Source: Streptomyces flavofungini (lineage in GTDB: Bacteria > Actinomycetota > Actinomycetes > Streptomycetales > Streptomycetaceae). Taken from it: a stretch of 64,000 nucleotides of DNA. Below are positions 1 through 64,000 of this stretch, piece by piece. Every line of letters begins with the position of its first letter. Position 1 is the stretch's first letter. Location of the stretch: positions 7,281,001-7,345,000 of the forward strand of contig NZ_CP128846.1 in the NCBI RefSeq assembly GCF_030388665.1, given 5' to 3'. The position numbers were made by a program, and so were the translations under genes. The notes under the pieces were generated by a model. That model was not told the origin of the DNA. It saw only the letters and a list, made by a program, of their open reading frames with translations, and did no database searches.

Positions 1-530
1 CCGTACTCGTGCGCCACGACGTACGCCTGCGCGAACGGGCCGCCGCTGGAGCCGAACTTCGTCCGCAGCTCCTCGAAGAACCCGAGGTCCAGGTAGACCC
101 TCCGGTCGCCGGGGCAGTAGAAGGGCCCGACCGCCGACGACGCCGCGCCGCACGCCGTGCCGACGCGGCCGGTGAAGAACACGGTCTGCGCGGACGCGTA
201 CTGGCCCTGGCGGCGCGGGAACTCCTGGCGCCAGTAGTCCTGGACGCTGTTGACGACCGCGAGGACGCGGCAGTCCTCGCGGGCGTTCGCGTCCTTGCCC
301 GTGTGGCAGCTCCGCTTGACCTCGGCGAGCGAGGAGGACGAGGCCGCGGGCTCCTCGCCGCCGTCCGTCAGACCGAGCTGGTCCGGACCCACGCCGAAGA
401 AGAGACCGAGGAGCAGCGCGACCAGACCGGCGACGCCGCCGCCGATGGTCGCCTTGCCCCCGGGGACGCGGCTGCCGCGCACATCCCGCACCTCCGAGGA
501 GTCAAGATTCGCGTCGTCGTCGAACTGCAT
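1..530 (-). CDS. Neutral zinc metallopeptidase (partial, N-terminal part)
   Basis: The gene runs off the left edge, so only about 176 N-terminal residues are present. The start is an ATG at 528-530 with a GAGGG-type ribosome site just upstream. The protein opens MQFDDDANLDSSEVRDVRG, followed by one hydrophobic segment (VAGLVALLLGLFFGVG, about residues 33-48), so it is probably anchored with the catalytic domain outside. The last visible residues contain AYVVAHEYG, the beginning of the zinc-binding HExxH helix of the YpfJ/neutral zinc metallopeptidase family (the final HH lies beyond the edge). Spaced cysteines (CHTG, EDCRA, TACGA, FYCPG) suggest extracytoplasmic disulfides. The substrate is unknown. 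The family call is firm; physiological role is not established. Confidence 0.88.
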   Translation of the reverse strand, partial: MQFDDDANLDSSEVRDVRGSRVPGGKATIGGGVAGLVALLLGLFFGVGPDQLGLTDGGEEPAASSSSLAEVKRSCHTGKDANAREDCRVLAVVNSVQDYWRQEFPRRQGQYASAQTVFFTGRVGTACGAASSAVGPFYCPGDRRVYLDLGFFEELRTKFGSSGGPFAQAYVVAHEY

Positions 531-1181
531 GGGCGCACCACCCTCTGCCTCGCGTACGAGCCGCGCTGCCTCACCTGCGGGACGACGCTCCGCCACCCGC
601 GCCGGACCCCGGCCACTTCATCCTGGTACGCCCCCCACCACCCGGCGCCGGACAGAGGTCCGAACGGGCTACGCCCCCCTGCCCCGCCGTGTCGCGCCCA
701 CCTCCGGACCCCTGCCGCCGAGCGCCGCGGTTACGCTCTGCGCCTGATCCGTGGCCAGGGGTACCGCTGCCGCTGCCGGAGGAGCGAGGGGCGCCATGAC
801 CACAGGTCCCGCCACCGCAGGTCCTACGGCGACAGGGCCTACGGCGACAGGGCCTACGGCGACAGGGCCCGTGACCGCGGCCCCACGACCACCGTGCCGA
901 CCGGACCGCCCGCCCCGACCGTTCCGCAAAGCCGTACCGAGGCACTGAAGCCGACCACAACGCCCCACCCGGCAGCCCGGCACTACGCCGAAGACCACCC
1001 GGAGACCCGCCCGGCAGGATCCCCGCGCCTCACCGGCCCGGCCCCCCGTCGCGGCGGCACGCTCCTGGTCGCCCAGCCCTGCCGCGACCGCGCGACGGCG
1101 TGGACCGCGCAGCTGGTCGCCGTGGACGGCTCCGGCCGGGCCGCCGGGGGCCGCGCCGGAAAAGCGGTTGCGGCGCCCCGT
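531..1181. other. Intergenic region, about 650 bp, no convincing gene
   Basis: Between the metallopeptidase start and the ABC-F leader I see no reading frame with typical Streptomyces codon pattern. The long frames here are Arg/Pro/Ala-rich low-complexity shadows. One short frame, ATG at 796 to 948 (50 residues), has a GGAGG/GAGGGG site just upstream and is built on the 15-bp tandem repeat at 823-867. It could be a tiny Thr/Gly/Pro-rich peptide, but nothing else supports it. The right end leads into the promoter of the ABC-F leader. Confidence 0.5.
823..867 (+). repeat. Tandem repeat, 3 x 15 bp
   Basis: Three perfect head-to-tail copies of CCTACGGCGACAGGG. The period is a multiple of three, so any frame through it encodes a repeating pentapeptide (GPTAT on the plus strand from ATG 796). 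Flanking sequence contains degenerate versions (GTCCCGCCACCGCAG). It resembles the other 15-bp array in this window at 12513-12572 in period but not in sequence. Confidence 0.9.
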
Positions 1182-1282
1182 TAGAATTGGCCCATGGCCA
1201 TTCTCCTGCTGCATTAGACGGCTGAGCGGCGCGCTCCGCGCGACAACGCATCGTGCATCGTCCTTGCCTTCCTCCAGCCGTC
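1182..1282 (+). promoter_or_regulatory. Leaderless promoter and attenuator-like leader of the ABC-F gene
   Basis: A strong -10 hexamer TAGAAT lies at 1182-1187, six bases before the ATG of a seven-codon frame (1194-1217), so transcription likely starts at that ATG. The last base of its TAG stop begins an 8-bp arm GACGGCTG (1217-1224) that is perfectly complementary to CAGCCGTC (1275-1282). Inside lies a GCGCG-CTC-CGCGC hairpin (1229-1241). The AGGAG of the ABC-F gene (1297-1301) follows 14 bases after the right arm. A ribosome paused at the end of the leader would cover the left arm and change the fold, which is the layout of ribosome-mediated attenuation. No obvious -35 is visible. The regulatory role is inferred. 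Confidence 0.6.
1194..1217 (+). CDS. Seven-residue leader peptide (MAILLLH)
   Basis: ATG GCC ATT CTC CTG CTG CAT TAG, a minimal frame that would start at the 5' end of its own mRNA given the TAGAAT box six bases upstream. Leaderless leader peptides upstream of antibiotic-resistance ABC-F genes are a recognised theme: drug-stalled ribosomes on the leader relieve attenuation. Here the stop codon is built into the left arm of a downstream stem. The hydrophobic Ile-Leu-Leu-Leu-His run could be the stalling sequence, but that is speculation. It is too short to judge from codon use, so the evidence is position and architecture only. Confidence 0.5.
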   Translation: MAILLLH

Positions 1283-1309
1283 CATATCCCCTGTCCAGGA
1301 GTCTGACCC

Positions 1310-2908
1310 GTGATCACCGCCTCCGGTATCGAGCTGCGTGCCGGCGCCCGCATCCTCATCGAGAACGCCTCGTTCCGCATCGCCAAGGGCGACCGCGTCG
1401 GCCTCGTCGGCCGCAACGGCGCGGGCAAGACGACGCTCACGAAGTGCCTGGCCGGTGAGGGCACGCCGGCGGGCGGCACGATCAGCCGCTCCGGAGAGGT
1501 CGGCTATCTCCCGCAGGACCCGCGCACGGGCGACCTCGACGTCCTCGCCCGCGACCGCGTCCTGTCCGCGCGCGGCCTCGACGTCCTCATCCGCAAGATG
1601 CGCGAGAACGAACAGCGCATCGCGAACGGCTCGGGCGCCACCCGCGAGAAGGCCCTCAAGCAGTACGAGCGCCAGGAGACGGAGTTCCTCACCAAGGGCG
1701 GGTACGCCGCCGAGGCCGAGGCCGCCACCATCGCCGCCGCCCTGAACCTCCCGGACCGCGTGCTCGGCCAGCCCCTGCACACGCTCTCCGGCGGTCAGCG
1801 CCGCCGCATCGAGCTGGCCCGCATCCTCTTCTCGGACGCCGACACGCTGCTCCTCGACGAGCCGACGAACCACCTCGACGCCGACTCCATCGTCTGGCTG
1901 CGCGACTACCTGAAGACGTACCGCGGCGGCTTCATCGTGATCTCCCACGACGTCGACCTCGTCGAGACGGTCGTCAACAAGGTCTTCTACCTGGACGCCA
2001 ACCGCGCCGCCATCGACGTCTACAACATGGGCTGGAAGCTCTACCAGCAGCAGCGCGAGTCGGACGAGAAGCGCCGCAAGCGCGAGCGTCAGAACGCCGA
2101 GAAGAAGGCCGCGGCCCTGCACTCGCAGGCCGACAAGATGCGCGCCAAGGCCACCAAGACCGTCGCCGCGCAGAACATGGCCCGTCGCGCCGACAAGCTC
2201 CTCGCGGGTCTCGAAGAGGTGCGCCAGAGCGACAAGGTCGCCAAGCTGCGCTTCCCCGAGCCCTCGCCCTGCGGCAAGACGCCCCTGACCGCCGAGGGCC
2301 TGTCCAAGTCGTACGGCTCCCTCGAGATCTTCACCGATGTGGACCTGGCCATCGACAAGGGTTCGCGCGTCGTCATCCTCGGCCTCAACGGCGCGGGCAA
2401 GACGACCCTCCTGCGGCTGCTCGGCGGCGTCGAGAAACCCGACACCGGCCAGGTCGTCGAGGGTCACGGCCTCAAGCTCGGGTACTACGCCCAGGAGCAC
2501 GAGACCCTCGACCCCGAGCGCACGGTCCTGGAGAACATGCGCTCCGCGGCGCCCGACCTCGACCTGGTCGAGGTGCGCAAGACGCTCGGCTCCTTCCTGT
2601 TCTCCGGAGACGACGTCGACAAGCCCGCGGGCGTGCTCTCCGGCGGTGAGAAGACCCGGCTCGCGCTCGCGACCCTCGTCGTCTCCTCCGCGAACGTGCT
2701 CCTGCTCGACGAGCCCACGAACAACCTCGACCCGGCGAGCCGCGAGGAGATCCTGGGCGCCCTGCGCACCTACAAGGGCGCCGTCGTCCTTGTCACGCAC
2801 GACGAGGGCGCCGTCGAGGCACTGCAGCCGGAGCGGATCATTCTGCTCCCGGACGGCGTCGAGGACCTGTGGGGCGCGGACTACGCCGACCTGGTGGCTC
2901 TCGCCTGA
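1310..2908 (+). CDS. ABC-F family ATPase (ribosome-associated)
   Basis: A 532-residue soluble twin ABC ATPase without membrane segments, typical of ABC-F proteins that act on ribosomes (antibiotic protection or translation rescue). Domain 1 has Walker A GRNGAGKTT (about 34-42), signature LSGGQ (about 159-163) and Walker B LLLDEPTNHLD (about 180-190). A charged Lys/Arg-rich interdomain linker lies around 240-310 (ESDEKRRKRERQNAEKKAA). Domain 2 has GLNGAGKTT, LSGGEKTR and LLLDEPTNNLD. The GTG start is chosen because AGGAG lies at 1297-1301, eight bases upstream. The leader at 1194-1282 suggests induction by translation inhibitors. No transporter partner lies nearby. The exact drug or stress is not readable from sequence. 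Confidence 0.93.
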   Translation: MITASGIELRAGARILIENASFRIAKGDRVGLVGRNGAGKTTLTKCLAGEGTPAGGTISRSGEVGYLPQDPRTGDLDVLARDRVLSARGLDVLIRKMRENEQRIANGSGATREKALKQYERQETEFLTKGGYAAEAEAATIAAALNLPDRVLGQPLHTLSGGQRRRIELARILFSDADTLLLDEPTNHLDADSIVWLRDYLKTYRGGFIVISHDVDLVETVVNKVFYLDANRAAIDVYNMGWKLYQQQRESDEKRRKRERQNAEKKAAALHSQADKMRAKATKTVAAQNMARRADKLLAGLEEVRQSDKVAKLRFPEPSPCGKTPLTAEGLSKSYGSLEIFTDVDLAIDKGSRVVILGLNGAGKTTLLRLLGGVEKPDTGQVVEGHGLKLGYYAQEHETLDPERTVLENMRSAAPDLDLVEVRKTLGSFLFSGDDVDKPAGVLSGGEKTRLALATLVVSSANVLLLDEPTNNLDPASREEILGALRTYKGAVVLVTHDEGAVEALQPERIILLPDGVEDLWGADYADLVALA

Positions 2909-2920
2909 CGATCCCCCGGT

Positions 2921-2954
2921 CGGGCCCGCCCCGGGCGCTTGCCGGGCGGGTCCG
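2921..2954 (+). terminator. Terminator hairpin after the ABC-F gene
   Basis: CGGGCCCGCCCCGG pairs with CCGGGCGGGTCCG across a seven-base loop, 13 bases after the stop codon. The stem is GC-only with one bulge and one mismatch, and there is no U tract, as is usual for Streptomyces. Confidence 0.65.
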
Positions 2955-2984
2955 GAAGACCCCCGTCCGGGGTCCATCGGATGT

Positions 2985-3034
2985 GATCGAATGACTGATC
3001 CACTGCGTATGGATCATTCGGCCGATCCGTGATC
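2985..3034. promoter_or_regulatory. GATC cluster upstream of gbn
   Basis: Five GATC tetramers occur in 50 bp (2985, 2997, 3012, 3024, 3031). TGATCC and GGATCA (2996-3001 and 3011-3016) form an inverted repeat with a 9-bp spacer. The copy at 3012 reads GATCAT, matching the published Gbn consensus as I recall it (GATC followed by A/T then T). Another GATCAT lies at 3279-3284, and two more GATC cores sit in the terminator at 3596-3607. The cluster lies about 290 bp before the gbn start, in the only gene-free stretch here, so autoregulation or nucleoid anchoring is a reasonable inference. Confidence 0.55.
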
Positions 3035-3321
3035 CTTCATCTGTGTGAGGCGTCCTCGTACCGAGGTGTGGCATACACGGATTTCTCCGTCCCATGGGAC
3101 CCGCAGGCCCGCCTTTCCTCGGCACGGCGCTGACCTGCCACTTCCTTGCAGAACCCATTCGGCGGTACGTCCCGCGACGTGCGGAATCGTTAATTCCGCT
3201 CGTGATGGCCGCTTGACTCCCGGCGAATCAAGTCGCATGGACCTTGCCGAATGGGTGGCCAGGAGGCTCGGAAGGGGTGATCATGAGAAGTCCAGAGCGC
3301 ACTTCCCATGAGGAGGCACGG

Positions 3322-3543
3322 GTGGCCGAGACTCTGAAGAAGGGCAGCCGGGTTACCGGCGCCGCGCGCGACAAGCTCGCGGCAGACCTGAAGAAGAAGT
3401 ACGACGGTGGTGCGAGCATCCGGGCGTTGGCCGAGGAGACCGGCCGTAGCTACGGGTTCGTCCACCGGATGCTCAGTGAGTCCGGAGTCACGCTGCGGGG
3501 ACGCGGCGGGGCAACGCGAGGCAAGAAGGCCGCTTCCAGCTAG
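3322..3543 (+). CDS. gbn: GATC-binding nucleoid-associated protein Gbn
   Basis: A 73-residue basic protein with a single helix-turn-helix (ASIRALAEETGRSYGFVHRM, about 29-48) and a basic Arg/Gly/Lys tail. Size, sequence and neighbourhood fit Gbn (SCO1839 in S. coelicolor), a small actinobacterial nucleoid protein reported to bind GATC followed by (A/T)T and to influence chromosome compaction, sporulation and antibiotic output. I chose GTG at 3322 because AGGAGG sits at 3311-3316, five bases upstream, and it gives the published length. An in-frame ATG at 3283 with GGAAGGGG upstream is an alternative start. The gene is monocistronic, ending in a strong hairpin. GATC sites flank it on both sides. 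Confidence 0.85.
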   Translation: MAETLKKGSRVTGAARDKLAADLKKKYDGGASIRALAEETGRSYGFVHRMLSESGVTLRGRGGATRGKKAASS

Positions 3544-3585
3544 CCGACTTCCCGCGGCCGTCCGGCTCCGGGTGGTCCGATGTGG

Positions 3586-3617
3586 CCACCCGGTCGATCG
3601 GCTGATCGACCGGGTGG
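3586..3617 (+). terminator. Terminator after gbn
   Basis: A perfect 14-bp stem, CCACCCGGTCGATC / GATCGACCGGGTGG, with a GGCT loop, extended by a G-U pair and followed by TTA. Each arm carries a GATC, so the terminator doubles as a potential Gbn target. Confidence 0.85.
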
Positions 3618-3730
3618 TTACTGTGCAGTCACTTGTGGGCGTGTCCGTGCCCGCAGGGCGCGCCGACACGCGTCCGCCAGGGCGCTGACCCGCGTGTGTC
3701 CACCATGACTGCACCCACCCGGAGGCACTG

Positions 3731-4567
3731 ATGGCTTCGCCCGACAGCGATTCGCCCGAGAGCGGTCCGAGCGTCCCGAGCACGACGGCGCCGGTCCTCG
3801 ACCGGGACGGCGTACGCCTCACGGTCGACGAGGCCGTCGCCACGGTGACGCTGACCAACGCGGCCAAGCGCAACGCCCAATCTCCCGCGCTGTGGCGGGC
3901 GTTGACCGAGGCCGGCCGGGTGCTGCCCGGCAGCGTCCGCGTGGTGCTGCTGCGCGGAGAGGGCAAGTCCTTCTCCGCGGGCCTCGACCGGCAGGCGTTC
4001 ACGCCCGAGGGCTTCGACGGCGAACCGTCCTTCATCGACCTGGCACGCGGCGCGGACGACGAACTCGACGCGACCATCGCCGAGTACCAGGACGCCTTCA
4101 CCTGGTGGCGGCGCGGCGACCTCGTGTCCATCGCCGCCGTCCAGGGGCATGCGATCGGTGCCGGGTTCCAGCTCGCCCTCGCCTGCGACCTTCGGGTCGC
4201 CGCCGACGACGCGCAGTTCGCCATGCGCGAGACCAGCCTCGGTCTGGTGCCCGACCTCACCGGCACCCACCCGCTGGTCTCCCTCGTCGGGTACGCCCGC
4301 GCCCTGGAGATCTGCGCCACGGGCCGCTTCGTCCATGCCGTCGAGGCCGAGCGCATCGGCCTCGCCAACCTCGTCGTGCCCGGCGACCAACTCGACGCCG
4401 CCGCACGGGACTTGGCCGCCGCGCTGCTCGCCGCGCCGCGCGACGCGGTCATCGAGACCAAGGCGCTCCTTCAGGGCGCCGTCGGACGCTCGTACGAGGA
4501 ACAGCGCCAAGCCGAACGGGCCGCGCAGGCACGCAGGCTGCGGGACCTGGCGGGCATCGGGGATTAG
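3731..4567 (+). CDS. Enoyl-CoA hydratase/isomerase family protein
   Basis: A 278-residue crotonase-fold protein. The first oxyanion-hole segment is GEGKSFSAGLD (about 77-87) and the second is AVQGHAIGAGFQLALACDLR (about 137-156), both in the expected places. The residue where hydratases carry a catalytic Glu reads MRETSLGLVPD, which retains a Glu, so activity on an acyl-CoA is plausible. It would act in the cytoplasm in fatty-acid or branched acid breakdown. The first 25 residues are a Ser/Pro-rich extension not needed for the fold. GGAGG at 3721-3725 sets the ATG start. The gene stands alone between gbn and a convergent gene; its specific substrate cannot be told. Confidence 0.85.
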   Translation: MASPDSDSPESGPSVPSTTAPVLDRDGVRLTVDEAVATVTLTNAAKRNAQSPALWRALTEAGRVLPGSVRVVLLRGEGKSFSAGLDRQAFTPEGFDGEPSFIDLARGADDELDATIAEYQDAFTWWRRGDLVSIAAVQGHAIGAGFQLALACDLRVAADDAQFAMRETSLGLVPDLTGTHPLVSLVGYARALEICATGRFVHAVEAERIGLANLVVPGDQLDAAARDLAAALLAAPRDAVIETKALLQGAVGRSYEEQRQAERAAQARRLRDLAGIGD

Positions 4568-4606
4568 GGCTGCCCGGCCGGACAGGCCCTCGGGGGTCCC
4601 TGGGCG

Positions 4607-5437
4607 TCAGCCCACCGCTGTGACCAGGACCGCCACCGACGGCCGGTCCGGCAGGGACTTGGCGACGGCCGCGCGGACCGCGCGGGCCACGTCCAGGGTG
4701 CGGTGCCGGGCGTCCGCCGCCAGCTCCACCCGGACGTGGCGGCGCGGCAGCGTGAGCGGCGCCTCGTGCTCCTCGAAGTGAACGGCCCGGGCCGGGCCGC
4801 CGAGGACACCCGCCAGCCGCGTCACGCCCGGCACCGCGAGGACGGCCCGAGCCACGCGCTCCTCGTCGTCGGCCGACGGTTCGTCCCCGCGGCCGGGGCG
4901 AGGAGCGGCGGGTCCTGCGACCGCGTCGTCGCCGGCCGAGAGGGCATCCGCCGAGGGCGTGCCCCCGGACACCGCCCTCGCGGGCACGGGGTCCTCTGGC
5001 GTCACGTCCCCCGGCGCGGCGTCCCCCTCGATCAGCCCCGTGATCCGCAGGTCCACCTCCGTCACCACCAGGCCCAGCCGCTCCGCCGCGGCCGAGCCGA
5101 GCGCCGCGCGCAGCCGGTCCGCGGCCGTGGCCAGCGGCTCGGCCGTCGCGGCCTGGAACTCCGCGCTGATCCGCAGCGGCCCCGGCGCCAGCGCGCTCGG
5201 CGGCGACGGCACCGCGGAGACGTACGCGTCCGGAGAGAGCGGTGCGGCGTGCGGCTCCGCGAGGGACACCCGCAGGCGGGTCACACGGGCCCCCACCACC
5301 CGCGCGGCCGAGTCGCGCAGCACCGAACGCGCCGCCGACTCCGCGAGCCAGGCGCCGTCACCCGGCCCGCCCAAGGGGAGCATCCGGCCGAGGCCGAGTT
5401 GGCGTCGTACCGCCGAGGTCCAACCGTCACCCGTCAT
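4607..5437 (-). CDS. Conserved Streptomyces protein of the Asp23/AmaP locus (labelled P10 family)
   Basis: A 276-residue protein starting MTGDGWTSAVRRQLGLGRML. Databases call this family nucleopolyhedrovirus P10, a label that says nothing about function. It is Ala/Pro/Gly-rich, without a signal peptide or membrane span. The C-terminal half (RHVRVELAADARHRTLDVAR) has the pattern of a short alpha/beta domain resembling the Asp23 fold of its divergent neighbours: a strand of alternating residues, then an AVRAAVAKSL helix. It is divergent from the Asp23 gene with 91 bp between starts, so it is probably part of the same envelope module. The start is uncertain: an in-frame ATG at 5455 has no better ribosome site. 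Confidence 0.7.
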   Translation of the reverse strand: MTGDGWTSAVRRQLGLGRMLPLGGPGDGAWLAESAARSVLRDSAARVVGARVTRLRVSLAEPHAAPLSPDAYVSAVPSPPSALAPGPLRISAEFQAATAEPLATAADRLRAALGSAAAERLGLVVTEVDLRITGLIEGDAAPGDVTPEDPVPARAVSGGTPSADALSAGDDAVAGPAAPRPGRGDEPSADDEERVARAVLAVPGVTRLAGVLGGPARAVHFEEHEAPLTLPRRHVRVELAADARHRTLDVARAVRAAVAKSLPDRPSVAVLVTAVG

Positions 5438-5528
5438 GGGTCCAGCGTGCCGCATCCAGGGCGCGCCGGTCCCGGGCCGCGCTTAGTGTGGACGAAAGAG
5501 CAGATCCCCTGCTGAAAAGGACCACGCG

Positions 5529-6014
5529 ATGACCGACACCGGAGAGCGCACGACGTCCCAGACGCTCGCGAAGGAGTCGCCCGACGATCACGGGACGGGC
5601 GGCACGGCACGGCGTGGGGGAGGCGACCCCGCGACGCGCGGGCGCACCAGCATCGCCGACGGTGTGGTCGAGAAGATCGCGGGCCTCGCCGCCCGCGACG
5701 TGGTCGGCGTGCACGCGATGGGCGGTGGCCTCGCGCGGACCTTCGGGGCCGTGCGGGACCGGGTGCCCGGCAGCTCGAAGTCGGTCACGCGCGGAGTGAA
5801 GGCCGAGGTCGGGGAGGTGCAGACGGCCCTCGACCTGGAGATCGTCGTCGACTACGGCGTCTCGATCGCCGATGTCGCCCGGGACGTACGCGAGAACGTC
5901 GTCGCCGCTGTCGAACGGATGACGGGCCTTGAGGTCGTCGAGGTGAACATCGCGGTGAGCGATGTGAAGCTGCCGGACGACGAGGACGACGAGCAGGCGT
6001 CACGGCTTCAATAG
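5529..6014 (+). CDS. Asp23/Gls24 family envelope stress protein
   Basis: A 161-residue protein. After a 40-residue polar leader comes the Asp23 fold: GRTSIADGVVEKIAGLAARD, then LDLEIVVDYGVSIADVARDV, then the helix NVVAAVERMTG and strand LEVVEVNIAVSDVKL. In Firmicutes Asp23 is a very abundant membrane-associated protein anchored by AmaP. Here the same set (a second Asp23, a DUF2273-like protein, DUF6286, AmaP) follows within 2 kb. A short acidic tail (DDEDDEQA) ends the protein. It probably heads the operon; a 208-bp gap separates it from the next gene. Confidence 0.9.
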   Translation: MTDTGERTTSQTLAKESPDDHGTGGTARRGGGDPATRGRTSIADGVVEKIAGLAARDVVGVHAMGGGLARTFGAVRDRVPGSSKSVTRGVKAEVGEVQTALDLEIVVDYGVSIADVARDVRENVVAAVERMTGLEVVEVNIAVSDVKLPDDEDDEQASRLQ

Positions 6015-6222
6015 GAGCGGCTGCCCGCGGCGGCGGGCCGTTCGCGCCCGCGGGTGAGGCCCGAGCGTGGCCCTTGGCCGCGTGCCGTACACCGCGGGTG
6101 TTCCGCGCCCGCGGTGAGGCGGTCCCGCCGCGCGGCCTGGGTATGCGAGAAGCACGGGGCGGACGCGGCGGCGGGCGCGGACGCCGGGGAGCACGAGGCG
6201 CGCAGGAGCGAAGGAGCGCACG

Positions 6223-6408
6223 ATGAGCTTTGCCGTGATCGGCATGATCGCCGGAATGGCCCTCGGATTCGCCGGGTACTTCGGCGGGTTCGGGGCCTTC
6301 CTCCTGGTGGCCGCCCTGGGCGCCATCGGGTTCGTGGCCGGGCGGTTCCTGGAAGGGGACCTGGAGCCGGGGGACTTCTTCCGCACCCGCGGCGACCGGC
6401 GGCGCTGA
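6223..6408 (+). CDS. Small DUF2273-like membrane protein
   Basis: Sixty-one residues with two Gly-rich hydrophobic helices (about 3-20 and 22-41) and a charged tail ending in RTRGDRRR. The size, topology and the GFAGYFGGFGAFLL...GFVAGRFLEG pattern match the DUF2273 small membrane protein that sits between AmaP and Asp23 in Firmicutes. AGGAG precedes the ATG. The next gene starts three bases after the stop, indicating translational coupling. Function probably lies in anchoring the Asp23 complex to the membrane; this is inference from context. Confidence 0.8.
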   Translation: MSFAVIGMIAGMALGFAGYFGGFGAFLLVAALGAIGFVAGRFLEGDLEPGDFFRTRGDRRR

Positions 6409-6411
6409 GCG

Positions 6412-6807
6412 GTGGCCGCCGACGTCGTGGGGCAGGTACCGCCCGGCGAGCGCGGCGCGACCCGGATCGCCGACCGCGTCGTCGCGAAGATCGCCGCACG
6501 CGCGGCCCGTGAGGCGCTGCCCGTGCTGCCCGAGGAGGCGGCTCCGCCGCACGCCACCGTGAGCGTGCGGCCCCCGGCCGGCGGCTCCGCCCGGTCGGGC
6601 GAGACCCCGCACGGGAGCGCGCGCGTCCGCGTCAGCGTCGAACTCGACTACCCCAGCGACATCGGCCGCCAGTGCGGCGCGGTGCGTCACCGGGTCGTCG
6701 AACGGGTAAAGGCGTTGGCGGGCATGGAAGTGCCCGAGGTCGCGGTCCAGGTGGAGCGGTTGCACTCGGCGCAGGCGCGGGCCGCGGCGCAGGGGAGGAC
6801 CCGATGA
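6412..6807 (+). CDS. Second Asp23/Gls24 family protein
   Basis: A 131-residue paralogue of the Asp23 protein at 5529. ATRIADRVVAKIAARAAREA aligns with the first helix, VRVSVELDYPSDIGRQCGAV with the central strand-helix, and VVERVKALAGMEVPEVAVQV with the end. It starts with GTG three bases after the stop of the small membrane gene and overlaps the next gene by four bases (ATGA), so it is cotranslated. It lacks the acidic tail of its paralogue and ends in Arg-rich sequence, so the two could interact by charge; that last point is a guess. Confidence 0.83.
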   Translation: MAADVVGQVPPGERGATRIADRVVAKIAARAAREALPVLPEEAAPPHATVSVRPPAGGSARSGETPHGSARVRVSVELDYPSDIGRQCGAVRHRVVERVKALAGMEVPEVAVQVERLHSAQARAAAQGRTR

Positions 6808-7487
6808 GCGAACCCCGGACCGGCGGAACCGACCTGACCAAACAGGGCGAGGCCGTGCCCGTCATCGAGCGCGCCGAACCCGAACTCGACCAGTCCGCGT
6901 CCGCGGCCGCCTACCAGCCGCTGCCCACCCTCGGCGACGAGGACGGCTCCCCCCGCTTCTGGTCGGCGCGGCGCGTGCCCGCGGGGCTGCTCGCGCTGCT
7001 GATCCTCGGCGGGGCCGGGCTGCTCCTGTACGACATCGTCGCCGTGCGCGCCGACCACCCCGCGATGCGGTGGCGCCGCGACCTCGCCCGCGAGCTGGCC
7101 GAACGGCCCCTCGACAGCACCGCGGTGCTCGCCGGCGCCGCCGCGGCCGCCGCCGTCGGCCTCTGGCTTCTCGTCCTCGCCGTGACGCCCGGTCTTCGCG
7201 CCCTGCTCCCGATGCGGCGCACCCACGCCGACGTGCGGGCCGGGCTCGACCGGGGCGCCGCCGCGACGGCCCTGCGGGACCGGGCCATGGACGTGTCGGG
7301 CGTACGGTCGGTACGCGTCCGCATGAGCCGCTCCAAGGCGGACGTGCGGGCCGTCTCGCACTTCCGTGAACTCGACGACGTACGCGGCGACTTGGACGCC
7401 GCCCTCGCCGACGCCATCCACGACCTCGGGCTCGGCAGGCCGCCCGCGCTGTCCGTGCGGGTGGCGCGGCCGGGCCGGAAGGGGTGA
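6804..7487 (+). CDS. DUF6286 domain membrane protein
   Basis: A 227-residue protein with two membrane helices (about 55-78, VPAGLLALLILGGAGLLLYD, and about 106-130) and a cytoplasmic C-terminal domain. That domain (HADVRAGLDRGAAATALRDR, then VSGVRSVRVRMSRSKADVRA) resembles the Asp23/AmaP-type interaction fold. It is a member of the DUF6286 family that accompanies Asp23 genes in actinomycetes. The ATG overlaps the preceding stop, with GGGGAGGA before it. It is probably a second membrane anchor next to AmaP. Confidence 0.82.
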   Translation: MSEPRTGGTDLTKQGEAVPVIERAEPELDQSASAAAYQPLPTLGDEDGSPRFWSARRVPAGLLALLILGGAGLLLYDIVAVRADHPAMRWRRDLARELAERPLDSTAVLAGAAAAAAVGLWLLVLAVTPGLRALLPMRRTHADVRAGLDRGAAATALRDRAMDVSGVRSVRVRMSRSKADVRAVSHFRELDDVRGDLDAALADAIHDLGLGRPPALSVRVARPGRKG

Positions 7488-7494
7488 GCGCACC

Positions 7495-8073
7495 ATGCTG
7501 CGGACCGTGAACCGTGTGCTCCTCGGCCTCATCGGCCTCGCCCTCGTCCTGCTCGGCGGGTCCGTCCTCGCCGTCGGGCTCGGCGTCGAGCCGCCCTCGT
7601 GGTGGGTGCACGACTCCCGCGACGACGTGCTGCTCAGCGACGCCGATCGGGCGCGGTGGCGGGACGACGGCTGGTGGTGGCCCACCGTCATCGGTGTGCT
7701 CGCCGCCGTCGTGCTGCTCGCCCTGTGGTGGCTCACCGCCCAGCTGCGGCGGCGGCGCCTCGCGGAGGTGCTCGTCGAGACCGGGGACGGGGAGGGCGCG
7801 TTGCTGCGGGGGCGGGCCATGGAGGGCGTCCTCGAGACCGAGGCCGCCGCCCTCGACGGCGTCGAGCGCGCCCGGGTGCGGCTCACCGGGCGGCGCAACG
7901 CGCCCGAGGCGCGGGTCGGGCTCGTCCTCGGCGCGGACGCCGTGCCGGCGGAGGCCCTGCATCGCACCTGCGAGGAGGCGTTGGCGCATGCGCGGGACTC
8001 CGCGGGCCTGGGGCGGCTGCCGGCGACGGTGCTGTTGCGTGCGGTGCGGCATCGCGCCGAGCGCGTCAGCTGA
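7495..8073 (+). CDS. amaP: Alkaline shock response membrane anchor AmaP
   Basis: A 192-residue protein. Helix 1 (RVLLGLIGLALVLLGGSVLA, about 7-26) and helix 2 (about 57-77, VIGVLAAVVLLALWWLT) flank a Trp-rich extracytoplasmic loop (PPSWWVHDSRDD, DDGWWWP). The C-terminal domain begins ALLRGRAMEGVLETEAAALD and matches AmaP. In Staphylococcus AmaP tethers Asp23 to the membrane; the same partner set is present here. It is the last gene of the operon, seven bases after DUF6286, and is followed by a long repeat-rich spacer. Confidence 0.83.
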   Translation: MLRTVNRVLLGLIGLALVLLGGSVLAVGLGVEPPSWWVHDSRDDVLLSDADRARWRDDGWWWPTVIGVLAAVVLLALWWLTAQLRRRRLAEVLVETGDGEGALLRGRAMEGVLETEAAALDGVERARVRLTGRRNAPEARVGLVLGADAVPAEALHRTCEEALAHARDSAGLGRLPATVLLRAVRHRAERVS

Positions 8074-8092
8074 CCAGCCGCACGCGCGGCCT

Positions 8093-8293
8093 CCGCCCCG
8101 CCGCTGCGCGGCGGCTTCCCCCACCCGCCCGCCCGTTTCTGTGGGGCCCGGCTCACCCCCGCGCGGCTTCCGCTGTCCGGCTTGGCCTCGTGCCCGGTCT
8201 GGCCCTTGTCGTGGGCGGCTCCCGCCCCGCCGCTGCGCGGCGGCTTCCCCCACCCGCCCGCCCGTTTCTGTGGGCCCCGGCTCACCCCCGCGC
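8093..8293. repeat. 72-bp direct repeat, two copies
   Basis: Copies at 8093-8164 and 8222-8293, offset 129 bp, differ at one base. Each copy holds the palindrome CCGCCGCTGCGCGGCGG followed by a C-rich stretch and GTTTCTGTGGG. I recall similar GC palindromes as dispersed intergenic elements of Streptomyces, but cannot check copy number here. Confidence 0.85.
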
Positions 8294-8314
8294 AGCTCCC
8301 GGCCGCCGACTTCA

Positions 8315-8353
8315 CCCCGATCCCGAGCCCCGATCCCGAGCCCCGATCCCGAG
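8315..8353. repeat. Tandem repeat, 3 x 13 bp
   Basis: Three perfect copies of CCCCGATCCCGAG, decaying downstream into CCCGCTCCCGCTCCCG. Each copy holds a GATC. It is non-coding. Confidence 0.85.
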
Positions 8354-8605
8354 CCCCAAGCCCGCTCCCGCTCCCGACCCCGAGCTTGCCCCGGCCCCGC
8401 CCGGCGGGCTCGCGCCGCGCGGCCGTGCCTTCGGGGAGCCGCACTTGGGCACCTGCCGCCCGTGGCCCCGGGGCGTTCGGGCCTGCGGGTGCCGGCCGTC
8501 CAACTCGGACCCCCGCGGGGCCCACCCCGCGTCCCACGGCAAACGGGTGGGAGAGGCCCCGCCGCGGTAGCGGCGGGCGCCGGCCGCCCGGCCGCAGACG
8601 GCGGC

Positions 8606-9361
8606 CTAGAAGCCGTGGCGGGCGCCGCCGTCCACGGGGAGCATCACGCCGGTGAGGTAGGACGCCGCGGGGGAGAGGAGGAACGCGGCGGTGCGGCCGA
8701 ACTCCTGGGGGGTGCCGTAGCGGCGCAGCGGGATGCGGGACTCGTGGGCCGTGCGGGTCGCCTCCGGGTCGGCGGAGAACCCGTCGAGCTCGCGGACGCG
8801 GTCCGTGTCGATGCGGGCCGGCAGGAGGCCGACCACACGCACGCCGCGCGGCCCCAACTCGTCGGCGAGGGACTTCGCGAAGCCCGCGAGGCCGGGGCGC
8901 AGGCCGTTGGAGACGGTCAGGCCGGGGATCGGCTCGTGCACGGACGCGGACAGGACGAAGCCGATGACGCCGCCCTCGCCCAGCTCCGCCGCGGCGGTAC
9001 GGGCGAGACGTACCGCACCGAGGAAGACGGAGTCGAACGCGGCCTGCCACTGCTCGTCGGTGTTGTCGGCGACGAAGCCGGGCGGCGGCCCGCCGACGCT
9101 GATGAGGACGCCGTCGAAGCCCCCGAAGTGCTCACGCGCCGCTGCCACGAGCCGTTCCGCGGTGCCCGGATCGGCGTTGTCCGCGCCGACCCCCACCGCG
9201 TTCGGGCCGAGCTCCGCGGCCGCCGCGGCGGCCGTCTTCTCGTCGCGCCCGGTGAGGACGACCTTCGCGCCGTCCGCGACCAGCTCACGGGCGGCCGCGT
9301 TGCCGAGGCCACGGGTGGCGCCGGTGACGACGTACACACGGTTGTTCAGTCCAAGATCCAT
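8606..9361 (-). CDS. SDR family oxidoreductase with altered active site
   Basis: A 251-residue Rossmann protein with the cofactor motif TGATRGLG (about 13-20), VLISVGG in place of the usual NNAG, and the C-terminal LTGVMLPVDGGARHGF. Where classical SDRs have Ser...YxxxK, this protein reads SASVHEPIPGLTVSNGLRPG, so the catalytic Tyr and Lys appear to be Ser and Arg. Either it uses a different mechanism or it has lost reductase activity. GGPPPG follows the VLISVGG segment. The ATG start is five bases from the next gene on the same strand, so the two may be cotranscribed with the GH15 gene upstream. Confidence 0.85.
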   Translation of the reverse strand: MDLGLNNRVYVVTGATRGLGNAAARELVADGAKVVLTGRDEKTAAAAAAELGPNAVGVGADNADPGTAERLVAAAREHFGGFDGVLISVGGPPPGFVADNTDEQWQAAFDSVFLGAVRLARTAAAELGEGGVIGFVLSASVHEPIPGLTVSNGLRPGLAGFAKSLADELGPRGVRVVGLLPARIDTDRVRELDGFSADPEATRTAHESRIPLRRYGTPQEFGRTAAFLLSPAASYLTGVMLPVDGGARHGF

Positions 9362-9365
9362 GGTC

Positions 9366-11243
9366 CTATCCTGCCGCGTCCGGGCCGAAGAGGGCGAGGG
9401 CGGTGCCCACGAGCCCCACGTGGCTGAAGGCCTGCGGGAAGTTGCCCAACTGCCGCGCGGCCACGGGGTCGTACTCCTCCGCGAGCAGCCCCACGTCGTT
9501 GCGGAGCGCGAGCAGTCGCTCGAAGATGTCGCGGGCCTCCTTGGTGCGACCGGTCAGGTGCAGCGCGTCGGCGAGCCAGAAGGAGCAGACGACGAAGGTC
9601 CCTTCGCCGCCGGGCAGCCCGTCCACGTTGTCCGCGGGGGCGGTGGGGTCGACAGCGGCAGGAGGGGCGGCGCCGCCCGCATCCCCCGCCCCGCTGGCGC
9701 CCGCCCCGACTCCCGTAGCCGTGTAGCGCCGCAGCAATCCCTCCCGTGTGCTCAGCTCCTCCCGCACCGCCTCGATCGTGCCGAGCACCCGCGGGTCGTC
9801 GGGCGGCAGGAACCCCACGCGGGGGATCAGCAGGAGCGCGGCGTCCAGTTCGCGGGAGCCGTACGACTGCGTGAAGGTGCGGCGTTTCGCGTCGTAGCCG
9901 CGCGCGCAGACCTCCGCGTGGATGTCGTCGCGCAGGCGGCGCCAGCGCGTCACGTCGCCGTGCAGCGCGGGGTCGTCCTCCATCGCGCGCACGGTGCGGT
10001 CCGCGGCGACCCAGGCCATCACCTTGGAGTGCACGAAGTGCCGGCGCGGGCCGCGTACCTCCCACAGGCCCTCGTCCTTCTCGCGCCAGCAGTGCCGCAG
10101 GAACTCCATGAGCGAGAGCTGGAGCCGCCAGCCGTGCGGGCGGGTGATCATGCCCGAGCGGCGGGCCAGTGTCAGGGAGTCGACGACCTCTCCGTAGACG
10201 TCGAGCTGGCGCTGTCTGACCGCCCGGTTGCCGATGCGCACCGGCGCCGAACCCTCGTACCCGGGCAGCCACCCCGCCTCGTACTCGGGCAGCCGTCGCT
10301 CACCCGCGAGGCCGTACATGATCTGGAGGTCGGCGGGGTCGCCCGCCACCGCGCGCAGCAGCCAGTCGCGCCACGCCTCGGCCTCCTCCAGATAGCCCGC
10401 GGCGAGCAGCGCGCCGAGCGTGAGGGTGGAGTCGCGCAGCCAGCAGTAGCGGTAGTCCCAGTTGCGGACGCCGCCGATCTCCTCGGGCAGGGAGGTGGTG
10501 GGGGCGGCGACGATGCCGCCGGTCGGGGCGTAGGTGAGGGCCTTGAGCGTGATCAGGGAGCGGACGACCGCGTCGCGGTGCGGTCCTTCGTAGCGGCAGT
10601 GGGCCGCCCAGGCCTGCCAGTCCGCGACGCTGTCACGCAGGGCCTGTTCGGTGTCGAGCAGCCTCGGGGTCGGTTCGTGCGAGGGGTGCCAGGTGAGGAC
10701 GAACGTCACGCGTTCCCCGGCGGCCACGGTGAACTCGGAGTACGTGGTGAAGTCGTGGCCCTCCGTGCGGACCGGCGGATCGGTGCGCAGCCACACGGAG
10801 TCGGGGCCGGCGACCGCCACCCGGTGGCCGTCGGCGCGGCGCATCCAGGGCACGATCGAGCCGTGGTCGAAGCGCAGCCGGAGCGTGCTGCGGACGGTCA
10901 CCTCGCCCTTGAGTCCCTCGACGACGCGGACGAGGTCGGGGGCGCGGTCGCGCTGCGGCATGAAGTCGGTCACGCGGACCGAGCCGTCCGGGGTGTCCCA
11001 CTCGGTGTCGAGGACGAGGGTGTCCGGGCGGTAGGCGCGGCGGGCGCACACGTCGGCTTCCTTCGGCGCGACGCGCCAGTGCCCGTGCTCGTCGTCGCCC
11101 AGGAGCGCGGCGAAACAGGCTCCCGAGTCGAAGCGCGGCAGACACAGCCAGTCCACCGAACCGGTCCGGGAGACCAGGGCGGCCGTCTGGTGGTCGCCGA
11201 TCAGGGCGTAGTCCTCGATGGGGCGGCGCGGTCGTTGTGACAC
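9366..11243 (-). CDS. Glycoside hydrolase family 15 (trehalase/glucoamylase-like)
   Basis: A 625-residue cytoplasmic protein with no signal peptide. The N-terminal beta-sandwich begins PIEDYALIGDHQTAALV and holds GSVDWLCLPRFDS. The (alpha/alpha)6 barrel carries NWDYRYCWLRDST (about 367-379), GLWEVRG with the presumed general-acid Glu, and EEYDPVAARQLGNFPQAFSH near the end with the presumed base Glu. This arrangement matches actinobacterial GH15 trehalases, which hydrolyse trehalose to glucose, though glucodextranase-type specificity is possible. An Ala/Gly/Pro insertion lies near residue 540 (GASGAGDAGGAAPPAA). The GTG start is chosen for homology; the ribosome site is weak. Confidence 0.87.
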   Translation of the reverse strand: MSQRPRRPIEDYALIGDHQTAALVSRTGSVDWLCLPRFDSGACFAALLGDDEHGHWRVAPKEADVCARRAYRPDTLVLDTEWDTPDGSVRVTDFMPQRDRAPDLVRVVEGLKGEVTVRSTLRLRFDHGSIVPWMRRADGHRVAVAGPDSVWLRTDPPVRTEGHDFTTYSEFTVAAGERVTFVLTWHPSHEPTPRLLDTEQALRDSVADWQAWAAHCRYEGPHRDAVVRSLITLKALTYAPTGGIVAAPTTSLPEEIGGVRNWDYRYCWLRDSTLTLGALLAAGYLEEAEAWRDWLLRAVAGDPADLQIMYGLAGERRLPEYEAGWLPGYEGSAPVRIGNRAVRQRQLDVYGEVVDSLTLARRSGMITRPHGWRLQLSLMEFLRHCWREKDEGLWEVRGPRRHFVHSKVMAWVAADRTVRAMEDDPALHGDVTRWRRLRDDIHAEVCARGYDAKRRTFTQSYGSRELDAALLLIPRVGFLPPDDPRVLGTIEAVREELSTREGLLRRYTATGVGAGASGAGDAGGAAPPAAVDPTAPADNVDGLPGGEGTFVVCSFWLADALHLTGRTKEARDIFERLLALRNDVGLLAEEYDPVAARQLGNFPQAFSHVGLVGTALALFGPDAAG

Positions 11244-11436
11244 GAGTGACGGCTTCCCGGTTGGGCGGCGCGTCAACCGGGGCCCGAGGGAGAAGGGGCG
11301 GGAACAGCCGGAACCAGGTCGAGGGCGGGCCTGGCGGGAACGGGGTCGGGCCCCGCCGGAACGGGGTCGAGGGCGGGGCCGGGAGCGGTGCGCGTCCCCG
11401 CCGCGCCGGTCGGCCGCGCGCGGTGGGACGGCGGCG

Positions 11437-12408
11437 TCAGGCCGTCGCGGGGGAAGCCCGCCCGGCCTCCGCGCCCTGCCCGCCCCCGTCCTCGGCTCCC
11501 TGCTCGCCCACGGCGTCCTCGGCCCCCCGCTCGCCTTCGGCGTCCTCGGCGCTCTGCCGGCCTTCGGCGTCCTCGGCCCCCGGCTCGGCCTCCGCGCCTG
11601 CGGCGCCCGCTGCGACCTCCGTGCCCTCCGCGCGTCCCTCGGGCTTCTCCGCCGCCGACCGCGCGGCCGCCTCAAGCCGGTCCTTGCGCTCGCGCCGGAC
11701 CAGGACGATCCAGCCCGCGGGCACCCCGGCGGCGAACAGCCACCACTGCACGGCGTACGCCATGTGCGCCCCGATGCCGCTGTGGTCGGGCTCGGCGAGG
11801 AGCTGGGGGGAGTCGCTGCGCGGCGCGGTCTGCTCGATGTAGCCGCCGAGGACCTTCTTGCCCAGGGCGTGTGCCTGCTGCCCACTGCTGATCAGCATGA
11901 TCTGGCGATCGGGCAGTCCGCGTACGTCCTTGATGCCGCTGGCCGCGGACGTCTCGTCGGCCATGAGGCGGCCGGTGACGGTGATCTCGCCGCGGGGCGG
12001 GGCGGGGACCTTGGGGAAGGCGGTCTGGGGGCCGTCCGCCGGGATCCAGCCGCGGTTGACGAGCAGCACCTTGCCGTCGTCGAGGACGAACGGGGTCAGG
12101 ACGTGGAAGCCGACCTCGTCGTCGGAGTTGGTGCGGCGGCGCACGACGACCTCGTCCTCGGGGTCGAAGGTGCCCTTGGCCGTCACCCGGCGGTACACCG
12201 CGGAGTCCGGTACGTCACGGCCCGGCGCGGTCAGCCGCTCGGCGGGGACCGGCGCGGCGTCGAGCGCCCTGCCGATCCTGTCGTTGTGCGCCACGCGCCT
12301 CTCGTGGCGGTGCAGCTGCCAGAAGCCCAGCTCGATCATCACGGGGATGAGGACGAGGCCGACGAGGGTGAGGATCACCCACTGGCGGGTCAGGAGGAAG
12401 CGGTACAC
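11437..12408 (-). CDS. SURF1 family cytochrome oxidase biogenesis protein
   Basis: A 323-residue protein. SURF1 helps assemble the aa3-type cytochrome c oxidase in the membrane. The first helix is QWVILTLVGLVLIPVMIELG (about 9-28), followed by the family signature FWQLHRHE. The external domain has VNRGWIPADG, and the second helix is AVQWWLFAAGVPAGWIVLV (about 220-238). The C-terminal 75 residues are a low-complexity GAEDAEG-type repeat rich in Glu, Ala and Gly, absent from typical SURF1. The GTG start lies seven bases after a TAACGT box, so the mRNA may be leaderless; no Shine-Dalgarno sequence is visible. Confidence 0.9.
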   Translation of the reverse strand: MYRFLLTRQWVILTLVGLVLIPVMIELGFWQLHRHERRVAHNDRIGRALDAAPVPAERLTAPGRDVPDSAVYRRVTAKGTFDPEDEVVVRRRTNSDDEVGFHVLTPFVLDDGKVLLVNRGWIPADGPQTAFPKVPAPPRGEITVTGRLMADETSAASGIKDVRGLPDRQIMLISSGQQAHALGKKVLGGYIEQTAPRSDSPQLLAEPDHSGIGAHMAYAVQWWLFAAGVPAGWIVLVRRERKDRLEAAARSAAEKPEGRAEGTEVAAGAAGAEAEPGAEDAEGRQSAEDAEGERGAEDAVGEQGAEDGGGQGAEAGRASPATA

Positions 12409-12642
12409 GGCTTCGACGTTACCCCGCGTGCGAAAGCCCCCCGACGGGAGGGGGCCCGCTCAGCTTGTTCTTTTGCCTCTGGCCTCGAACGTTGCCTCGT
12501 GCGGCCTCGCTCATCCGGGGATCGGCCATCCGGGGATCGGCCATCCGGGGATCGGCCATCCGGGGATTGGCCGAGCACGCTGCCAGCCTTCGTATGACCA
12601 TGCGTGCCGCCACGGAATCACGTTCATACGAAAGCCGCGGAA
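12409..12642. other. Upstream region of SURF1 with 15-bp array
   Basis: No gene is supported. Close to SURF1 lies TAACGT (minus strand, about 12415-12420), a likely -10 box. The rest holds a 15-bp array and AT-richer sequence around 12590-12640, leading into a decayed transposase. Confidence 0.5.
12513..12572. repeat. Tandem repeat, 4 x 15 bp
   Basis: Four head-to-tail copies of ATCCGGGGATCGGCC (12513, 12528, 12543, 12558); the last has one T for C change. The period keeps a reading frame: on the minus strand it would encode SPDGR repeats, but no gene there is supported. Three of the four copies hold a GATC, at 15-bp spacing. Confidence 0.9.
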
Positions 12643-12875
12643 GTGAGTCCGGTGGGCCACGATGCCCGGCGGGACGCGTTCGACCTCACGGACGCGATGC
12701 TCTGCGAGGACAGGCCGGTGACCTCGCCGGTCGACCTGACACTGACGGCCTGACGGCCGAGCACCGGCGCGGGCACGGAGCGATGTACGGCGCGCTCCAC
12801 CAGGGCCGTATGGACGCGGTCCGGCTGCGCAAGGCCCTGGCGATGCTGCCCAAGGCCGCCGCGGGTTCAGGAACA
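12643..12875 (+). pseudogene. Remnant of an NF041680-type transposase, frameshifted
   Basis: Frame one (12643-12753) reads RRDAFDLTDAMLCEDRPVTS PVDLTL and stops; the next frame (from about 12750) continues TAEHRRGHGAMYGALHQGRM DAVRLRKALAMLP. Together they match the N-terminal region of a common Streptomyces transposase family (FELADAVLCADGPVRSL, then EHRRGHGALYAALN, then RLRRALAGLPLPR). The frameshift sits in a CTGAC-repetitive stretch near 12740-12752. Sequence after about 12875 no longer matches and the catalytic part is missing. This is a dead fragment, sign of an old insertion between SURF1 and the sedolisin gene. The family name is from memory. Confidence 0.7.
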
Positions 12876-13143
12876 TCCGCCCGCGACCGCACTGCCCGGC
12901 CCGTGCGCCCGAACCGTCAACTCCGTTCCCAGGAAGCCCACTTGGCTCGAAGAACCGCCCCCCCCGCCACCCGCTGCGACGTGGGCGGAACGACCGGACG
13001 CCCCGACTCCATCGCGGAACGCAATCAGCCCAAACCTCACAAACCATAAGGAACGAGCCCAGAAACAGCCTGGGAGGTGTTCGGCGTACTTCCAATGGCC
13101 TAGTGATGGGGCGGGTCCGAGGCGAGGGGCGCACGCTGAGCGT
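12876..13143. other. Spacer between transposase remnant and sedolisin gene
   Basis: About 270 bp with no supported gene. It is less GC-biased than its surroundings around 13020-13070 (AACCTCACAAACCATAAGG). It holds the promoter of the downstream protease, though no clear -35/-10 pair stands out. A GAGGGG about 20 bases before 13144 may serve as ribosome site. Confidence 0.4.
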
Positions 13144-14532
13144 ATGCCCCACATGCGAAATGCGGCGTGGTGCGCTCTCGCGCTCGCCCTCACCGCGACG
13201 GCCTGCGCGAGCAGCGCCGCCCAGACCGCGCCGTCCGGGTCATCCCCTTCACCCGTTGCTTCCGGGCCCAAGCCGTTCCCGTCGGTGCCGAGCATTCAGG
13301 AGTGCCGGAAGGCACTCCACAGCCCCTGCTACACGCCGGACGTGGTACGCACGGCGTACGGCATCGACAAGCTCAATCGCCAGGGACTGACCGGCAAGGG
13401 GCGCGTCATCGCGATCTATGACCAGTTCGTGCCGCCCTCGCTGGAGCGGGATCTGGAGAAGTTCAGCGAGGCGATGAACCTGCCGAAGCCGGAGCTGACG
13501 ATCAGGAAGATCAACTCGGGCGGCTCGGCGGCCCCGTTCGACGCCGCCAACGAGTCGATGGCCGCGGGCGCCATGGAAACCACCCTCGATGTGCAGATGG
13601 CGCACATGATGGCGCCGGACGCCAAGATCGTGGTCGGACAGCTCGCCCTGCCCAAGGCACCGCCCAACCGCCCTGACCGGCCGCTCCTGACCCACATGCC
13701 GTCCAAGGAGGCCAAGGAGAGCGGGGAGGGGATGGCGGAGCTGTTCGCCGGGGCCTTCGCGGAGATGGTCAAGCAGGACAGTCCCGATGTCATCTCGGTC
13801 AGTTACTCCGCACAGGAGTACCAGGCCGCGGGCAACACCCACGAGCCGGTGGCCGCGTTCGAGAAGGCGAGCAAGGTCTTCGCCGACCTGGTCGGCTCGG
13901 GCGTCACGTTGGTGTCCGGCGCCGGTGACTGGGGTGCGGCGCCCACGATCGGCGAGGACGGCAAGCGGGTCAGGTCGACGAGTTGGCCCGGATCGGATCC
14001 GGCTTTCCTGTCGCTCGGCGGATCCCGGCTGCATCTGGACGCCGACGGCAAGCGGACCGGCCCGGACACCGTGTGGAACGACTCCACGGCGCGTGGCGGG
14101 GCCACCGGCGGGGGCCCGTCGCAGACCTTCCGCCGCCCGGCGTACCAAGAGAGCGTGCGTGACGTGGTCGGTGATCGGCGCGGCACCTCGGATGTGTCCA
14201 TGGACGGCTCCGCCTCCGGCGGCACGCTCATCTACCAGAGCTTCCTTCCCGCCGGGGCCGGCTGGCTGCCCCTGGGGGGCACGAGCGAGTCGACCCCGCT
14301 GTTCGCCGCGGTCGTCGCGCTCGCGGGCGAGAAGGCGGGCAAGCGCCTGGGCGACATCCACGACGAGCTGTACGAGCTGGCCCAGGATCCCAAGGGCGGC
14401 ATCGTCGACATCACCGAGGGCGACAACGGCCCCGACGGCTTCGAGGCCACCAAGGGCTACGACCTCGCCTCCGGCCTGGGCACCGTCGATGCGGCACGGT
14501 TCGTGCCGGCCCTGGCAGCCGCGGTGTCCTGA
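13144..14532 (+). CDS. S53 family serine-carboxyl peptidase (sedolisin)
   Basis: A 462-residue exported protease. The N-terminus has a hydrophobic stretch ending ALTATACASS, either a lipoprotein or a secretory signal. The sedolisin catalytic set is visible: ETTLDVQ (Glu and Asp four apart, about 142-148), SGAGDWG (oxyanion Asp, about 257-263) and GGTSESTP (nucleophile Ser, about 380-387). The usual motif is SGTSAS; here Glu replaces Ala. Near the end, DITEGDNGPDGFEATKGYD resembles the sedolisin calcium-site loop. There is only a short region before the catalytic domain, so the large propeptide of classical sedolisins is absent. Two ATGs (13144, 13153) are possible starts. Confidence 0.88.
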   Translation: MPHMRNAAWCALALALTATACASSAAQTAPSGSSPSPVASGPKPFPSVPSIQECRKALHSPCYTPDVVRTAYGIDKLNRQGLTGKGRVIAIYDQFVPPSLERDLEKFSEAMNLPKPELTIRKINSGGSAAPFDAANESMAAGAMETTLDVQMAHMMAPDAKIVVGQLALPKAPPNRPDRPLLTHMPSKEAKESGEGMAELFAGAFAEMVKQDSPDVISVSYSAQEYQAAGNTHEPVAAFEKASKVFADLVGSGVTLVSGAGDWGAAPTIGEDGKRVRSTSWPGSDPAFLSLGGSRLHLDADGKRTGPDTVWNDSTARGGATGGGPSQTFRRPAYQESVRDVVGDRRGTSDVSMDGSASGGTLIYQSFLPAGAGWLPLGGTSESTPLFAAVVALAGEKAGKRLGDIHDELYELAQDPKGGIVDITEGDNGPDGFEATKGYDLASGLGTVDAARFVPALAAAVS

Positions 14533-14577
14533 ACCGAGTCCCGCTCGCCGGAGGCCGGCCACGCGTTTCCGGCCCGG

Positions 14578-14784
14578 ATGGTCACCAGTGCCGTGAAGCC
14601 GTGGTCCGACGAGGTCTCGGCCATCGTGGAGTCGGACGACTTCGAGCGGTTCGATGCGGCCCACGACCGCGTTCCCCAGGAGCCGACACTCGTGTCGCCT
14701 TCCGGGGCGGCAGCCGACTTCCTTCTGCGCATCAACGGCAGCGAGGCGTGGTTCCGGTGGAGCGACGAGCCCTTCGGAGGTTGA
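14578..14784 (+). CDS. Small hypothetical protein
   Basis: A 68-residue frame with strong third-position GC and balanced composition: MVTSAVKPWSDEVSAIVESD, then FERFDAAHDRVPQEP, LLRINGSEAWFRWSDEPFGG. It has no signal peptide or membrane span. It starts 45 bases after the sedolisin stop, with only a weak GG-rich ribosome site, and ends 10 bases before the convergent zinc-protein gene. I do not recognise a family. It may be a genuine small protein cotranscribed with the protease, or the tail of a decayed gene. Confidence 0.5.
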   Translation: MVTSAVKPWSDEVSAIVESDDFERFDAAHDRVPQEPTLVSPSGAAADFLLRINGSEAWFRWSDEPFGG

Positions 14785-14793
14785 AACTCAGGC

Positions 14794-15027
14794 TCAGACC
14801 CTGTCGACGATGCCCACCCGACCCTCCGCGCGGGCACAGTGCGCCCCGCAGTACCAGTGGCCCTCGACCTCCACGCCCTGCCCGATGATGCGGCACCGGC
14901 AGTGCTCGCAGATGGGCGCCATGCGGTGGATGGCGCAGGCGAAGCAGTCGAAGACGTGCACCGCGCCCTGCGCGTGCACCTCGAAGGACATGCCGTAGTC
15001 GTTTCCGCAGACCTCGCAACGTGCCAT
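14794..15027 (-). CDS. Small Cys-rich zinc-binding (metallothionein-like) protein
   Basis: Seventy-seven residues with nine Cys and several His, arranged as CEVCGNDY, CFACAIH, CEHCRC and CGAHC. This looks like two treble-clef-type metal sites and is widely annotated as prokaryotic metallothionein in Streptomyces. It is probably a zinc-binding protein rather than a heavy-metal sponge; the partner is unknown. The gene is single and convergent with the 68-residue frame. The divergence from typical metallothioneins (few CxC runs) makes a structural zinc-ribbon role as likely as storage. Confidence 0.8.
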   Translation of the reverse strand: MARCEVCGNDYGMSFEVHAQGAVHVFDCFACAIHRMAPICEHCRCRIIGQGVEVEGHWYCGAHCARAEGRVGIVDRV

Positions 15028-15120
15028 GGGCCACAGAGTGGGACGCGGCGGCGGCGCGGGGCGAGCGACGGGCGGGCGAGTCGCCCCGCAATCACCCGTC
15101 TGACGCGGACCGTGTGGCGG

Positions 15121-16239
15121 TCATCTTTCCGACCGGGTCCGCGCCGGGGCGTCCGCCGGGGCCACGTCCTGGAGGAGTTGGCCGAAGGCCGCTTCGTCGA
15201 TGACCGGCGTGCCGTACGCCCGGGCCTTCGTCGTCTTCGACGTGCCCGAGTCCGGGTCGTTGGTGACGAGCAGGCTCGTCAGCCGCGACACGCTCGTCGC
15301 GATGTGCAGGCCCGCCTCGAACGCCCGGTCCTCCAGGAGCTCGCGGTCCACGGAGGTGTCCCCGGAGAAGGCGACGCGCATGCCCTGCTTGAGGGGCTTG
15401 CCGTCCTCCCACCGCCCGGGGTTCGGGAACGGACAGGCGGGGCGCTTGCGGGAGGGGCGCCAACTGCCGGGCTGGTACGAGGAGTACCCCGCGTACGACG
15501 GAGACGCCGAAGGGGCGCCGGACCCGGGGGAGCGGCCGCCCTGACGGCCGATGCGGGCGCCGTCCGACCACTCGGTCAGCGGGCGGCACTCCAGGAGCGG
15601 CAGCCGCACGCCCCCGCTCGCCGCCGCCCGCAGGCTCGGCCGGAACGCCTCGGCGAGGACCCGGGCGTCGTCGAGGGCGTGGTGGGCGTGGCGCTGGACG
15701 ACGCCGAAGTGGGCCGCGAGGGACTCCAGCTTGTGGTTGGGCAGCGGCAGGCCGAGCTCCTTGGAGAGCGCGATGGTGCACAGGCGCTGACGGACGGGGG
15801 CGGTGCGCTCCGCGCGGGCGTACTCCCTGGCGATCATCGACCAGTCGAAGACGGCGTTGTGCGCGACGAGGACGCGGTCCGCGAGGCGGGTCGCGAACTC
15901 CTCGGCGATGTCGGCGAAGAGCGGGGCGTCGGCCAGTTTGTCGCTCGTCAGGCCGTGGATCCAGACCGGGCCGGGGTCGCGCTGCGGGTTCACCAGTGTG
16001 TACCAGTGGTCCTCGACCTCGCCGCGGGCGTCCAGGCGGTAGACCGCGGCCGAGATGATCCGGTCGTCTCTGGACAGGCCGGTGGTCTCGACGTCGACGA
16101 CCGCGTACCCCGAAGGGTAGGCGGTCGGCCAGGGGGTCTCGGACCCCGGCGCGGACGCGTCGGTCGTCGCCGGGGATTCCGGGGTCGCCGGAGTCGCGGT
16201 CGGCGCCGTCGGCGGTGCGGTCGTGCGGTCTTCGAGCAT
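15121..16239 (-). CDS. DEDDh 3'-5' exonuclease with C-terminal BRCT domain
   Basis: A 372-residue protein. The exonuclease core carries the DEDDh residues: VVDVETTG (about 47-54), HNAVFDW (about 126-132) and HHALDDAR (about 185-192). After a Gly/Ser/Pro-rich linker with RKRPACPFPNPG, a BRCT-like domain follows (GMRVAFSGDTSVDRELLEDR, then TSLLVTNDPDSGTSKTTKA). BRCT fused to a DnaQ-type nuclease suggests a role in DNA repair or replication proofreading, distinct from the main polymerase subunit. The first 40 residues are Thr/Pro-rich and probably disordered. The stop of this gene lies close to the metallothionein-like gene, both on the minus strand. Confidence 0.9.
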   Translation of the reverse strand: MLEDRTTAPPTAPTATPATPESPATTDASAPGSETPWPTAYPSGYAVVDVETTGLSRDDRIISAAVYRLDARGEVEDHWYTLVNPQRDPGPVWIHGLTSDKLADAPLFADIAEEFATRLADRVLVAHNAVFDWSMIAREYARAERTAPVRQRLCTIALSKELGLPLPNHKLESLAAHFGVVQRHAHHALDDARVLAEAFRPSLRAAASGGVRLPLLECRPLTEWSDGARIGRQGGRSPGSGAPSASPSYAGYSSYQPGSWRPSRKRPACPFPNPGRWEDGKPLKQGMRVAFSGDTSVDRELLEDRAFEAGLHIATSVSRLTSLLVTNDPDSGTSKTTKARAYGTPVIDEAAFGQLLQDVAPADAPARTRSER

Positions 16240-16335
16240 GGTCCATGAGGATACGGGCCGCGACCGACAGTCAGGTCCCTGGGCCGGGCAGTCGTCCCGC
16301 GGAAGGGGCGGGCGCCGCTCGGGGCGCCGGGGGTG

Positions 16336-16977
16336 TCAGTCTCCTGAGGGGGGTTCGAGCAACCCCGCCACCAGCGCCCGCACCGACAGCGTGAACAGCC
16401 GCTCCGTGTCCGGCGGCCGGGCGAGGGCGCGGGCGAGGGCCGGGTCCTGCTCGGCGGCCCGCGTGTCCCACAGCTCCCCTTCGCCGGGGCGTTGCACCGG
16501 CGCGCGCTCGCGGTTGCGCTCGACCAGGACGTGGCCGACGACATGCACCTGGACGGCGCGCACCGCGTCGGCGGCCCGGGCGCCGCGCAGCCCCGCCGCG
16601 TGCACCTCGTGCACCAGGGCCCGCTGCGCGGGCAGGAACATCCGCTCCGTCAGGCCGCGTTCGTGGACCATCGCGATGAGGTGCGGGTGGTCGCGAAGGA
16701 GCCGGCGCAGGGCGCGCGCCACGGACGCGATGCGCCGGGCGGGCGTGCTCCCCCGGGGGCGGATCTCGCCGAGGTCGGCGACGGTCCGCTCGACGAGGGC
16801 GTCCAGGAGCTGCTCGCGGTTGCCGACGTGCCAGTAGATCGAGGTGACGGCCGTGCCGAGCTCGGCGGCGAGCCCCCGCATGGTCAGGGCGGCGGGGCCG
16901 TGCTGCTTGACGAGGCCCGCGGCGGCGGCCAGGACCTGGTCCCGGTCCAGCTGCGCACGCGTCTCTTTACCCTTCAC
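16336..16977 (-). CDS. TetR/AcrR family regulator of the adjacent catabolic operon
   Basis: A 213-residue protein with an N-terminal HTH (ALTMRGLAAELGTAVTSIYW, about 29-48, then HVGNREQLLDALV) and an all-helical ligand domain. The GTG start at 16977 has AGGAG four bases upstream. It is divergent from the acetoacetate decarboxylase gene, 71 bp between starts, with a perfect inverted repeat at 16987-17001, so it most likely represses both itself and the operon. The ligand is presumably a substrate or intermediate of that operon (inference). Confidence 0.9.
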   Translation of the reverse strand: MKGKETRAQLDRDQVLAAAAGLVKQHGPAALTMRGLAAELGTAVTSIYWHVGNREQLLDALVERTVADLGEIRPRGSTPARRIASVARALRRLLRDHPHLIAMVHERGLTERMFLPAQRALVHEVHAAGLRGARAADAVRAVQVHVVGHVLVERNRERAPVQRPGEGELWDTRAAEQDPALARALARPPDTERLFTLSVRALVAGLLEPPSGD

Positions 16978-16986
16978 GGCTCCTGT

Positions 16987-17001
16987 TGTAACTGTGTTAC
17001 A
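16987..17001. promoter_or_regulatory. TetR operator, perfect inverted repeat
   Basis: TGTAAC-TGT-GTTACA, a 6-bp perfect palindrome with a 3-bp spacer, placed between the divergent tetR and decarboxylase starts (10 bases from the tetR start). This is the size and position of a TetR-family operator controlling both directions. Confidence 0.75.
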
Positions 17002-17048
17002 GAACCCCCGCAAGTATCTGACAGTCCGTCGGCGAAGGGTGGTACGGC

Positions 17049-17846
17049 ATGGCACGCGTACGCTACGGCGCGCGCACCGAGGCCGAGATGGCCGCGACGC
17101 GCACCGCGCACACCAAGCTCCCCGACATCTGGTCCACGGGTGTCGTGGCCGTGTGGGAGAGCGACCCGGACGCGGTGGCGGCGGTCCTGCCACCGCCCCT
17201 GAAGCCCAGGGACCGGCCCCTGGTGCGGGTCGGCGTCAGCCGGGTGGAGCTCGCCGGGTATCCGCTGGGCGCGGGTTCCGTGGCCGTCGCCGCGGAGCAC
17301 GGCGGCGTGGCCGGCTGGTATCCGCTGGTGATGCCGATGACGCACGAGCGCGCCCTGACCGGCGGCCGCGAGGTCTTCGGCGAGCCCAAGAAGCTGGGCG
17401 AGGTCACCGTCGAGCGCGACGGACTCGTGGTGCGGGCCGCCATGGCCCGGCACGGCATCGCGTTCGTGGAGGTGCGCGGCGCCGTGAGCGGCGGCCTGCC
17501 GCTGCCGGAGCCCGCGCGGAAGACCGACTTCTACTTCAAGTTCCTGCCCGCGGTGGACGGTTCGGGCTTCGACGCGGACCCGGTGCTCGTGCACTGCGTA
17601 CGCGAGGAGCGGGTCCGCAGGCTGGAGAGCGTCACCGGGGACGTGGTGCTGCGCGAGTCGATGTACGACCCGGTGGCGGACCTGCCCGTGCGCCGCCTGG
17701 TGGAGATCACCATCGGCGAGAAGACCAGCGACCAGCGGGGCCGGGTGGTGGAGCGCGTCGACGCGCAGGCGCTGCTTCCTTACGTCCACCAGCGCTACGA
17801 CGACCCGCGGCAGGTCCTGGACGGCCCGCCCGAGGGGAGCGTCTGA
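17049..17846 (+). CDS. Acetoacetate decarboxylase family protein
   Basis: A 265-residue protein of the acetoacetate decarboxylase fold. The segment GGREVFGEPKKLGEV (about 108-122) matches the region with the Schiff-base Lys of the clostridial enzyme (GFPKK-type), so the catalytic Lys is likely present. Actinobacterial members often act on beta-keto or hydrolysed ring acids rather than acetoacetate. It is the first gene of a four-gene run (SDR, two amidohydrolases), with one base between its stop and the SDR start. It is controlled by the divergent TetR. The role in a multi-step breakdown route is inferred from context. Confidence 0.85.
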   Translation: MARVRYGARTEAEMAATRTAHTKLPDIWSTGVVAVWESDPDAVAAVLPPPLKPRDRPLVRVGVSRVELAGYPLGAGSVAVAAEHGGVAGWYPLVMPMTHERALTGGREVFGEPKKLGEVTVERDGLVVRAAMARHGIAFVEVRGAVSGGLPLPEPARKTDFYFKFLPAVDGSGFDADPVLVHCVREERVRRLESVTGDVVLRESMYDPVADLPVRRLVEITIGEKTSDQRGRVVERVDAQALLPYVHQRYDDPRQVLDGPPEGSV

Positions 17847-17847
17847 C

Positions 17848-18732
17848 ATGGAGCTGCGCGCCGGGCAGGTCGCCGTCGTCACGGGTGCGGCGAGCGGCGT
17901 CGGGCTCGCCCTCGCACGGCGGTTCGCGGCGGACGGCCTCACCGTCGTGCTCGCCGACGTCGAGGAGGGCGCTCTGGAGAAGGCCGCGGCCGCCCTGCGC
18001 GCGGACGGGGCGGCCGTGCACGCGCGCGTGGTCGACGTCGGCGTGCGCGAGCAGGTCGTCGCGCTCGCCGACGACACCTACGACCGGTTCGGGGCCGTGC
18101 ACGTTCTGTGCAACAACGCCGGGGTCGGCTCCGGCGCCGAGGGCCGGATGTGGGAGCACGACCCGAACGACTGGAAGTGGGCCTTCGAAGTCAACGTGTG
18201 GGGCGTCTTCCACGGCATCCAGGCGTTCGTGCCGCGCATGCTCGCGGGCGGCGACGAGGGCCACGTCGTCAACACCTCCTCCGGGGACGGCGGCATCGCG
18301 CCGCTGCCGACGGCGTCCGTGTACGCGGTCACCAAGGCGGCCGTCGTGACGATGACGGAGTCCCTGTACGCGCACCTCAAAGCTGAGCACGCGCGCGTGG
18401 GCGCCTCCGTGCTCTTTCCCGGGCCGCACATGCTGCGCACCGGCCTGTGGGAGTCGCACCGCAACCGCCCCGAGCGGTACGCCAAGTCCCGCCCCCGCAG
18501 GACGCCCTACCGCAGCCTCGGCCAGTGGGAGGCGGCCATGCGGGAGGCCGGGCAGGAGGTCGCGTTCACGCCCGTGGAGGACGTCGCGGACCTCGTGGCC
18601 GAGGGCGTCGCGGCGGGCCGCTTCTGGCTGCTGCCCGCGAGCGAGCACAGCGACCGGCAGATCAAGGCCCGGGCGCAGTCGATGCTCGGCCGGACCGACC
18701 CGTCGTACCTGGAGAGCTTCATCCTGGACTGA
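17848..18732 (+). CDS. SDR family NAD(P)-dependent oxidoreductase
   Basis: A 294-residue classical SDR with complete motifs: TGAASGVG (about 12-19), NNAGVG (about 90-95), catalytic Ser in NTSSGDGG and YAVTK (Tyr/Lys, about 155-159). The length and the C-terminal extension (RFWLLPASEHSDRQIKARAQ) place it with long-chain alcohol or hydroxyacid dehydrogenases found in catabolic clusters. It follows the decarboxylase gene with one base between, and 10 bp precede the amidohydrolase gene, so all are one transcript. Confidence 0.88.
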   Translation: MELRAGQVAVVTGAASGVGLALARRFAADGLTVVLADVEEGALEKAAAALRADGAAVHARVVDVGVREQVVALADDTYDRFGAVHVLCNNAGVGSGAEGRMWEHDPNDWKWAFEVNVWGVFHGIQAFVPRMLAGGDEGHVVNTSSGDGGIAPLPTASVYAVTKAAVVTMTESLYAHLKAEHARVGASVLFPGPHMLRTGLWESHRNRPERYAKSRPRRTPYRSLGQWEAAMREAGQEVAFTPVEDVADLVAEGVAAGRFWLLPASEHSDRQIKARAQSMLGRTDPSYLESFILD

Positions 18733-18742
18733 GGGAGCCGTC

Positions 18743-20059
18743 ATGACGGACCCGCACGACACCCGAGAACCCCGGCAGGGGTTCGAAGAGCCCTACCTGA
18801 TCGTGTCCTCCGACTGCCACGCCGGCCTGCCCACCGAGGAGTACCGGCCCTACCTGGACGCCCGGTTCCACCGGGACTTCGACGAGTTCCTCGGCGGGCG
18901 CGAGCGGCGCCGCGAGGAGATGACCCGGCTCGGCATCCGCAACGAGGCCTTCGCCGACCGGTGGTTCAGCGACAACGAGGAAGGCCTCAGGGGCGGCTGG
19001 GACCCCGCGCAGCGGCTCAAGGAGCTGGACGGCGACGGGGTGGCCGCGGAAGTCGTCTTCCCGGACGCCGACGCCGTGGACAGCCGGACCGCCGCGCCCT
19101 TCGGAGTGGGCCTCGGCCTCTCCGGCGACCAGGACCCCGAACTCGGCATGGCGGGCGCCCAGGCGCACAACCGCTGGCTCGCCGACTTCGTGTCGGGCAA
19201 CCCCGAACGGCACTGCGGCGTCGCCCTGCTGCCCGTCACCGGCGAGGTCGACCGGGTCGTCGCCGAGATCCACCGCGCCAGGGAGTCGGGGCTCGGCGCC
19301 CTGATGATCCCCTCCATGTGGGTCGACAAGGCGCCCTACCACGACCGGCGTTACGACCCCGTATGGTCCGCCGCGGCCGAGTGCGCGATGCCCGTGCTCA
19401 CCCACTCCGGGGCGGCGCCCCGCGAGGAGTACGGCGACCACCTCGGCATCTACGTCTCCGAAGTGACCTGGTGGCCCGCCCGGCCACTGTGGTTCCTGCT
19501 CTGGTCCGGGGTCTTCGAGCGGCACCCGGGGCTCAGGTTCGGGGTCGCGGAGTCGGGCTGCTGGTGGCTGCCGAACCTGCTGTGGTTCATGGACCGGCTC
19601 TACCTGGGCGCGCACGGCGGCAAGAAGCTGTCGCCGTTCGCCGAGCTGAAGCGCCCGCCGCACGAGTACCTGGACCGGCAGATCTTCGTCTGCGCCACCA
19701 ACACCAAACGCCGTGAGCTGGCCCAGCGCTACGAGATCGGCGTCGACAACATCCTCTGGGGCAGCGACTTCCCGCACCCCGAGGGCACCTGGCCCGACAC
19801 GCGCGCGTGGCTCGCGAAGACCTTCCACGACATCCCCGTCGCCGAGACCCGCCGCATGCTGGGCCTCGCCGCAGCCGAGGTCTTCGGCTTCGACACCGCG
19901 AAGCTCGCCCCGCTGGCCCGCCGCATCGGACCGGCCCCCGCCGACCTCGGCCAGGACCCCGACCAGCGCGCCGTCGATGCCTCCTGGGCCCGCTCGCGCG
20001 AGACGGGCCGCCACTGGCTGACCGGCCACGACTTCCCGACGCTCGGGGTGACCCCATGA
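18743..20059 (+). CDS. Amidohydrolase family protein (ACMSD-like), first of a pair
   Basis: A 438-residue TIM-barrel metalloenzyme of the amidohydrolase 2 type. Likely metal ligands are in SSDCHAG (about 22-28, Asp and His), THSGAAP (about 218-224) and WGSDFPHPEG (about 338-347, conserved Asp near the C-terminus). Family members hydrolyse or decarboxylate carboxylated rings and semialdehydes. It shares layout with the next gene but carries insertions. The stop overlaps the ATG of that gene (ATGA), implying coupled translation and possibly a heteromeric enzyme. The substrate is unknown. Confidence 0.86.
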   Translation: MTDPHDTREPRQGFEEPYLIVSSDCHAGLPTEEYRPYLDARFHRDFDEFLGGRERRREEMTRLGIRNEAFADRWFSDNEEGLRGGWDPAQRLKELDGDGVAAEVVFPDADAVDSRTAAPFGVGLGLSGDQDPELGMAGAQAHNRWLADFVSGNPERHCGVALLPVTGEVDRVVAEIHRARESGLGALMIPSMWVDKAPYHDRRYDPVWSAAAECAMPVLTHSGAAPREEYGDHLGIYVSEVTWWPARPLWFLLWSGVFERHPGLRFGVAESGCWWLPNLLWFMDRLYLGAHGGKKLSPFAELKRPPHEYLDRQIFVCATNTKRRELAQRYEIGVDNILWGSDFPHPEGTWPDTRAWLAKTFHDIPVAETRRMLGLAAAEVFGFDTAKLAPLARRIGPAPADLGQDPDQRAVDASWARSRETGRHWLTGHDFPTLGVTP

Positions 20060-21309
20060 CGTACACCGACACGACGTACACCGGCACCGACCGCTACACC
20101 GTCATCTCCGCCGACTGCCACGCCGGCGCCGACCTCCTCGACTACAGGCCCTACCTGGAAACCCGCCACCACGACGCCTTCGACGCCTGGGCGGCCACCT
20201 ACGTCAATCCGTACGAGGACCTGCTCGCCGACACCGCCGACCGCAACTGGAACTCCGAGCGCCGCCTCGCCGAGCTGGAGGCCGACGGCATCGTCGCCGA
20301 GGTCGTGTTCCCGAACACCATCCCGCCGTTCTTCCCCTCGGCGTCCCTGATGGCCCCGGCGCCCACCCGGCAGGAGTACGAGCAGCGCTGGGCGGGCCTG
20401 CGCGCCCACAACCGCTGGCTCGCGGACTTCTGCGCGGCGGCGCCCGGGCGGCGGGCGGGCGTCTTCCAGATCCTGCTCAACGACGTCGAGGAGGCCGTCA
20501 AGGAGGTCCGCCGGTGCGTCGGCGCGGGCCTCACTGGCGGGGTCCTCGTGCCCGGTACGCCGCCGGGGTCGGGCCTGCCCGAGCTGTACTCGCAGACGTA
20601 CGACCCGCTGTGGGCGGTCTGCGCGGAGCTCGGCGTGCCCGTGAACCACCACGCGGGCTCGGCCTCGCCGCCGCTCGGCGACGAGCCCGCCGCACGCGCG
20701 GTGTTCATGGTGGAGACGACGTGGTTCTCCCACCGGGCGCTGTGGCACCTGATGTTCGGCGGCGCGTTCCGGCGCCACCCCGAGCTGAAGCTGGTCCTCA
20801 CCGAGCAGGGCTCCGGCTGGATCCCGGGCGTGCTCGCGATGCTGGACTACTACCACGGGCGGCTCGTCGCGGCCGTCGCGCGCCGTGACACCGCCGAGTC
20901 CAAGTTCGGCGCCGGGCTCTTCGAGGCCATGGGCAAGGGGCCGTCCGAGGTGTGGCGGGAGAACTGCTTCGTGGGCGCGAGCTTCATGCGGCCGCACGAG
21001 GCGGCGGTGCGCGACCGCGTCGGCCTCGACAAGATCATGTGGGGCAGCGACTACCCGCACGACGAGGGCACCCACCCCTTCTCGCGCGAGGGCCTGCGCG
21101 CCGCCTACGCGGGCCTGCCCCCGGCCGAGGTCGCGGCCATGGCGGGCGGCAACGCGGCCCGCGTGTACGGCTTCGACCTGCGTCGGCTCGACGCGATCGC
21201 GGCCCGGGTCGGGCCCACCGTCCAGGAGCTCGCCGAACCCCTGAAGGAGACACCGGCCGGGGCGACGAGCCCGGTGTTCGCGCCCGGCGGGCAGACCAGG
21301 GTCTGGTGA
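20056..21309 (+). CDS. Amidohydrolase family protein, second of a pair
   Basis: A 417-residue paralogue of the preceding protein, with SADCHAG (about 17-23), NHHAGS (about 198-203) and WGSDYPHDEG (about 331-340), so all metal-site segments are retained. The Thr/Tyr-rich N-terminus differs. Two different amidohydrolases translated together suggest either consecutive steps or an unequal-subunit complex. It ends the operon; 55 bp later a VIT1-type gene starts on the same strand. Confidence 0.86.
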   Translation: MTYTDTTYTGTDRYTVISADCHAGADLLDYRPYLETRHHDAFDAWAATYVNPYEDLLADTADRNWNSERRLAELEADGIVAEVVFPNTIPPFFPSASLMAPAPTRQEYEQRWAGLRAHNRWLADFCAAAPGRRAGVFQILLNDVEEAVKEVRRCVGAGLTGGVLVPGTPPGSGLPELYSQTYDPLWAVCAELGVPVNHHAGSASPPLGDEPAARAVFMVETTWFSHRALWHLMFGGAFRRHPELKLVLTEQGSGWIPGVLAMLDYYHGRLVAAVARRDTAESKFGAGLFEAMGKGPSEVWRENCFVGASFMRPHEAAVRDRVGLDKIMWGSDYPHDEGTHPFSREGLRAAYAGLPPAEVAAMAGGNAARVYGFDLRRLDAIAARVGPTVQELAEPLKETPAGATSPVFAPGGQTRVW

Positions 21310-21364
21310 ACCTCCCGGTGCGCCGCTGCCGCGCGGGCGGCGCACCGGGTGAGACCCTCCCCAG

Positions 21365-22087
21365 ATGAGCGAGAAGGCGCCGGCCCCCGACCACGACGAG
21401 GCCCACGGCGGTGCGCTCGGCACCCGCCTCAACTGGCTGCGGGCCGCGGTGCTCGGCGCCAACGACGGCATCGTGTCCACCGCGGGCCTCGTCGTCGGCG
21501 TCGCCGGTGCCACCAGCGAGCGCGCCACGATCCTGACGGCGGGCCTCGCCGGACTGCTCGCCGGGTCGATGTCGATGGCCGCGGGCGAGTACGTCTCGGT
21601 GTCCACCCAGCGCGACTCCGAGAAGGCCGCCCTCGCCCTGGAGAAGCGCGAACTGCGCGAGCAGCCGGAGGCCGAACTCGCCGAGCTGACCGACCTGCTC
21701 GAAGGGCGCGGGCTCAGCCGCGACGTGGCCCGCGAGGCCGCCGAACAGCTCACCGAGCGGGACGCGCTGCGCGCCCACGCGCGCGTGGAGCTCGGCATCG
21801 ACCCCGACGCGCTGACCAACCCCTGGCACGCCGCGTGGGCGAGCTTCCTCGCGTTCACCGCGGGCGCGCTGCTGCCGCTGCTCGCCATGGTGCTCCCGCC
21901 GGCCGACTGGCGCCTCGGCGTCACCGTCCTCTCGGTCCTCGGCGCGCTCGCCCTCACCGGCCTCAGCAGCGCCCGGCTCGGCTCCGCGGCGGTGCGGCCC
22001 GCCGTCGTGCGGAACGTGGCGGGCGGGGCGCTCGCGATGGCGGTGACGTACGGGGCGGGGGCGCTGCTCGGCGCGGCCGGGGTGTGA
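21365..22087 (+). CDS. VIT1/CCC1 family iron/manganese transporter
   Basis: A 240-residue membrane protein. The N-terminal signature NWLRAAVLGANDGIVSTAGL (about 22-41) and SMSMAAGEYVSVSTQRDSE (about 67-85) are diagnostic of VIT1/CCC1. A cytoplasmic charged helical hairpin (about 86-140, LAELTDLLEGRGLSRDVARE) is the usual metal-binding loop, followed by three more helices. It exports Fe(II) or Mn(II) from the cytoplasm against toxicity. No iron-responsive operator was recognised upstream. Confidence 0.9.
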   Translation: MSEKAPAPDHDEAHGGALGTRLNWLRAAVLGANDGIVSTAGLVVGVAGATSERATILTAGLAGLLAGSMSMAAGEYVSVSTQRDSEKAALALEKRELREQPEAELAELTDLLEGRGLSRDVAREAAEQLTERDALRAHARVELGIDPDALTNPWHAAWASFLAFTAGALLPLLAMVLPPADWRLGVTVLSVLGALALTGLSSARLGSAAVRPAVVRNVAGGALAMAVTYGAGALLGAAGV

Positions 22088-22232
22088 GGCGGAGGTACGG
22101 ACCTGGGCCCCGCGAGCGGTGGAGCGCGGCCCCGCATTGGTGGAGATCGCCAAAAACCGATGCCGTACCCGCGGTAATACTTATCGGTAACAACCTCTAG
22201 CGGCAGCCCAGAGGCCGTTCTACCGTGCACGC

Positions 22233-23117
22233 ATGTCCCCGAACCTGCCCGATGTCGTGCTGTGGTCCATCCCCGCCTTCGTGGTGCTCACGGTCGTCGA
22301 GATCATCAGCCACCGTGTCCACCCCGACGAGGACGCCGCCGGGTACGAGACCAAGGACGCCGCCACCAGCATCACCATGGGGCTCGGCAGTCTGGTCTTC
22401 GACTTCCTCTGGAAGATCCCGATCGTCGCCGTCTACTCCGGGGTGTACGCGCTGACGCCGCTGCGCGTGCCCGTCCTGTGGTGGACGATCCCGCTGATGC
22501 TGCTCGCGCAGGACTTCTTCTACTACTGGTCGCACCGCGGCCACCACGTCATCCGCGTCCTGTGGGCCTGCCACGTGGTGCACCACTCCAGCGAGAAGTT
22601 CAACTTCACCACCGCGCTCCGCCAGCCCTGGACGAGCCTGACGGTGTGGCCGTTCTACCTGCCGCTGATCGCGCTCGGCGTGCACCCCGCGGCCCTCGCC
22701 TTCTGCTCCGCGACGAACCTCGTCTACCAGTTCTGGATCCACACCGAACGCATCGGCAAGCTGCCCCGGCCCATCGAGTACGTCTTCAACACACCGTCCC
22801 ACCACCGCGTCCACCACGCGTCCCAGGGCGGCTACCTGGACCGCAACTTCGGCGGCATCCTGATCGTCTGGGACCGCCTCTTCCGCTCCTGGGTCCCCGA
22901 GACCGACCGCCCGGTCTACGGCCTCACGAAGAACATCACGACGTACAACCCGCTGCGCGTCGCCACCCACGAGTACGCGGCGATCGCCAGGGACCTGAAG
23001 CAGGCGGCCACCTGGAGCGACCGGGCGGGCCACGTCTTCCGGGGACCGGGCTGGCAGCCGCCCCAGTCACCGACCGCCGCGCCGACGCGGGAACGCACGA
23101 CGGAGCCCGCGGCGTGA
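22233..23117 (+). CDS. Sterol desaturase/fatty acid hydroxylase family protein
   Basis: A 294-residue integral membrane di-iron oxygenase. The eight-His pattern is complete: HRGHH (about 100-104), HVVHHSSE (about 112-119), then HTERIG and HHRVHHASQGG (about 189-199). Four to five hydrophobic segments surround it. Bacterial members hydroxylate or desaturate lipids such as carotenoids, hopanoids or ether lipids. The next gene encodes a lysoplasmalogenase-type membrane enzyme overlapping by four bases, which points to ether/alkenyl lipid metabolism: the animal ether-lipid monooxygenase TMEM195 belongs to this family and TMEM86 to the next. Confidence 0.9.
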   Translation: MSPNLPDVVLWSIPAFVVLTVVEIISHRVHPDEDAAGYETKDAATSITMGLGSLVFDFLWKIPIVAVYSGVYALTPLRVPVLWWTIPLMLLAQDFFYYWSHRGHHVIRVLWACHVVHHSSEKFNFTTALRQPWTSLTVWPFYLPLIALGVHPAALAFCSATNLVYQFWIHTERIGKLPRPIEYVFNTPSHHRVHHASQGGYLDRNFGGILIVWDRLFRSWVPETDRPVYGLTKNITTYNPLRVATHEYAAIARDLKQAATWSDRAGHVFRGPGWQPPQSPTAAPTRERTTEPAA

Positions 23118-23869
23118 GCCGCATGGAGCCGGGCGAGCCGACACTCGCACCCTCCGTCGGGGGAGGGTGGGCCCAGCTCCCGCTGCCGGGCACCGATACG
23201 CCCACGTCCAGGAGGCACAGCTACGGCACAGTGGCCCTTGCGGCCTTCGCCCTGGCGGCGGCGGGAGACCTGGCCGCTCTGGCCCTCGGGTCCGACACGG
23301 GCCACACCGTACTGAAGCCCCTCCTCATGCCCCTGCTCGCGGCCTACGCGGTCCTCCGCGCAGGCCCACCCCTGCTGGCGGCAGCCCTCCTCTTCGGCTG
23401 GGGCGGCGACGTCCTCCTCCTCGGCGACGCCGACCCCCTCTTCCTCGCGGGCATGGGCTCCTTCGCCGTCGGCCACCTCTGCTACCTCGCGCTGTTCCGC
23501 AGACACGGCGAGCAGCACGCCCCGGCCCGGGGCACCTTCGTCGTGGCCACCTACGCCTGCGCCCTGATCGTCACCGTGGCGCTCCTGTGGACCGACCTGC
23601 CGTCGGACATGCGGATCCCGGTGGCGGGCTACAGCCTGCTCCTGACCGCCATGGCGTTCGGCGCGACCACCCTCGGCCTGACCGCGGCGGCGGGCGGAGG
23701 CCTCTTCCTGCTCTCGGACACCCTCATCGCCACGGACGTCGCCGACTGGCCCCAGGCGCCACGCCCCGACTTCTGGATCATGCTGACCTACCTGGCCGCC
23801 CAGGCCCTCCTGACCCGGGGCGTGCTCACCGGCGCCCTCACCAACGGATCGGCACCGGAACGACGGTGA
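23114..23869 (+). CDS. Lysoplasmalogenase (YhhN/TMEM86 family)
   Basis: A 251-residue polytopic protein with about eight hydrophobic segments after a 35-residue polar head. Family hallmarks are KPLLMPLLAAYAV (about 68-80), ALLFGWGGDVLLL (about 92-104) and LFLLSDTLIA (about 197-206), with the two conserved Asp in FGWGGD and LSDT. TMEM86/YhhN enzymes cleave the vinyl-ether bond of lysoplasmalogens. The GTG start overlaps the preceding stop; an ATG nine bases later is possible. The 3' end overlaps the convergent CopD gene by 32 bp. Confidence 0.87.
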   Translation: MSRMEPGEPTLAPSVGGGWAQLPLPGTDTPTSRRHSYGTVALAAFALAAAGDLAALALGSDTGHTVLKPLLMPLLAAYAVLRAGPPLLAAALLFGWGGDVLLLGDADPLFLAGMGSFAVGHLCYLALFRRHGEQHAPARGTFVVATYACALIVTVALLWTDLPSDMRIPVAGYSLLLTAMAFGATTLGLTAAAGGGLFLLSDTLIATDVADWPQAPRPDFWIMLTYLAAQALLTRGVLTGALTNGSAPERR

Positions 23870-25094
23870 GCAGCGCCGACACCGCGACCACGGCCCCGAG
23901 CGCCATCACCTCGGCGCGCGCGGGCACGTACGTGGTCAGCGTGCTCCGAGGGGACCGCTTCAGCCGACGGCGGGAGAGCAGCGCGAGGACGGCGACGACG
24001 GCCACGAGCAGCACCTTGGCGAGCAGGGTGCGGCCGTACGCCGTCTCCGTCAGCTGGTCGGCCACGGTGTCCGGCGGCATGCGGCGCAGCGTGCTGACGA
24101 TTCCGCTCGCGGTGATCGCGGCGAACAGGACGGCGGCCACGCGCGCGTAGCGGCCGAGCACGGCGACGCCCGCCTCCGGGGCGGTCCTTCGCCAGCTCCG
24201 CAGCGTACGCAGCGCGTACAGCAGGCCGCCCGCCCACAGCGCCGCGCACGTCAGATGCACCAGGGTGAGCCCCGAGCCGACGAGCGCGGCCTCCTCCGTC
24301 GGCGGGTGCGCGCGCAGCGCCTCCGCCACGATCACGGCGGCCAGCGGCAGGAGCGAGCTGTCCGGGCGGCGCGAGCGGGCGCAGAGCGCGGCCACGACGA
24401 AGGCGTTGACCTCGAGGAGCGCGAGGCGGCCGTCCCGCGACTGGTAGAGCCCGCCGACGTCCAGGTCGGACGGCTGGTGCGGCACCAGGTTGCCGCTGGC
24501 GACGATCGAGGCGAGGCCGAGCGCGGCGACACCGCCCGCGACGGCCGCCCACCACCCCCACCCCGGGGGCGCCGAGGCGAGCGGCGCCCCCGGCACGCGG
24601 CGCGCGAGCCGCCGTACGAACACCTCGCCCACCTGCACGCACAGCGCGGCGAACAGCACCGTCCGCAGGAACGTGATCCCCGGCGTGCCCGGGGCCTCCG
24701 CCTCACCCGTGCCGTCCAGGACGGCTGTCGGTCCGAAGAGGGGCACCACGGCCGCGACGGCCACGAGGACGAGCACGGCGACGGCGCGGCGGGAGGACGG
24801 GCGGCGGGGCGCGGTGACATGGGGAGCCGCGGGCGGGGCGGCGGGCGCGGCGGGCGGCGCGGAGGGGTACTCCGTACGCCGCACGGTGAGGTGCAACGTG
24901 TCGGCCGGGTCCGGATACGCCGTGTCGGGCGCGGCCGGACGCGTCCTGTCGGACGGGGCCGCGGGCGCGTCGGCCGGGCTCGCGTACCCCGGATGGTGCG
25001 GCGAGGCTGCATACCCGGTGTGCGACGAGGCGGCGGCCGTCCCGGCCGTGGCCTCGCCTCCCGGGTCCCCTGGCGGTCGTATGGAGCTCACCAC
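23838..25094 (-). CDS. CopD family copper resistance membrane protein
   Basis: About 418 residues. After a long Pro/Ala-rich cytoplasmic N-terminus (about 100 residues) come eight hydrophobic segments. The CopD domain is in the second half: LTLVHLTCAALWAGGLLYAL (with the family HxxxxxxWxGG motif), AAVLFAAITASGI, YGRTLLAKVLLV. CopD proteins move copper across the membrane; no CopC partner is adjacent. GTG at 25094 was chosen with GGTGAAG upstream; a GTG three bases on and a TTG at 25127 are alternatives. The gene follows the CoA-transferase gene on the same strand by 81 bp. Confidence 0.85.
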   Translation of the reverse strand: MVSSIRPPGDPGGEATAGTAAASSHTGYAASPHHPGYASPADAPAAPSDRTRPAAPDTAYPDPADTLHLTVRRTEYPSAPPAAPAAPPAAPHVTAPRRPSSRRAVAVLVLVAVAAVVPLFGPTAVLDGTGEAEAPGTPGITFLRTVLFAALCVQVGEVFVRRLARRVPGAPLASAPPGWGWWAAVAGGVAALGLASIVASGNLVPHQPSDLDVGGLYQSRDGRLALLEVNAFVVAALCARSRRPDSSLLPLAAVIVAEALRAHPPTEEAALVGSGLTLVHLTCAALWAGGLLYALRTLRSWRRTAPEAGVAVLGRYARVAAVLFAAITASGIVSTLRRMPPDTVADQLTETAYGRTLLAKVLLVAVVAVLALLSRRRLKRSPRSTLTTYVPARAEVMALGAVVAVSALLTVVPVPIRW

Positions 25095-25175
25095 AAGATC
25101 TTCACCAGTCGTCGCACTCCTGGGCAAGTCCGGGCAAACAACTGGTGGAACGTCATTCCGCCCATCCGGTCCCGC

Positions 25176-26693
25176 TCACCGCCACACAGGGGCGTCCCCG
25201 CCCCAATCGCCCGGTGGCCGCTCCCAGTTCACGGGTCCGCCTTCGAAGGACACCGGCGGCAGGGCGTACCGCAGCCGCCCCAGGGGACCGTCCGTCCCGG
25301 TGAGCCACGGATCCGCCGCGTACGCCGGCCAGGTCGTGAGCCACGCGGCCGTCCGCGCGAGGGCGAGCCGCACCACAGGCGTGCCCCCCGTGCCGTCGGC
25401 GGGGTCCCTCAGCCGCTCGGACAGCGACCGCAGCACCGCGGCGGCCAGCAGATAGCCCGTGCCGTGGTCCAGCGCCTGCGCGGGCAGCGCGCCGGGCGCG
25501 TCCGGCGCGCCCTCGACCACCGCGATGCCCGTGGCCACCTGCACCAGGCTGTCGAAGCCGCGGCGGCCGGACCACGGGCCGCTCGCGCCCCACGCCGAGA
25601 GCTGCGCCACGACGAGGCCGGGCCGCCGCTCGGCCAGCGCCTCGGGGGCGAGCCCGAACCGGTCGAGCGTGCCGGGCCGGTATCCGGTCACGACCACGTC
25701 GGCGCGGGCGAGCAGGTCCTCGAAGGCGCGCCGGTCCGCGGGGGCGCCGAGGTCGAGGGTGGCGGAGCGCTTGCCGAAGCCCGTGTCGGCGTGCTGGTCG
25801 GGGAGTTCGGGCAGGTGCGGCGGGTCGACGCGCAGCACGTCGGCGCCGAGCAGGGCGAGCGTACGGGTGGCTACCGGCCCCGCGATGACGCGCGTGAGGT
25901 CGAGGACGCGCAGCCCGGCGGCGGGCAGCAGCGGGTCCGTGGCCGTCGGCCGGAGGGGCGCCGTCGCGGGCGGTGCGCCGTCGCCGAGCCGCTCCCGGCC
26001 CACCAGGGCGAGCCCGGCCACCGCGGCCCCCTGCGGATGCGCGGCCCACTCCTGTGGCGTGCGCAGGGCGACGGCCAGGCCTCCGGCGGCGTACACCGCC
26101 TCCTCGGCCTCGGCGGCGGCCAGCCCCGCGAGGCGGGCGCCGACGCGCTCGACGGACGCCTCGCCGTCGCCGAGGCCCAGCGCGGCGAGCAGGCGGGCCC
26201 GGTGGTGCGGGTAGTTGGCGTGCGTGCGCACCCAGCCGTCGGCGGTGCGCCAGAACCGCGACAGGGGCGCGAACGACTCCGGCGCGCGCCCGTTGACGAG
26301 CAGGTGCCGTTCACTGGCGAACGCGGCGGCCACCGCACCGTCGTCCACGCGCGCGTGCGGCACGTCCCGCCCCGTGCGCAGGGCCGCCAACTCGGCGGCG
26401 GCGAGCGCGCAGACGCCCGCACAGGACCGCGCGAGCGCCCGCACCGGGAGCCGCGCGGGCAGGGTGTCCTCGCGTACGACGGGGGAGAGCCGGGACAGGA
26501 GCGCGGGGTCGCCCCCGAGCGCGTCCCAGGCGACCGCGGCACCGTCCAACGGCCCCGGGATCCGGGCGTCGTGTCCTGGGGCACCGGCGTCGTGTCCTGG
26601 GGCACCGGCGTCGTGCCCCGGGACCACGGCTTCGTCCCACGGCCCTGGAGCCGGTGCTTCGTCCCACGGGCCCGGAACCACGGCCCCGCTCAC
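25176..26693 (-). CDS. CaiB/BaiF family CoA transferase, two-domain
   Basis: A 505-residue protein. The family signature LRVLDLTRVIAGPVATRTLA starts near residue 250, then GADVLRVDPP, KRSATLDLGAPADRRAFEDL and GYRPGTLDRFGLAPE. In ordinary members this signature is at the N-terminus, so here a second CoA-transferase-like half (about 50-240, with RFWRTADGWVRTHANYPHH) precedes it, as in fused actinobacterial forms. The first 45 residues hold 7-residue repeats (GHDAGAP) encoded by a 21-bp array. It transfers CoA between acids; the substrate is unknown. The palindrome TGCATCATGCA (26730-26740) lies just upstream. Confidence 0.85.
   Translation of the reverse strand: MSGAVVPGPWDEAPAPGPWDEAVVPGHDAGAPGHDAGAPGHDARIPGPLDGAAVAWDALGGDPALLSRLSPVVREDTLPARLPVRALARSCAGVCALAAAELAALRTGRDVPHARVDDGAVAAAFASERHLLVNGRAPESFAPLSRFWRTADGWVRTHANYPHHRARLLAALGLGDGEASVERVGARLAGLAAAEAEEAVYAAGGLAVALRTPQEWAAHPQGAAVAGLALVGRERLGDGAPPATAPLRPTATDPLLPAAGLRVLDLTRVIAGPVATRTLALLGADVLRVDPPHLPELPDQHADTGFGKRSATLDLGAPADRRAFEDLLARADVVVTGYRPGTLDRFGLAPEALAERRPGLVVAQLSAWGASGPWSGRRGFDSLVQVATGIAVVEGAPDAPGALPAQALDHGTGYLLAAAVLRSLSERLRDPADGTGGTPVVRLALARTAAWLTTWPAYAADPWLTGTDGPLGRLRYALPPVSFEGGPVNWERPPGDWGGDAPVWR
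26571..26612 (-). repeat. 21-bp tandem repeat inside the CoA-transferase gene
   Basis: Two perfect copies of a 21-bp unit (26571-26591 and 26592-26612), with a degenerate third copy starting at 26613, encode GHDAGAP repeats near the N-terminus. The array keeps frame, so length changes would not break the gene. Confidence 0.85.
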
Positions 26694-26729
26694 CGGTCCC
26701 CGCTTCCCACCAGCGCTCCCAAGGGTGAT

Positions 26730-26740
26730 TGCATCATGCA
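26730..26740. promoter_or_regulatory. Palindrome upstream of the CoA-transferase gene
   Basis: TGCAT-C-ATGCA, a perfect 5-bp inverted repeat with one centre base, 37 bp upstream of the start codon and in the most AT-rich part of the spacer. It may be an operator; the regulator is unknown. Confidence 0.4.
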
Positions 26741-26744
26741 GTCA

Positions 26745-27368
26745 CTATGCCGTGCCCGCGGGCGGATACCCCGCCGACCCCGGCTCCGCGGCGCCCGGCC
26801 CGGCAGCCCCCGGGTGCACCGCCCCCGGCGCCGAAGCCGCCGACCACCACAGCCTGATCTCCTTCGTCGGGTCGGACGGCCGCAGCTCCCAGCCGCGTCG
26901 GGTGGCCGCCTCGACGACGTACGCGCCGCCGACGCCCCGGAAGGTGCGCCACGGCACCTCGCACTCCGGTGAGGGCGCGGGCTTCTTCGGGGCCCTGGGC
27001 TTGGACGCGTTCTTCGTCCACTTGTCCAGGTACGCGTCGACTCGCGCGGCGTAGAAGGCGGTGTCGCCCTCGTGGTTCAGCTCGGGCCAGGTCACGGTCC
27101 AGCGCGGCCAGACGGAGATCTTGCCGAACAAGGAGTCCATGGCGCGATCCGCGCCGCGCTCGAAGCCCGGGATGATGGTCAGGATCTCGGCGAACATCGC
27201 GACGACGATCATGGCGAGCGCCGCCACAAGGAGCAGCAGCCACCACACCGGAAGGACCAGCACGGTGAGCACGAACCGGACCCACAACTGCCATCCGGGG
27301 CGGGCGGGTTCGGCCTGCCACTGCTGCTGGCCCTCGTAGACGAACGTCGAGTCCTGGTACGCGTACAT
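26745..27368 (-). CDS. Hypothetical membrane protein
   Basis: A 207-residue protein starting MYAYQDSTFVYEGQQQWQAE. One long hydrophobic region (about 28-65, FVLTVLVLPVWWLLLLVAAL and beyond) probably forms a helical hairpin, followed by a soluble domain with FGKISVWPRWTVTWPELNHE and RRGWELRPSDPTKEIRLWW. The tail is Ala/Pro/Gly-rich. The ATG at 27368 is preferred because GAGAGG lies nine bases upstream; an ATG nine bases earlier would abut that site. I recall similar unnamed proteins in Streptomyces but no function. It lies between the CoA-transferase gene and the subtilases, all on the minus strand. Confidence 0.7.
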   Translation of the reverse strand: MYAYQDSTFVYEGQQQWQAEPARPGWQLWVRFVLTVLVLPVWWLLLLVAALAMIVVAMFAEILTIIPGFERGADRAMDSLFGKISVWPRWTVTWPELNHEGDTAFYAARVDAYLDKWTKNASKPRAPKKPAPSPECEVPWRTFRGVGGAYVVEAATRRGWELRPSDPTKEIRLWWSAASAPGAVHPGAAGPGAAEPGSAGYPPAGTA

Positions 27369-27478
27369 GTGCGGCATCCTCTCGTGAGGGGCCGGACGGC
27401 GCGCACGCCGCCCGGCCCCTCACCGCCCCGCTCACCGCGAGGCGTCGTGTCAGCGGGGCGCGGCTCGCGCCCCGCGTC

Positions 27479-29065
27479 CTACTTCCTGACGGCGTCCAGC
27501 GCGTCGGACATGCCGACGCCGTAGAAGCCGTTCTTGTTCTTCCCGCCCGCGCACACCGCGTCGACCTTGCCGTCGCCGTCGATGTCGTAGGGGTCGGTGC
27601 ACGCCATCGCGTCGGCCTGGCGGTAGAGCAGGGCCTTCACCCGGGCCGCGGAGGCCTTCGGGTGCGTCGACTTGATGAGCGCGGCGACGCCCGCGGTGTG
27701 CGGCGACGCCATCGACGTACCGGCCTTGTAGCCGAACTTGCCGCCCGGCAGCGTCGACAGGATGAGACCGCTGGTGGCGGGCGGCTGCGGCTTCTGGAAG
27801 GCGGTGGAGTCGCCGCCCGGCGCCGCGATGTCGATGACGCCCTTGCCGTAGTTCGAGAACGACGACTTGATGCCCTTCGCGCCCGTGGAGGACACGGTCA
27901 CCACGCCCGGGAGCTGCGACGGTATGTCGAAGCAGTCAGCGGTCTTGATGGTCCGCTCGACGGGCGTCGTGTCGTTGGGGCTGGACTCGTCGACGATCTC
28001 GTCCTGGGCGAGGTCCGTCTTCGCGTTGCCGGCCGCGGCGACGTTCACCGCGCCCTTGCGCTCCGCGTACCTGGTGGCCCGTCCGACCGCGTCGACCAGT
28101 GCCTTCTGGTCGGCGTCGGTACGGCAGTTGAACAGCCACGGGTCGGTGTAGTAGCTGCTGTTGGTGACGTCCACGCCGTGGTCGGCCGCCCACATGAAGC
28201 CGCAGACGACGGCCTCCGTGTAGTAGAGGCCGGTGGCGGGCTCGGCCACCTTCAGGCTCGCGACCTTCACGCCCGGCGCGACCCCCGTGACACCGGTGCC
28301 GTTCTTCGCGGCGGCGATGGTGCCCGCCACGTGCATGCCGTGGTCGCTCTCGTTGGCCACCGGCCGCCACGCGTTGTCCTTCTGCGTGGGCACGCCGCCC
28401 AGACAGCTCGCGGACGCGCGCCTGTCGAAGTTCGGCGCGATGTCCGGGTGGGTGTCGTCGACGCCGGAGTCGAGCACGCCGACGGTCACCTTCGGGCTGC
28501 CGAGGGAGACCTTGTGGGCCTGGTCCGCCTTCATGGCGGGCAGGTCCCACTGCAGCGGCTCCAGCTCGTCCTGGTCGCCCGCGGCCTTGCCCGCCGCGGC
28601 CTTCGCCTCCTTGGCGGACAGCGGCCGCGCGGCGTCGATGTCGTCGCTGGACTGCGCCGACAGCGGCGCCGTGCGCGTGGCACCGGCCGACTGCACGCCC
28701 TTGACCTTGCGGATCGTCTTCGCGAAGTCGGGGTTCGCGGAGTGGACGACGATCACACCGATCTTGTCGTAGGAGATCACGACCTTGCCGTCGGCCTTGG
28801 CGATGGCCTTCTTGACGTACTTGGCCACCCAACCGCCGTGCCCGGTGCGGACGTTGACGACATAGCTCATCGTCGAACCGTCCGCGGGCGCGGCGGCGGC
28901 GAGCACGCCGACGCCCGGGGCCGCCGGGGCCGCCGCCGGAGCGTCGCTCTGCGCGGACGCGGTGCCCGGCAGGAAGGCGAGCGCGGAGACCACCGCGACG
29001 CCGAGGGGAAGGGCGACGGCGCGCCGTCCGGCCCGGCCGGTCCTGCTGGTGTGCTTGCTGCTCAA
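27479..29065 (-). CDS. Secreted subtilisin-like serine peptidase (S8), second of tandem pair
   Basis: A 528-residue exported protease. A signal peptide (RRAVALPLGVAVVSALAFLP, cleavage likely after GTASA) is followed by an inhibitor-I9-like propeptide region (SYVVNVRTGHGGWVAKYVKK to about 130). The catalytic triad is Asp in VLDSGVDDTHPD, His in DHGMHVAGT and Ser in AGTSMASPHTAG. The last 50 residues hold DIDGDGKVDAVC, an EF-hand-like calcium loop, and GGKNKNGFYG shared with the neighbour. It is 13 bp downstream of its paralogue, so both are probably cotranscribed. The two differ markedly in surface residues, suggesting different substrates. Confidence 0.92.
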   Translation of the reverse strand: MSSKHTSRTGRAGRRAVALPLGVAVVSALAFLPGTASAQSDAPAAAPAAPGVGVLAAAAPADGSTMSYVVNVRTGHGGWVAKYVKKAIAKADGKVVISYDKIGVIVVHSANPDFAKTIRKVKGVQSAGATRTAPLSAQSSDDIDAARPLSAKEAKAAAGKAAGDQDELEPLQWDLPAMKADQAHKVSLGSPKVTVGVLDSGVDDTHPDIAPNFDRRASASCLGGVPTQKDNAWRPVANESDHGMHVAGTIAAAKNGTGVTGVAPGVKVASLKVAEPATGLYYTEAVVCGFMWAADHGVDVTNSSYYTDPWLFNCRTDADQKALVDAVGRATRYAERKGAVNVAAAGNAKTDLAQDEIVDESSPNDTTPVERTIKTADCFDIPSQLPGVVTVSSTGAKGIKSSFSNYGKGVIDIAAPGGDSTAFQKPQPPATSGLILSTLPGGKFGYKAGTSMASPHTAGVAALIKSTHPKASAARVKALLYRQADAMACTDPYDIDGDGKVDAVCAGGKNKNGFYGVGMSDALDAVRK

Positions 29066-29078
29066 GGTGCCGTTCCCC

Positions 29079-30662
29079 TTACTTCTTCACGGCGTCGAGC
29101 GCGTCGACGATCCCGTGGCCGTAGAAGCCGTTCTTGTTCTTGCCGCCCTTGCAGACGGCGTCGACCTTGCCGTCACCGTCCGGGTCGTACGGCTTCGTCG
29201 GGCAGCCCGGGTTGTCGGCCTGCCGCTTGAGCAGCCGCTGCAGCTCGGCCGGGCCCGCCTTCGGGTGCGTCGACTTCAGCAGCGCCGCGACACCCGCCGC
29301 GTGCGGGGAGGCCATGGACGTGCCCTGCAGCCACGCGTACTGGCCGCCCGGCATCGTGGAGAGGATGCCGCCGTCCTTGGAGGGGGTGTCGGTCGGCTTC
29401 TGGTAGCGCCGGTCGCCGCCGGGCGCCGCCACGTCGACGACGCCGTTGCCGTACGTCGAGTAGTACGACTTGGCCTTGTACACGCCCGTCGCGCTGACCG
29501 TGACGACACCCGGGAGCTGGGTCGGGAGGTCGAGGCACTCGTGCGGGTCGATGGTGCGGGTGACCGGCGTGGAGTCGTCGGGGCTGGAGTCGTCGACGAT
29601 CTCGTCCGCGTCCAGGTCGTGGTTGGAGTTGCCCGCGGAGGCGAGGTTCAGGGTGCCCTTCTTCTGGGCGTAGAGCTGGGCGCGGTTGACCGCGTCGAGG
29701 ATGGCCCGCTGGTCCGGGTCGTCCTTGCAGTTGTACAGCCACGGGTCCACGTAGTAGCTGTTGTTGGTGATCTCGATGCCGTTGTCGGCGGCGAACACGA
29801 AGGCGCAGACCACGCTCTCCGGGAAGAACAGCTCGCTGACCGGGTCGGCCACCTTGATGCCCGCGACCTTCACGCCGGGCGCGACCCCCGCGACGCCGAC
29901 GTTGTTGCGCGCGGCGGCCACCTCGCCCGCCACGTGGGTGCCGTGGTAGTGCTCGGGCTTCGCCGGGCGCCAGGCGCCGGGGGAGGTGTCGGCCTTGCCG
30001 CCGACGCAGCTCGCGGACTGCTTGGCCGAGAAGTTGGGCGCGAGGTCGGGGTGGGTGTCGTCCACGCCGGTGTCGATGACGCCGACGGTGACCTTCTTGC
30101 TGCCCGGGTTGATCTTCGCCGCCTTGTCGGCGCCGATGGCCCGCAGGTCCCACTGGTCGGCTTCCAGCGGCTCCTGGGCGGCGGCGCCGCCCTTGCCCGC
30201 CGCGGCCCGCTCCTTGAGCGCCTTGGCCTGCTCCTTCGAGACGAAGGACGGCGCGCCCTCCTGCGTGGTGGCGGCGGGGGTGAGCGGGGAGGTGCGGGTG
30301 GCGCCCGCGGAGTGCACACCGCGCACGTCGCGCAGCGTCCTGCCGAAGTCCGGATTGGCCGAGTGGGCGACGATCACGCCAATTTTCGCGTACGTGACGA
30401 CGACCGTGCCGTCGGCCTTGGCTATCGCCTTCTTCACCCGCGCCAACGTCTTGGCGTCGGACCTGGTGTTGACGACGTACGCCAGCTTGCCGGCCGCGTC
30501 GGTGTCCGCGGCCCGCGCCGTGCTGGAGCCGGGGGCGTCGAGCGGGGCGGCGGTCGCGGCGCCGGGCGCGAAGCCGACCGCTGCGGCGAGCGCGACACCG
30601 AGCGGCAGCGCGAGCGCCAGGCGTCTGGAGCGCGACGTGCGTGACGAGCGCAGATGAGCCAT
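29079..30662 (-). CDS. Secreted subtilisin-like serine peptidase (S8), first of tandem pair
   Basis: A 527-residue paralogue of the downstream protease with the same order: Arg-rich signal peptide (LALALPLGVALAAAVGFAPG), propeptide with AYVVNTRSDAKTLARVKKAI, then triad Asp in VIDTGVDDTHPDL, His in HYHGTHVAGE and Ser in QGTSMASPHAAG. The end has DPDGDGKVDAVC and GGKNKNGFYGHGIVDALDAV. It starts the two-gene operon; a TTGCTG-N18-TAACTT promoter and a leader hairpin lie just upstream. It is exported by Sec or Tat (twin Arg in SRSRRLALAL is compatible with either). Confidence 0.92.
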   Translation of the reverse strand: MAHLRSSRTSRSRRLALALPLGVALAAAVGFAPGAATAAPLDAPGSSTARAADTDAAGKLAYVVNTRSDAKTLARVKKAIAKADGTVVVTYAKIGVIVAHSANPDFGRTLRDVRGVHSAGATRTSPLTPAATTQEGAPSFVSKEQAKALKERAAAGKGGAAAQEPLEADQWDLRAIGADKAAKINPGSKKVTVGVIDTGVDDTHPDLAPNFSAKQSASCVGGKADTSPGAWRPAKPEHYHGTHVAGEVAAARNNVGVAGVAPGVKVAGIKVADPVSELFFPESVVCAFVFAADNGIEITNNSYYVDPWLYNCKDDPDQRAILDAVNRAQLYAQKKGTLNLASAGNSNHDLDADEIVDDSSPDDSTPVTRTIDPHECLDLPTQLPGVVTVSATGVYKAKSYYSTYGNGVVDVAAPGGDRRYQKPTDTPSKDGGILSTMPGGQYAWLQGTSMASPHAAGVAALLKSTHPKAGPAELQRLLKRQADNPGCPTKPYDPDGDGKVDAVCKGGKNKNGFYGHGIVDALDAVKK

Positions 30663-30690
30663 GGGATCTCCACATCATCCGGATACGGAA

Positions 30691-30719
30691 CTGCCCGAAC
30701 ACTGCTGGTGCTCGGGCAG
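30691..30719 (-). promoter_or_regulatory. Leader hairpin of the subtilase operon
   Basis: CTGCCCGA and TCGGGCAG (8 bp, perfect) close an 11-bp stem with one mismatch (CAC/GTG inside) in the 5' untranslated region, about 30 bases before the ATG at 30662. It may affect mRNA stability or translation. Confidence 0.55.
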
Positions 30720-30743
30720 GTGCATGACGAGTGGTGCAGGGTG

Positions 30744-30773
30744 AAGTTATCCCCCGAACTCCCAGGCCAGCAA
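30744..30773 (-). promoter_or_regulatory. Likely promoter of the subtilase operon
   Basis: On the minus strand TTGCTG (30773-30768), 18-bp spacer, TAACTT (30749-30744). The spacing and hexamers fit the housekeeping sigma factor. Transcription would start near 30737, giving a leader of about 75 bases. Confidence 0.5.
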
Positions 30774-30912
30774 TGGCTTCCCGAAGAAAGCGGGAAAAGC
30801 ATGAGTTCGACCGCTTCGGGCGTGCCACCGAGACGTTGAACAGCGGACAGAAGCAATATCGACCCCCTGTCGGATCACGTCCTCGGGGCTTAGCATCACC
30901 ATCCGCGGCCAC

Positions 30913-30926
30913 GTGATCCGTGTCAC
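30913..30926 (+). promoter_or_regulatory. Crp-type binding site upstream of the acetate symporter operon
   Basis: GTG-ATCCGT-GTCAC matches the Streptomyces Crp consensus GTG-N6-GNCAC exactly, and reads GTGA-N6-TCAC as a palindrome. It lies 191 bp before the DUF485 start. Control of acetate uptake by a cAMP receptor protein is plausible from other bacteria; not tested here. Confidence 0.5.
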
Positions 30927-31103
30927 TATCCGTGTCCCTCGTGACGGCCCCGAGAGCAGAGAACGCAGACCCCCATGGACCGCACCGCCCCCGACTCCCC
31001 CCACCTCCCCGCACCTCCCGCACCTTCCGACGCAGCCGACCCCCACTGCCCCGAACCCCCCGCCCCACCTCTCCCCACCGCCCCCGTCCCACGAGGAGAC
31101 TCC

Positions 31104-31472
31104 GTGGCCACCGACGCGCCGCCACCATCGAAGGGCGACTCAGAACCCACCGCCGTCCCGCCCTCCACGGAGGAGTTCGTCGCGGTGCAGCAGAGCGCGG
31201 AGTTCGCCGAACTGCGCACCGCGTACCGCTCGTTCGCGTTCCCGCTGACCATCGCGTTCATCGCCTGGTATCTCGTGTACGTCCTGCTCTCGAACTACGC
31301 GGGCGACTTCATGGGCACCAAGGTGATCGGCAACATCAACGTGGCCCTCGTCCTCGGCCTCGCCCAGTTCCTGACCACGTTCCTGATCGCCTGGTGGTAC
31401 TCCCGCCACGCCGCGGCCAAGCTCGACCCCAAGGCTGACGCCATCAAGTCCCGGATGGAGGGCGGCGCGTGA
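31104..31472 (+). CDS. DUF485 membrane protein (acetate symporter partner)
   Basis: A 122-residue protein with two transmembrane helices (about 52-72, SFAFPLTIAFIAWYLVYVLL, and about 84-106, INVALVLGLAQFLTTFLIAW) and a conserved QQSAEFAELRTAYRSF segment before helix 1. DUF485 proteins are encoded directly upstream of ActP-type symporters and are thought to assist them. The GTG start has GAGGAG five bases upstream. Its stop overlaps the start of the symporter gene (GTGA). Confidence 0.88.
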   Translation: MATDAPPPSKGDSEPTAVPPSTEEFVAVQQSAEFAELRTAYRSFAFPLTIAFIAWYLVYVLLSNYAGDFMGTKVIGNINVALVLGLAQFLTTFLIAWWYSRHAAAKLDPKADAIKSRMEGGA

Positions 31473-33112
31473 GCACCCTTCAGCTCCACTCGGCGCAGAG
31501 CACCGTGCTGGCCGCGAACGAGGCCAGCGAGCACCGGCCGCTGATCATCACACTGTTTGCGGTCTTCGTCGTCGCCACCCTCATCATCACCGTGTGGGCG
31601 GGCCGGCAGACCAAGAGCGCCGCCGACTTCTACGCGGGCGGACGGCAGTTCACCGGCTTCCAGAACGGCCTCGCCGTCTCCGGCGACTACATGTCCGCCG
31701 CGTCCTTCCTCGGCATCGCGGGCGCCATCGCCCTGTTCGGCTACGACGGCTTCCTGTACTCCATCGGCTTCCTGGTCGCCTGGCTGGTGGCCCTGCTCCT
31801 GGTCGCGGAGCCGCTGCGCAACTCCGGGCGCTACACCATGGGCGACGTCCTCGCGTACCGCATGCGCCAGCGCCCCGTGCGCACCGCCGCGGGCACCTCC
31901 ACCATCGTCGTCTCGATCTTCTACCTGCTCGCGCAGATGGCGGGCGCGGGCGTCCTGGTCTCGCTGCTCCTCGGCATCACCAGCGACGGCGGCAAGGTCG
32001 CCATCGTGGCGCTCGTCGGCGTCCTGATGATCGTGTACGTCACCATCGGCGGCATGAAGGGCACCACCTGGGTGCAGATGGTCAAGGCCGTCCTGCTGAT
32101 CGCGGGCGCGCTCCTGCTGACCTTCCTGGTGCTGCTCAAGTTCGACTTCAACGTCTCCGACCTGCTCGGCAGCGCCGCGGAGAACAGCGGCAAGGGCGCG
32201 CCGTTCCTGGAGCCAGGACTGAAGTACGGCGCGACGGCGACGTCCAAGCTGGACTTCATCTCGCTCGGCATCGCCCTGGTGCTCGGCACCGCGGGCCTGC
32301 CGCACATCCTCATCCGCTTCTACACGGTGCCGACGGCCAAGGCCGCCCGGAAGTCCGTGAACTGGGCCATCGGCATCATCGGTGCCTTCTACCTGATGAC
32401 GATCGCGCTCGGCTTCGGCGCCGCCGCGCTGATCTCGCCGAAGGAGATCACCGACTCCAACCCGGCCGGCAATACCGCGGCTCCCCTGCTCGCCCTCCAT
32501 CTAGGGGGAGTGGACTCCAACTGGGGCGCCATCCTGCTCGCGACGATCTCCGCCGTCGCGTTCGCCACGATCCTCGCGGTCGTCGCGGGCCTCACCCTCG
32601 CCTCGTCCTCGTCGTTCGCGCACGACATCTACGCCAACGTCATCAAGAAGGGCAAGGCGAGCGAGAAGGAGGAGGTCAAGGCCGCCCGCTGGGCGACCGT
32701 CTTCATCGGCCTCGTCTCCATCGGCCTCGGCGCCCTCGCCCGCGACCTGAACGTGGCGGGCCTGGTGGCCCTCGCCTTCGCCGTGGCCGCGTCCGCGAAC
32801 CTGCCGACGATCCTCTACAGCCTCTTCTGGAAGCGGTTCACCACCCAGGGCGCCCTGTGGTCGATCTACGGCGGCCTCACCACCGCCGTCGTCCTGGTGC
32901 TGTTCTCGCCCGTCGTCTCCGGGAACGAGAAGACGTCCATGTTCAAGGGCGTCGACTTCCACTGGTTCCCGCTGGAGAACCCGGGCCTGATCTCCATCCC
33001 GGTCGGCTTCCTGCTCGGCTGGCTCGGCACGATCCTGTCGAAGGAGGAGCCCGACAAGGAGAAGTACGCGGAGCTGGAGGTCAGGTCCCTGACCGGCACC
33101 GGCGCCCACTGA
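31469..33112 (+). CDS. actP: Cation/acetate symporter (SSS family)
   Basis: A 547-residue polytopic transporter with about 13 helices. Hallmarks are DFYAGGRQFTGFQNGLAVSG (about 53-72), YMSAASFLGIAGAIALFGYD, GTAGLPHILIRFYTVPTAKA (about 274-293) and a late FAVAASANLPTILYSLFWKR. These match ActP, which imports acetate (and other short acids) with Na+ or H+. Translation is coupled to DUF485 by a 4-bp overlap. A Crp-type site precedes the pair, and large hairpins follow it. An inserted loop (about 225-255) separates helices 6 and 7. Confidence 0.9.
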   Translation: MSTLQLHSAQSTVLAANEASEHRPLIITLFAVFVVATLIITVWAGRQTKSAADFYAGGRQFTGFQNGLAVSGDYMSAASFLGIAGAIALFGYDGFLYSIGFLVAWLVALLLVAEPLRNSGRYTMGDVLAYRMRQRPVRTAAGTSTIVVSIFYLLAQMAGAGVLVSLLLGITSDGGKVAIVALVGVLMIVYVTIGGMKGTTWVQMVKAVLLIAGALLLTFLVLLKFDFNVSDLLGSAAENSGKGAPFLEPGLKYGATATSKLDFISLGIALVLGTAGLPHILIRFYTVPTAKAARKSVNWAIGIIGAFYLMTIALGFGAAALISPKEITDSNPAGNTAAPLLALHLGGVDSNWGAILLATISAVAFATILAVVAGLTLASSSSFAHDIYANVIKKGKASEKEEVKAARWATVFIGLVSIGLGALARDLNVAGLVALAFAVAASANLPTILYSLFWKRFTTQGALWSIYGGLTTAVVLVLFSPVVSGNEKTSMFKGVDFHWFPLENPGLISIPVGFLLGWLGTILSKEEPDKEKYAELEVRSLTGTGAH

Positions 33113-33118
33113 ACCCAC

Positions 33119-33204
33119 CGGGCCCGCCCCGCGCGGGCCCGCCGGGGCACCCGGCGCGGCCGCGCCGTCGAGATCGTCGTAGATCTCTACGACGCGGCCG
33201 CGCC
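33119..33204 (+). terminator. Composite terminator structure between actP and moaA
   Basis: First hairpin at about 33119-33141 from CGGGCCCG palindromes. Second, larger structure: outer stem GGCGCGGCCGC (33153-33163) with GCGGCCGCGCC (33194-33204), inner stem CGTCGTAGA (33175-33183) with TCTACGACG (33186-33194, sharing G33194 with the outer arm), and an 11-base one-sided loop. There is no U tract. It insulates moaA from the symporter operon. Confidence 0.65.
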
Positions 33205-33312
33205 GCTCCTGTTGGATCATGCCCCTCTTCGATGTCGGCACCGTCACGTAGGCTCATGGGCAGAGGGCGTACCTACGCCACACTGCCGATCCGGACCGGG
33301 GAGGGGGCCCAC

Positions 33313-34335
33313 GTGCTCATTGACACGTATGGCCGAGTGGCCACCGATCTGCGGGTGTCGCTGACCGACCGCTGCAATCTGCGGTGCACGTACTGCATGC
33401 CCGAGGAGGGCCTGCAGTGGCTGGCCAAGCCGGACCTGCTCACGGACGACGAGATCGTCCGCCTCATCCGCATAGCCGTCACGCACCTCGGCATCGAGGA
33501 AGTCCGCTTCACCGGCGGCGAGCCGCTGCTGCGCCCCGGCCTCGTCGGCATCGTCGAGCGCTGCGCAGCCCTGGAGCCGCGCCCCAGGATGTCCCTCACG
33601 ACGAACGGCATCGGCCTCAAGCGCACCGCCAAGGCCCTGAAGGAAGCGGGCCTGGACCGGGTCAACGTCTCCCTGGACACCCTGCGCCCGGACGTCTTCA
33701 AGACCCTCACCCGCCGCGACCGCCACCGCGACGTCCTCGACGGCCTCGAAGCCGCCCGCGAAGCGGGCCTCACCCCGGTCAAGGTCAACTCAGTCCTGAT
33801 GCCGGGCCTGAACGACGACGAGGCCCCCGACCTGCTCGCCTGGGCCGTGGCGAACGACTACGAACTGCGCTTCATCGAGCAGATGCCCCTGGACGCCCAG
33901 CACGGCTGGAAGCGCGAGGGCATGATCACGGCCGGTGACATCCTGGCCTCGCTGCGCACCCGCTTCACCCTCACGGAGGAGGGCTCCGAGAAGCGCGGCT
34001 CCGCCCCGGCCGAGCGCTGGGTCGTCGACGGCGGACCGCACCGCGTCGGGGTGATCGCCTCCGTCACGCGCCCGTTCTGTTCCGCCTGCGACCGCACCCG
34101 GCTCACGGCCGACGGCCAGGTGCGCACCTGCCTGTTCGCCACCGAGGAGACCGACCTGCGCGCGGCGCTGCGGGCGGCGCCCGAGGGCACGGCCGGAGAC
34201 GGCGCCGACGACGGCTCGGACGAGGAGATCGCCCGGATCTGGCGGCTCGCGATGTGGGGCAAGAAGGCGGGCTCCGGCCTCGACGACCCGTCGTTCCTCC
34301 AGCCCGACCGCCCGATGTCGGCGATCGGCGGCTGA
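33313..34335 (+). CDS. moaA: GTP 3',8-cyclase MoaA (molybdenum cofactor)
   Basis: A 340-residue radical-SAM enzyme that turns GTP into 3',8-cH2GTP, the first step of molybdopterin synthesis. The SAM cluster motif is CNLRCTYC (about 21-28); the second cluster is FCSACDRTRLTADGQVRTCL (about 255-274), and the protein ends in the required Gly-Gly (SAIGG). RFTGGEPLLR is also present. The GTG start follows GGGGAGGGGG. A short acidic insertion (GDGADDGSDEE) lies before the C-terminal helix. No other moa genes are nearby, as is usual in Streptomyces. Confidence 0.95.
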   Translation: MLIDTYGRVATDLRVSLTDRCNLRCTYCMPEEGLQWLAKPDLLTDDEIVRLIRIAVTHLGIEEVRFTGGEPLLRPGLVGIVERCAALEPRPRMSLTTNGIGLKRTAKALKEAGLDRVNVSLDTLRPDVFKTLTRRDRHRDVLDGLEAAREAGLTPVKVNSVLMPGLNDDEAPDLLAWAVANDYELRFIEQMPLDAQHGWKREGMITAGDILASLRTRFTLTEEGSEKRGSAPAERWVVDGGPHRVGVIASVTRPFCSACDRTRLTADGQVRTCLFATEETDLRAALRAAPEGTAGDGADDGSDEEIARIWRLAMWGKKAGSGLDDPSFLQPDRPMSAIGG

Positions 34336-34388
34336 TCCAGGGCCGACCGGGGACCGATCGGGAGCCGATCGGCGGCCGGGTGCCGATC
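34323..34388. repeat. Second GATC-rich stretch with CCGATCGG copies
   Basis: Five GATC tetramers occur in 66 bp (34323, 34334, 34356, 34367, 34385) spanning the moaA stop codon and the spacer; three are in CCGATCGG or close to it. Two adjacent copies (ACCGATCGGGAGCCGATCGG) can fold into a hairpin that may end both convergent transcripts. None has the (A/T)T flank preferred by Gbn. Confidence 0.5.
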
Positions 34389-34611
34389 AGCCGGTGGAGC
34401 TCTCCGGCTGTTCCCACTCGGCGAGCGGGACGACGTCCTTCAAGAACCCTCGTACGCCCAGGAATTGGGACAGGTGCTCACGGTGCTCGTCGCACGCGAC
34501 CCAGGTCTTGCGACGCTCCGGAGTGTGGATCTTCGGGTTGTTCCAGGCGAGCACCCAGACCGCGGCGACGCGGCAGCCCTTGGCGGAACAGATCGGTGTT
34601 TCGTCGCTCAC
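34387..34611 (-). CDS. Conserved small Cys/His protein
   Basis: Seventy-four residues: SDETPICSAKGCRVAAVWVL, then NNPKIHTPERRKTWVACDEH REHLSQFLGVRGF. The CxxxxC pair and the later CDEHREH suggest a small zinc site. It is conserved in Streptomyces next to moaA and DUF3099 as far as I recall, with no known function. GTG at 34611 is chosen from conserved length; an ATG 36 bases upstream gives an Arg-rich extension. The 5' region carries a hairpin (CGACGCC...GGCGTCG, about 34627-34667). Confidence 0.75.
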   Translation of the reverse strand: MSDETPICSAKGCRVAAVWVLAWNNPKIHTPERRKTWVACDEHREHLSQFLGVRGFLKDVVPLAEWEQPESSTG

Positions 34612-34789
34612 GTACTCATCCCAAACAAGGCGACGCCGAGCAGCCACGGGGGGAGCTGCCCGGCGTCGGTCTGTCGCTCCGACGGGGGATGCGGAGCGCG
34701 TACGAAGTATGTCACGGGGAACCGGCCGCCTGGCACTGGAACAGCATGATTGATCTGAGGTTTTCTTGAGCTTGGCGTAAGGTCGTCGG

Positions 34790-35203
34790 TCAACTCTGTT
34801 CGCCCGACCGCGCCTTCGCGCCCTCGCGCGTGACCCCGGTCACATCTTCCGGGGCGGGTTCCGCGGCCCGTTCGCGGGTCGCCATCGGCGGCAGCATCGG
34901 GCGCGACGGTGCCGGTACGAAGGTTGACGGCAGCGACGGAGTGTTCTCGCGGCCGGCGTTGGCGATCACCACGGCGACGTACGGAAGGAGCACTCCGAGT
35001 ACCAGCGCGACCAGAGCGACGTGCCGCTCGACGTTCCAGAGCGCCGCGGCGGCAATGACTGAAACAGTACGGACCGACATCGAGATCACGTACCGCCGCT
35101 GCCGGCCCCGGATGTCCTCCGCGAGGCCCTGCCGGGCCCCTGTGATCCGGAAGACCTGGGCGCTGCTCTGCTTCCGCATCACGTTCCACCGCCTGCCCGT
35201 CAT
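34790..35203 (-). CDS. DUF3099 domain membrane protein
   Basis: A 137-residue protein. After a basic N-terminus with FRITGARQGLAEDIRGRQRR (DUF3099 hallmark), two transmembrane helices follow (about 41-60 and 65-82, ALVALVLGVLLPYVAVVIAN), then a Pro/Ala-rich cytoplasmic tail. GGGGAG precedes the ATG at 35203; an ATG at 35179 is also possible. The family is actinobacterial and uncharacterised. It is divergent from the GlsB gene with 190 bp between. Confidence 0.82.
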   Translation of the reverse strand: MTGRRWNVMRKQSSAQVFRITGARQGLAEDIRGRQRRYVISMSVRTVSVIAAAALWNVERHVALVALVLGVLLPYVAVVIANAGRENTPSLPSTFVPAPSRPMLPPMATRERAAEPAPEDVTGVTREGAKARSGEQS

Positions 35204-35393
35204 GCCAGGCTCTCCCCGGCCTGGACGCTCCACCACGTTACGCCGAGCCTGCGCCGACGCGTAGACCGGGGGGCGGCTCGGCTCCTGGTGGGGGCTGCGT
35301 CGCGCCACGTATGGAGGTGCCCGACATGCGCCGTACGGCGGATGGACCGACACTGAGCGTAATGCTCATGTCGAGCCGTCTGAGGAGGCAGCT

Positions 35394-35669
35394 ATGGGCT
35401 GGTTGTGGGCGATCATCGTGGGATTCGTCCTTGGTCTGATCGCCAAGGCGATCCTGCCGGGCAAGCAGCACAGTCCGCTCTGGCTGACGACCATCTTCGG
35501 CATCATCGGCGCCGTACTCGGCAACTGGATGGCCGCCGGCTTCGGCATCGACGAGACCAAGGGCATCGACTGGGGGCGGCACGCGCTCCAGTTGGTCGCC
35601 GCGCTCGTGGTGGTGGGCCTCGGCGATGCCGCGTACAAGATGATCAAGGGCGGAAAACGGACGGCCTAA
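35394..35669 (+). CDS. GlsB/YeaQ/YmgE family stress membrane protein
   Basis: Ninety-one residues with three hydrophobic segments: WLWAIIVGFVLGLIAKAILP (about 3-22), LWLTTIFGIIGAVLGNWMAA (about 29-48) and ALQLVAALVVVGLGDAAYKM (about 64-83). The Gly-rich GFVLGLIAK...GIIGAVLG pattern is the transglycosylase-associated/GlsB signature. The family is stress-induced in many bacteria; function is poorly known. GAGGAGG lies six bases upstream. A perfect two-way terminator separates it from tyrS. Confidence 0.88.
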   Translation: MGWLWAIIVGFVLGLIAKAILPGKQHSPLWLTTIFGIIGAVLGNWMAAGFGIDETKGIDWGRHALQLVAALVVVGLGDAAYKMIKGGKRTA

Positions 35670-35722
35670 CGGCAGCCGGAAGGACCTCGCGGCGGGCGGA
35701 CGACCTCGCGGCGGGGAGACGA

Positions 35723-35751
35723 GAGGGCCGGTCCGTGCGGACCGGCCCCTC
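35723..35751. terminator. Bidirectional terminator, GlsB gene / tyrS
   Basis: GAGGGCCGGTCCG, TG loop, CGGACCGGCCCCTC: a 12 to 13-bp GC stem with one bulged C, between the two convergent stop codons. Flanking AG/CT bases extend pairing. Confidence 0.8.
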
Positions 35752-35771
35752 TCCCTCGCTGTGCCCGACGG

Positions 35772-37037
35772 TCAGCCCGTGACCTCGACCGCGGCCAGGT
35801 TCTTCTTGCCGCGGCGCAGCACGAGCCAGCGCCCGTGCAGCAGGTCCGCGCGGTCCGCCACGGCGTCCTCGGCGGCGACCTTCGCGTTGTTCACGTACGC
35901 GCCGCCCTCCTTGACCGTGCGGCGCGCGGCCGACTTGCTCGCCACCAGGCCGACCTCCGCGAACAGGTCCACGACCGGGCCGAGCTCGGCGACCTGGATG
36001 TGCGGCAGCTCGGACAGCGCCGCCGCGAGCGTCGCCTCGTCGAGGTCGGCCAGGTCACCCTGGCCGAACAGTGCCTTCGACGCGGCGATCACGGCCGCGC
36101 ACTGGTCGGCGCCGTGCACCAGCGTGGTCAGCTCCTCGGCGAGCGCGCGCTGTGCCGCGCGCGCCTGCGGCCGCTCCTCGGTCTGCCGCTCCAGCTCCTC
36201 CAGTTCCTCGCGGGACTTGAAGCTGAGGATGCGCTGGTACGTCGTGATGTCCCGGTCGTCCACGTTCAGCCAGAACTGGTAGAACGCGTACGGCGTGGTC
36301 ATCGCGGGGTCGAGCCAGACGGCGCCGCCCTCGGTCTTGCCGAACTTGGTGCCGTCCGCCTTGGTCATCAGGGGCGTCGCGAGCGCGTGCACGGTCGCGT
36401 CCGGCTCCAGGCGGTGGATCAGGTCGATGCCCGCCGTGAGGTTGCCCCACTGGTCGCTGCCGCCCTGCTGGAGGGTGCAGCCGTAGCGGCGGTAGAGCTC
36501 CAGGAAGTCCATGCCCTGGAGCAGCTGGTAGCTGAACTCCGTGTAGCTGATGCCCTCCTGGGACTCCAGACGGCGGGCGACGGAGTCCTTGGTGAGCATC
36601 TTGTTCACGCGGAAGTGCTTGCCGATGTCCCGCAGGAACTCGATCGCGGACATGCCCGCGGTCCAGTCCAGGTTGTTGACCATGACCGCGGCGTTCTCGC
36701 CCTCGAAGGACAGGAACGGCTCGATCTGCGAACGCAGCCGCGCCACCCAGTTCGCGACCGTCTCCGGGTCGTTCAGGGTGCGCTCCGCGGTCGGCCGCGG
36801 GTCGCCGATCTGACCCGTGGCGCCGCCCACCAGGGCGAGCGGGCGGTGGCCCGCCTGCTGCAGGCGGCGCACGGTCAGGACCTGCACCAGATGCCCGACG
36901 TGCAGGCTCGCCGCCGTCGGGTCGAAGCCGCAATAGAACGTGACGGGACCGTCCGCGAGCGCCTTGCGCAGTGCCTCTTCGTCGGTGGACTGGGAAAACA
37001 GTCCCCGCCACTTCAGCTCGTCGACGATGTCCGTCAC
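35772..37037 (-). CDS. tyrS: Tyrosine--tRNA ligase
   Basis: A 421-residue class I synthetase charging tRNA-Tyr. The HIGH-type motif is HVGH (about 46-49), the Tyr-binding region is [11 protein letters not shown] (about 35-45) and QGGSDQWGN (about 190-198), and the KMSKS-type motif is KFGKT (about 231-235). A C-terminal S4 RNA-binding domain ([20 protein letters not shown], about 364-383) is complete. The start is GTG, with AAGGAG about 13 bases upstream. Two similar hairpins lie in the leader (37071-37137), downstream of tldE on the same strand. Confidence 0.96.
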
Positions 37038-37070
37038 GGGTCTCGTGTCTCCTTGGGTGTGCTTCGACCG

Positions 37071-37137
37071 CGCACCTCGGGGGTGCGGTGTCCGAGGTGC
37101 GTGCCCCCGGGCGTACCTCGGGTGCAGTCTCCGAGGT
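37071..37137 (-). promoter_or_regulatory. Twin hairpins between tldE and tyrS
   Basis: Reading the minus strand: hairpin 1 is ACCTCGG, 9-base loop AGACTGCAC, CCGAGGT (37137-37115), beginning at the tldE stop codon. Hairpin 2 is CGCACCTCGG, 11-base loop ACACCGCACCC, CCGAGGTGCG (37101-37071). The two share stem and loop sequence, so one is a duplicate of the other. They may end the tldD-tldE transcript, act as an attenuator for tyrS, or both. TATAAC across the tldE stop could be a -10 box for tyrS. No T-box sequence features were seen. Confidence 0.6.
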
Positions 37138-38528
37138 TATACGCCCTGGCTGACGGAACTCATATTGAAATCGGGGACCCGCAGCGCGGGCATCGCGGCC
37201 CGGGTGAACCAGTCGCCCCACTCGCGCGGCAGCGTCTTCTCCGTACGGCCCGCCTCACCGGCCCGCGACAGCAGGTCCACCGGCGACTCGTTGAAGCGGA
37301 AGTTGTTCACCTCGCCCACCACCTCGCCGTTCTCGACCAGGTACACGCCGTCCCTGGTCAGGCCCGTGAGCAGCAGCGTCGCCGGATCCACCTCGCGGAT
37401 GTACCACAGGCAGGTCAGGAGCAGGCCCCGCTCGGTGGCCGCGACCATGTCGTCCAGGGAGCGGTCCGAGCCGCCGTCGAGGATCAGGTTGTCGATCACC
37501 GGGGCGACCGGCAGGCCCGTCAGCGCGGCGCTGTGCCGGGTCGTCGTGAGGTGGGCGAGCTCGCCCCCGCGCAGCCACTCGGTGGGCCGCAGCGGCAGTC
37601 CGTTGTCGAACACCGACGCGTCGTCGCCGGAGGCGTGCGCGAGGACGAACGGCGACGACTCCAGACCCGGCTCGTTCGGGTCGCTGCGCAGCGTCAGCGG
37701 CAGCTCCGAGATCCGCTCGCCGACCCGGGTGCCGCCGCCCGGCTTGGAGAACACCGTGCGGCCCTCCGCCGCGTCCCGCCCCGCCGACGACCACAGCTGG
37801 TAGATCAGCAGGTCCGCGACGGCGGTCGGCGGGAGCAGCGTCTCGTACCGCCCCGCGGGCAGCTCCACCCGCCGTTCCGCCCAGGCCAGGCGCCGGGCGA
37901 GCTCCTCGTCCAGGGTGCCCGGGTCGACGTCCTTGAAGTCGCGGGTGGCCCGCCCCGCCCACGCCGAGCGGGTGCGGTCCGGGGACTTCGCGTTCAGCTC
38001 CAGGGTGCCGCTCGGCTGGTCGTGGCGCAGCCGCAGCCCCGTCGACGTGCCGAGGTAGGTGGAGGTCAGCTCGTGGTTGGCGAAGCCGTACAGCTCGCGG
38101 CCGCCCGCCCGGGCACGGGCGAACGCCTCGCCGAGCGCGGGCGCGAAGTCCCCGAAGACCGCCGAGGACGTCTCCGCGGGCGCGTCCGTGAAGTCGGGCG
38201 ACGCCGGGGCGCCGGCCACCAGCGGCTGCGCGTCCTCCGCGGGCCCGCCCGTGCGCGCCGCGGCCTCGGCGGCCCGCACCAGCGGCTCCAGGTCGGCGGC
38301 GGTCACCGCGGACCGCGAGACCACACCGGAGGCGGTGCCCTCCTTGCCGTCGACCGTGGCGATGACGGTGAGGGTGCGGCCGCGGGTGACGCCGTTGGTG
38401 GTGAGCGCGTTGCCCGCCCAGCGCAGGTTCGCCGTCGACTCCTCGTCGGCGATCACCACGCAGCCGTCGGCGGTGGACAGCTCCAGGGCACGCTCGACGA
38501 TCTCGTGCGGCTTGGTGGTGCGGCTCAT
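37137..38528 (-). CDS. TldE/PmbA-like subunit (TldD-related)
   Basis: A 463-residue protein of the TldD/PmbA family lacking the HExxxH metal site, as expected for the TldE subunit. It shares the fold segments TLTVIATVDGKEGTASG, YETLLPPTAVADLLIYQLWS and GLTRDGVYLVENGEVVGEVN (the late family motif). TldD and TldE form a heterodimeric protease that degrades unfolded or leader peptides and matures microcins and RiPPs in other bacteria. Its ATG overlaps the tldD stop by four bases. Confidence 0.87.
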   Translation of the reverse strand: MSRTTKPHEIVERALELSTADGCVVIADEESTANLRWAGNALTTNGVTRGRTLTVIATVDGKEGTASGVVSRSAVTAADLEPLVRAAEAAARTGGPAEDAQPLVAGAPASPDFTDAPAETSSAVFGDFAPALGEAFARARAGGRELYGFANHELTSTYLGTSTGLRLRHDQPSGTLELNAKSPDRTRSAWAGRATRDFKDVDPGTLDEELARRLAWAERRVELPAGRYETLLPPTAVADLLIYQLWSSAGRDAAEGRTVFSKPGGGTRVGERISELPLTLRSDPNEPGLESSPFVLAHASGDDASVFDNGLPLRPTEWLRGGELAHLTTTRHSAALTGLPVAPVIDNLILDGGSDRSLDDMVAATERGLLLTCLWYIREVDPATLLLTGLTRDGVYLVENGEVVGEVNNFRFNESPVDLLSRAGEAGRTEKTLPREWGDWFTRAAMPALRVPDFNMSSVSQGV

Positions 38529-40048
38529 CGCCCGGCCTCCTGCGTGGTGTTGAGGATGTTGACGCCCGAGAAGAGGGCGGAGGGGCAGCCGTGCGACACG
38601 GCGGCTACCTGGCCCGGCTGGGCCTTGCCGCAGTTGAAGGCGCCGCCGAGGACGTACGTCTGCGGGCCGCCGATCGCCGTCATCGAGCCCCAGAAGTCGG
38701 TGGTCGTGGCCTGGTAGGCGACGTCGCGCAGCTGCCCGGTGAGCCGCCCGTTCTCGATCTTGTAGAAGCGCTGCCCGGTGAACTGGAAGTTGTAGCGCTG
38801 CATGTCGATGGACCAGGAGCGGTCGCCGACCACATAGATGCCCCGGTCGACCCCGCTGATCAGGTCCTCCGTGGACAGCCCGCCGGGGTCCGGCTGCAGC
38901 GAGACGTTCGCCATGCGCTGCACCGGGACGTGCCCGGGGGAGTCGGCGTACGCGCAGCCGTTGGACCGCTCGAAGCCGGTGAGCTTCGCGATCCGCCGGT
39001 CCAGCTGGTAGCCGACGAGGGTGCCGTCCTTGACCAGGTCCCAGGACTGCGCGGCCACGCCCTCGTCGTCGTAGCCGATGGTCGCGAGGCCGTGCTCGGC
39101 CGTGCGGTCACCCGTCACGTTCATCAGCGACGAGCCGTACGCCAGCTTGCCGAGCTGGTCGAAGGTCGCGAACGACGTGCCCGCGTACGCCGCCTCGTAG
39201 CCGAGCGCGCGGTCCAGCTCCGTGGCGTGGCCGATGGACTCGTGGATCGTCAGCCACAGGTTCGAGGGGTCGACGACGAGGTCGTAGCGGCCCGCCTCGA
39301 CGCTCGGCGCCCGCATCTTCTCCGCCAATTGCTCCGGGATCCGGGCGAGTTCCCCCTCCCAGTCCCAGGTGTTCCCGGTGAGGTACTCCCAGCCGCGGCC
39401 GACCGGCGGGGCGAGGGTGCGCATCGAGTCGAACTCGCCGCTGGAGTCGTCGACGGCGACGGCGGTCAGTTGCGGATGCAGACGCACCCGCTGCTGGGTG
39501 GTCACGGTGCCCGCCGTGTCCGCGTAGAACTTGTTCTCGTGCACGGTGAGCAGCGAGGCGTCCGCGTGCGCGACGCCGTCGGCGCCGAGCAGCCGCGCGC
39601 TCCACTCCGCGAGCAGCCCCGTCTTCTCGTCGTCCGGTACGGAGAAGGGGTCGATCTCGTACGCGGACACCCAGGTCCGGTCCGCGTGCACCGGCTCGTC
39701 CGCGAGCTCGACGCGCTCGTCGGACCCGGCGGCCTTGATCACCTGCGCCGAGAGCTTCGCCATCGCGACGGCCTGCGAGGCGATCCGGGCCGCCGCGTCC
39801 ATCGTCAGGTCGACCCCCGAGGCGAACCCCCAGGCCCCGTCGTGCACCACCCGCACCGCGTATCCCAGATCCGTGGTGTCGGACGACCCGGCCGGCTTGG
39901 CGTCCCGCAGCCGCCAGGACGCGCTGCGCACCCGCTCGAGCCGGAAGTCCGCGTGTTCGGCGCCCAGCGCCCGCGCGCGGGCGAGCGCGGCGTCGGCGAG
40001 CGCCCTGAGCGGCAACGCCGTGAAGGCTTCATCGATGGAATGAGGCAC
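38525..40048 (-). CDS. tldD: TldD family metallopeptidase
   Basis: A 507-residue catalytic subunit. The metal site is HESIGHATELD (HExxxH, about 263-268), with the second ligand region near C-terminal FNCGKAQPGQ. EHADFRLERVRSASWRLRDA near the N-terminus and GGAFNCGKAQPGQVAAVSHG near the end are typical. The GTG start at 40048 has GGGAGA six bases upstream. It is paired with the TldE gene by a 4-bp overlap. It is divergent from fabG across 232 bp. With TldE it probably acts on peptides in a narrow central chamber. Confidence 0.9.
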   Translation of the reverse strand: MPHSIDEAFTALPLRALADAALARARALGAEHADFRLERVRSASWRLRDAKPAGSSDTTDLGYAVRVVHDGAWGFASGVDLTMDAAARIASQAVAMAKLSAQVIKAAGSDERVELADEPVHADRTWVSAYEIDPFSVPDDEKTGLLAEWSARLLGADGVAHADASLLTVHENKFYADTAGTVTTQQRVRLHPQLTAVAVDDSSGEFDSMRTLAPPVGRGWEYLTGNTWDWEGELARIPEQLAEKMRAPSVEAGRYDLVVDPSNLWLTIHESIGHATELDRALGYEAAYAGTSFATFDQLGKLAYGSSLMNVTGDRTAEHGLATIGYDDEGVAAQSWDLVKDGTLVGYQLDRRIAKLTGFERSNGCAYADSPGHVPVQRMANVSLQPDPGGLSTEDLISGVDRGIYVVGDRSWSIDMQRYNFQFTGQRFYKIENGRLTGQLRDVAYQATTTDFWGSMTAIGGPQTYVLGGAFNCGKAQPGQVAAVSHGCPSALFSGVNILNTTQEAGR

Positions 40049-40280
40049 GGAATGTCTCCCTGCTGTCGCCTGTGGTGGGCCTGCTCGCCCCGGCACGGTC
40101 ACGGCCGCCTCCCGGCACCGGCCACGTCCGATCATGGCGTGCGAACCGGACGGTGGCCACACTTTTCTGTAGGGATCCAACAGCGACTCCTCTGAGCCAC
40201 TGTCGGTCGCCGATTCCCCGTATCGCGCACGGTACCGATAGGTTTTCGGAAGACCACACAGCCAAGGAAAGGGTGATCCG

Positions 40281-41000
40281 TTGAGCCGCTCGGTTCTCGT
40301 CACTGGAGGAAACCGGGGCATCGGCCTCGCCATCGCCCGCGCGTTCGCCGACGCAGGCGACAAGGTCGCGATCACCTACCGCTCGGGTGAGCCGCCCAAG
40401 GACCTCACCGCGGCCGGTGTCCTCGCCGTCAAGTGCGACATCACCGACGCCGAGATGGTGGAGCAGGCCTACAAGGAGATCGAGGAGAAGCACGGAGCCG
40501 TCGAGGTCCTGGTCGCCAACGCGGGCATCACCAAGGACCAGCTCCTGATGCGCATGTCCGAGGAGGACTTCACCTCCGTCCTCGACACCAACCTCACCGG
40601 CACCTTCCGCGTCGTGAAGCGGGCCAACCGCGGCATGCTGCGCGCCCGCAAGGGCCGTGTCGTCCTCATTTCCTCGGTGGTCGGCCTCTACGGAGGCCCC
40701 GGGCAGGCCAACTACGCCGCCTCCAAGGCGGGCCTGGTCGGCTTCGCGCGTTCCCTCGCCCGGGAGCTCGGGTCGCGCAACCTCACCTTCAACGTCGTCG
40801 CGCCCGGTTTTGTCGACACGGACATGACCCAGGTGCTGACGGACGAGCAGCGCGCGAACATCGTGGCGCAGGTGCCGCTCGGCCGTTACGCCAAGCCCGA
40901 GGAGATCGCCGCGACGGTGAAGTTCCTCGCGTCGGACGACGCCTCGTACATCACTGGAGCCGTCATCCCGGTTGACGGCGGATTGGGCATGGGTCACTGA
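40281..41000 (+). CDS. fabG: 3-oxoacyl-ACP reductase FabG
   Basis: A 239-residue SDR that reduces 3-ketoacyl-ACP in fatty-acid synthesis. Motifs: TGGNRGIG (about 8-15), NAGITKDQLLMRM (about 80-92), catalytic Ser in LISSVVGLYG and YAASK (about 146-150), and the C-terminal GAVIPVDGGLGMGH. The start is TTG, with AAGGAAAGGG seven bases upstream; the same unusual start is remembered for the S. coelicolor gene. It is followed five bases later by fabI, so reduction of the keto and enoyl intermediates is encoded in one transcript. Confidence 0.93.
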   Translation: MSRSVLVTGGNRGIGLAIARAFADAGDKVAITYRSGEPPKDLTAAGVLAVKCDITDAEMVEQAYKEIEEKHGAVEVLVANAGITKDQLLMRMSEEDFTSVLDTNLTGTFRVVKRANRGMLRARKGRVVLISSVVGLYGGPGQANYAASKAGLVGFARSLARELGSRNLTFNVVAPGFVDTDMTQVLTDEQRANIVAQVPLGRYAKPEEIAATVKFLASDDASYITGAVIPVDGGLGMGH

Positions 41001-41005
41001 TCACC

Positions 41006-41782
41006 ATGAGCGGAATTCTCGACGGCAAGCGCATCCTCGTCACGGGCGTCCTCACGGAGGGCTCCATCGCCTTCCACGCGGCCAAGGTCGCCCAGGAGCA
41101 GGGCGCCGAGGTCGTCCTCACCGGCTTCGGCCGGGTCACGCTCGTGGAGCGCATCGCCAAGCGGCTGCCCAAGCCCACCACGGTCATCGAGATGGACGTG
41201 ACCGACCAGGAGCACCTGGACTCGCTGGCCGCCAAGGTCAACGAGTACTTCGGTGACGACGAGGGCATCGACGGCGTCGTCCACTCGATCGCCTTCGGCC
41301 CGCAGGGCGCCTTCAACTTCCTGGAGGCGGACTGGGCGGACGTCTCGACAGCCCTCCAGGTCTCGGCGTACTCCCTGAAGTCGCTCACCATGGCGCTGCT
41401 CCCGCTGATGGAGAAGCGCGGCGGCGGCTCGGTCGTCGGCATCACCTTCGACGGCTCCATCGCCTGGCCGAAGTACGACTGGATGGGCGTCGCCAAGGCC
41501 GCCCTGGAGTCCACCGGGCGCTACCTGGCGCGTGACCTCGGCGGCCGCAACGTCCGCGTCAACATGGTCTCGGCGGGCCCGATCAAGTCCATGGCCGCCA
41601 AGTCCATCCCGGGCTTCGAGGAGCTCGCGGACGTGTGGAACCACCGCGCCCCCATCGGCTGGGACCTCACCGACCCGGAGCCCGCGGGCCGCGGCGTCGT
41701 CGGCCTCCTGTCGGACTTCTTCCCGAAGACGACGGGCGAGGTCGTGCACGTCGACGGCGGCGTCCACATGATGGGTGCCTGA
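41006..41782 (+). CDS. fabI: Enoyl-ACP reductase FabI (InhA type)
   Basis: A 258-residue NADH-dependent enoyl reductase, the last step of each elongation round. Cofactor motif is TGVLTEGSIAFHAAKVAQEQ (about 13-32), close to mycobacterial InhA. Active-site Tyr and Lys are in KYDWMGVAKAALES (Yx6K, about 157-164), with GITFDGS just before. The ATG is five bases after fabG. It is expected to be sensitive to InhA/FabI inhibitors. A near-perfect 16-bp terminator follows. Confidence 0.95.
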   Translation: MSGILDGKRILVTGVLTEGSIAFHAAKVAQEQGAEVVLTGFGRVTLVERIAKRLPKPTTVIEMDVTDQEHLDSLAAKVNEYFGDDEGIDGVVHSIAFGPQGAFNFLEADWADVSTALQVSAYSLKSLTMALLPLMEKRGGGSVVGITFDGSIAWPKYDWMGVAKAALESTGRYLARDLGGRNVRVNMVSAGPIKSMAAKSIPGFEELADVWNHRAPIGWDLTDPEPAGRGVVGLLSDFFPKTTGEVVHVDGGVHMMGA

Positions 41783-41827
41783 GCGGCTTCCCGTACGTTC
41801 TCCCGTACGTCCGCCCCGTACCTGGCC

Positions 41828-41865
41828 GACGCCCCGTCCCCCGCAGCGCGCGGGGGCGGGGCGTC
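41828..41865 (+). terminator. Terminator of fabG-fabI
   Basis: GACGCCCCGTCCCCCGC (41828-41844) pairs with GCGGGGGCGGGGCGTC (41850-41865), a 16-bp stem with one bulged T and a 5-base loop, 45 bases after the fabI stop. Confidence 0.85.
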
Positions 41866-41920
41866 GCCCGTTCGGCCGCTTGGCCGGGCGGGGGCGGGCC
41901 CGGACCGCGCACCCTGAAGT

Positions 41921-42298
41921 GTGCGCTGGTCACCTGGTGCGGTGCTCGCCGCCCTCGCCCTGCTTGTCGCCCTGCCCTACGGCGCCGCGTCCCACGGGGC
42001 CGGGGGAGCGGTGACCCGCGCGGCCGGCGGCGACAGGGGCGGGGCGGTCCGAGAGGCCCCCGCGGACCGCCCGTTCGGCGCGGAGTGCCGCAGCAGCGTC
42101 CAGGGGTCGACGGCCGTCGCGTACTGCCACAACCCCTACCCCGAGACCGACCGGGTCCGGCTGCACATCGAGTGCGAGCGGTGGTGGGACGTCGACAGCG
42201 ACAGCGCTCCGGTCGCCGCCGGTCCGGCCGGGACGGTGCGGCTCACCGGGCGGTGCTGGAAGGAGATCCGCTCGGTGTGGGTCAGCCACCAGCGGTGA
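41921..42298 (+). CDS. Secreted hypothetical protein
   Basis: A 125-residue protein with an N-terminal signal peptide (SPGAVLAALALLVALPYGAA, about 4-23). The mature part has four Cys (GAECRSS, AYCHNP, HIECERW, GRCWKE), which probably form two disulfides in a small beta fold, with Trp-rich ECERWWDVD and CWKEIRSVWVSHQ. No family is recognised. The GTG start has only a weak site (CTGAAG) upstream. It is convergent with the GntR gene. Confidence 0.65.
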   Translation: MRWSPGAVLAALALLVALPYGAASHGAGGAVTRAAGGDRGGAVREAPADRPFGAECRSSVQGSTAVAYCHNPYPETDRVRLHIECERWWDVDSDSAPVAAGPAGTVRLTGRCWKEIRSVWVSHQR

Positions 42299-42323
42299 GG
42301 CCCGGGGAGCGCCGGGGCGGACG

Positions 42324-43010
42324 TCAGGCGTCGGCCGCGAAGCGCTCCGGGCGGCACAGGTAGGGATAGCTCGCCGCCTCCGCCGCCGCGGCCTGCGCGT
42401 CCCCCGCCCGGATCGCCTCGACGAGCCGCCCGTGGTCCATGTAGGCCTCCGGGGTCAGCTCCCGGCCGATGTCCTCGCGCAGCCAGTCCCGCAGCACCTC
42501 GCCGAGGTCCGCGTACATGGCCGTCATGACGTCGTTGTGCGACGCGGCCACCACCGCCAGGTGCAGCGTCGAGTCGGCCGTCACGAACGCCTCGGCGTCG
42601 CCCGAGGCCCAGGCCTCCTCGCGGCGCGCGAGCAGCGTGTCCAACTGCCGCAGATCCCGCTCGGTGCGCCGCTCGGCGGCCAGCTTCGCCGCGCTCGACT
42701 CCAGCGTGGCGCGCAGCTCCGCGATGTGCCGGGGGCTCGCGTCGGCGAACCTGCGCTGCATCACGCCCGCCAGCTCGCTGGTCGCGACCACGTAGGTGCC
42801 CGAGCCCTGGCGGATGTCGAGCAGGCCGTTGTGGGCGAGGGCGCGGACCGCCTCGCGCACCGTGTTCCTGGCCACGCCGAGCTGCTCGACCAGCTCGGGC
42901 TCGGTGGGGATGCGGGAGCCCACCGGCCACTCGCCGGACGAGATCTGGTTGCGCAGCTCGGAGATGACCTGCTCGGAGAGCGCCGAGCGGCGAGGCGTGG
43001 TCAGGGGCAT
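42324..43010 (-). CDS. GntR/FadR family transcriptional regulator
   Basis: A 228-residue regulator. The winged HTH is RSALSEQVISELRNQISSGE, then PTEPELVEQLGVARNTVREA VRALAHNGLLDIRQGSGTYV (about 35-74). The FCD ligand domain follows (LRATLESSAAKLAAERRTER, then FVTADSTLHLAVVAASHND with a metal-binding Asp/His set). AAGGAA precedes the ATG. It is divergent from the CynX-type exporter gene; palindromes in the 121-bp gap overlap the exporter promoter, so it most likely represses that gene. Confidence 0.9.
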   Translation of the reverse strand: MPLTTPRRSALSEQVISELRNQISSGEWPVGSRIPTEPELVEQLGVARNTVREAVRALAHNGLLDIRQGSGTYVVATSELAGVMQRRFADASPRHIAELRATLESSAAKLAAERRTERDLRQLDTLLARREEAWASGDAEAFVTADSTLHLAVVAASHNDVMTAMYADLGEVLRDWLREDIGRELTPEAYMDHGRLVEAIRAGDAQAAAAEAASYPYLCRPERFAADA

Positions 43011-43090
43011 GACGTTCCTTCGGGCGAGCGGTCGGACGGGAGGCCGGACGGTGATCGGGCGGGTGCCGGTGGTGCTTGCATCGTGAAACG

Positions 43091-43124
43091 GATTGGACAG
43101 CCAATCATCCCATGATTCTATGAT
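43091..43124 (+). promoter_or_regulatory. GntR operator candidates and leaderless exporter promoter
   Basis: Two palindromes sit side by side: GATTGG-ACAG-CCAATC (43091-43106) and ATCAT-CCC-ATGAT (43104-43116). Just after them is the -10-like TATGAT (43119-43124), seven bases before the ATG at 43132. TTGGAC at 43093-43098 could be the -35 (20-bp spacer). Binding of the adjacent GntR protein would block the promoter. Confidence 0.6.
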
Positions 43125-43131
43125 GTCTCTC

Positions 43132-44556
43132 ATGGCGAGTGAGGAAGCGAAGACGACGAGTCCGGTGACAGGTACGGCGACGGGTACGGCGACGACGGCA
43201 CCGGAGGCGCCCGCCGGACGCGCGCGTGGCGCCGGGGGCATCGGCGGCGCCGACGCGACCGGCGGGACCGCGCGCGCTGCGGCGGCCACCGCGAAACAGC
43301 GGCCCACGCGCGCGTGGGCGACGCGTCTCGTCGTCGTCGGCATCGTCCTCGCGGCCCTCAACCTGCGGCCCGCCATCACCAGCCTCGGCGCCCTCCTCGA
43401 AGAGGTGCGCGACGGGCTCGGCATGAGCGGCACCCTCGCCGGTCTCCTCACCTCCGTGCCGCCGCTGTGCTTCGCGGCCTTCGGCAGTCTGGCGCCGCGC
43501 CTGGCTCGGCGCTTCGGCGCGGGCGCGGTGGTGTGCGGCGGCATGGCGGCCATCGCCACGGGCCTGCTGATACGTCCCTTCGTGGGCGGCACCGTCGGCT
43601 TCCTGGCCGCGAGCGCGCTCGCGCTGATGGGCATCGCCGTCAGCAACGTCCTGATGCCGGTGATCGTCAAGCGCTGGTTCCCGGACCGCGTCGGCTCGAT
43701 GACCGGCCTGTACTCGATGGCCCTCGCGCTCGGCACCTCTCTCGCCGCCGCCGTCACCGTGCCGGTGACCGACGCGCTGGGCGGCAGCTGGCGCGCGGGC
43801 CTCGCCGTCTGGGCGGCGGTCGCCGTCGTGGCCGTCGTGCCGTGGCTCCCGCTGGTGCGCGAGCGTGGCACCGACGCCGCCGGTTCCGCTGGTGCCGCCG
43901 GTTCCGGGCAGGTGCCCGCGGCCGTGCGGAGCCAGGACGAGGGACTGCGAATCACCCACAGCCGCACCGCCTGGGCCCTCGCCTGCTTCTTCGGCCTCCA
44001 GGCCACCGCCGCGTACATCACGATGGGCTGGCTGCCGCAGATCTTCCGGGACGCGGGGGTGCCCGCCGGTGAGGCAGGGGTGCTGCTCGCCGTCACGATG
44101 GCCATGGGCGTGCCCCTCGCCTTCGTCATCCCGCGCGTGGCGACGCGACTGTCCCACCAGGGTCCCGTGGTGGTCGCCCTCGGCACCTGCGGGCTCGCCG
44201 GGTACGCGGGCCTGTACTTCGCCCCGGCGGGCGGAGCCTGGGCTTGGGCGCTGCTGTGCGGCATCTCCAACTGCGCCTTCCCACTGGCCCTCACGATGGT
44301 CGGCATGCGCGCCAGGAGCAGCGCGGGCGTGGCCAAGCTGTCCGCCTTCGCGCAGAGCACCGGCTACCTGATCTCGATCCCGGGACCGCTGCTCGTCGGC
44401 GTCCTCTACCAGCACAGCGGCGGCTGGGGCCTGCCGATCGCGCTCATGGCGGGCCTGATGGTGCCGCAGATCGCCGTCGGCGTCCTCGCGGGCCGCGACC
44501 GCACGATCGAGGACGAGGTGGCGCAGCGGGCTGCGGCCGTGTCGGCGGGAGCCTGA
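43132..44556 (+). CDS. CynX/NimT family MFS transporter
   Basis: A 474-residue major-facilitator protein with 12 hydrophobic segments after a Thr/Ala/Gly-rich cytoplasmic head of about 55 residues. The family signature ALNLRPAITSLGALLEEVRD (about 77-96) and VSNVLMPVIVKRWFPDRVGS MTGLYSMALALG are those of CynX (cyanate) and NimT (2-nitroimidazole) exporters. I chose the ATG at 43132 because it fits a leaderless transcript from the TATGAT box; ATGs at 43120 and 43123 lie within that box. The substrate is unknown. The small SGM_5486-type gene downstream is a usual companion. Confidence 0.88.
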   Translation: MASEEAKTTSPVTGTATGTATTAPEAPAGRARGAGGIGGADATGGTARAAAATAKQRPTRAWATRLVVVGIVLAALNLRPAITSLGALLEEVRDGLGMSGTLAGLLTSVPPLCFAAFGSLAPRLARRFGAGAVVCGGMAAIATGLLIRPFVGGTVGFLAASALALMGIAVSNVLMPVIVKRWFPDRVGSMTGLYSMALALGTSLAAAVTVPVTDALGGSWRAGLAVWAAVAVVAVVPWLPLVRERGTDAAGSAGAAGSGQVPAAVRSQDEGLRITHSRTAWALACFFGLQATAAYITMGWLPQIFRDAGVPAGEAGVLLAVTMAMGVPLAFVIPRVATRLSHQGPVVVALGTCGLAGYAGLYFAPAGGAWAWALLCGISNCAFPLALTMVGMRARSSAGVAKLSAFAQSTGYLISIPGPLLVGVLYQHSGGWGLPIALMAGLMVPQIAVGVLAGRDRTIEDEVAQRAAAVSAGA

Positions 44557-44712
44557 CGCGGGGGCCGGGGGCCGGGGCCCGGTCCGAGCCCGAACCCGGA
44601 GTCGCCGTCCGAGCCCGATCCCCGGGACCGCTGTCCGGTGCTCGCCCCCCCCTGGCCCCAAGGACCGGACCCCGGAGCCCGCGATCCGCTCGCGGGGTGC
44701 GAGACTTGCTCC

Positions 44713-44829
44713 ATGCCAGTGCTCGACCCGAACCCCCAGAACGGCCAGAAGAAGCTGCTCCTCGTGCTCGGCGCGATGCTGGCCATCACCGTGATCATCG
44801 GAATCGTCGCGACGGTGGCCTCCCCCTGA
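44713..44829 (+). CDS. SGM_5486 family transporter-associated small protein
   Basis: Thirty-eight residues, MPVLDPNPQNGQKKLLLVLG then one transmembrane helix to the end (AMLAITVIIGIVATVASP). It is a known Streptomyces small protein encoded after CynX-type transporters, which is its setting here. Being tiny and single-pass, it probably sits beside the transporter. It is separated from the transporter gene by 156 bp of C/G-rich, GAGCCCGA-repetitive spacer. Confidence 0.8.
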   Translation: MPVLDPNPQNGQKKLLLVLGAMLAITVIIGIVATVASP

Positions 44830-45018
44830 CGACCCCTCAGCAAGCGGCGCGGGGCTCCCGCGCCGCCCGATGGTGGGGCTAGCACCACCATCCCCTAGGG
44901 GGCCAGTGTCAGGGTCAACTGGGTGGATCACCGGATGGGTTGAGGGCGCCCGACTCCGTACCTTCGAGATGTGGCCGCGAAGACGCGGCACGGAGCACTC
45001 GAAGACCCTGGAGGCGGT

Positions 45019-45240
45019 ATGTCGGCCCGTTCGCACACTCGGCGCGACCCGGCGGACCGGACGAAGCCGGCCGGCATCGAGATCCAGCTGCCCTGGTGGG
45101 CCATCGCCCTCCCCGCGATCGCCTTCGCGGCCCTGCTCCTGCTGATACTGAACCCGGCGGACGCCCACGCGGCGAGCGGCGAGCCCGCCGTCACGGACAT
45201 CCTGGAGCGCCTGCGACACCTGCTGAGTCTCGCGTCGTGA
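45019..45240 (+). CDS. Small single-pass membrane protein
   Basis: Seventy-three residues: a basic cytoplasmic head (SARSHTRRDPADRTKPAGIE), one helix (WWAIALPAIAFAALLLLILN, about 28-47) and a short outer part ending LERLRHLLSLAS. GGAGG lies four to five bases upstream of the ATG. Similar unnamed proteins occur in this position in other Streptomyces as I recall. The 189-bp spacer before it contains CCCCTAGGGG and may hold the promoter. Confidence 0.75.
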   Translation: MSARSHTRRDPADRTKPAGIEIQLPWWAIALPAIAFAALLLLILNPADAHAASGEPAVTDILERLRHLLSLAS

Positions 45241-45357
45241 CGGCCCCCGCACCGCCCCTGACCTCGTGGGTCACCCCGTGAAGGCGCTGTCACCCGTGCT
45301 GACGGAGCCCGTCAACTCCCTGCGCCCGATGGTGTGTTTCATGCGAAGCTGGGACAC

Positions 45358-45876
45358 ATGAGCGTCGCAGAACCCCGCAGGATTGTCCTCTTCCGGCATG
45401 CGAAGGCCGACTGGCCCCAGGTGTCCGACCACGAGCGCCCCCTCGCCGACCGCGGCCGCAGGGACGCCCCCGTGGCCGGCCGCAGACTGGCCGAGAGCGG
45501 CATCGCCTTCGACCTCGCCCTCTGCTCGACCGCCGCCAGGACCCGCGAGACCTGGAAGCTGGCCGTCCAGGAGCTCTCGCAGCGCCCCCGGACGGTGTAC
45601 GAGGACCGGGTGTACGAGGCGTCCCCCGGCGAGCTGATCGCCGTGCTCAACGAAACCCCGGACGACGTCCGGGACCTGATCCTGATCGGCCACAACCCCG
45701 GCGTCCACGGCCTCGCCGACATCCTCAGCGGCGACGCCGAGGGCGACGCCCAGGTGCGGATGAACCGCCGCGGCTTCCCGACGTCGGCGTTCGCCGTCCT
45801 GACGTACACCGGATCGTGGAAGGGCCTTGAGCCGGGGGCGGGGACCCTGGTGGACTACTGGGCGCCGTCGGAGTAG
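45358..45876 (+). CDS. SixA-type histidine phosphatase
   Basis: A 172-residue protein of the histidine phosphatase superfamily. The catalytic RHA motif is VLFRHAKADW (about 10-19), with CSTAARTRETW (about 56-66) and the second His in LIGHNPGVH (about 106-114). SixA enzymes remove phosphate from phosphohistidine proteins such as HPt domains or the PTS. ATG at 45358 is chosen from homology. It is convergent with serB, sharing a strong terminator. Confidence 0.87.
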   Translation: MSVAEPRRIVLFRHAKADWPQVSDHERPLADRGRRDAPVAGRRLAESGIAFDLALCSTAARTRETWKLAVQELSQRPRTVYEDRVYEASPGELIAVLNETPDDVRDLILIGHNPGVHGLADILSGDAEGDAQVRMNRRGFPTSAFAVLTYTGSWKGLEPGAGTLVDYWAPSE

Positions 45877-45983
45877 CGGCATCCCCACGCCGACCTGCTC
45901 CGACCCACTCCGACCTGGCCTGACTCGCTCTGGGCTGATCTGTCCTGCTCCGACCTGTTCCGATCCATGAGAGTCCATGAGAA

Positions 45984-46011
45984 GGGCCCGGCGTCGAGAG
46001 ACGCCGGGCCC
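45984..46011. terminator. Bidirectional terminator, sixA-like gene / serB
   Basis: Perfect 12-bp stem GGGCCCGGCGTC / GACGCCGGGCCC with a GAGA tetraloop, 33 bases from the serB stop. The spacer on its left (45888-45966) is made of degenerate CTCCGACCTG repeats. Confidence 0.88.
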
Positions 46012-46043
46012 GTCGGCTCCGCTGGGAGCTGAGCGGGGGCCGC

Positions 46044-47300
46044 TCAGTCCTGGTCCAGGTGCATGTCCGCGGCCTCGACCTCTTCGCGGGTGATGCCCAG
46101 GAGATACAGGACGGTGTCGAGGAAGGGGACGTTCACCGCGGTGTGGGCGGCCTCGCGGACCATCGGCTTGGCGTTGAAGGCGACGCCGAGACCGGCGGCG
46201 TTGAGCATGTCCAGGTCGTTGGCGCCGTCACCGATCGCCACGGTCTGCTCCAGCGGAACGCCCGCCTCGGCGGCGAAGCGGCGCAGCAGCCGGGCCTTGC
46301 CCGCGCGGTCGACGATCTCGCCGGTCACCCTGCCGGTGAGCCTGCCGTCGACGATCTCCAGGGTGTTGGCGTGCGCGAAGTCCAGGCCGAGACGTTCCTT
46401 CAGGTCGTCGGTGACCTGGGTGAAGCCGCCCGAGACGACGCCGACCTGATAGCCGAGGCGCTTGAGGGTGCGGATGAGCGTACGCGCGCCGGGGGTCAGC
46501 CGGACCTCGGTCCTGACCTTGTCCACGGCGGACACGTCCAGGTCCTTGAGCAGGGCGACCCGCGCGTGCAGGGACTCCTCGAAGTCCAGCTCGCCGCGCA
46601 TGGCCGCCGTGGTCACGGCGGCGACCTCCTCCTCGCAGCCCGCGTGCGCGGCGAAGAGCTCGATCACCTCGTCCTGGATCAGGGTCGAGTCGACGTCCAT
46701 CACGACCAGGCGCTGGGCGCGGCGGTGCAGGCCCGCCGCCACGACCGCGATGTCCACGCCGAGGGCGTGTGCCTCCGTCGCGAGGGCGGTGCGCAGCGGC
46801 TCGGTCTCCGTGCCGGAGACGGCGAACTCCACCGCGGTGACCGGGTACTTGGCGAGGCGGAAGACGCGGTCGATGTTGCCGCCCGTCCCCGTGATGCAGG
46901 CGGCGATCGCGGCTGTCGACTCCGCGGTCAGGGGGTGGCCGAGGACCGTCACCAGGGAGCGGCCGAGGCCGCGCGGGCGGTTGTCGCCGTGGCCCGAGAT
47001 GATCTCGGCCTGGAGCTTCACGGACTCCGCCCAGCTGTGGACGGTGGCCCGCAGGTCGCCCTCCATGCCCGGCGGCGGGGCGGTGACCAGGGCGCACAGC
47101 ACTATCCGGCCACGGGTCACGACCTGCTCGATGTCGACGACGTCGACGGAGTACGCGGCCAAGGTGTCGAAGAGTCCGGCGGTGATGCCTGGGCGGTCCT
47201 TGCCGAAGATCTTGACCAGAAGGGTGGGGAGGTCGGCGGGGGCGCCGGGACCTGCTGCGGTGGGATCGCCGGAGGTCGGCGTGGGCGTCGAGGCACTCAT
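46044..47300 (-). CDS. serB: Phosphoserine phosphatase SerB
   Basis: A 418-residue HAD-family enzyme that makes L-serine from phosphoserine. The N-terminal half has tandem ACT-type regulatory domains (LVKIFGKDRPGITAGLFDTL, about 25-44, then LVTVLGHPLTAESTAAIAAC). The catalytic motif is VMDVDSTLIQDEV (DxDST, about 201-213), followed by GVVSGGFTQ and AIGDGANDLDML (metal-binding Asp pair). ACT domains suggest feedback control by serine or a related amino acid. ATG at 47300 is preferred over GTG at 47312 (GGGGA five bases upstream). Confidence 0.95.
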   Translation of the reverse strand: MSASTPTPTSGDPTAAGPGAPADLPTLLVKIFGKDRPGITAGLFDTLAAYSVDVVDIEQVVTRGRIVLCALVTAPPPGMEGDLRATVHSWAESVKLQAEIISGHGDNRPRGLGRSLVTVLGHPLTAESTAAIAACITGTGGNIDRVFRLAKYPVTAVEFAVSGTETEPLRTALATEAHALGVDIAVVAAGLHRRAQRLVVMDVDSTLIQDEVIELFAAHAGCEEEVAAVTTAAMRGELDFEESLHARVALLKDLDVSAVDKVRTEVRLTPGARTLIRTLKRLGYQVGVVSGGFTQVTDDLKERLGLDFAHANTLEIVDGRLTGRVTGEIVDRAGKARLLRRFAAEAGVPLEQTVAIGDGANDLDMLNAAGLGVAFNAKPMVREAAHTAVNVPFLDTVLYLLGITREEVEAADMHLDQD

Positions 47301-47475
47301 GGTGATCCCCACGGTAGCGGGCCGGGTCGGCTCGGTGGTGGGGCTGTCCGGTCCTCGGACGGAGGTACGCCGGACGCTCGGGGTCCCTTTGCCCGGGTGC
47401 CTCGGGCGGGCTGTCGCTCGTTCATCTGCGGGCTGCGGGCCCGGCGGCGCGTGTCTGCCCCTGCCCCGGGCCGCG

Positions 47476-47521
47476 CCCCGCCTCAGACAGCTCCCAACCC
47501 CTCCACCCCGCCTCAGACAGC
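47476..47521. repeat. 16-bp direct repeat, two copies
   Basis: CCCCGCCTCAGACAGC at 47476-47491 and 47506-47521, identical, in the 244-bp spacer between the serB start and the streptophobe stop. The spacer otherwise holds no gene that I can support. Confidence 0.8.
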
Positions 47522-47544
47522 CCCCTCAGCCCCGCGGCTAAGCC

Positions 47545-49509
47545 CTACCGCTTCCTCGGCCCCCGACCCGACGGCGGCGGAGGCGGCGGAGGGGGAGGCG
47601 GCGGCGGAGGCCACTCCTCCTCACCCCCGCGGCCCCGCCTGGGCCTCTCACCCGTCGGCGGCACCACAGGGCCCGCCACCGTGGGCGCCCCGCTCACCTG
47701 CGGAGGCACCCCACCGGCCCGGGGCGGCGGCGGACCACCGGCTCGCGGCGGACGTCCACCCGCCGACGGCGCCCCACGACCCGCCGCGGGAGGTGCCCCA
47801 CCCCCGGCAGGAGCGCCCCCGCCAGAGGCACCGCCACCAGGGCCACCCGCACCCGCACCCGCATTCTGACCCGGCATCGGACCCGGTCCTGGCCCCTGCC
47901 CCGGCCTCCGGTCCCGCAACTCCTCCGGTACCCGGAGATACGGGTTGGTCTCCGCCCGAGGCGGCCGATAGGGCCTGCTCTCCCGGTAGGGCCCCGCCCC
48001 GTGGGCGCCGGGCACCAACTGCTGCTCCCGCCCCGCCCCCGGCACGTCCTCCTCGGCGTCACCGCCCGCGAGCGCCAGTGGCGCCGCCTGGCTCCCGGCC
48101 GCCCCGGTGGCCCGGGCGAGGAGCGCCCCCACGGCCCCTGCGGCCACGCCCCACACCGCCCCGAGGAGCAGCGCCATGCCCAGCCTGCCGTGCAGTTCGA
48201 GCCCGGCGCCGAAGCCGTCGAAGCCGAGCACCGACACCGACGCGTCGGCGGACACCTCCGACAGCCAGGCCATCAGCGGCAGCGCGACCGCCGTGACCAG
48301 GCCGAGCCACAGCGCGCAGCGGGCCGCGAAGCCGACGGCGCCGACGTCCCGTGCCGAGGTGACGCCAGGACCCAGCGGGGTGCGTACGGCGGTGAGGACC
48401 CCGGCGAAGAGCATCATGACGATCGCCGCGACCGCGAGCAGCCAGACCCGGTCGTCCAGCTCGGCGAGGCGTCCCACGGTCAGGGGCTTGTTCGTGTCCC
48501 CGCGCAGCAGGTCGTCCACCGGGTCCGGCAGGAACCGCGCCAGGGGGCCCTTCACCTCGCCGTCGTAGGGGACGAAGAGCCCCACGGGCAGGCCGAGGAA
48601 CACACCGTTCGGGGTGCCGAGCAGCGCGCCGCCGGCCACCCGCTTCGGGTTGTCGTCGCCGATCATCGCGTACGCCGCCGCCGTGAGCCCGGCGACCACT
48701 GCCATCAGGACCACGGTGACCAGCGCGGACGCGGCCGGCCGCAGCAGCCGGTGGAGGGCGCCGAGGCCGGGCGGCAGGGGAGTGCGGCGGGAGGCGAGGA
48801 GGGCGATGAGGAGCACGGCGACGACCCAGAGGCCGCCGCCGAGCAGGGTGGCCCCGGTGTCGACCGTGAAGCCCACGGCGGCCTTCGCCTCGACGAGGTC
48901 GCCGAGCCGGTCGGGCAGCAGCCCGCCGATGTCCCCGATGCCGCCGATGTCCTTGAGGCCGTCGGGAATCCGGTCGGCGATACCGTCGGGAAGATTGTCC
49001 AGACCTTTGTCGAGCCCTTTGTCGATTCCCTTGTCGATACCGAGCTGTTTGCCGTCGATCGTGATGACATCGTGTCCGGCCCAGGCGAGACCGCCGAGCA
49101 TGCCGAGAAACAGGACGATCACGGCACCCGCGCGGGCCACGAGTTCGGCGGGTGAGATCACAACTCCCGCGCCGCGCAGCGAACGCAAGAAGAAGTAGGA
49201 GAGCAGCACGGCGCCCACAAGGCTCACTCCCAGCGGGGTGACCTCGATGGCCGTCGTCGCCTCCGCGCCCTTGAGGCCGAAGGCCGACACGTCACCGGAC
49301 GGGGTGACGGAACCGCCGACGCCCAGGGCGATCGCCGCGGCCGTCATCGGTCCGAGCGACCCGGCGGAGTCCGCGCCGAGCAGGTGCAGGCCGAGCGCCG
49401 CCGTGCCCGCCATGCCGATCAGCGCCCAACTGACCGCGGCGAGCGCGGAGAGCAGGACATCGCCCCAGGGCACACCCCGCCGTACGTCCTTGTGTCCGCC
49501 GGTCTCCAT
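47545..49509 (-). CDS. Streptophobe family membrane protein
   Basis: A 654-residue protein. About ten hydrophobic segments span residues 15-470 (VLLSALAAVSWALIGMAGTA, VISPAELVARAGAVIVLFLG and others). An external loop near 155-200 has unusual Gly/Asp/Leu periodicity: KGIDKGLDKGLDNLPDGIAD. The C-terminal 180 residues are cytoplasmic, Pro/Gly-rich, ending in a 13-Pro run and SGRGPRKR. The family is known only from Streptomyces and relatives, with no function. It is divergent from the FHA-ABC exporter (361 bp between). The Pro-rich tail could serve as a docking site. Confidence 0.83.
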   Translation of the reverse strand: METGGHKDVRRGVPWGDVLLSALAAVSWALIGMAGTAALGLHLLGADSAGSLGPMTAAAIALGVGGSVTPSGDVSAFGLKGAEATTAIEVTPLGVSLVGAVLLSYFFLRSLRGAGVVISPAELVARAGAVIVLFLGMLGGLAWAGHDVITIDGKQLGIDKGIDKGLDKGLDNLPDGIADRIPDGLKDIGGIGDIGGLLPDRLGDLVEAKAAVGFTVDTGATLLGGGLWVVAVLLIALLASRRTPLPPGLGALHRLLRPAASALVTVVLMAVVAGLTAAAYAMIGDDNPKRVAGGALLGTPNGVFLGLPVGLFVPYDGEVKGPLARFLPDPVDDLLRGDTNKPLTVGRLAELDDRVWLLAVAAIVMMLFAGVLTAVRTPLGPGVTSARDVGAVGFAARCALWLGLVTAVALPLMAWLSEVSADASVSVLGFDGFGAGLELHGRLGMALLLGAVWGVAAGAVGALLARATGAAGSQAAPLALAGGDAEEDVPGAGREQQLVPGAHGAGPYRESRPYRPPRAETNPYLRVPEELRDRRPGQGPGPGPMPGQNAGAGAGGPGGGASGGGAPAGGGAPPAAGRGAPSAGGRPPRAGGPPPPRAGGVPPQVSGAPTVAGPVVPPTGERPRRGRGGEEEWPPPPPPPPPPPPPSGRGPRKR

Positions 49510-49870
49510 GGGACCCCCCGAGCTCGCAGCGCGTCGCCCTCCTCGTGCGGGAGCGCGCCGGGCTGAGACGCAGGCCGGGCATGGCACGGACGGCAGTGGG
49601 GACCGGGAGGACAGGCGTCGAGCCCATACCCGTCATTCCGGGCATCACTGACATGAGTGGCATGCGTGGTATGCACGCGATCCGCACTCGCTGAGAGCCC
49701 TTACTACTTTCCGGGGCGGTATCTACCCCGTCAACGGGGCAGTCATAGTGGCTCGTACGCAGTCTTCACAAGGCCCGACTTTCGGTCAGAGGCCTCCGCC
49801 TGAAATAGTTCCTCCCGATGTTCGACATCCCTAGACTCCCCATGATGGGGGCAACTCGGGGGACAACTCA
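49510..49870. other. Divergent promoter region, streptophobe / FHA-ABC exporter
   Basis: No gene is supported in these 361 bp. GC drops toward the right (49690-49830). A promoter for the exporter is visible (49809-49837). Near 49630-49680 there is a stretch of ATGAGTGGCATGCGTGGTATGC imperfect repeats. CCCCATGATGGGG (49838-49850) could form a small hairpin at the transcript start. Confidence 0.55.
49809..49837 (+). promoter_or_regulatory. Likely promoter of the FHA-ABC exporter
   Basis: TTCCTC (49809-49814), 17-bp spacer, TAGACT (49832-49837). Transcription would start near 49844, inside the CCCCATGATGGGG hairpin. Confidence 0.5.
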
Positions 49871-52504
49871 GTGGGGCATGGAGTGCCGGAACTCGTACTG
49901 GAATTGAATGGCAGGACCTGGACGCTCGATTCGTCCAGGCCGTACACCCTTGGACGCGATCCACAGGGTGACATCGCGCTGGATGACGCCAGGGTCTCCT
50001 GGCGGCACGCGACGATCAGCTGGGGCGGCCGCAGTTGGGTCATTGAGGACCACGGCTCCACCAACGGCACCTTCGTGCAGGGGCAGCGGATCCATCAGAT
50101 GGAGATCGGCCCCGGTTCGGCCGTCCACCTGGGCAACGCGACCGACGGCCCGCAGCTGATCCTCTCCGGTGGCGCCGCCGGCGCCGCCGCTGCCGTGTCC
50201 GCGCCGGGAGGGCAGCAGCAGGCGCAGTACGCGCCGCCGCAGCACGGCGCCGGTCAGCCGGGGCAGCAGGAGGCACCGGGCTGGGCAGGGCAGCAGCAAC
50301 CGCAGCACCAGGCGCCGCAGCAGTATCAGGCGCCTCAGCAGCAGATGCCGCCGCAGCAGGCCTGGCAGCAGCAGGGCCAGGCACCGGCGCAGCAGCAGGC
50401 ACCGCACCAGGTGCCGCAGCAGCAGGGCCCGGGCGCGGGCACGGGATCCGGCGGTGCGGCGGGGGCCCCACCGGTCTACGGCGACCGCAGCCCGACGACG
50501 TACCACCAGTTCTCGCTTGGCCGAAAGATGACCATCGGTCGTGCCCTGGAGAACGAGCTGGTGGTCTCCGACCTCCAGGTGTCACGGCACCACGCGGAGT
50601 TCACGTCGACGCCCGACGGCCGCTTCGAGCTGCGCGACCTCGGCTCGCACAACGGCACGTACGTCAACGGCATGCCGATCGCGAAGTCGTCCACGGTCCT
50701 CATCGGCCCGAACGACATCGTCGGTGTCGGCCACTCGACGTTCCGCGTCGTCGGCGACCGGCTCGAGGAGTTCGTCGACACCGGTGACGTCTCCTTCTCC
50801 GCGCGCCACCTGACCGTTACGGTCGACGGCGGCAAGCAGATCCTCAAGGACGTCTCCTTCGGCGTCCCGGAGAAGTCGCTCATCGCGGTCATCGGCCCCT
50901 CGGGCTCCGGCAAGTCGACCCTCCTCAAGGCGCTCACCGGCTACCGGCCCGCCAACCAGGGCGACGTCCTCTACGACAACCGGAACCTGTACAAGCAGTT
51001 CGCCGAGCTGCGCCAGCGCATCGGTCTGGTCCCGCAGGACGACATCCTGCACAAGGAGCTGACCGTCAAGAAGGCGCTGAAGTACGCGGCCAAGCTCCGC
51101 TTCCCCGCCGACACCAGCGAGCAGGAGCGCGCGCAGCGCATAGACGAGGTGCTGCGCGAGCTGAAGCTGGACATCCACAAGGAGAAGAAGGTCACCTCCC
51201 TCTCCGGTGGCCAGCGCAAGCGCGTGTCGGTGGCCCTGGAGCTGCTCACCAAGCCGTCGCTGATCTTCCTGGACGAGCCGACCTCCGGCCTCGACCCGGG
51301 CATGGACCGCGACGTCATGCAGCTCCTGCGCGGGCTCGCCGACGACGGCCGCACGGTCCTCGTCGTCACGCACTCGGTGGCCGAGCTCGCCATCTGCGAC
51401 AAGCTCCTGGTGATGGCGCCGGGCGGCTCGGTGGCGTACTTCGGCCCGCCCGAGGAGGCCCTGAACTTCTTCGGCTACAGCACCTGGGCCGACGTGTTCT
51501 CCGCGTTCGAGAACTACCGCGACTACGACTGGGCGGGCCGCTGGAAGGGCTCGCAGCACTACCAGATGTACGCCGCGGACATCGACGCCGTCGCCGCGCA
51601 GTCCGTACACATGCCGCCGCCGCAGGCGATCGCGCCGCCCAAGCCGCAAGGCTGGGGCTCCCAGCTGCTCACCCTGATCCGCCGCTACGTGTCCGTGATC
51701 GCGTCCGACCGGGGCTTCCTGGCGCTGATGGTGATCCTGCCCGCGGTGCTCGGCGCGGTGAGCCTGCTCATCGATCCGGACAAGGGCCTGCTGCCGGTGG
51801 TGAACCCGAAGACCGGCAAGATCATCCCGAACGGCACGGCCACCACGGTGCTGCTCATCCTCGCGGTCGGCGCCTGCTTCGCGGGCGCCGCGAACTCGGT
51901 CCGTGAGCTGATCAAGGAACGGGTGATCTACGAACGGGAGCGCGCGACCGGCCTGTCCCGGTCCGCGTACTTGATGTCCAAGGTCATCGTCCTCGGCGCG
52001 ATCACCGTCCTTCAGGGCGGGCTCGTCGGCGTGATCGGCTTCTCCACCCGTGAGATCCCCAAGGAGGGCCTGGTCCTCGGCAGCCAGGTGCTGCTCGAGC
52101 TCTCCCTGCCGATCATGGCGCTCGGCTTCACCTCGATGATGTTCGGCCTGATCATCTCGGCGCTGGTGAAGACCGCCGAGAAGACCATGCCGCTGCTCGT
52201 CATGTTCGCGATCATCCAGGTCGTGTTCACCGGCTGTCTGTTCATCCTGCACGGCACGGTCGGCGTCAACCAGTTCTCGTTCCTGATGCCGTCGCGCTGG
52301 GCGGTCGCGGCCGCCGGCACCACGCTGGACTTCAACAGGATCAGCCCCAACCCGGACGACCCCGGTGCCACCGACCCGCTGTGGGACCACGACGCGAGCG
52401 CCTACATGATGGACATGGCCGCCCTGCTCGCCCTCGGCGCGTTCTGCGGCTTCCTCGTGGCCCGCTTCCTGCGCCGCCACGAGCCGGAGGTCATGCGCAA
52501 GTAG
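49871..52504 (+). CDS. ABC-2 type exporter with two N-terminal FHA domains
   Basis: An 877-residue half-transporter. FHA 1 has YTLGRDPQGDIALDD, SWRHA and GSTNGTFV (about 25-70). A Gln/Pro-rich linker (about 105-195) is followed by FHA 2 with KMTIGRALENELVVSDLQVS RHHAEF and GSHNGTYVNG (about 217-262). The ABCG-type ATPase has GPSGSGKST (about 342-350), LSGGQRKRVS and FLDEPTSGLDPG. The last 280 residues hold six helices of an ABC-2 permease. FHA domains bind phosphothreonine, so the exporter is probably steered by Ser/Thr kinases. GTG at 49871 or 49883 may be the start. Confidence 0.93.
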   Translation: MGHGVPELVLELNGRTWTLDSSRPYTLGRDPQGDIALDDARVSWRHATISWGGRSWVIEDHGSTNGTFVQGQRIHQMEIGPGSAVHLGNATDGPQLILSGGAAGAAAAVSAPGGQQQAQYAPPQHGAGQPGQQEAPGWAGQQQPQHQAPQQYQAPQQQMPPQQAWQQQGQAPAQQQAPHQVPQQQGPGAGTGSGGAAGAPPVYGDRSPTTYHQFSLGRKMTIGRALENELVVSDLQVSRHHAEFTSTPDGRFELRDLGSHNGTYVNGMPIAKSSTVLIGPNDIVGVGHSTFRVVGDRLEEFVDTGDVSFSARHLTVTVDGGKQILKDVSFGVPEKSLIAVIGPSGSGKSTLLKALTGYRPANQGDVLYDNRNLYKQFAELRQRIGLVPQDDILHKELTVKKALKYAAKLRFPADTSEQERAQRIDEVLRELKLDIHKEKKVTSLSGGQRKRVSVALELLTKPSLIFLDEPTSGLDPGMDRDVMQLLRGLADDGRTVLVVTHSVAELAICDKLLVMAPGGSVAYFGPPEEALNFFGYSTWADVFSAFENYRDYDWAGRWKGSQHYQMYAADIDAVAAQSVHMPPPQAIAPPKPQGWGSQLLTLIRRYVSVIASDRGFLALMVILPAVLGAVSLLIDPDKGLLPVVNPKTGKIIPNGTATTVLLILAVGACFAGAANSVRELIKERVIYERERATGLSRSAYLMSKVIVLGAITVLQGGLVGVIGFSTREIPKEGLVLGSQVLLELSLPIMALGFTSMMFGLIISALVKTAEKTMPLLVMFAIIQVVFTGCLFILHGTVGVNQFSFLMPSRWAVAAAGTTLDFNRISPNPDDPGATDPLWDHDASAYMMDMAALLALGAFCGFLVARFLRRHEPEVMRK

Positions 52505-52533
52505 GCAGGCGCCCGGCGCGAGCCGGACGCGAA

Positions 52534-52567
52534 GAAGGGCGGCACCCCGTGCGGGGTGCCGCCCTTC
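52534..52567. terminator. Bidirectional terminator, exporter / transglycosylase
   Basis: A perfect 16-bp stem GAAGGGCGGCACCCCG / CGGGGTGCCGCCCTTC (one bulged A on the left arm) with a TG loop, between convergent genes. Confidence 0.88.
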
Positions 52568-52608
52568 GGCGTCTGCGAGCCTCGGCTGAAGAGGTCCGGG
52601 GGCAGGAC

Positions 52609-53301
52609 TCAGTAGGCGCCGTTCACGTTGTCGATCGAGCCGTAGCGGTCGGCGGCGTAGTTGGCCGCGGCCGTGATGTTGGCGACCGGGTCGTAGATGT
52701 TCGTCGAGGTGCCCTCGACGTGGTACGCGTTGAACGTCGGCTGGATGACCTGGAGCAGGCCGATCGACGGGGTGCCGTTCTGGGCGTTGATGTCCCAGCC
52801 GTTCTTGGCGTTCGGGTTGCCCGTGGACTCCCGCATGATGTTGCGGTGCAGACCCTCGTACGAGCCGGGGATGCCCTTGGACTTCATGATGTCCAGGGAC
52901 TGGCGGATCCAGCCGTCGAGGTTGTTGGCGTACACGGGCTTGCGGGCGGCGGAGCGGCTCGCGGCCTGCTTCACCTTGCGCTCGTCCTCGGCCTTCTTCT
53001 TCGCCGCGGCCTCGTCGGCCGCCTTCTTGTCGGCCGCGGCCTTCGCGGCGGCGTCCTTGGCCCGCTTGCTGGCGTTGGCCTGCTGCTTGCTGACGGCCGC
53101 GTGGGCGTCGGCCGGCGCGGCCCAGGCGGCCGAGCGGGCGCCGAGCGCCTCGGTCTGCGCGGCCCGGGCGTCGTCGGAGCTGCCCGGCACGATCGAGAAG
53201 GCGAGGGCCGCGGCACCGAGGGCGGCGACACCGGCGATCGAGAACTTCTGGTTCTTGGTCAGGGTGGAGCGACTATGACCAGAGGGGGCGGGCTGGGACA
53301 T
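52609..53301 (-). CDS. Secreted transglycosylase (SLT domain) protein
   Basis: A 230-residue exported cell-wall enzyme. Signal segment KFSIAGVAALGAAALAFSIV (about 19-38). A highly charged Ala/Lys-rich coil follows (about 72-115, AAKAAADKKAADEAAAKKKA). The lytic transglycosylase domain has the catalytic Glu in NIMRESTGNPNAKNGWD (about 157-173) and SIGLLQVIQPTFNAYHVEGT. It cuts glycan strands, probably in growth or sporulation. ATG at 53301 with GAGGT upstream. The leader holds a promoter, an intrinsic terminator-like hairpin and, further up, a large inverted repeat. Confidence 0.9.
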   Translation of the reverse strand: MSQPAPSGHSRSTLTKNQKFSIAGVAALGAAALAFSIVPGSSDDARAAQTEALGARSAAWAAPADAHAAVSKQQANASKRAKDAAAKAAADKKAADEAAAKKKAEDERKVKQAASRSAARKPVYANNLDGWIRQSLDIMKSKGIPGSYEGLHRNIMRESTGNPNAKNGWDINAQNGTPSIGLLQVIQPTFNAYHVEGTSTNIYDPVANITAAANYAADRYGSIDNVNGAY

Positions 53302-53366
53302 GGCAGGTGGACCTCTTCGTGAATCGGGAGGCCGCTCTGAACCGGTGGGGACAGGTTGCTTCCGGC

Positions 53367-53394
53367 AAAACGCCGCGGTGCGAGGACCGCGGCG
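53367..53394 (-). terminator. Intrinsic terminator-like attenuator in the transglycosylase leader
   Basis: On the minus strand CGCCGCGGT (53394-53386), loop CCTCGC, ACCGCGGCG (53379-53371), then TTTT (53370-53367). A perfect 9-bp stem followed by a U run is rare in this genome, and it lies within the transcribed leader, 66 bases before the start codon. It could cut transcription short unless an alternative fold forms. Confidence 0.6.
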
Positions 53395-53411
53395 CCGAGC
53401 GACGGGAGCAA

Positions 53412-53440
53412 TTCTTAGCGGGCGCAAAATTCTGTGGCAA
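53412..53440 (-). promoter_or_regulatory. Likely promoter of the transglycosylase gene
   Basis: On the minus strand TTGCCA (53440-53435), 17-bp spacer, TAAGAA (53417-53412). The transcript would begin near 53404, leaving a leader of about 100 bases that starts immediately before the attenuator hairpin. Confidence 0.55.
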
Positions 53441-53447
53441 AGGAGTG

Positions 53448-53552
53448 ACGTACGAAGCCGGATAGTGGATCAGGGGGTGTGCCGACCGGCCCAATGTCCG
53501 CACTTAGCCCTCCTTTACGGGGCCCTGGCGTCCACTAGGGGGCTTCGTACGT
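53448..53552. repeat. 105-bp interrupted inverted repeat between queA and the transglycosylase gene
   Basis: ACGTACGAAGCC (53448-53459) pairs with GGCTTCGTACGT (53541-53552), 12 bp perfect. Three unpaired bases on each side lead to TAGTGGA (53463-53469) pairing with TCCACTA (53531-53537), 7 bp perfect. The 61-base centre has its own partial stem (minus strand GTGCGGAC with GTCGGCAC). It could be a structured RNA, a MITE-like element with terminal inverted repeats, or an extended operator upstream of the -35. No matching riboswitch class was recognised. Confidence 0.7.
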
Positions 53553-53623
53553 GATGTGCGTCCTATGCGCGGGCTCACATCGGACGCGTAACAGTCTCAC
53601 CATCAGTTGCGGGCGCAATGCTC

Positions 53624-54733
53624 TCAGTGAGCAAACTCCTCCGGGAGGAGGAGGTGCATGTCGCCGAACTCGTGCCACAGGTAGAGATGACGTACGGCCT
53701 CGGCATAACCCCGCTCCACCGCGGCCCGCCCCGCCACCGCCTCCAGCATCAGCAGATGCGAGGCCTCCGGCTCGTGCAGCCCCGTGAGCAGCCCGTCCAC
53801 CACTCGCACCCCCCGCTCCGGCGTCACCACCAGATCGGTCCGCCCCGCCGCCGCCCGGACCACCCCGTCCGCCCCGGCCGCCGACTCCACGGCCCGCACC
53901 GCCGTCGTCCCCACCGCGAGCACCCGGCCCCCTCCCGCCCGCGCCGCGTTGATCAGCCGCGCCGACGCCTCAGGCACCTCGAAGCGCTCCGGGTACGGCG
54001 GCTCGTGCGCCTCGGGCGATGCCACCCCCGTGTGCAGCCGGACCGGCGCGAACTGCACACCCCGGCTCACCAGGCGTGCCACCAGGCGCGCGGTGAAGGG
54101 CCGCGCCGCACTCGGCATCTCCGCGCTGCCCGTGCCGTCGGGGGACGGCAGCGCGAAGACCGTCTGGTAGACGGACAGCGGCTGGTCCCGCTCCGTGTAG
54201 GAGTAACGAATGGGCCGCCCGTGCCGCCGCAGCAGCCGCGGCACATCCGTCGGCACCCGCGCCCACCACAGCCGTTCGCTGCCCGCGCCCACCGGTTCCT
54301 CGCACACCAGGCGCACGCCCCCGGGGAGCTCAACCACTGAACCCGCGGGCCCGCCCGCCCGCGCGCGTGTGGTACCGCCTCCATCGGGATCCCGCATCTC
54401 GACGGCCCACCGGCCGTCCTCACCGAGCGTCGAGAAATGCACCACCACGCGCGCGTGCCCGCCCTGATCCTCCACGCGCGCGTGGAGGGCGTCCTCGTCC
54501 ACACGTGCGTGGACCAGCCGCCCGTCCACCGCCGCGGCCAGCGTCGGAGACGTGTTCACCACGAGCAGGTCCCCGGCGCGCAGCAGCTCCGGCAGCTCCC
54601 CGAAGCCGTGGTGCGACACCCGCGCGCCGCGCGACACCAGCAGCCGCACCGAGTCCCTGCGCAGCCCCCGGCCGCGCTGCTCGACCGGCAGCGCCGCGTG
54701 CAGCCCCTCGGGCACCCGCACCGCGACCGTCAC
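53624..54733 (-). CDS. queA: S-adenosylmethionine:tRNA ribosyltransferase-isomerase QueA-like
   Basis: A 369-residue protein. QueA uses SAM to add the epoxycyclopentanediol ring to preQ1 in tRNA. Visible hallmarks are GDLLVVNTSPTLAAAVDGR (about 53-71), RPIRYSYTE and FALPSPDGTGSAEMPSAARPF (about 190-212), FAPVRLHTGVASPE and VVDGLLTGLHEPEASHLLML. Typical QueA reads SAEFPTAGRPF; here Met and Ser substitutions appear. No tgt, queC-F or queG gene is in the window, so its actual substrate in Streptomyces deserves caution. The start overlaps the upstream SDR gene (GTGA). Confidence 0.85.
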   Translation of the reverse strand: MTVAVRVPEGLHAALPVEQRGRGLRRDSVRLLVSRGARVSHHGFGELPELLRAGDLLVVNTSPTLAAAVDGRLVHARVDEDALHARVEDQGGHARVVVHFSTLGEDGRWAVEMRDPDGGGTTRARAGGPAGSVVELPGGVRLVCEEPVGAGSERLWWARVPTDVPRLLRRHGRPIRYSYTERDQPLSVYQTVFALPSPDGTGSAEMPSAARPFTARLVARLVSRGVQFAPVRLHTGVASPEAHEPPYPERFEVPEASARLINAARAGGGRVLAVGTTAVRAVESAAGADGVVRAAAGRTDLVVTPERGVRVVDGLLTGLHEPEASHLLMLEAVAGRAAVERGYAEAVRHLYLWHEFGDMHLLLPEEFAH

Positions 54734-55428
54734 GACGCCACCAGCAACGAGGACGCGTCATAGCGGCCGCTCGCCGGACGCTCGTCCAGAAGCCGCAGGA
54801 ACGCCGGCACCACCTCCCGCGGCTCCGGCCGCGGCTCCACGTCGCCAGGCACCGCGGCCCGGTACAGGTCCGTGCCCATGTCGCCCGGATCGACGGCCCA
54901 CACCCGCAGTCCCCTCTCCTCCGCGCCGAGCACCGCCGACAACTGGTCGAGCGCCGCCTTGGACGCCCCGTAGCCGCCCCACGTCTCGTACGCCTCGGCG
55001 CCCGCGTCGGAGCTGACGTTGATCACCGCACCGCCCGCGCGCGAGGCCCGCAACAGAGGCAGCGACTCCTGTACGAGACCGAGCGCGGCCACCACATTCG
55101 TCTCCAGGGCCCGCCGCAGCCCCTCCAGGGCGAGCTCGTCCAGGCGGACCAGCGGCTCCGCGCCGAGCGCGCTCGCGTTGTTCACGAGCAGATCCAGGCC
55201 GCCCAGGGCCCGGGCCCGCGCGACCAGCTCCGCGCGGTGCCCCTCGTCCGTGACGTCCCCGGCCACCGCGTGCACCCGCCCGCCGTGCCCGGCCAGGTCC
55301 CGCACGGCGTCGTCGAGCGCCGCCCGCGTTCTCGCGTCGACGACGAGGTCCCAGCCCCGCCCCGCGAGCGCCGCGGCCAGCGCCCGCCCGAGCCCCTTCG
55401 AAGCCCCTGTGATGATCGCTACCGGCAT
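54730..55428 (-). CDS. SDR family oxidoreductase
   Basis: A 232-residue classical SDR with TGASKGLG (about 7-14), NNASALG (about 78-84), catalytic Ser in NVSSDAGAEA and YGASK (about 143-147). It ends RPASGRYDASSLLVAS, typical of short actinobacterial reductases. It is translationally coupled to queA by a 4-bp overlap, so the two products may belong to one pathway. ATG at 55428 with GAGAGGA upstream. Substrate unknown. Confidence 0.86.
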   Translation of the reverse strand: MPVAIITGASKGLGRALAAALAGRGWDLVVDARTRAALDDAVRDLAGHGGRVHAVAGDVTDEGHRAELVARARALGGLDLLVNNASALGAEPLVRLDELALEGLRRALETNVVAALGLVQESLPLLRASRAGGAVINVSSDAGAEAYETWGGYGASKAALDQLSAVLGAEERGLRVWAVDPGDMGTDLYRAAVPGDVEPRPEPREVVPAFLRLLDERPASGRYDASSLLVAS

Positions 55429-55636
55429 GACAACCGTCCTCTCATGACGCGAGTGCCCTCGTGGCGGCACCGGTTCCCACGCTAGGAACCGGCCCCCGCC
55501 GGGCGCCTCGTACGGCGGAAGCAGCACGCCGGGTCCCTTTGCCCTAGGCCGCCCGCTGGGCCTAGGCCCCAGGTCCTAGAGCCCGGCCGCCACAGGTCGG
55601 ATACGCACCGTCACACCCCGCCGGTACGGTTGACCC

Positions 55637-56782
55637 ATGAGTCAAGGACCCCGATCCGGGCTGTACGCGGTCAGCTCGGCACTGCTCGCGATGAGCAGCC
55701 AGCTGGAGGTGCGCGACGTCCTCAAGACGATCGTCGCCTCCGCCCGCGAGCTGCTCGACGCGGAGTACGCGGCGCTCGGGGTCCCCGACGACCACGGCGG
55801 CTTCGCCCAGTTCGTCGTCGACGGCGTCAGCGACGAGCAGTGGAAGGCCATCGGCCCGCTGCCGCGCCAGCACGGCATCCTCGCCGCGATGCTCTGCAGG
55901 ACCGAGCCGGAGCGCCTCGCGGACGTGCGCGAGGACCCCCGCTTCGAGGGCTGGCCGTCCGCCCACCCGGACATGTCCGACTTCCTCGGCCTGCCGATCC
56001 GGTACGGCGACGAGACCCTCGGCGCCCTGTTCCTCGCGAACAAGAAGTGCCCCAAGCCCACGGGCGGCTGCGGCTTCGACGAGGACGACGAGGAACTCCT
56101 GTCGATCCTCGCCCAGCACGCCGCCATCGCCCTGACGAACGCCCGCCTCTACGAGCGCAGCCGCGAGCTGACCATCGCCGAGGAGCGCTCCCGCCTCGCC
56201 CACGAACTGCACGACGCGGTCAGCCAGAAGCTGTTCTCCCTGCGCCTGACCGCCCAGGCCGCGGCCGCCCTGGTGGACCGCGACCCGACGCGCGCCAAGG
56301 GCGAGCTCCAGCAGGTCGCGGCCCTCGCCGCGGAGGCCGCCGACGAGCTGCGCGCCGCCGTCGTGGAGCTGCGCCCCGCGGCCCTCGATGAGGACGGCCT
56401 GGTGGCGACCCTGCGGACCCACACCCAGGTCCTGGACCGCGCCCACTCCGCCACCGTCACCTTCGAGAGCGGCGGCGTGCGCGCCCTGCCCGCCTCCCAG
56501 GAGGAGGCCATGCTCCGGGTCGCCCAGGAGGCCCTGCACAACGCCCTGCGGCACGCGGAGGCGGAGCACGTCGCCGTCGCCCTGGAGAAGCGCGGCCCCG
56601 GCGCGGTGCTGCGGGTCACGGACGACGGCAGGGGATTCGACCCGCGAGCCATCCGGCGCGCCGGGCGGCACTTGGGCCTGGTCTCCATGCGGGACCGGGC
56701 GGGCGGGGTCGGCGGACGGCTGACCGTGGAGTCGGAGCCCGGCAAGGGCACGACGATCGAGATGGAGGTCCCCGGTGGCTGA
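55637..56782 (+). CDS. Sensor histidine kinase with GAF domain (NarL type)
   Basis: A 381-residue cytoplasmic kinase. An N-terminal GAF domain (about 15-170, DVLKTIVASARELLDAEYAA, GLPIRYGDETLGALFLANKK) senses a small molecule or redox state; CPKPTGGC has a Cys pair. The HisKA_3 dimerisation region has the phosphorylated His in AHELHDAVSQKLFSL (about 193-207), and the HATPase has DDGRGFDP and LGLVSMRDRA. No membrane helices, so the signal is internal. Its stop overlaps the response-regulator start by eight bases. TACGGT lies eight bases before the ATG, so the mRNA may be nearly leaderless. Confidence 0.93.
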   Translation: MSQGPRSGLYAVSSALLAMSSQLEVRDVLKTIVASARELLDAEYAALGVPDDHGGFAQFVVDGVSDEQWKAIGPLPRQHGILAAMLCRTEPERLADVREDPRFEGWPSAHPDMSDFLGLPIRYGDETLGALFLANKKCPKPTGGCGFDEDDEELLSILAQHAAIALTNARLYERSRELTIAEERSRLAHELHDAVSQKLFSLRLTAQAAAALVDRDPTRAKGELQQVAALAAEAADELRAAVVELRPAALDEDGLVATLRTHTQVLDRAHSATVTFESGGVRALPASQEEAMLRVAQEALHNALRHAEAEHVAVALEKRGPGAVLRVTDDGRGFDPRAIRRAGRHLGLVSMRDRAGGVGGRLTVESEPGKGTTIEMEVPGG

Positions 56783-57437
56783 CGCCCCGCTCAATCCGAA
56801 GGCACAGATCCGGGTGCTGCTGGTCGACGACCACCAGGTGGTCCGCCGCGGCCTGCGCACGTTCCTGGAGATCCAGGAGGACATCGAGGTCGTCGGCGAG
56901 GCCTCCGACGGCGCCGAGGGCGTCGCCGCCGCACAGGAGCTGAAGCCGGACGTCGTCCTGATGGACGTCAAGATGCCCGGCATGGACGGCGTGGAGGCGC
57001 TGCGCAAGCTGCGCGAGCTGGCCAACCCCGCGCGCGTGCTCATCGTCACGAGCTTCACCGAGCAGCGCACGGTCGTCCCGGCCCTGCGCGCGGGCGCGGC
57101 AGGCTATGTGTACAAGGACGTGGACCCCGAGGCCCTCGCCGGAGCCATCCGCTCCGTGCACGCCGGGCACGTGCTGCTCCAGCCGGAGGTCGCGGGCGCG
57201 CTGCTGTCCCAGGAGGAGGCCAACAACTCGCAGGGCCGGGGCGGCTCCCTCACCGAGCGGGAGCGGGAGGTGCTCGGCCTGATCGCGGACGGCCGCTCGA
57301 ACCGCGAGATCGCCCGCGCGCTCGTCCTGTCCGAGAAGACCGTCAAGACACATGTCTCGAACATCCTCATGAAGCTGGACCTCGCCGACCGCACCCAGGC
57401 CGCCCTGTGGGCCGTGCGCCACGGCGTCGCGGGCTGA
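56775..57437 (+). CDS. NarL/FixJ family response regulator
   Basis: A 220-residue partner of the kinase. The receiver has LLVDDHQVV (acidic pair, about 15-23), phosphoacceptor Asp in VVLMDVKMPGMDG (about 59-71) and Lys in YVYKDVDPE. The LuxR-type HTH is LTEREREVLGLIADGRSNRE IARALVLSEKTVKTHVSNIL (about 156-195). The GTG start lies inside the kinase gene. Two chaplin genes follow downstream, so control of surface proteins is possible but unproven. Confidence 0.93.
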   Translation: MADAPLNPKAQIRVLLVDDHQVVRRGLRTFLEIQEDIEVVGEASDGAEGVAAAQELKPDVVLMDVKMPGMDGVEALRKLRELANPARVLIVTSFTEQRTVVPALRAGAAGYVYKDVDPEALAGAIRSVHAGHVLLQPEVAGALLSQEEANNSQGRGGSLTEREREVLGLIADGRSNREIARALVLSEKTVKTHVSNILMKLDLADRTQAALWAVRHGVAG

Positions 57438-57634
57438 TTCCCGCAGGTCCTCGAGGCGAGCCTGCACCGTGACTCGCGACGGACGCCGAGTCAGCACGGA
57501 TCGTCGCGTTCCGGGCTGAGATTCATACCGTCGTGTGGATGTCCCCCGTTCGGCGCATCCCGATCGGCGCCCCGGCGTTCTCCAGTGCGTGCTGCGGCGG
57601 CTGGCCGCAGCTTCCGCTCAGGAGGATCCAAGAA

Positions 57635-57880
57635 GTGAAGAACCTCAAGAAGGCCGCCGCTGTCACGATGGTGGCCGGTGGCCTGGTCGCCGCCGGTGCC
57701 GGCATCGCCTCCGCCCACGGTGGCGCCGCCGCCCACGGCGAAGCCAAGAACTCGCCCGGCATCGTCTCCGGCAACCTCGTCCAGGCCCCGGTGCACATCC
57801 CGGTGAACGCCTGCGGCAACAGCGCCTCCGTCGTCGGCGTCCTGAACCCGACGTTCGGCAACGTCTGCGAGAACGTCTGA
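57635..57880 (+). CDS. Short chaplin, Cys-containing
   Basis: An 81-residue secreted hydrophobic surface protein. Signal peptide KAAAVTMVAGGLVAAGAGIA (about 6-25), cleavage likely after ASA. A single chaplin domain: NSPGIVSGNLVQAPVHIPVN, then ACGNSASVVGVLNPTFGNVC with the two conserved Cys. Short chaplins (ChpD-H type) assemble into amyloid fibres that lower surface tension so that aerial hyphae can emerge. GGAGG lies nine bases before the GTG start. In S. coelicolor I recall only chpE at this locus, so the extra copy is worth noting. Confidence 0.92.
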   Translation: MKNLKKAAAVTMVAGGLVAAGAGIASAHGGAAAHGEAKNSPGIVSGNLVQAPVHIPVNACGNSASVVGVLNPTFGNVCENV

Positions 57881-58131
57881 TCGCACCCGCGCGATCCGGC
57901 GATCGCGGTCACGTGATCGCCGCCGCGGCCGACCGGCCCCGCGCGCACTCCGAACGCAGGGCCGGTCGCGTTCTCGCCGTCCTCCCCGGACTCAGCACCC
58001 TTCGCGTCCCCGGGATCCCCGGTCCGCACCGGCTCCCCGGTCCCACCGGATCCCCGGCACCCCCGATGCCACGAAGCACACCCCTTGACCCCGCAGCCGG
58101 GGTCACCCTGTCACCAGAAGGAACACACCCC

Positions 58132-58374
58132 ATGAACATCGCCAAGAAGGCCGCCCTGGCCGTCGCCGTCGCCGGTATCGCCGCGGGCGCCTCCGCCGGA
58201 GCCGCCGTCGCCACCGACGCGCACGCCGACGGCAACGCCACCAAGTCCCCGGGCATCGGCTCCGGCAACCTGGTCCAGGCCCCCGTCCACGTCCCGGTCA
58301 ACGTCACCGGCAACAGCGTGAACGTGGTCGGCATCCTGAACCCGGCCTTCGCCAACGAGACGGTCAACAAGTGA
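58132..58374 (+). CDS. chpE: Chaplin E-like (no cysteines)
   Basis: An 80-residue short chaplin. Signal peptide KKAALAVAVAGIAAGASAGA (about 5-24). Chaplin domain SPGIGSGNLVQAPVHVPVNV then TGNSVNVVGILNPAFANETV, with both Cys replaced (Thr at the first, Thr/Val region at the second). ChpE is the one short chaplin of S. coelicolor without Cys and lies in the same gene context (next to the kinase/regulator pair). AAGGAA is upstream. The 251-bp spacer from the first chaplin, with its hairpin-rich GC sequence, suggests separate transcripts. Confidence 0.88.
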   Translation: MNIAKKAALAVAVAGIAAGASAGAAVATDAHADGNATKSPGIGSGNLVQAPVHVPVNVTGNSVNVVGILNPAFANETVNK

Positions 58375-58433
58375 CACGTCGCCCCCAGGGCTAGCCGCCC
58401 CCGGGGCCGGGCACACCCCACCCCACGGGCAGA

Positions 58434-58465
58434 GGGCCCCGCGGACCACCCGGTCCGCGGGGCCC
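58434..58465. terminator. Bidirectional terminator after chpE
   Basis: A perfect 14-bp stem GGGCCCCGCGGACC / GGTCCGCGGGGCCC with an ACCC loop, between chpE and the convergent gene. Confidence 0.9.
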
Positions 58466-58506
58466 GTCGGCATCCCGGCCCCCGCATCCGAGGACCTGCC
58501 GCGCTC

Positions 58507-59313
58507 CTACCGGCCACCACCCCGCTCCCGCTCCTCCACATAGGCGTTGTACGCGGCCACCTGAGCGCGCCGCGCCACCCGCTCCACCGGCCGCAGCGCC
58601 TGGGCCCGCGCCCCCATCTGCGACGCGCTCACCGCGCCGCCGTGGCCGGTCTCGTACGCCACCGAAACCAGTAGCCCGACCCGCTGCGCCAGCTCCAACA
58701 CCCGCACCGCACGCGGCGGATACCCCGGCGCGAGCGCCTCGCGCCCCTGCTCCGCCCGCGCCCGGTACGCGTCGATCGCGGCCTCCGCGACGGGCCCCGA
58801 TGCCGCCACGTCGAGGCGCGCGAGCACCTCCGTGGCCTCCCGTAGCGCGTCCGCGAGCTCCCGCTCCGCCTCACCCAGCGAAGGCACGTCCGCGGGTGGC
58901 GCCGCACGCACCGGCAGACAGTGCCACACGACCTCCACATGGACGTCCGCGGCGTCGACAGCGCTCCCGGGCCCCGCCTCGGACACCTCCGGCACCAAGC
59001 CGTACGGAGCGCCCGTCGCGACCACCGCCTCCTCGGCCTCCAGAGCGCGCTCGTTGAAGGCGGGCGGCCCGCTCAGGCCGAGCGGATGACCCGGCGCGGG
59101 CAACGCCACCCGGAACCCGGTCACACCGAGCGCGCGCAACCGCCCGAGCGCGAGCGTCCATCCGACCGGAGCCGACTCGCCGGGCAGTCCGTCGACCCGG
59201 TGCACCGCGTCGTCGCCCACGATCGCGTGCACCGCGTCATCGGGTGAAACAAGTCCGGCCAAAAGGGCGTTCCCCCATGCGGCCAAGCGTCCTGAACGTG
59301 GTTCCGAGAGCAT
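58507..59313 (-). CDS. Conserved hypothetical protein
   Basis: A 268-residue soluble protein starting MLSEPRSGRLAAWGNALLAG. It includes HAIVGDDAVHRVDGLPGESA, LGRLRALGVTGFRVALPAPG and a long helical C-terminal half (EAERELADALREATEVLARL to the end). No catalytic motif or membrane span is evident. In Streptomyces it sits next to chpE and the lone ABC ATPase; I know no function. A GTG six bases upstream is an alternative start. It is divergent from the ABC gene (131 bp). Confidence 0.75.
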   Translation of the reverse strand: MLSEPRSGRLAAWGNALLAGLVSPDDAVHAIVGDDAVHRVDGLPGESAPVGWTLALGRLRALGVTGFRVALPAPGHPLGLSGPPAFNERALEAEEAVVATGAPYGLVPEVSEAGPGSAVDAADVHVEVVWHCLPVRAAPPADVPSLGEAERELADALREATEVLARLDVAASGPVAEAAIDAYRARAEQGREALAPGYPPRAVRVLELAQRVGLLVSVAYETGHGGAVSASQMGARAQALRPVERVARRAQVAAYNAYVEERERGGGR

Positions 59314-59443
59314 GCACACAGCCTAAGGACCGGGCTCGGCACGGGAACGGTCGGCCGGTGGCGTAGGTTTTATCCGGGGGCCGCGTCCACAGACGCGGGC
59401 ACACGCGAGCGATACCGAGACTGCAATGGGAGACAACGCGCTC

Positions 59444-60235
59444 ATGAGCGATGTACTGGAGCTTAAGGACGCATCCGTGGTCCGAGAGGGCCGGGCTCTG
59501 GTGGACCAGGTCTCCTGGTCGGTCAAGGAGGGGGAGCGCTGGGTCATCCTCGGCCCGAACGGCGCCGGCAAGACCACCCTCCTCAATGTCGCGTCCAGCT
59601 ACCTCTTCCCGAGCAAGGGCACCGCCACCATCCTCGGCGAGCAGCTCGGCAAGGTCGACGTCTTCGAACTGCGCCCGCGCATCGGCATGGCCGGCATCGC
59701 CATGGCCGACAAGCTCCCCAAGAGCCAGACCGTCCTGCAGACGGTCCTCACGGCGGCGTACGGCATGACCGCGGGCTGGCACGAGGACTACGAGGACATC
59801 GACGAGCAGCGCGCCCGCGCCTTCCTCGACCGCCTCGGCATGAGCGACTACCTGGACCGCCGCTTCGGCACCCTCTCCGAGGGCGAGCGCAAGCGCACCC
59901 TGATCGCCCGCGCCCTGATGACCGACCCCGAGCTGCTGCTTCTCGACGAGCCCGCCGCGGGGCTGGACCTCGGTGGCCGCGAGGACCTCGTGCGCCGCCT
60001 CGGCCGCCTCGCCCGCGACCCCATCGCCCCCTCGATGATCATGGTCACGCACCACGTCGAGGAGATCGCCCCGGGCTTCACGCACGTCCTGATGATCCGC
60101 CAGGGCAAGGTCATGGCCGCCGGACCGCTGGAGCTCGAGCTCACCTCGCGCAACCTCTCCCTCTGCTTCGGCCTGCCGCTCGTCGTCGAGCAGCGCGGCG
60201 ACCGCTGGTCGGCCCAGGGCCTGCCGCTCAGTTGA
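59444..60235 (+). CDS. Stand-alone ABC transporter ATP-binding protein
   Basis: A 263-residue ATPase. Walker A GPNGAGKTT (about 37-45), signature LSEGERKR (about 144-151, Glu for the usual Gly) and Walker B LLLLDEPAAGLD (about 166-177), then the switch His in VTHHVEEI. The LSEGE signature and the insertion IGMAGIAMADKLPKSQTVLQ resemble the iron/molybdate ModF-like branch. No permease is adjacent; NfeD and SPFH genes follow on the same strand (48 bp to NfeD). It might couple ATP hydrolysis to membrane quality functions, which is speculation. Confidence 0.88.
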   Translation: MSDVLELKDASVVREGRALVDQVSWSVKEGERWVILGPNGAGKTTLLNVASSYLFPSKGTATILGEQLGKVDVFELRPRIGMAGIAMADKLPKSQTVLQTVLTAAYGMTAGWHEDYEDIDEQRARAFLDRLGMSDYLDRRFGTLSEGERKRTLIARALMTDPELLLLDEPAAGLDLGGREDLVRRLGRLARDPIAPSMIMVTHHVEEIAPGFTHVLMIRQGKVMAAGPLELELTSRNLSLCFGLPLVVEQRGDRWSAQGLPLS

Positions 60236-60283
60236 TCGCGCACGCCCTGTCGGTGGCGGGGCCCGCGGACCTACCATGACCAT

Positions 60284-60712
60284 GTGGACATGGACGCATG
60301 GGTGTGGTGGCTGATCGGCGCGGTCGCCCTCGGAATCCCGCTGGTAATGACCGCGATGCCGGAGTTCGGCATGCTCGCCGTCGGCGCGGTCGCCGCCGCC
60401 GTGACCGCGGGCCTCGGCGGCGGCGTGGCCCTTCAGGCCGTGGTGTTCGCCGTGGTGTCGGTCGCGCTCATCGCGGTGGTACGCCCGATCGCCGCCCGGC
60501 ACCGCTCCCAGCGGCCCGAACTCGTCAGCGGGGTCGAGGCGTTGAAGGGCAGATCGGCCGTCGTCATGGAGCGCGTCGACGCCTCCGGCGGACGCATCAA
60601 GCTGGCGGGGGAGATCTGGTCGGCGCGGCCGCTCCACGCCGACCAGAGCTTCGAGGCGGGCCAGGAGGTGGACGTGGTCGAGATCGACGGAGCGACGGCC
60701 GTGGTCATCTGA
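60284..60712 (+). CDS. NfeD family membrane protein
   Basis: A 142-residue short-form NfeD. Hydrophobic segments lie at about 6-23 (WVWWLIGAVALGIPLVMT), 29-45 and 49-66. The C-terminal OB-fold domain begins LVSGVEALKGRSAVVMERVD and has GGRIKLAGEIWSARPL. NfeD proteins associate with SPFH proteins, the product of the next gene. The GTG start lies seven bases after TACCAT, compatible with a leaderless transcript; ATG at 60290 is also possible. Confidence 0.9.
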   Translation: MDMDAWVWWLIGAVALGIPLVMTAMPEFGMLAVGAVAAAVTAGLGGGVALQAVVFAVVSVALIAVVRPIAARHRSQRPELVSGVEALKGRSAVVMERVDASGGRIKLAGEIWSARPLHADQSFEAGQEVDVVEIDGATAVVI

Positions 60713-60914
60713 CCGCGGGTCAGCTGCACGCGCGGCCCTGCACCACCGGTACCGGCCCAACCGCCGTGAAAGTGACGGCCGGTGACGGCAGGTGATCCGA
60801 ACGGCCCACGGGCCGCGCGCCGTTCTGACAGACTCGACCGGCGAGATCCCAAGATCTTCCGGGACACCGCAGCAATCCGCGAACACCGAAGCAAGAAGGG
60901 CACGGGGAACCACG

Positions 60915-61871
60915 ATGGAACCAATCATCATCGTCCTGATCATTCTGGTGGTGCTGGTCTTCATCGCCCTGATCAAGACGATCCAGGTCATTCCGCAGGC
61001 CAGCGCCGCCATCGTGGAGCGCTTCGGCCGCTACACCCGCACGCTGAACGCGGGCCTGAACATCGTCGTCCCGTTCATCGACTCCATCCGCAACCGCATC
61101 GACCTGCGTGAACAGGTCGTGCCGTTCCCGCCCCAGCCGGTGATCACCCAGGACAACCTGGTCGTGAACATCGACACGGTCATCTACTACCAGGTCACCG
61201 ACGCACGCGCCGCGACGTACGAGGTCGCGAGCTACATCCAGGCGATCGAGCAGCTCACCGTCACGACCCTGCGCAACATCATCGGTGGCATGGACCTGGA
61301 GCGGACCCTGACCTCCCGCGAGGAGATCAACGCGGCCCTGCGCGGCGTCCTCGACGAGGCCACCGGCAAGTGGGGCATCCGCGTCAACCGCGTCGAGCTG
61401 AAGGCGATCGAGCCGCCCACCTCCATCCAGGACTCGATGGAGAAGCAGATGCGTGCCGACCGTGACAAGCGCGCCGCGATCCTCCAGGCCGAAGGTGTCC
61501 GCCAGTCCGAGATCCTGCGCGCCGAGGGCGAGAAGCAGTCCGCGATCCTGCGCGCCGAGGGTGAGGCCAGGGCCGCAGCGCTGCGCGCCGAGGGCGAGGC
61601 CCAGGCGATCCGCACGGTCTTCGAGTCCATCCACGCGGGCGACCCGGACCAGAAGCTCCTCTCCTACCAGTACCTCCAGATGCTCCCGAAGATCGCCGAG
61701 GGCGACGCCAACAAGCTCTGGATCGTGCCCAGCGAGATCGGCGACGCCCTCAAGGGCCTCGGCGGCGCGCTCGGCAACTTCGGCCCGCTCTCCGGCGGCG
61801 GCTCCGGCGGCGGGGGCGCCGTGAAGAGCCCGAGCGGGGTGGAGCGCCGCGAACAGCCGCCGATCGACTGA
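60915..61871 (+). CDS. SPFH domain (stomatin/slipin-like) protein
   Basis: A 318-residue membrane-anchored protein. One N-terminal helix (IIIVLIILVVLVFIALIKTI, about 4-23) is followed by the SPFH/Band 7 domain (ERFGRYTRTLNAGLNIVVPF, then VNIDTVIYYQVTDARAATYE). A helical region follows with a striking repeat: ILRAEGEKQSAILRAEGEAR (about 211-230), the EA-rich coiled coil that oligomerises. The tail is Gly-rich. It forms membrane microdomain scaffolds with NfeD. CGGGGAACC precedes the ATG. The 202-bp gap from NfeD may hold its own promoter. Confidence 0.92.
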   Translation: MEPIIIVLIILVVLVFIALIKTIQVIPQASAAIVERFGRYTRTLNAGLNIVVPFIDSIRNRIDLREQVVPFPPQPVITQDNLVVNIDTVIYYQVTDARAATYEVASYIQAIEQLTVTTLRNIIGGMDLERTLTSREEINAALRGVLDEATGKWGIRVNRVELKAIEPPTSIQDSMEKQMRADRDKRAAILQAEGVRQSEILRAEGEKQSAILRAEGEARAAALRAEGEAQAIRTVFESIHAGDPDQKLLSYQYLQMLPKIAEGDANKLWIVPSEIGDALKGLGGALGNFGPLSGGGSGGGGAVKSPSGVERREQPPID

Positions 61872-61893
61872 CGGCGACTGCGCGCACGCGACG

Positions 61894-61939
61894 ACGACTG
61901 TGGGGCCGTCCTCCCGAAGGAGGGCGGCCCCACAGTCGT
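61894..61939. terminator. Long bidirectional terminator, SPFH / HNH genes
   Basis: A 21-bp stem with one G-U pair and a CGAA loop; arms 61894-61914 (ACGACTGTGGGGCCGTCC and on) and 61919-61939. It is the longest hairpin in the window. Confidence 0.9.
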
Positions 61940-61991
61940 ACGCACGGGACACCTCAACGGCACACCGCTCACGCGGCAGGCGGCGCCAGGC

Positions 61992-62498
61992 TCACGCGGC
62001 AGGCTGCGCCAGCCAGTCCGGCAGGGCCTCGTACCCGTCCCGGCCGAGGGCGAGCAGCATCGCGTCCGCCGGGGTCGGCTCGAAGGGCTGCCGGAGCAGG
62101 GGCATCCCGGCCTGCTCCGGGGTGCGGTCCGCCTTGCGGTGGTTGTCCACCGCGCACGAAGCCACCGTGTTCATCCAGGAGTCCGCGCCGCCCTGGGAAC
62201 GCGGCACCACGTGGTCCACGGTCGTCGCGCGTCGGCCGCAGTACGCGCACCGGTGCTGGTCCCGCACCAGGACCCCGCGCCGCGACCAGGGAGCCCGTCT
62301 TCGGAAGGGCACCCGTACGTACCTGCACAACCTGATCACCCGGGGCACCGGAAGCTCGACAGCGGCGGCGCGCACGCGCAGCGCGGGGTGGGCCTGCTCG
62401 ACAACTGCCTTGTCCTGCAGCACCAGCACGACGGCGCGGTTCAGCGTCACCGTCGAAAGCGGTTCGAAGCTCGCGTTCAGCACCAGCGTGTCCCGCAT
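61992..62498 (-). CDS. HNH endonuclease
   Basis: A 168-residue protein. The HNH site is visible: CAYCGRRATTVDHVVPRSQG (about 89-108) followed by CAVDNHRKADRTPEQAGM with the second Cys and the last His. The N-terminus, DTLVLNASFEPLSTVTLNRA, is typical of a widespread actinobacterial HNH family of unknown target, possibly DNA repair related. GGAGG lies nine bases upstream of the ATG. Confidence 0.9.
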   Translation of the reverse strand: MRDTLVLNASFEPLSTVTLNRAVVLVLQDKAVVEQAHPALRVRAAAVELPVPRVIRLCRYVRVPFRRRAPWSRRGVLVRDQHRCAYCGRRATTVDHVVPRSQGGADSWMNTVASCAVDNHRKADRTPEQAGMPLLRQPFEPTPADAMLLALGRDGYEALPDWLAQPAA

Positions 62499-62589
62499 CT
62501 CGCCCACCTCCCGTGTGCACCGGCCCACCCCCTGGCGGGCTTGGATCAACTCTGGCCGGGCACGCCGGGTAGGACAACGCAATAAAAGA

Positions 62590-62627
62590 TGCCCGCCCCT
62601 GATCACTTCCAAGACCAGGGGCGGGCA
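62590..62627 (-). terminator. Intrinsic terminator of the Raf-kinase-inhibitor-like gene
   Basis: TGCCCGCCCCTG (62590-62601) pairs with CAGGGGCGGGCA (62616-62627), 12 bp perfect, and on the minus strand is followed by TCTTTTATT, a true U tract. Transcripts from 62709-63248 would end here. Confidence 0.85.
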
Positions 62628-62708
62628 AACGTTCAATGAACGCTGAGCTGATGTGAGCGCGGACGGTTCACGCCGGGCAGCGGTTGACCATCGGCGACCG
62701 ACGCATGA

Positions 62709-63248
62709 CTAACTGTCGGCGACCGCCGCGTACTCCGCGACCACGGAAGCGCGGGCCAGCGTGTGGAACCGCAGGTTGAAGCCGACGACGGCGGGCGAGG
62801 CGTCCGAGTCGGGGCCGAGCTTCTCCTGGTCGACCGCGTACACGGTGAACACATAGCGGTGCGCCGGGTCACCGGGCGGCGGGGCGGCGCCACCGAAGTC
62901 CTTCGTCCCGTAGTCGTTGCGCACCTGCACCGCGCTCTCCGGGAGGCCTTCGAACTTGCCGCTGCCCGCGCCGACGGGCAGCTCCGTCACCGAGGCCGGG
63001 ATGTCGAACACCGACCAGTGCCAGAACCCGCTCCCCGTCGGGGCGTCCGGGTCGAAGCAGGTCACGGCGAAGCTCTTCGTCTCCGGCGGGAAGCCCTCCC
63101 ACCGCAGGTGCGGCGAGGTGTTCCCGGCCGCGTACACCTGGGCGTCCTTGAGCACCGCGCCCGGCTCGAAGTCCGCGCTCACGACCGTGAACGACGGTAC
63201 GGGCGGGTGGAAGTCATGGGGCAGCGGCGGCCTCTTGACCTCGGTCAC
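62709..63248 (-). CDS. YbhB/YbcL Raf kinase inhibitor-like (PEBP) protein
   Basis: A 179-residue cytoplasmic protein. The ligand-pocket motifs [20 protein letters not shown] (about 65-84) and [18 protein letters not shown] (about 123-140) are complete; [18 protein letters not shown] is also family-typical. PEBP proteins bind phosphorylated small ligands; bacterial function is unclear. The GTG start has AGGAGG five bases upstream. It follows the Spo0M gene by 64 bp on the same strand. Confidence 0.92.
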
Positions 63249-63312
63249 GTAGGCACCTCCTGATCGGTTCCGGTTCGGTTCCTTGTACGGCGATCGCTCG
63301 CCGCCGACGAGC

Positions 63313-64000
63313 CTAGAACCAGTTGCGCTTGCTGCCGACGTGGGACAGCCACTCGTTGAGGTACGCCGCCCAGTCCGTGCCCTGGAAGTCGTTGAGCCCG
63401 ACCTTGAAGCACTTGTAGGAGTCGCTGCCCTCGCTGAACAGGCCCGGCTTCTTGTCCATCTCCAGGACGACGTCCATCTCGCGGTCGTCCGCGACGAAGG
63501 TCAGCTCGACCTGGTTCAGACCCCGGTACTGCTCCGGCGGGAAGAACTCGATCTCCTGGTAGAACGGCAGCTTCTGCCGGGTGCCGCGGATGTGGCCGCG
63601 CTCCATGTCCGCGCTCTTGAAGCGGAAGCCGAGCTGGCCGAAGGCGTCGAGGATCGCCTGCTGCGCCGGCAGCGGGTGCACGTTCACCGGGTCCAGGTCA
63701 CCGGAGTCGACGGCGCGGGCGATCTCCAGCTCCGTGGTCACACCGATGTTCATGCCGTGCAGATGGCGCCCCGCGAAGTGGGTGATGGGCGTCTCCCACG
63801 GGATGTCGAGCCCGAACGGCACCGCGTGCACCGCGTTCGCCTTCAGCTCGAAGGCACCGCCGAGGCGCTGCTTGATGAACTCGATGTCCTGCTTGACCTC
63901 CTGGTCGTTGCCCTCGACCTCGACGCGCGCCTGCAGGCCCACGGACAGCGCCTCGATCTGCTGGTCGACGTTCCCGCCCTGGATGCGCACCTCACCCTGG
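63313..64000 (-). CDS. spo0M: Sporulation protein Spo0M (partial, N-terminus beyond edge)
   Basis: The gene continues past the right edge; 228 codons are visible after the missing N-terminus. The visible part begins [27 protein letters not shown] and includes [20 protein letters not shown] and [20 protein letters not shown], which match the arrestin-like Spo0M fold, then the C-terminal part ending [12 protein letters not shown]. In Bacillus Spo0M influences entry into sporulation; in Streptomyces it probably relates to development but is less studied. Missing start prevents judging its promoter. Confidence 0.88.

Follow-up and report, generated by a model that had tools for sequence, protein, structure and literature searches.

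A conserved short ORF, predicted to be leaderless, is complementary to the start region of a core ABC-F gene in Streptomycetaceae

In the 64,000-nt stretch of Streptomyces flavofungini DNA analysed here (the window), an ABC-F gene is preceded by a very short ORF (Table 1). The ABC-F protein scored 392 bits against the NCBIfam model NF000355 ("ribosomal protection-like ABC-F"; cut-off 380) and reached none of the ARE subfamily cut-offs among the 25 models listed. It also passed the ATPase model TIGR01189 (ccmA), which we took as a cross-match. A sequence-only reading of this DNA had set the gene beside ABC-F resistance genes; it is not accessory but core to actinobacteria, being present in 294 of 295 genomes of the genus and 284 of 296 genomes of the class.

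Table 1. Coordinates of the leader and ABC-F features in the window
Feature	Position	Strand	Remarks
Conserved promoter block upstream of the -10 element	1158..1173	+	GGAAAA 1158-1163, TTGC 1168-1171
-10 element TAGAAT, predicted leaderless promoter	1182..1187	+	read directly
Leader ORF MAILLLH-TAG, predicted leaderless	1194..1217	+	read directly; ATG 1194-1196
Anti-start element AUGG (leader start codon)	1194..1197	+	pairs with ABC-F start region
Anti-Shine-Dalgarno CTCCTG in leader codons 4-5	1203..1208	+	pairs with CAGGAG 1296-1301
Inner stem, 5' arm GACGGCTG	1217..1224	+	8-bp complement of 1275-1282
Inner stem, 3' arm CAGCCGTC	1275..1282	+	8-bp complement of 1217-1224
Shine-Dalgarno AGGAG of ABC-F gene	1297..1301	+	read directly
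ABC-F gene, 532 aa, core actinobacterial	1310..2908	+	GTG start at 1310

The leader ORF begins 116 nt upstream of the ABC-F gene, and direct reading confirmed to the base that TAGAAT lies six bases before its ATG, as the sequence-only reading had it. Because the -10 element is only 6–7 nt from the leader ATG, there is no room for a leader Shine-Dalgarno sequence, and the ORF has none of its own in the window or in 162 Streptomycetaceae loci. The spacing, kept as TANNNT-N6/7-ATG in 162/162 loci, agrees with the norm of 5–7 nt from the -10 element to the start point in S. lividans (PMC8079986). From this sequence arrangement, transcription would start at the leader A (1194), and the leader ORF would be translated. 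Upstream of the -10 element, counting from its first base, we found AAAA at -22 to -19 (A in 125–142 of 148 distinct sequences) and TTGC at -14 to -11 (134–145 of 148). This block resembles the published WblC box, the strict form of which occurs in 28 of the 148; WblC might control the core copy, but the box there lies 8 bp from the -10 element, versus 16–19 in published boxes. SigR-type promoters have the form GGAAT-N18-GTT; this type was rejected as the main reading, since TAGA[CA]T hardly varies, whereas the GTT and the second G of GGAA do. Rfam returned nothing at gathering score across the whole window, and no second mini-ORF of this kind was found there, the rule being an ATG, 3–15 codons and a following ORF that has a Shine-Dalgarno sequence and is 100 codons or longer.

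Exactly one TANNNT-N6/7-ATG-short ORF-stop arrangement was present upstream of the ABC-F gene in all 162 Streptomycetaceae loci, which comprise 148 distinct sequences from leader ATG to gene and 54 distinct ORFs. Dinucleotide-shuffled upstream regions carried the pattern in a mean of 0.5 and a maximum of 2 of 162, compared with a real count of 161 under the same 200-nt limit; the ATG-stop frame singled out by the sequence-only reading is thus kept in orthologues. Among the 148 distinct sequences, the leader ORFs all had 7–10 codons plus stop, all length variants were in-frame, and the stop was TAG in 147. The peptide MAILLLH had been read correctly from the window but is only this species' version of MAxLL[AV]H, the leader peptide in most Streptomycetaceae loci, and codon 3 of the core-copy leader is not conserved. 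Codon 2 was Ala in 133 of 136 eight-codon leaders, with all four Ala codons used. Judged by these patterns, Met, Ala2 and the stop behave as decoding constraints, and the Leu-Leu codons look set by RNA pairing. When 61 genomes were searched with a degenerate leader pattern, 16 matched, once each (reversed control pattern, 0); for the 10 of these with a listed ABC-F position, the match lay just upstream of the ABC-F gene in every case.

By sequence and predicted fold, the leader ORF itself carries the antisense of the ABC-F start region, a feature missed in the sequence-only reading: its CUCC is complementary to the GGAG of the Shine-Dalgarno sequence and its AUGG to CCGU at the ABC-F start. 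GGAG or AGGAG was present in all 148 distinct upstream sequences, with GGAG beginning 11 nt upstream of the gene in 122 of 148 and at distances between 10 and 16 nt overall. AUGG and positions -2 to +2 gave 98.1% standard pairs in 92 distinct sequences (slid controls, 24–75%), all four pairs of this start helix were formed in 87 of the 92, and the minimum-energy fold of the window pairs G1196–G1197 with C1307–C1308. The third base of codon 2 faced position -4 as C-G in 42, A-U in 12, G-U in 1 and unpaired in 13 sequences (n = 68). The 98.6% pairing of CTCC with GGAG is by construction because the register was set on those very words; CTCC itself occurred in 47 of 54 distinct leader ORFs versus 10.9 base-shuffled and 19.4 codon-shuffled. 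The probability that a base of the Shine-Dalgarno sequence pairs with the leader ORF had a mean of 0.78 and a median of 0.95 across 148 sequences and was 0.999 in the window and 0.05 in shuffles. In only 65 of 138 Streptomycetaceae did the leader/RBS duplex outdo 95% of those formed by base-shuffled leaders, and own duplexes differed little from swapped ones (-14.75 versus -13.74 kcal/mol), as expected since most share the same elements.

A paralogue has a leader with an unrelated peptide, MSTPR[IV]S-stop, and the same layout in 30 of 30 fetched loci. Its leader/RBS pairing contained compensatory changes at synonymous codons: 15 cells were changed on both pairing sides, a count reached in 0 of 500 shuffles, and codon 5 used three Arg codons with the pairing base opposite in 26 of 30. 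These observations bear on whether the ATG-stop frame could be accidental, the conserved thing being a DNA or RNA element only. Long stretches including the promoter are indeed conserved as DNA, and RNA pairing suffices to explain CTCC and AUGG; however, the restriction to in-frame length variants, the near-constant TAG, an Ala2 encoded in four ways although the middle C of its codon has no partner in the start helix, and the Arg codons of the paralogue all argue against an accidental frame, which we regard as highly improbable.

The perfect stem of GACGGCTG and CAGCCGTC that the sequence-only reading had stressed was likewise borne out by direct reading: the first G of GACGGCTG is the last base of the leader TAG, and 14 bases (1283–1296) separate CAGCCGTC from AGGAG. 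It is, however, just an inner stem nested in the leader/RBS pairing. It is conserved in position, remains in the window fold after the first 22 nt are removed, and belongs to an inner region whose fold is somewhat more stable than that of shuffles (mean z over 147 sequences, -1.23). The window fold surpassed shuffles only to a moderate degree (z -1.9, or -1.3 when the 3' end was extended), so that a single sequence would not establish a leader device; the comparison does. RNAalifold on a gappy alignment of 130 leader sequences gave an empty consensus with no structure, because the spacers vary in length and sequence, and the sequences were instead folded one by one against shuffles, alongside slid registers and the paralogue count.

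The conserved position of the inner stem, followed by a stretch that is C-rich by eye, would also suit transcriptional attenuation, in which the GC stem or the C-rich stretch ends transcription (intrinsically or Rho-dependently) when no ribosome on the leader stands in the way; ABC-F attenuators often act in this way, Streptomyces lmrC and are5sc being reported examples (PMC8546547, PMC12421871). Against this, a search of positions 900 to 1500 gave no terminator-like site carrying a T run, and the conserved pairing hits the Shine-Dalgarno sequence and the start codon, neither of which a terminator would require. We consider termination quite unlikely; the gene is likely switched through long-range pairing, in which the start codon and CUCC of the leader ORF meet the start codon and Shine-Dalgarno sequence of ABC-F.

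Masking the first 15–22 nt, the stretch that a ribosome on codons 1–3 would cover, lowered the predicted opening cost of the ABC-F ribosome binding site from 10.3 to about 5.7–5.8 kcal/mol, with no change in shuffles; the opening gain was at least 3 kcal/mol in 120 of 147 sequences compared with 5 of 147 shuffled ones. Masking 36 nt, as for a ribosome at the stop codon, partly reclosed the site. When the fold took in 30 nt of the coding sequence, masking lifted the mean unpaired probability of the Shine-Dalgarno sequence only from 0.05 to 0.24, which is about the shuffled level (0.18–0.21).

With the conserved frame, the conserved pairing with its compensatory changes and the predicted change in opening energy computed, we think it probable that the leader is a translational attenuator of the leaderless type, which opens while ribosomes dwell on it. 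With transcription starting at the A of the leader's ATG, the mRNA would open with the seven-codon ORF. In the free RNA, CUCC would cover the Shine-Dalgarno sequence and AUGG the start codon, the intervening GC stem holding both, and the ABC-F start would be hidden. A ribosome on the first leader codons would cover the antisense strand, relieving the predicted CUCC–GGAG pairing and leaving the ABC-F start freer. In the direction of regulation that we infer, quick passage over the seven codons would yield little ABC-F protein, and slow passage or stalling, by a drug or other early-elongation trouble, would yield more, which would then act on stalled ribosomes. Since the leader letters appear to hide the ABC-F start, a ribosome lingering on the mini-gene would probably switch ABC-F on. 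The attenuator role that the sequence-only reading had proposed for a leaderless leader before ABC-F is supported by conservation, with its stem, peptide and gene class corrected.

A simpler arrangement would be constitutive structure or plain coupling, in which the mini-ORF keeps basal ABC-F low and leaderless initiation unmasks the gene according to ribosome supply, with no stalling and no drug sensing. The core status of the gene and the unconserved codon 3 of the core copy fit this, as does the finding that most S. lincolnensis ABC-F proteins were seen without drug, all but one being present in every sample (PMC8546547). In contrast, the fixed short ORF, its in-frame length changes, the conserved Ala2 and the paralogue peptide conserved in 30/30 loci point to decoding itself, and we hold coupling alone to be rather unlikely.

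For the attenuator opened by dwelling ribosomes, we likewise infer a stalling signal on the leader. Arrest of the phenicol/oxazolidinone type is most pronounced when the penultimate residue is Ala. The conserved Ala2, taken with synteny, suggests these drugs as candidate stallers. Induction by lincosamides found no support: in S. lincolnensis proteomics, clindamycin raised only ARE5 and one AAF4 besides LmrC (PMC8546547).

In eleven further actinobacterial families, too, leaderless mini-ORFs stand upstream of the ABC-F gene, though the evidence for pairing is weaker there. Outside Streptomycetaceae, the opening gain was at least 3 kcal/mol in 14 of 48 leaders, and in one family (f21) it was below 1 kcal/mol in 13 of 14. 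Own versus swapped duplexes in the other families gave -15.2 versus -11.5 kcal/mol, and the best 5% was reached by 14 of 40 leaders against base-shuffled and 8 of 40 against codon-shuffled ones. The idea that Ala, Ser or Thr is penultimate in every family's leaders was dropped by eye, VLRCEP and VDMIRLE being without them. No leaderless leader was found in the six loci of another family (f6; L302–L307). In three of these six, an HTH gene follows ABC-F and a hydratase-like gene precedes it, an arrangement that presumably fits the OcrA gene order of M. tuberculosis. OcrA (Rv1473) is a mycobacterial ABC-F protein linked to oxazolidinone/phenicol tolerance and, according to a title cited in the same source, regulated by WhiB7 (PMC9159947). 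The Streptomyces ABC-F protein is possibly orthologous to OcrA.

Taken jointly, these observations allow a wider reading, which we offer tentatively and as a whole find rather improbable: a general actinobacterial sensor-plus-antisense leaderless ORF, tuned in the Streptomyces core leader to phenicols/oxazolidinones. The device would be a five- to eight-codon leaderless ORF with letters complementary to the next ribosome binding site; arrest would occur with codon 3 in the P site, the antisense strand covered and the inner stem intact; the product, an OcrA orthologue, would counter phenicol/oxazolidinone-type drugs; and in mycobacteria, control by WhiB7 may have taken the place of the leader.

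Canestrari et al. 2020 reportedly described leaderless polycysteine uORF attenuators of mycobacteria, with cysteine as the signal and Cys-rich peptides. Such uORFs are cited as translation attenuation in M. smegmatis (PMC13236596) and, like the ABC-F leader, are leaderless short ORFs attenuating the following genes. Unlike them, the ABC-F leader has no amino-acid run and precedes a core ABC-F gene; it carries the RBS antisense inside the ORF from its first base. Attenuators with very short upstream ORFs are described for the ABC-F resistance genes cplR, vmlR, lsaA, vgaL and msrD and, in Streptomyces, lmrC, tiaA and are5sc, where stalling relieves repression (PMC10201436, PMC8546547, PMC12421871); that of cplR also has an anti-Shine-Dalgarno element. 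The present leader is set apart from these because it has no uORF Shine-Dalgarno sequence. For the resistance genes tiaA and are5sc, the uORF comes with a ribosome binding site of its own, the 5' UTRs measure 194 and 232 nt, and terminators are predicted (PMC12421871), in contrast to a core gene with a predicted leaderless ORF and no terminator found. The uORF peptides given in these sources (MLV, MRS, MVGDDDISG, MR[I/M]) differ from MAILLLH. Leaderless short leader ORFs of the same genus are leuL1, leuL2, ilvL, trpL1, trpL2, thrL and metL, but they carry codons for the regulated amino acid, a run that the ABC-F leader lacks, and precede amino-acid or tRNA-ligase genes; the eight leaderless leaders listed in that source do not include one for an ABC-F gene (PMC8079986). 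No description of the ABC-F leaderless leader was found among the openly accessible papers searched.

If true, the attenuator reading would give a testable, drug-responsive type of switch to a core ABC-F gene that nearly all tested actinobacteria carry, antibiotic producers included, and explain how a housekeeping ribosome factor is dosed to ribosome trouble. It also provides a search recipe, namely a leaderless mini-ORF with letters complementary to the next ribosome binding site; such ORFs have no Shine-Dalgarno sequence, which uORF searches such as uORF4u look for. In a rough upstream scan of five additional ABC-F genes that the same genome carries, with upstream regions taken from match starts, no leader was found in four (for L310 the match starts at residue 154, placing the true upstream outside the scan), and one gave a leader-like match (L311, MAFLFFV). 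Among the leaders, we also noticed an enrichment of C-terminal Asp, Glu and Pro.

The ABC-F gene of the window belongs to the core set: at E <= 1e-150 it had matches in 294/295 genomes of the genus, 147/147 drawn from the order and 284/296 drawn from the class, the three draws overlapping. Its 532-aa product scored 392 bits, above the cut-off of 380, with the NCBIfam model for 'ribosomal protection-like ABC-F' (NF000355), and fell below the cut-off of every ARE subfamily model among the 25 shown; by sequence, PoxtA and YbiT were the top two solved structures. The -10 element, leader, stem arms, AGGAG and ABC-F start described in the sequence-only reading were all located on direct reading of the DNA. 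Our best reading overall is that the gene is probably under a leaderless translational attenuator whose antisense element forms part of the leader ORF.

Features of the ABC-F locus (window positions) and loci of the paralogue
Feature	Position or loci	Strand	Context	Basis
-10 element TAGAAT	1182-1187	+		sequence reading
Leader ORF MAILLLH-TAG	ATG at 1194, to 1217	+		sequence reading
Stem arms	1217-1224 and 1275-1282	+		sequence reading
Shine-Dalgarno AGGAG	1297-1301	+		sequence reading
ABC-F start codon GTG	1310	+		sequence reading
Small HTH-like protein	3283-3543		downstream of ABC-F	HTH label by sequence reading
Enoyl-CoA hydratase gene	3731-4567		downstream of HTH-like gene	neighbourhood comparison
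Paralogue	L308/L324 (own genome, contig 1 near 4892230) and L325-L353			fetched loci

The proposed ATG-stop frame proved to be kept in all 162 Streptomycetaceae loci compared (L001-L155 and L171-L177, with some species represented by two loci), each with exactly one TANNNT-N6/7-ATG-ORF-stop within 300 nt 5' of the gene. Dinucleotide shuffles gave a mean of 0.5/162 and a maximum of 2/162 in 10 rounds under a 200-nt limit, within which the real count was 161/162. From ATG to gene, 148 of the loci differ, with 54 distinct ORFs among them. Of these leaders, 147 end in TAG and one in TAA; counting the stop, they have 8 codons in 136 cases, 9 in 6, 11 in 5 and 10 in 1. All length variants are in frame, and the stop-to-start spacer ranges from 14 to 164 nt. 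A leader pattern matched 16 of 61 genomes, once each, and its reversed control gave 0 matches in the same 61; the window itself goes unmatched, since the pattern requires exactly 7 nt from -10 to ATG.

The inner stem stressed by the sequence-only reading is in its place but lies inside a predicted pairing of the ABC-F Shine-Dalgarno with the leader ORF, which that reading overlooked. The Shine-Dalgarno is GGAG or AGGAG in 148/148 distinct upstreams, and its predicted probability of pairing with the leader ORF has a mean of 0.78 and a median of 0.95 (n=148; 0.999 in the window), compared with 0.05 when the upstream part was shuffled. Most of the 43 minimum-energy folds listed join GGAG to the CUCC of codons 4-5 and enclose the inner stem, and many also pair the leader AUGG with CCGU at the gene start; the few that fold differently include L070, L073 and L172. 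Three Kitasatospora loci with ATG as the start codon of the gene (L075, L079 and L080) have AUGGCUG paired with CAGCCAU in their folds. The start helix (leader 1-4 with -2 to +2) has 98.1% standard pairs at fixed positions in 92 distinct sequences, all four pairs forming in 87/92, compared with 24-75% when slid by 1-3 bases. The 98.6% pairing of the Shine-Dalgarno helix is by construction, because CTCC and GGAG were used to fix its register; CTCC itself is present in 47/54 distinct leader ORFs, compared with 10.9 base-shuffled and 19.4 codon-shuffled. Among the 68/92 sequences with GGAG starting at -11, the wobble base of codon 2 forms C-G with position -4 in 42, A-U in 12 and G-U in 1; the two are unpaired in 13. 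The loci closest to the window (L001 and L082-L085, 97% ABC-F identity) encode MAAPLLSWTA with the stop inside the stem; despite this different peptide, GCUCCU of L082 pairs with AGGAGU.

For 147 leaders (the one whose spacer is 14 nt was omitted), we computed the energy needed to open the ribosome-binding site, spanning -13 to +6, in RNA that includes 12 nt of gene. It was 10.3 kcal/mol in free RNA and 5.7, 5.8 and 6.6 with the first 15, 22 and 36 nt masked as if ribosome-covered (window: 11.5, 4.5, 4.4 and 7.5); with shuffled upstream parts it was 7.7 unmasked and 7.6 with 22 nt masked. A gain of at least 3 kcal/mol on 22-nt masking was seen in 120/147 real and 5/147 shuffled leaders. When 30 nt of gene were included, the Shine-Dalgarno gained little from masking 18-24 nt: its mean probability of being unpaired went from 0.05 to 0.24, close to that of shuffles (0.18-0.21), and opening is thus incomplete. 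When the leader RNA of the window loses its first 22 nt, the inner stem is retained; the ribosome-binding site is free of pairs in the centroid structure, although three weak ones persist there in the minimum-energy fold.

The expected conservation of the peptide held only in part: Met, Ala2 and the stop are kept (Ala at codon 2 in 133/136 eight-codon and 142/148 of all leaders), whereas codon 3 is free, with twelve different residues. The Ala2 third base in eight-codon leaders is C in 97, A in 27, T in 8 and G in 1. Ala2 is kept even though the start helix offers no partner to the middle C of its codon, codon 3 is free, and the CUCC element seems to dictate codons 4-5; Met, Ala2 and stop therefore look like decoding constraints and Leu-Leu like an RNA constraint; Ala at the second codon may have general reasons as well. 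Oxazolidinones and phenicols are reported to arrest ribosomes best with penultimate Ala and more weakly with Ser or Thr (PMC8987054). Were Ala2 to set such an arrest, codon 3 would occupy the P site. A ribosome in this position would cover about nt 1-22, the part whose masking is predicted to open the gene. Clindamycin data from S. lincolnensis appear to speak against lincosamide sensing: all ABC-F but one were found in every sample, and the drug raised ARE5 and one AAF4 alone (PMC8546547).

A paralogue (61% identity) in the same genome, present in 33/199 genomes of the genus (E <= 1e-240), appears on its sequence to be an independent second case of the leader design. All 30 fetched loci carry the leader MSTPR[IV]S-TAG, preceded by TANNNT-N6/7, and a predicted helix that spans the Shine-Dalgarno and encloses an inner stem. 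The antisense element is unrelated to that of the core copy yet is predicted to pair well, with a mean opening gain of 7.1 kcal/mol (real sequences only). Its 9-pair helix is 96.7% paired (tool alignment, n=30) versus 91.3% shuffled (0/500 as high), and 22-46% in slid registers. The Arg codon third base and the base preceding CGGAG form A-U in 17, G-C in 5, C-G in 4 and other combinations in 4 (n=30); the next pair is A-U in 21, G-C in 6, G-U in 2 and other in 1. Cells with both sides changed numbered 15 versus 4.3 shuffled, and the covariation score was 0.188 versus 0.103 (each reached in 0/500); kinship of the sequences may inflate these tests, yet the Arg codon changes synonymously and is paired in 26/30. 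Pairs with change on both sides (2; 434/500 shuffles reach this) and further pair types (6; 495/500) were not above shuffles.

In other families of the order and class, a TANNNT-N6/7-[AG]TG short ORF (2-15 codons) lies upstream in 48/145 loci, spread over eleven tool-labelled families, compared with a shuffled mean of 0.9 and maximum of 3; L276, without upstream sequence, was scored as a miss. Counts at -10-to-start offsets of 2-5, 8-9, 10-11, 12-13 and 14-15 nt were 0, 7, 13, 4 and 5. Under a looser rule, 53 of the 145 had a leader, 19 only the main gene placed as leaderless and 73 neither. In those 19, including family f3 (L158-L165) and several others, the ABC-F gene itself lies 5-8 nt past TANNNT and may be leaderless without a leader ORF. 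The peptides are family-specific (M[RHS][TA]PD, MMPVAD, VPSVRTP, MRGCEP/VLRCEP, VDMIRLE, MRTPPI). Many M..PD leaders, and individually L167, L198 and L232, show clear pairing with the ribosome-binding site, which is partial in the MMPVAD group and absent in others; at most 1/20 shuffles match the real value in 19/48, and 14/48 gain at least 3 kcal/mol, compared with 8% of shuffles. Asp, Glu or Pro often stands last before the stop (f21, L183-L253; f19, L202-L267; others), as in MMPVAD, M[RHS][TA]PD, MRGCEP, VPSVRTP and VDMIRLE; such ends could reflect slow termination or be a mere by-product of pairing. Leaderless leaders and ABC-F uORF attenuators are each known, and no description of the two combined was found in the open-access literature searched.

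Among the 203 loci longer than 3 kb, a few of which belong to other ABC-F genes, relatives of the HTH-like protein occur in 164 and of the enoyl-CoA hydratase in 162. In 3/6 loci of family f6 (L303, L306, L307), a hydratase-like gene precedes ABC-F and an HTH-like gene follows, in agreement with the M. tuberculosis order, echA12-Rv1473-Rv1473A. The mycobacterial ABC-F OcrA (Rv1473) is reported to be linked to oxazolidinone and phenicol tolerance (PMC9159947).

Further, a promoter block, AAAA-N4-TTGC-...-CCCCGT (window 1158-1181), is kept across Streptomyces and resembles the published WblC box, but lies 8 bp from -10 instead of 16-19. A loose WblC-type box lies 17-18 bp from -10 in 6/30 paralogue loci and the strict form in 0/30. 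The GC-rich stretch 5' of the promoter carries 'cctacggcgacaggg' as short direct repeats (window ~820-870). A leader-like MAFLFFV ORF is present in the scanned stretch 5' of another ABC-F match in the same genome (L311, contig 1 near 302916).
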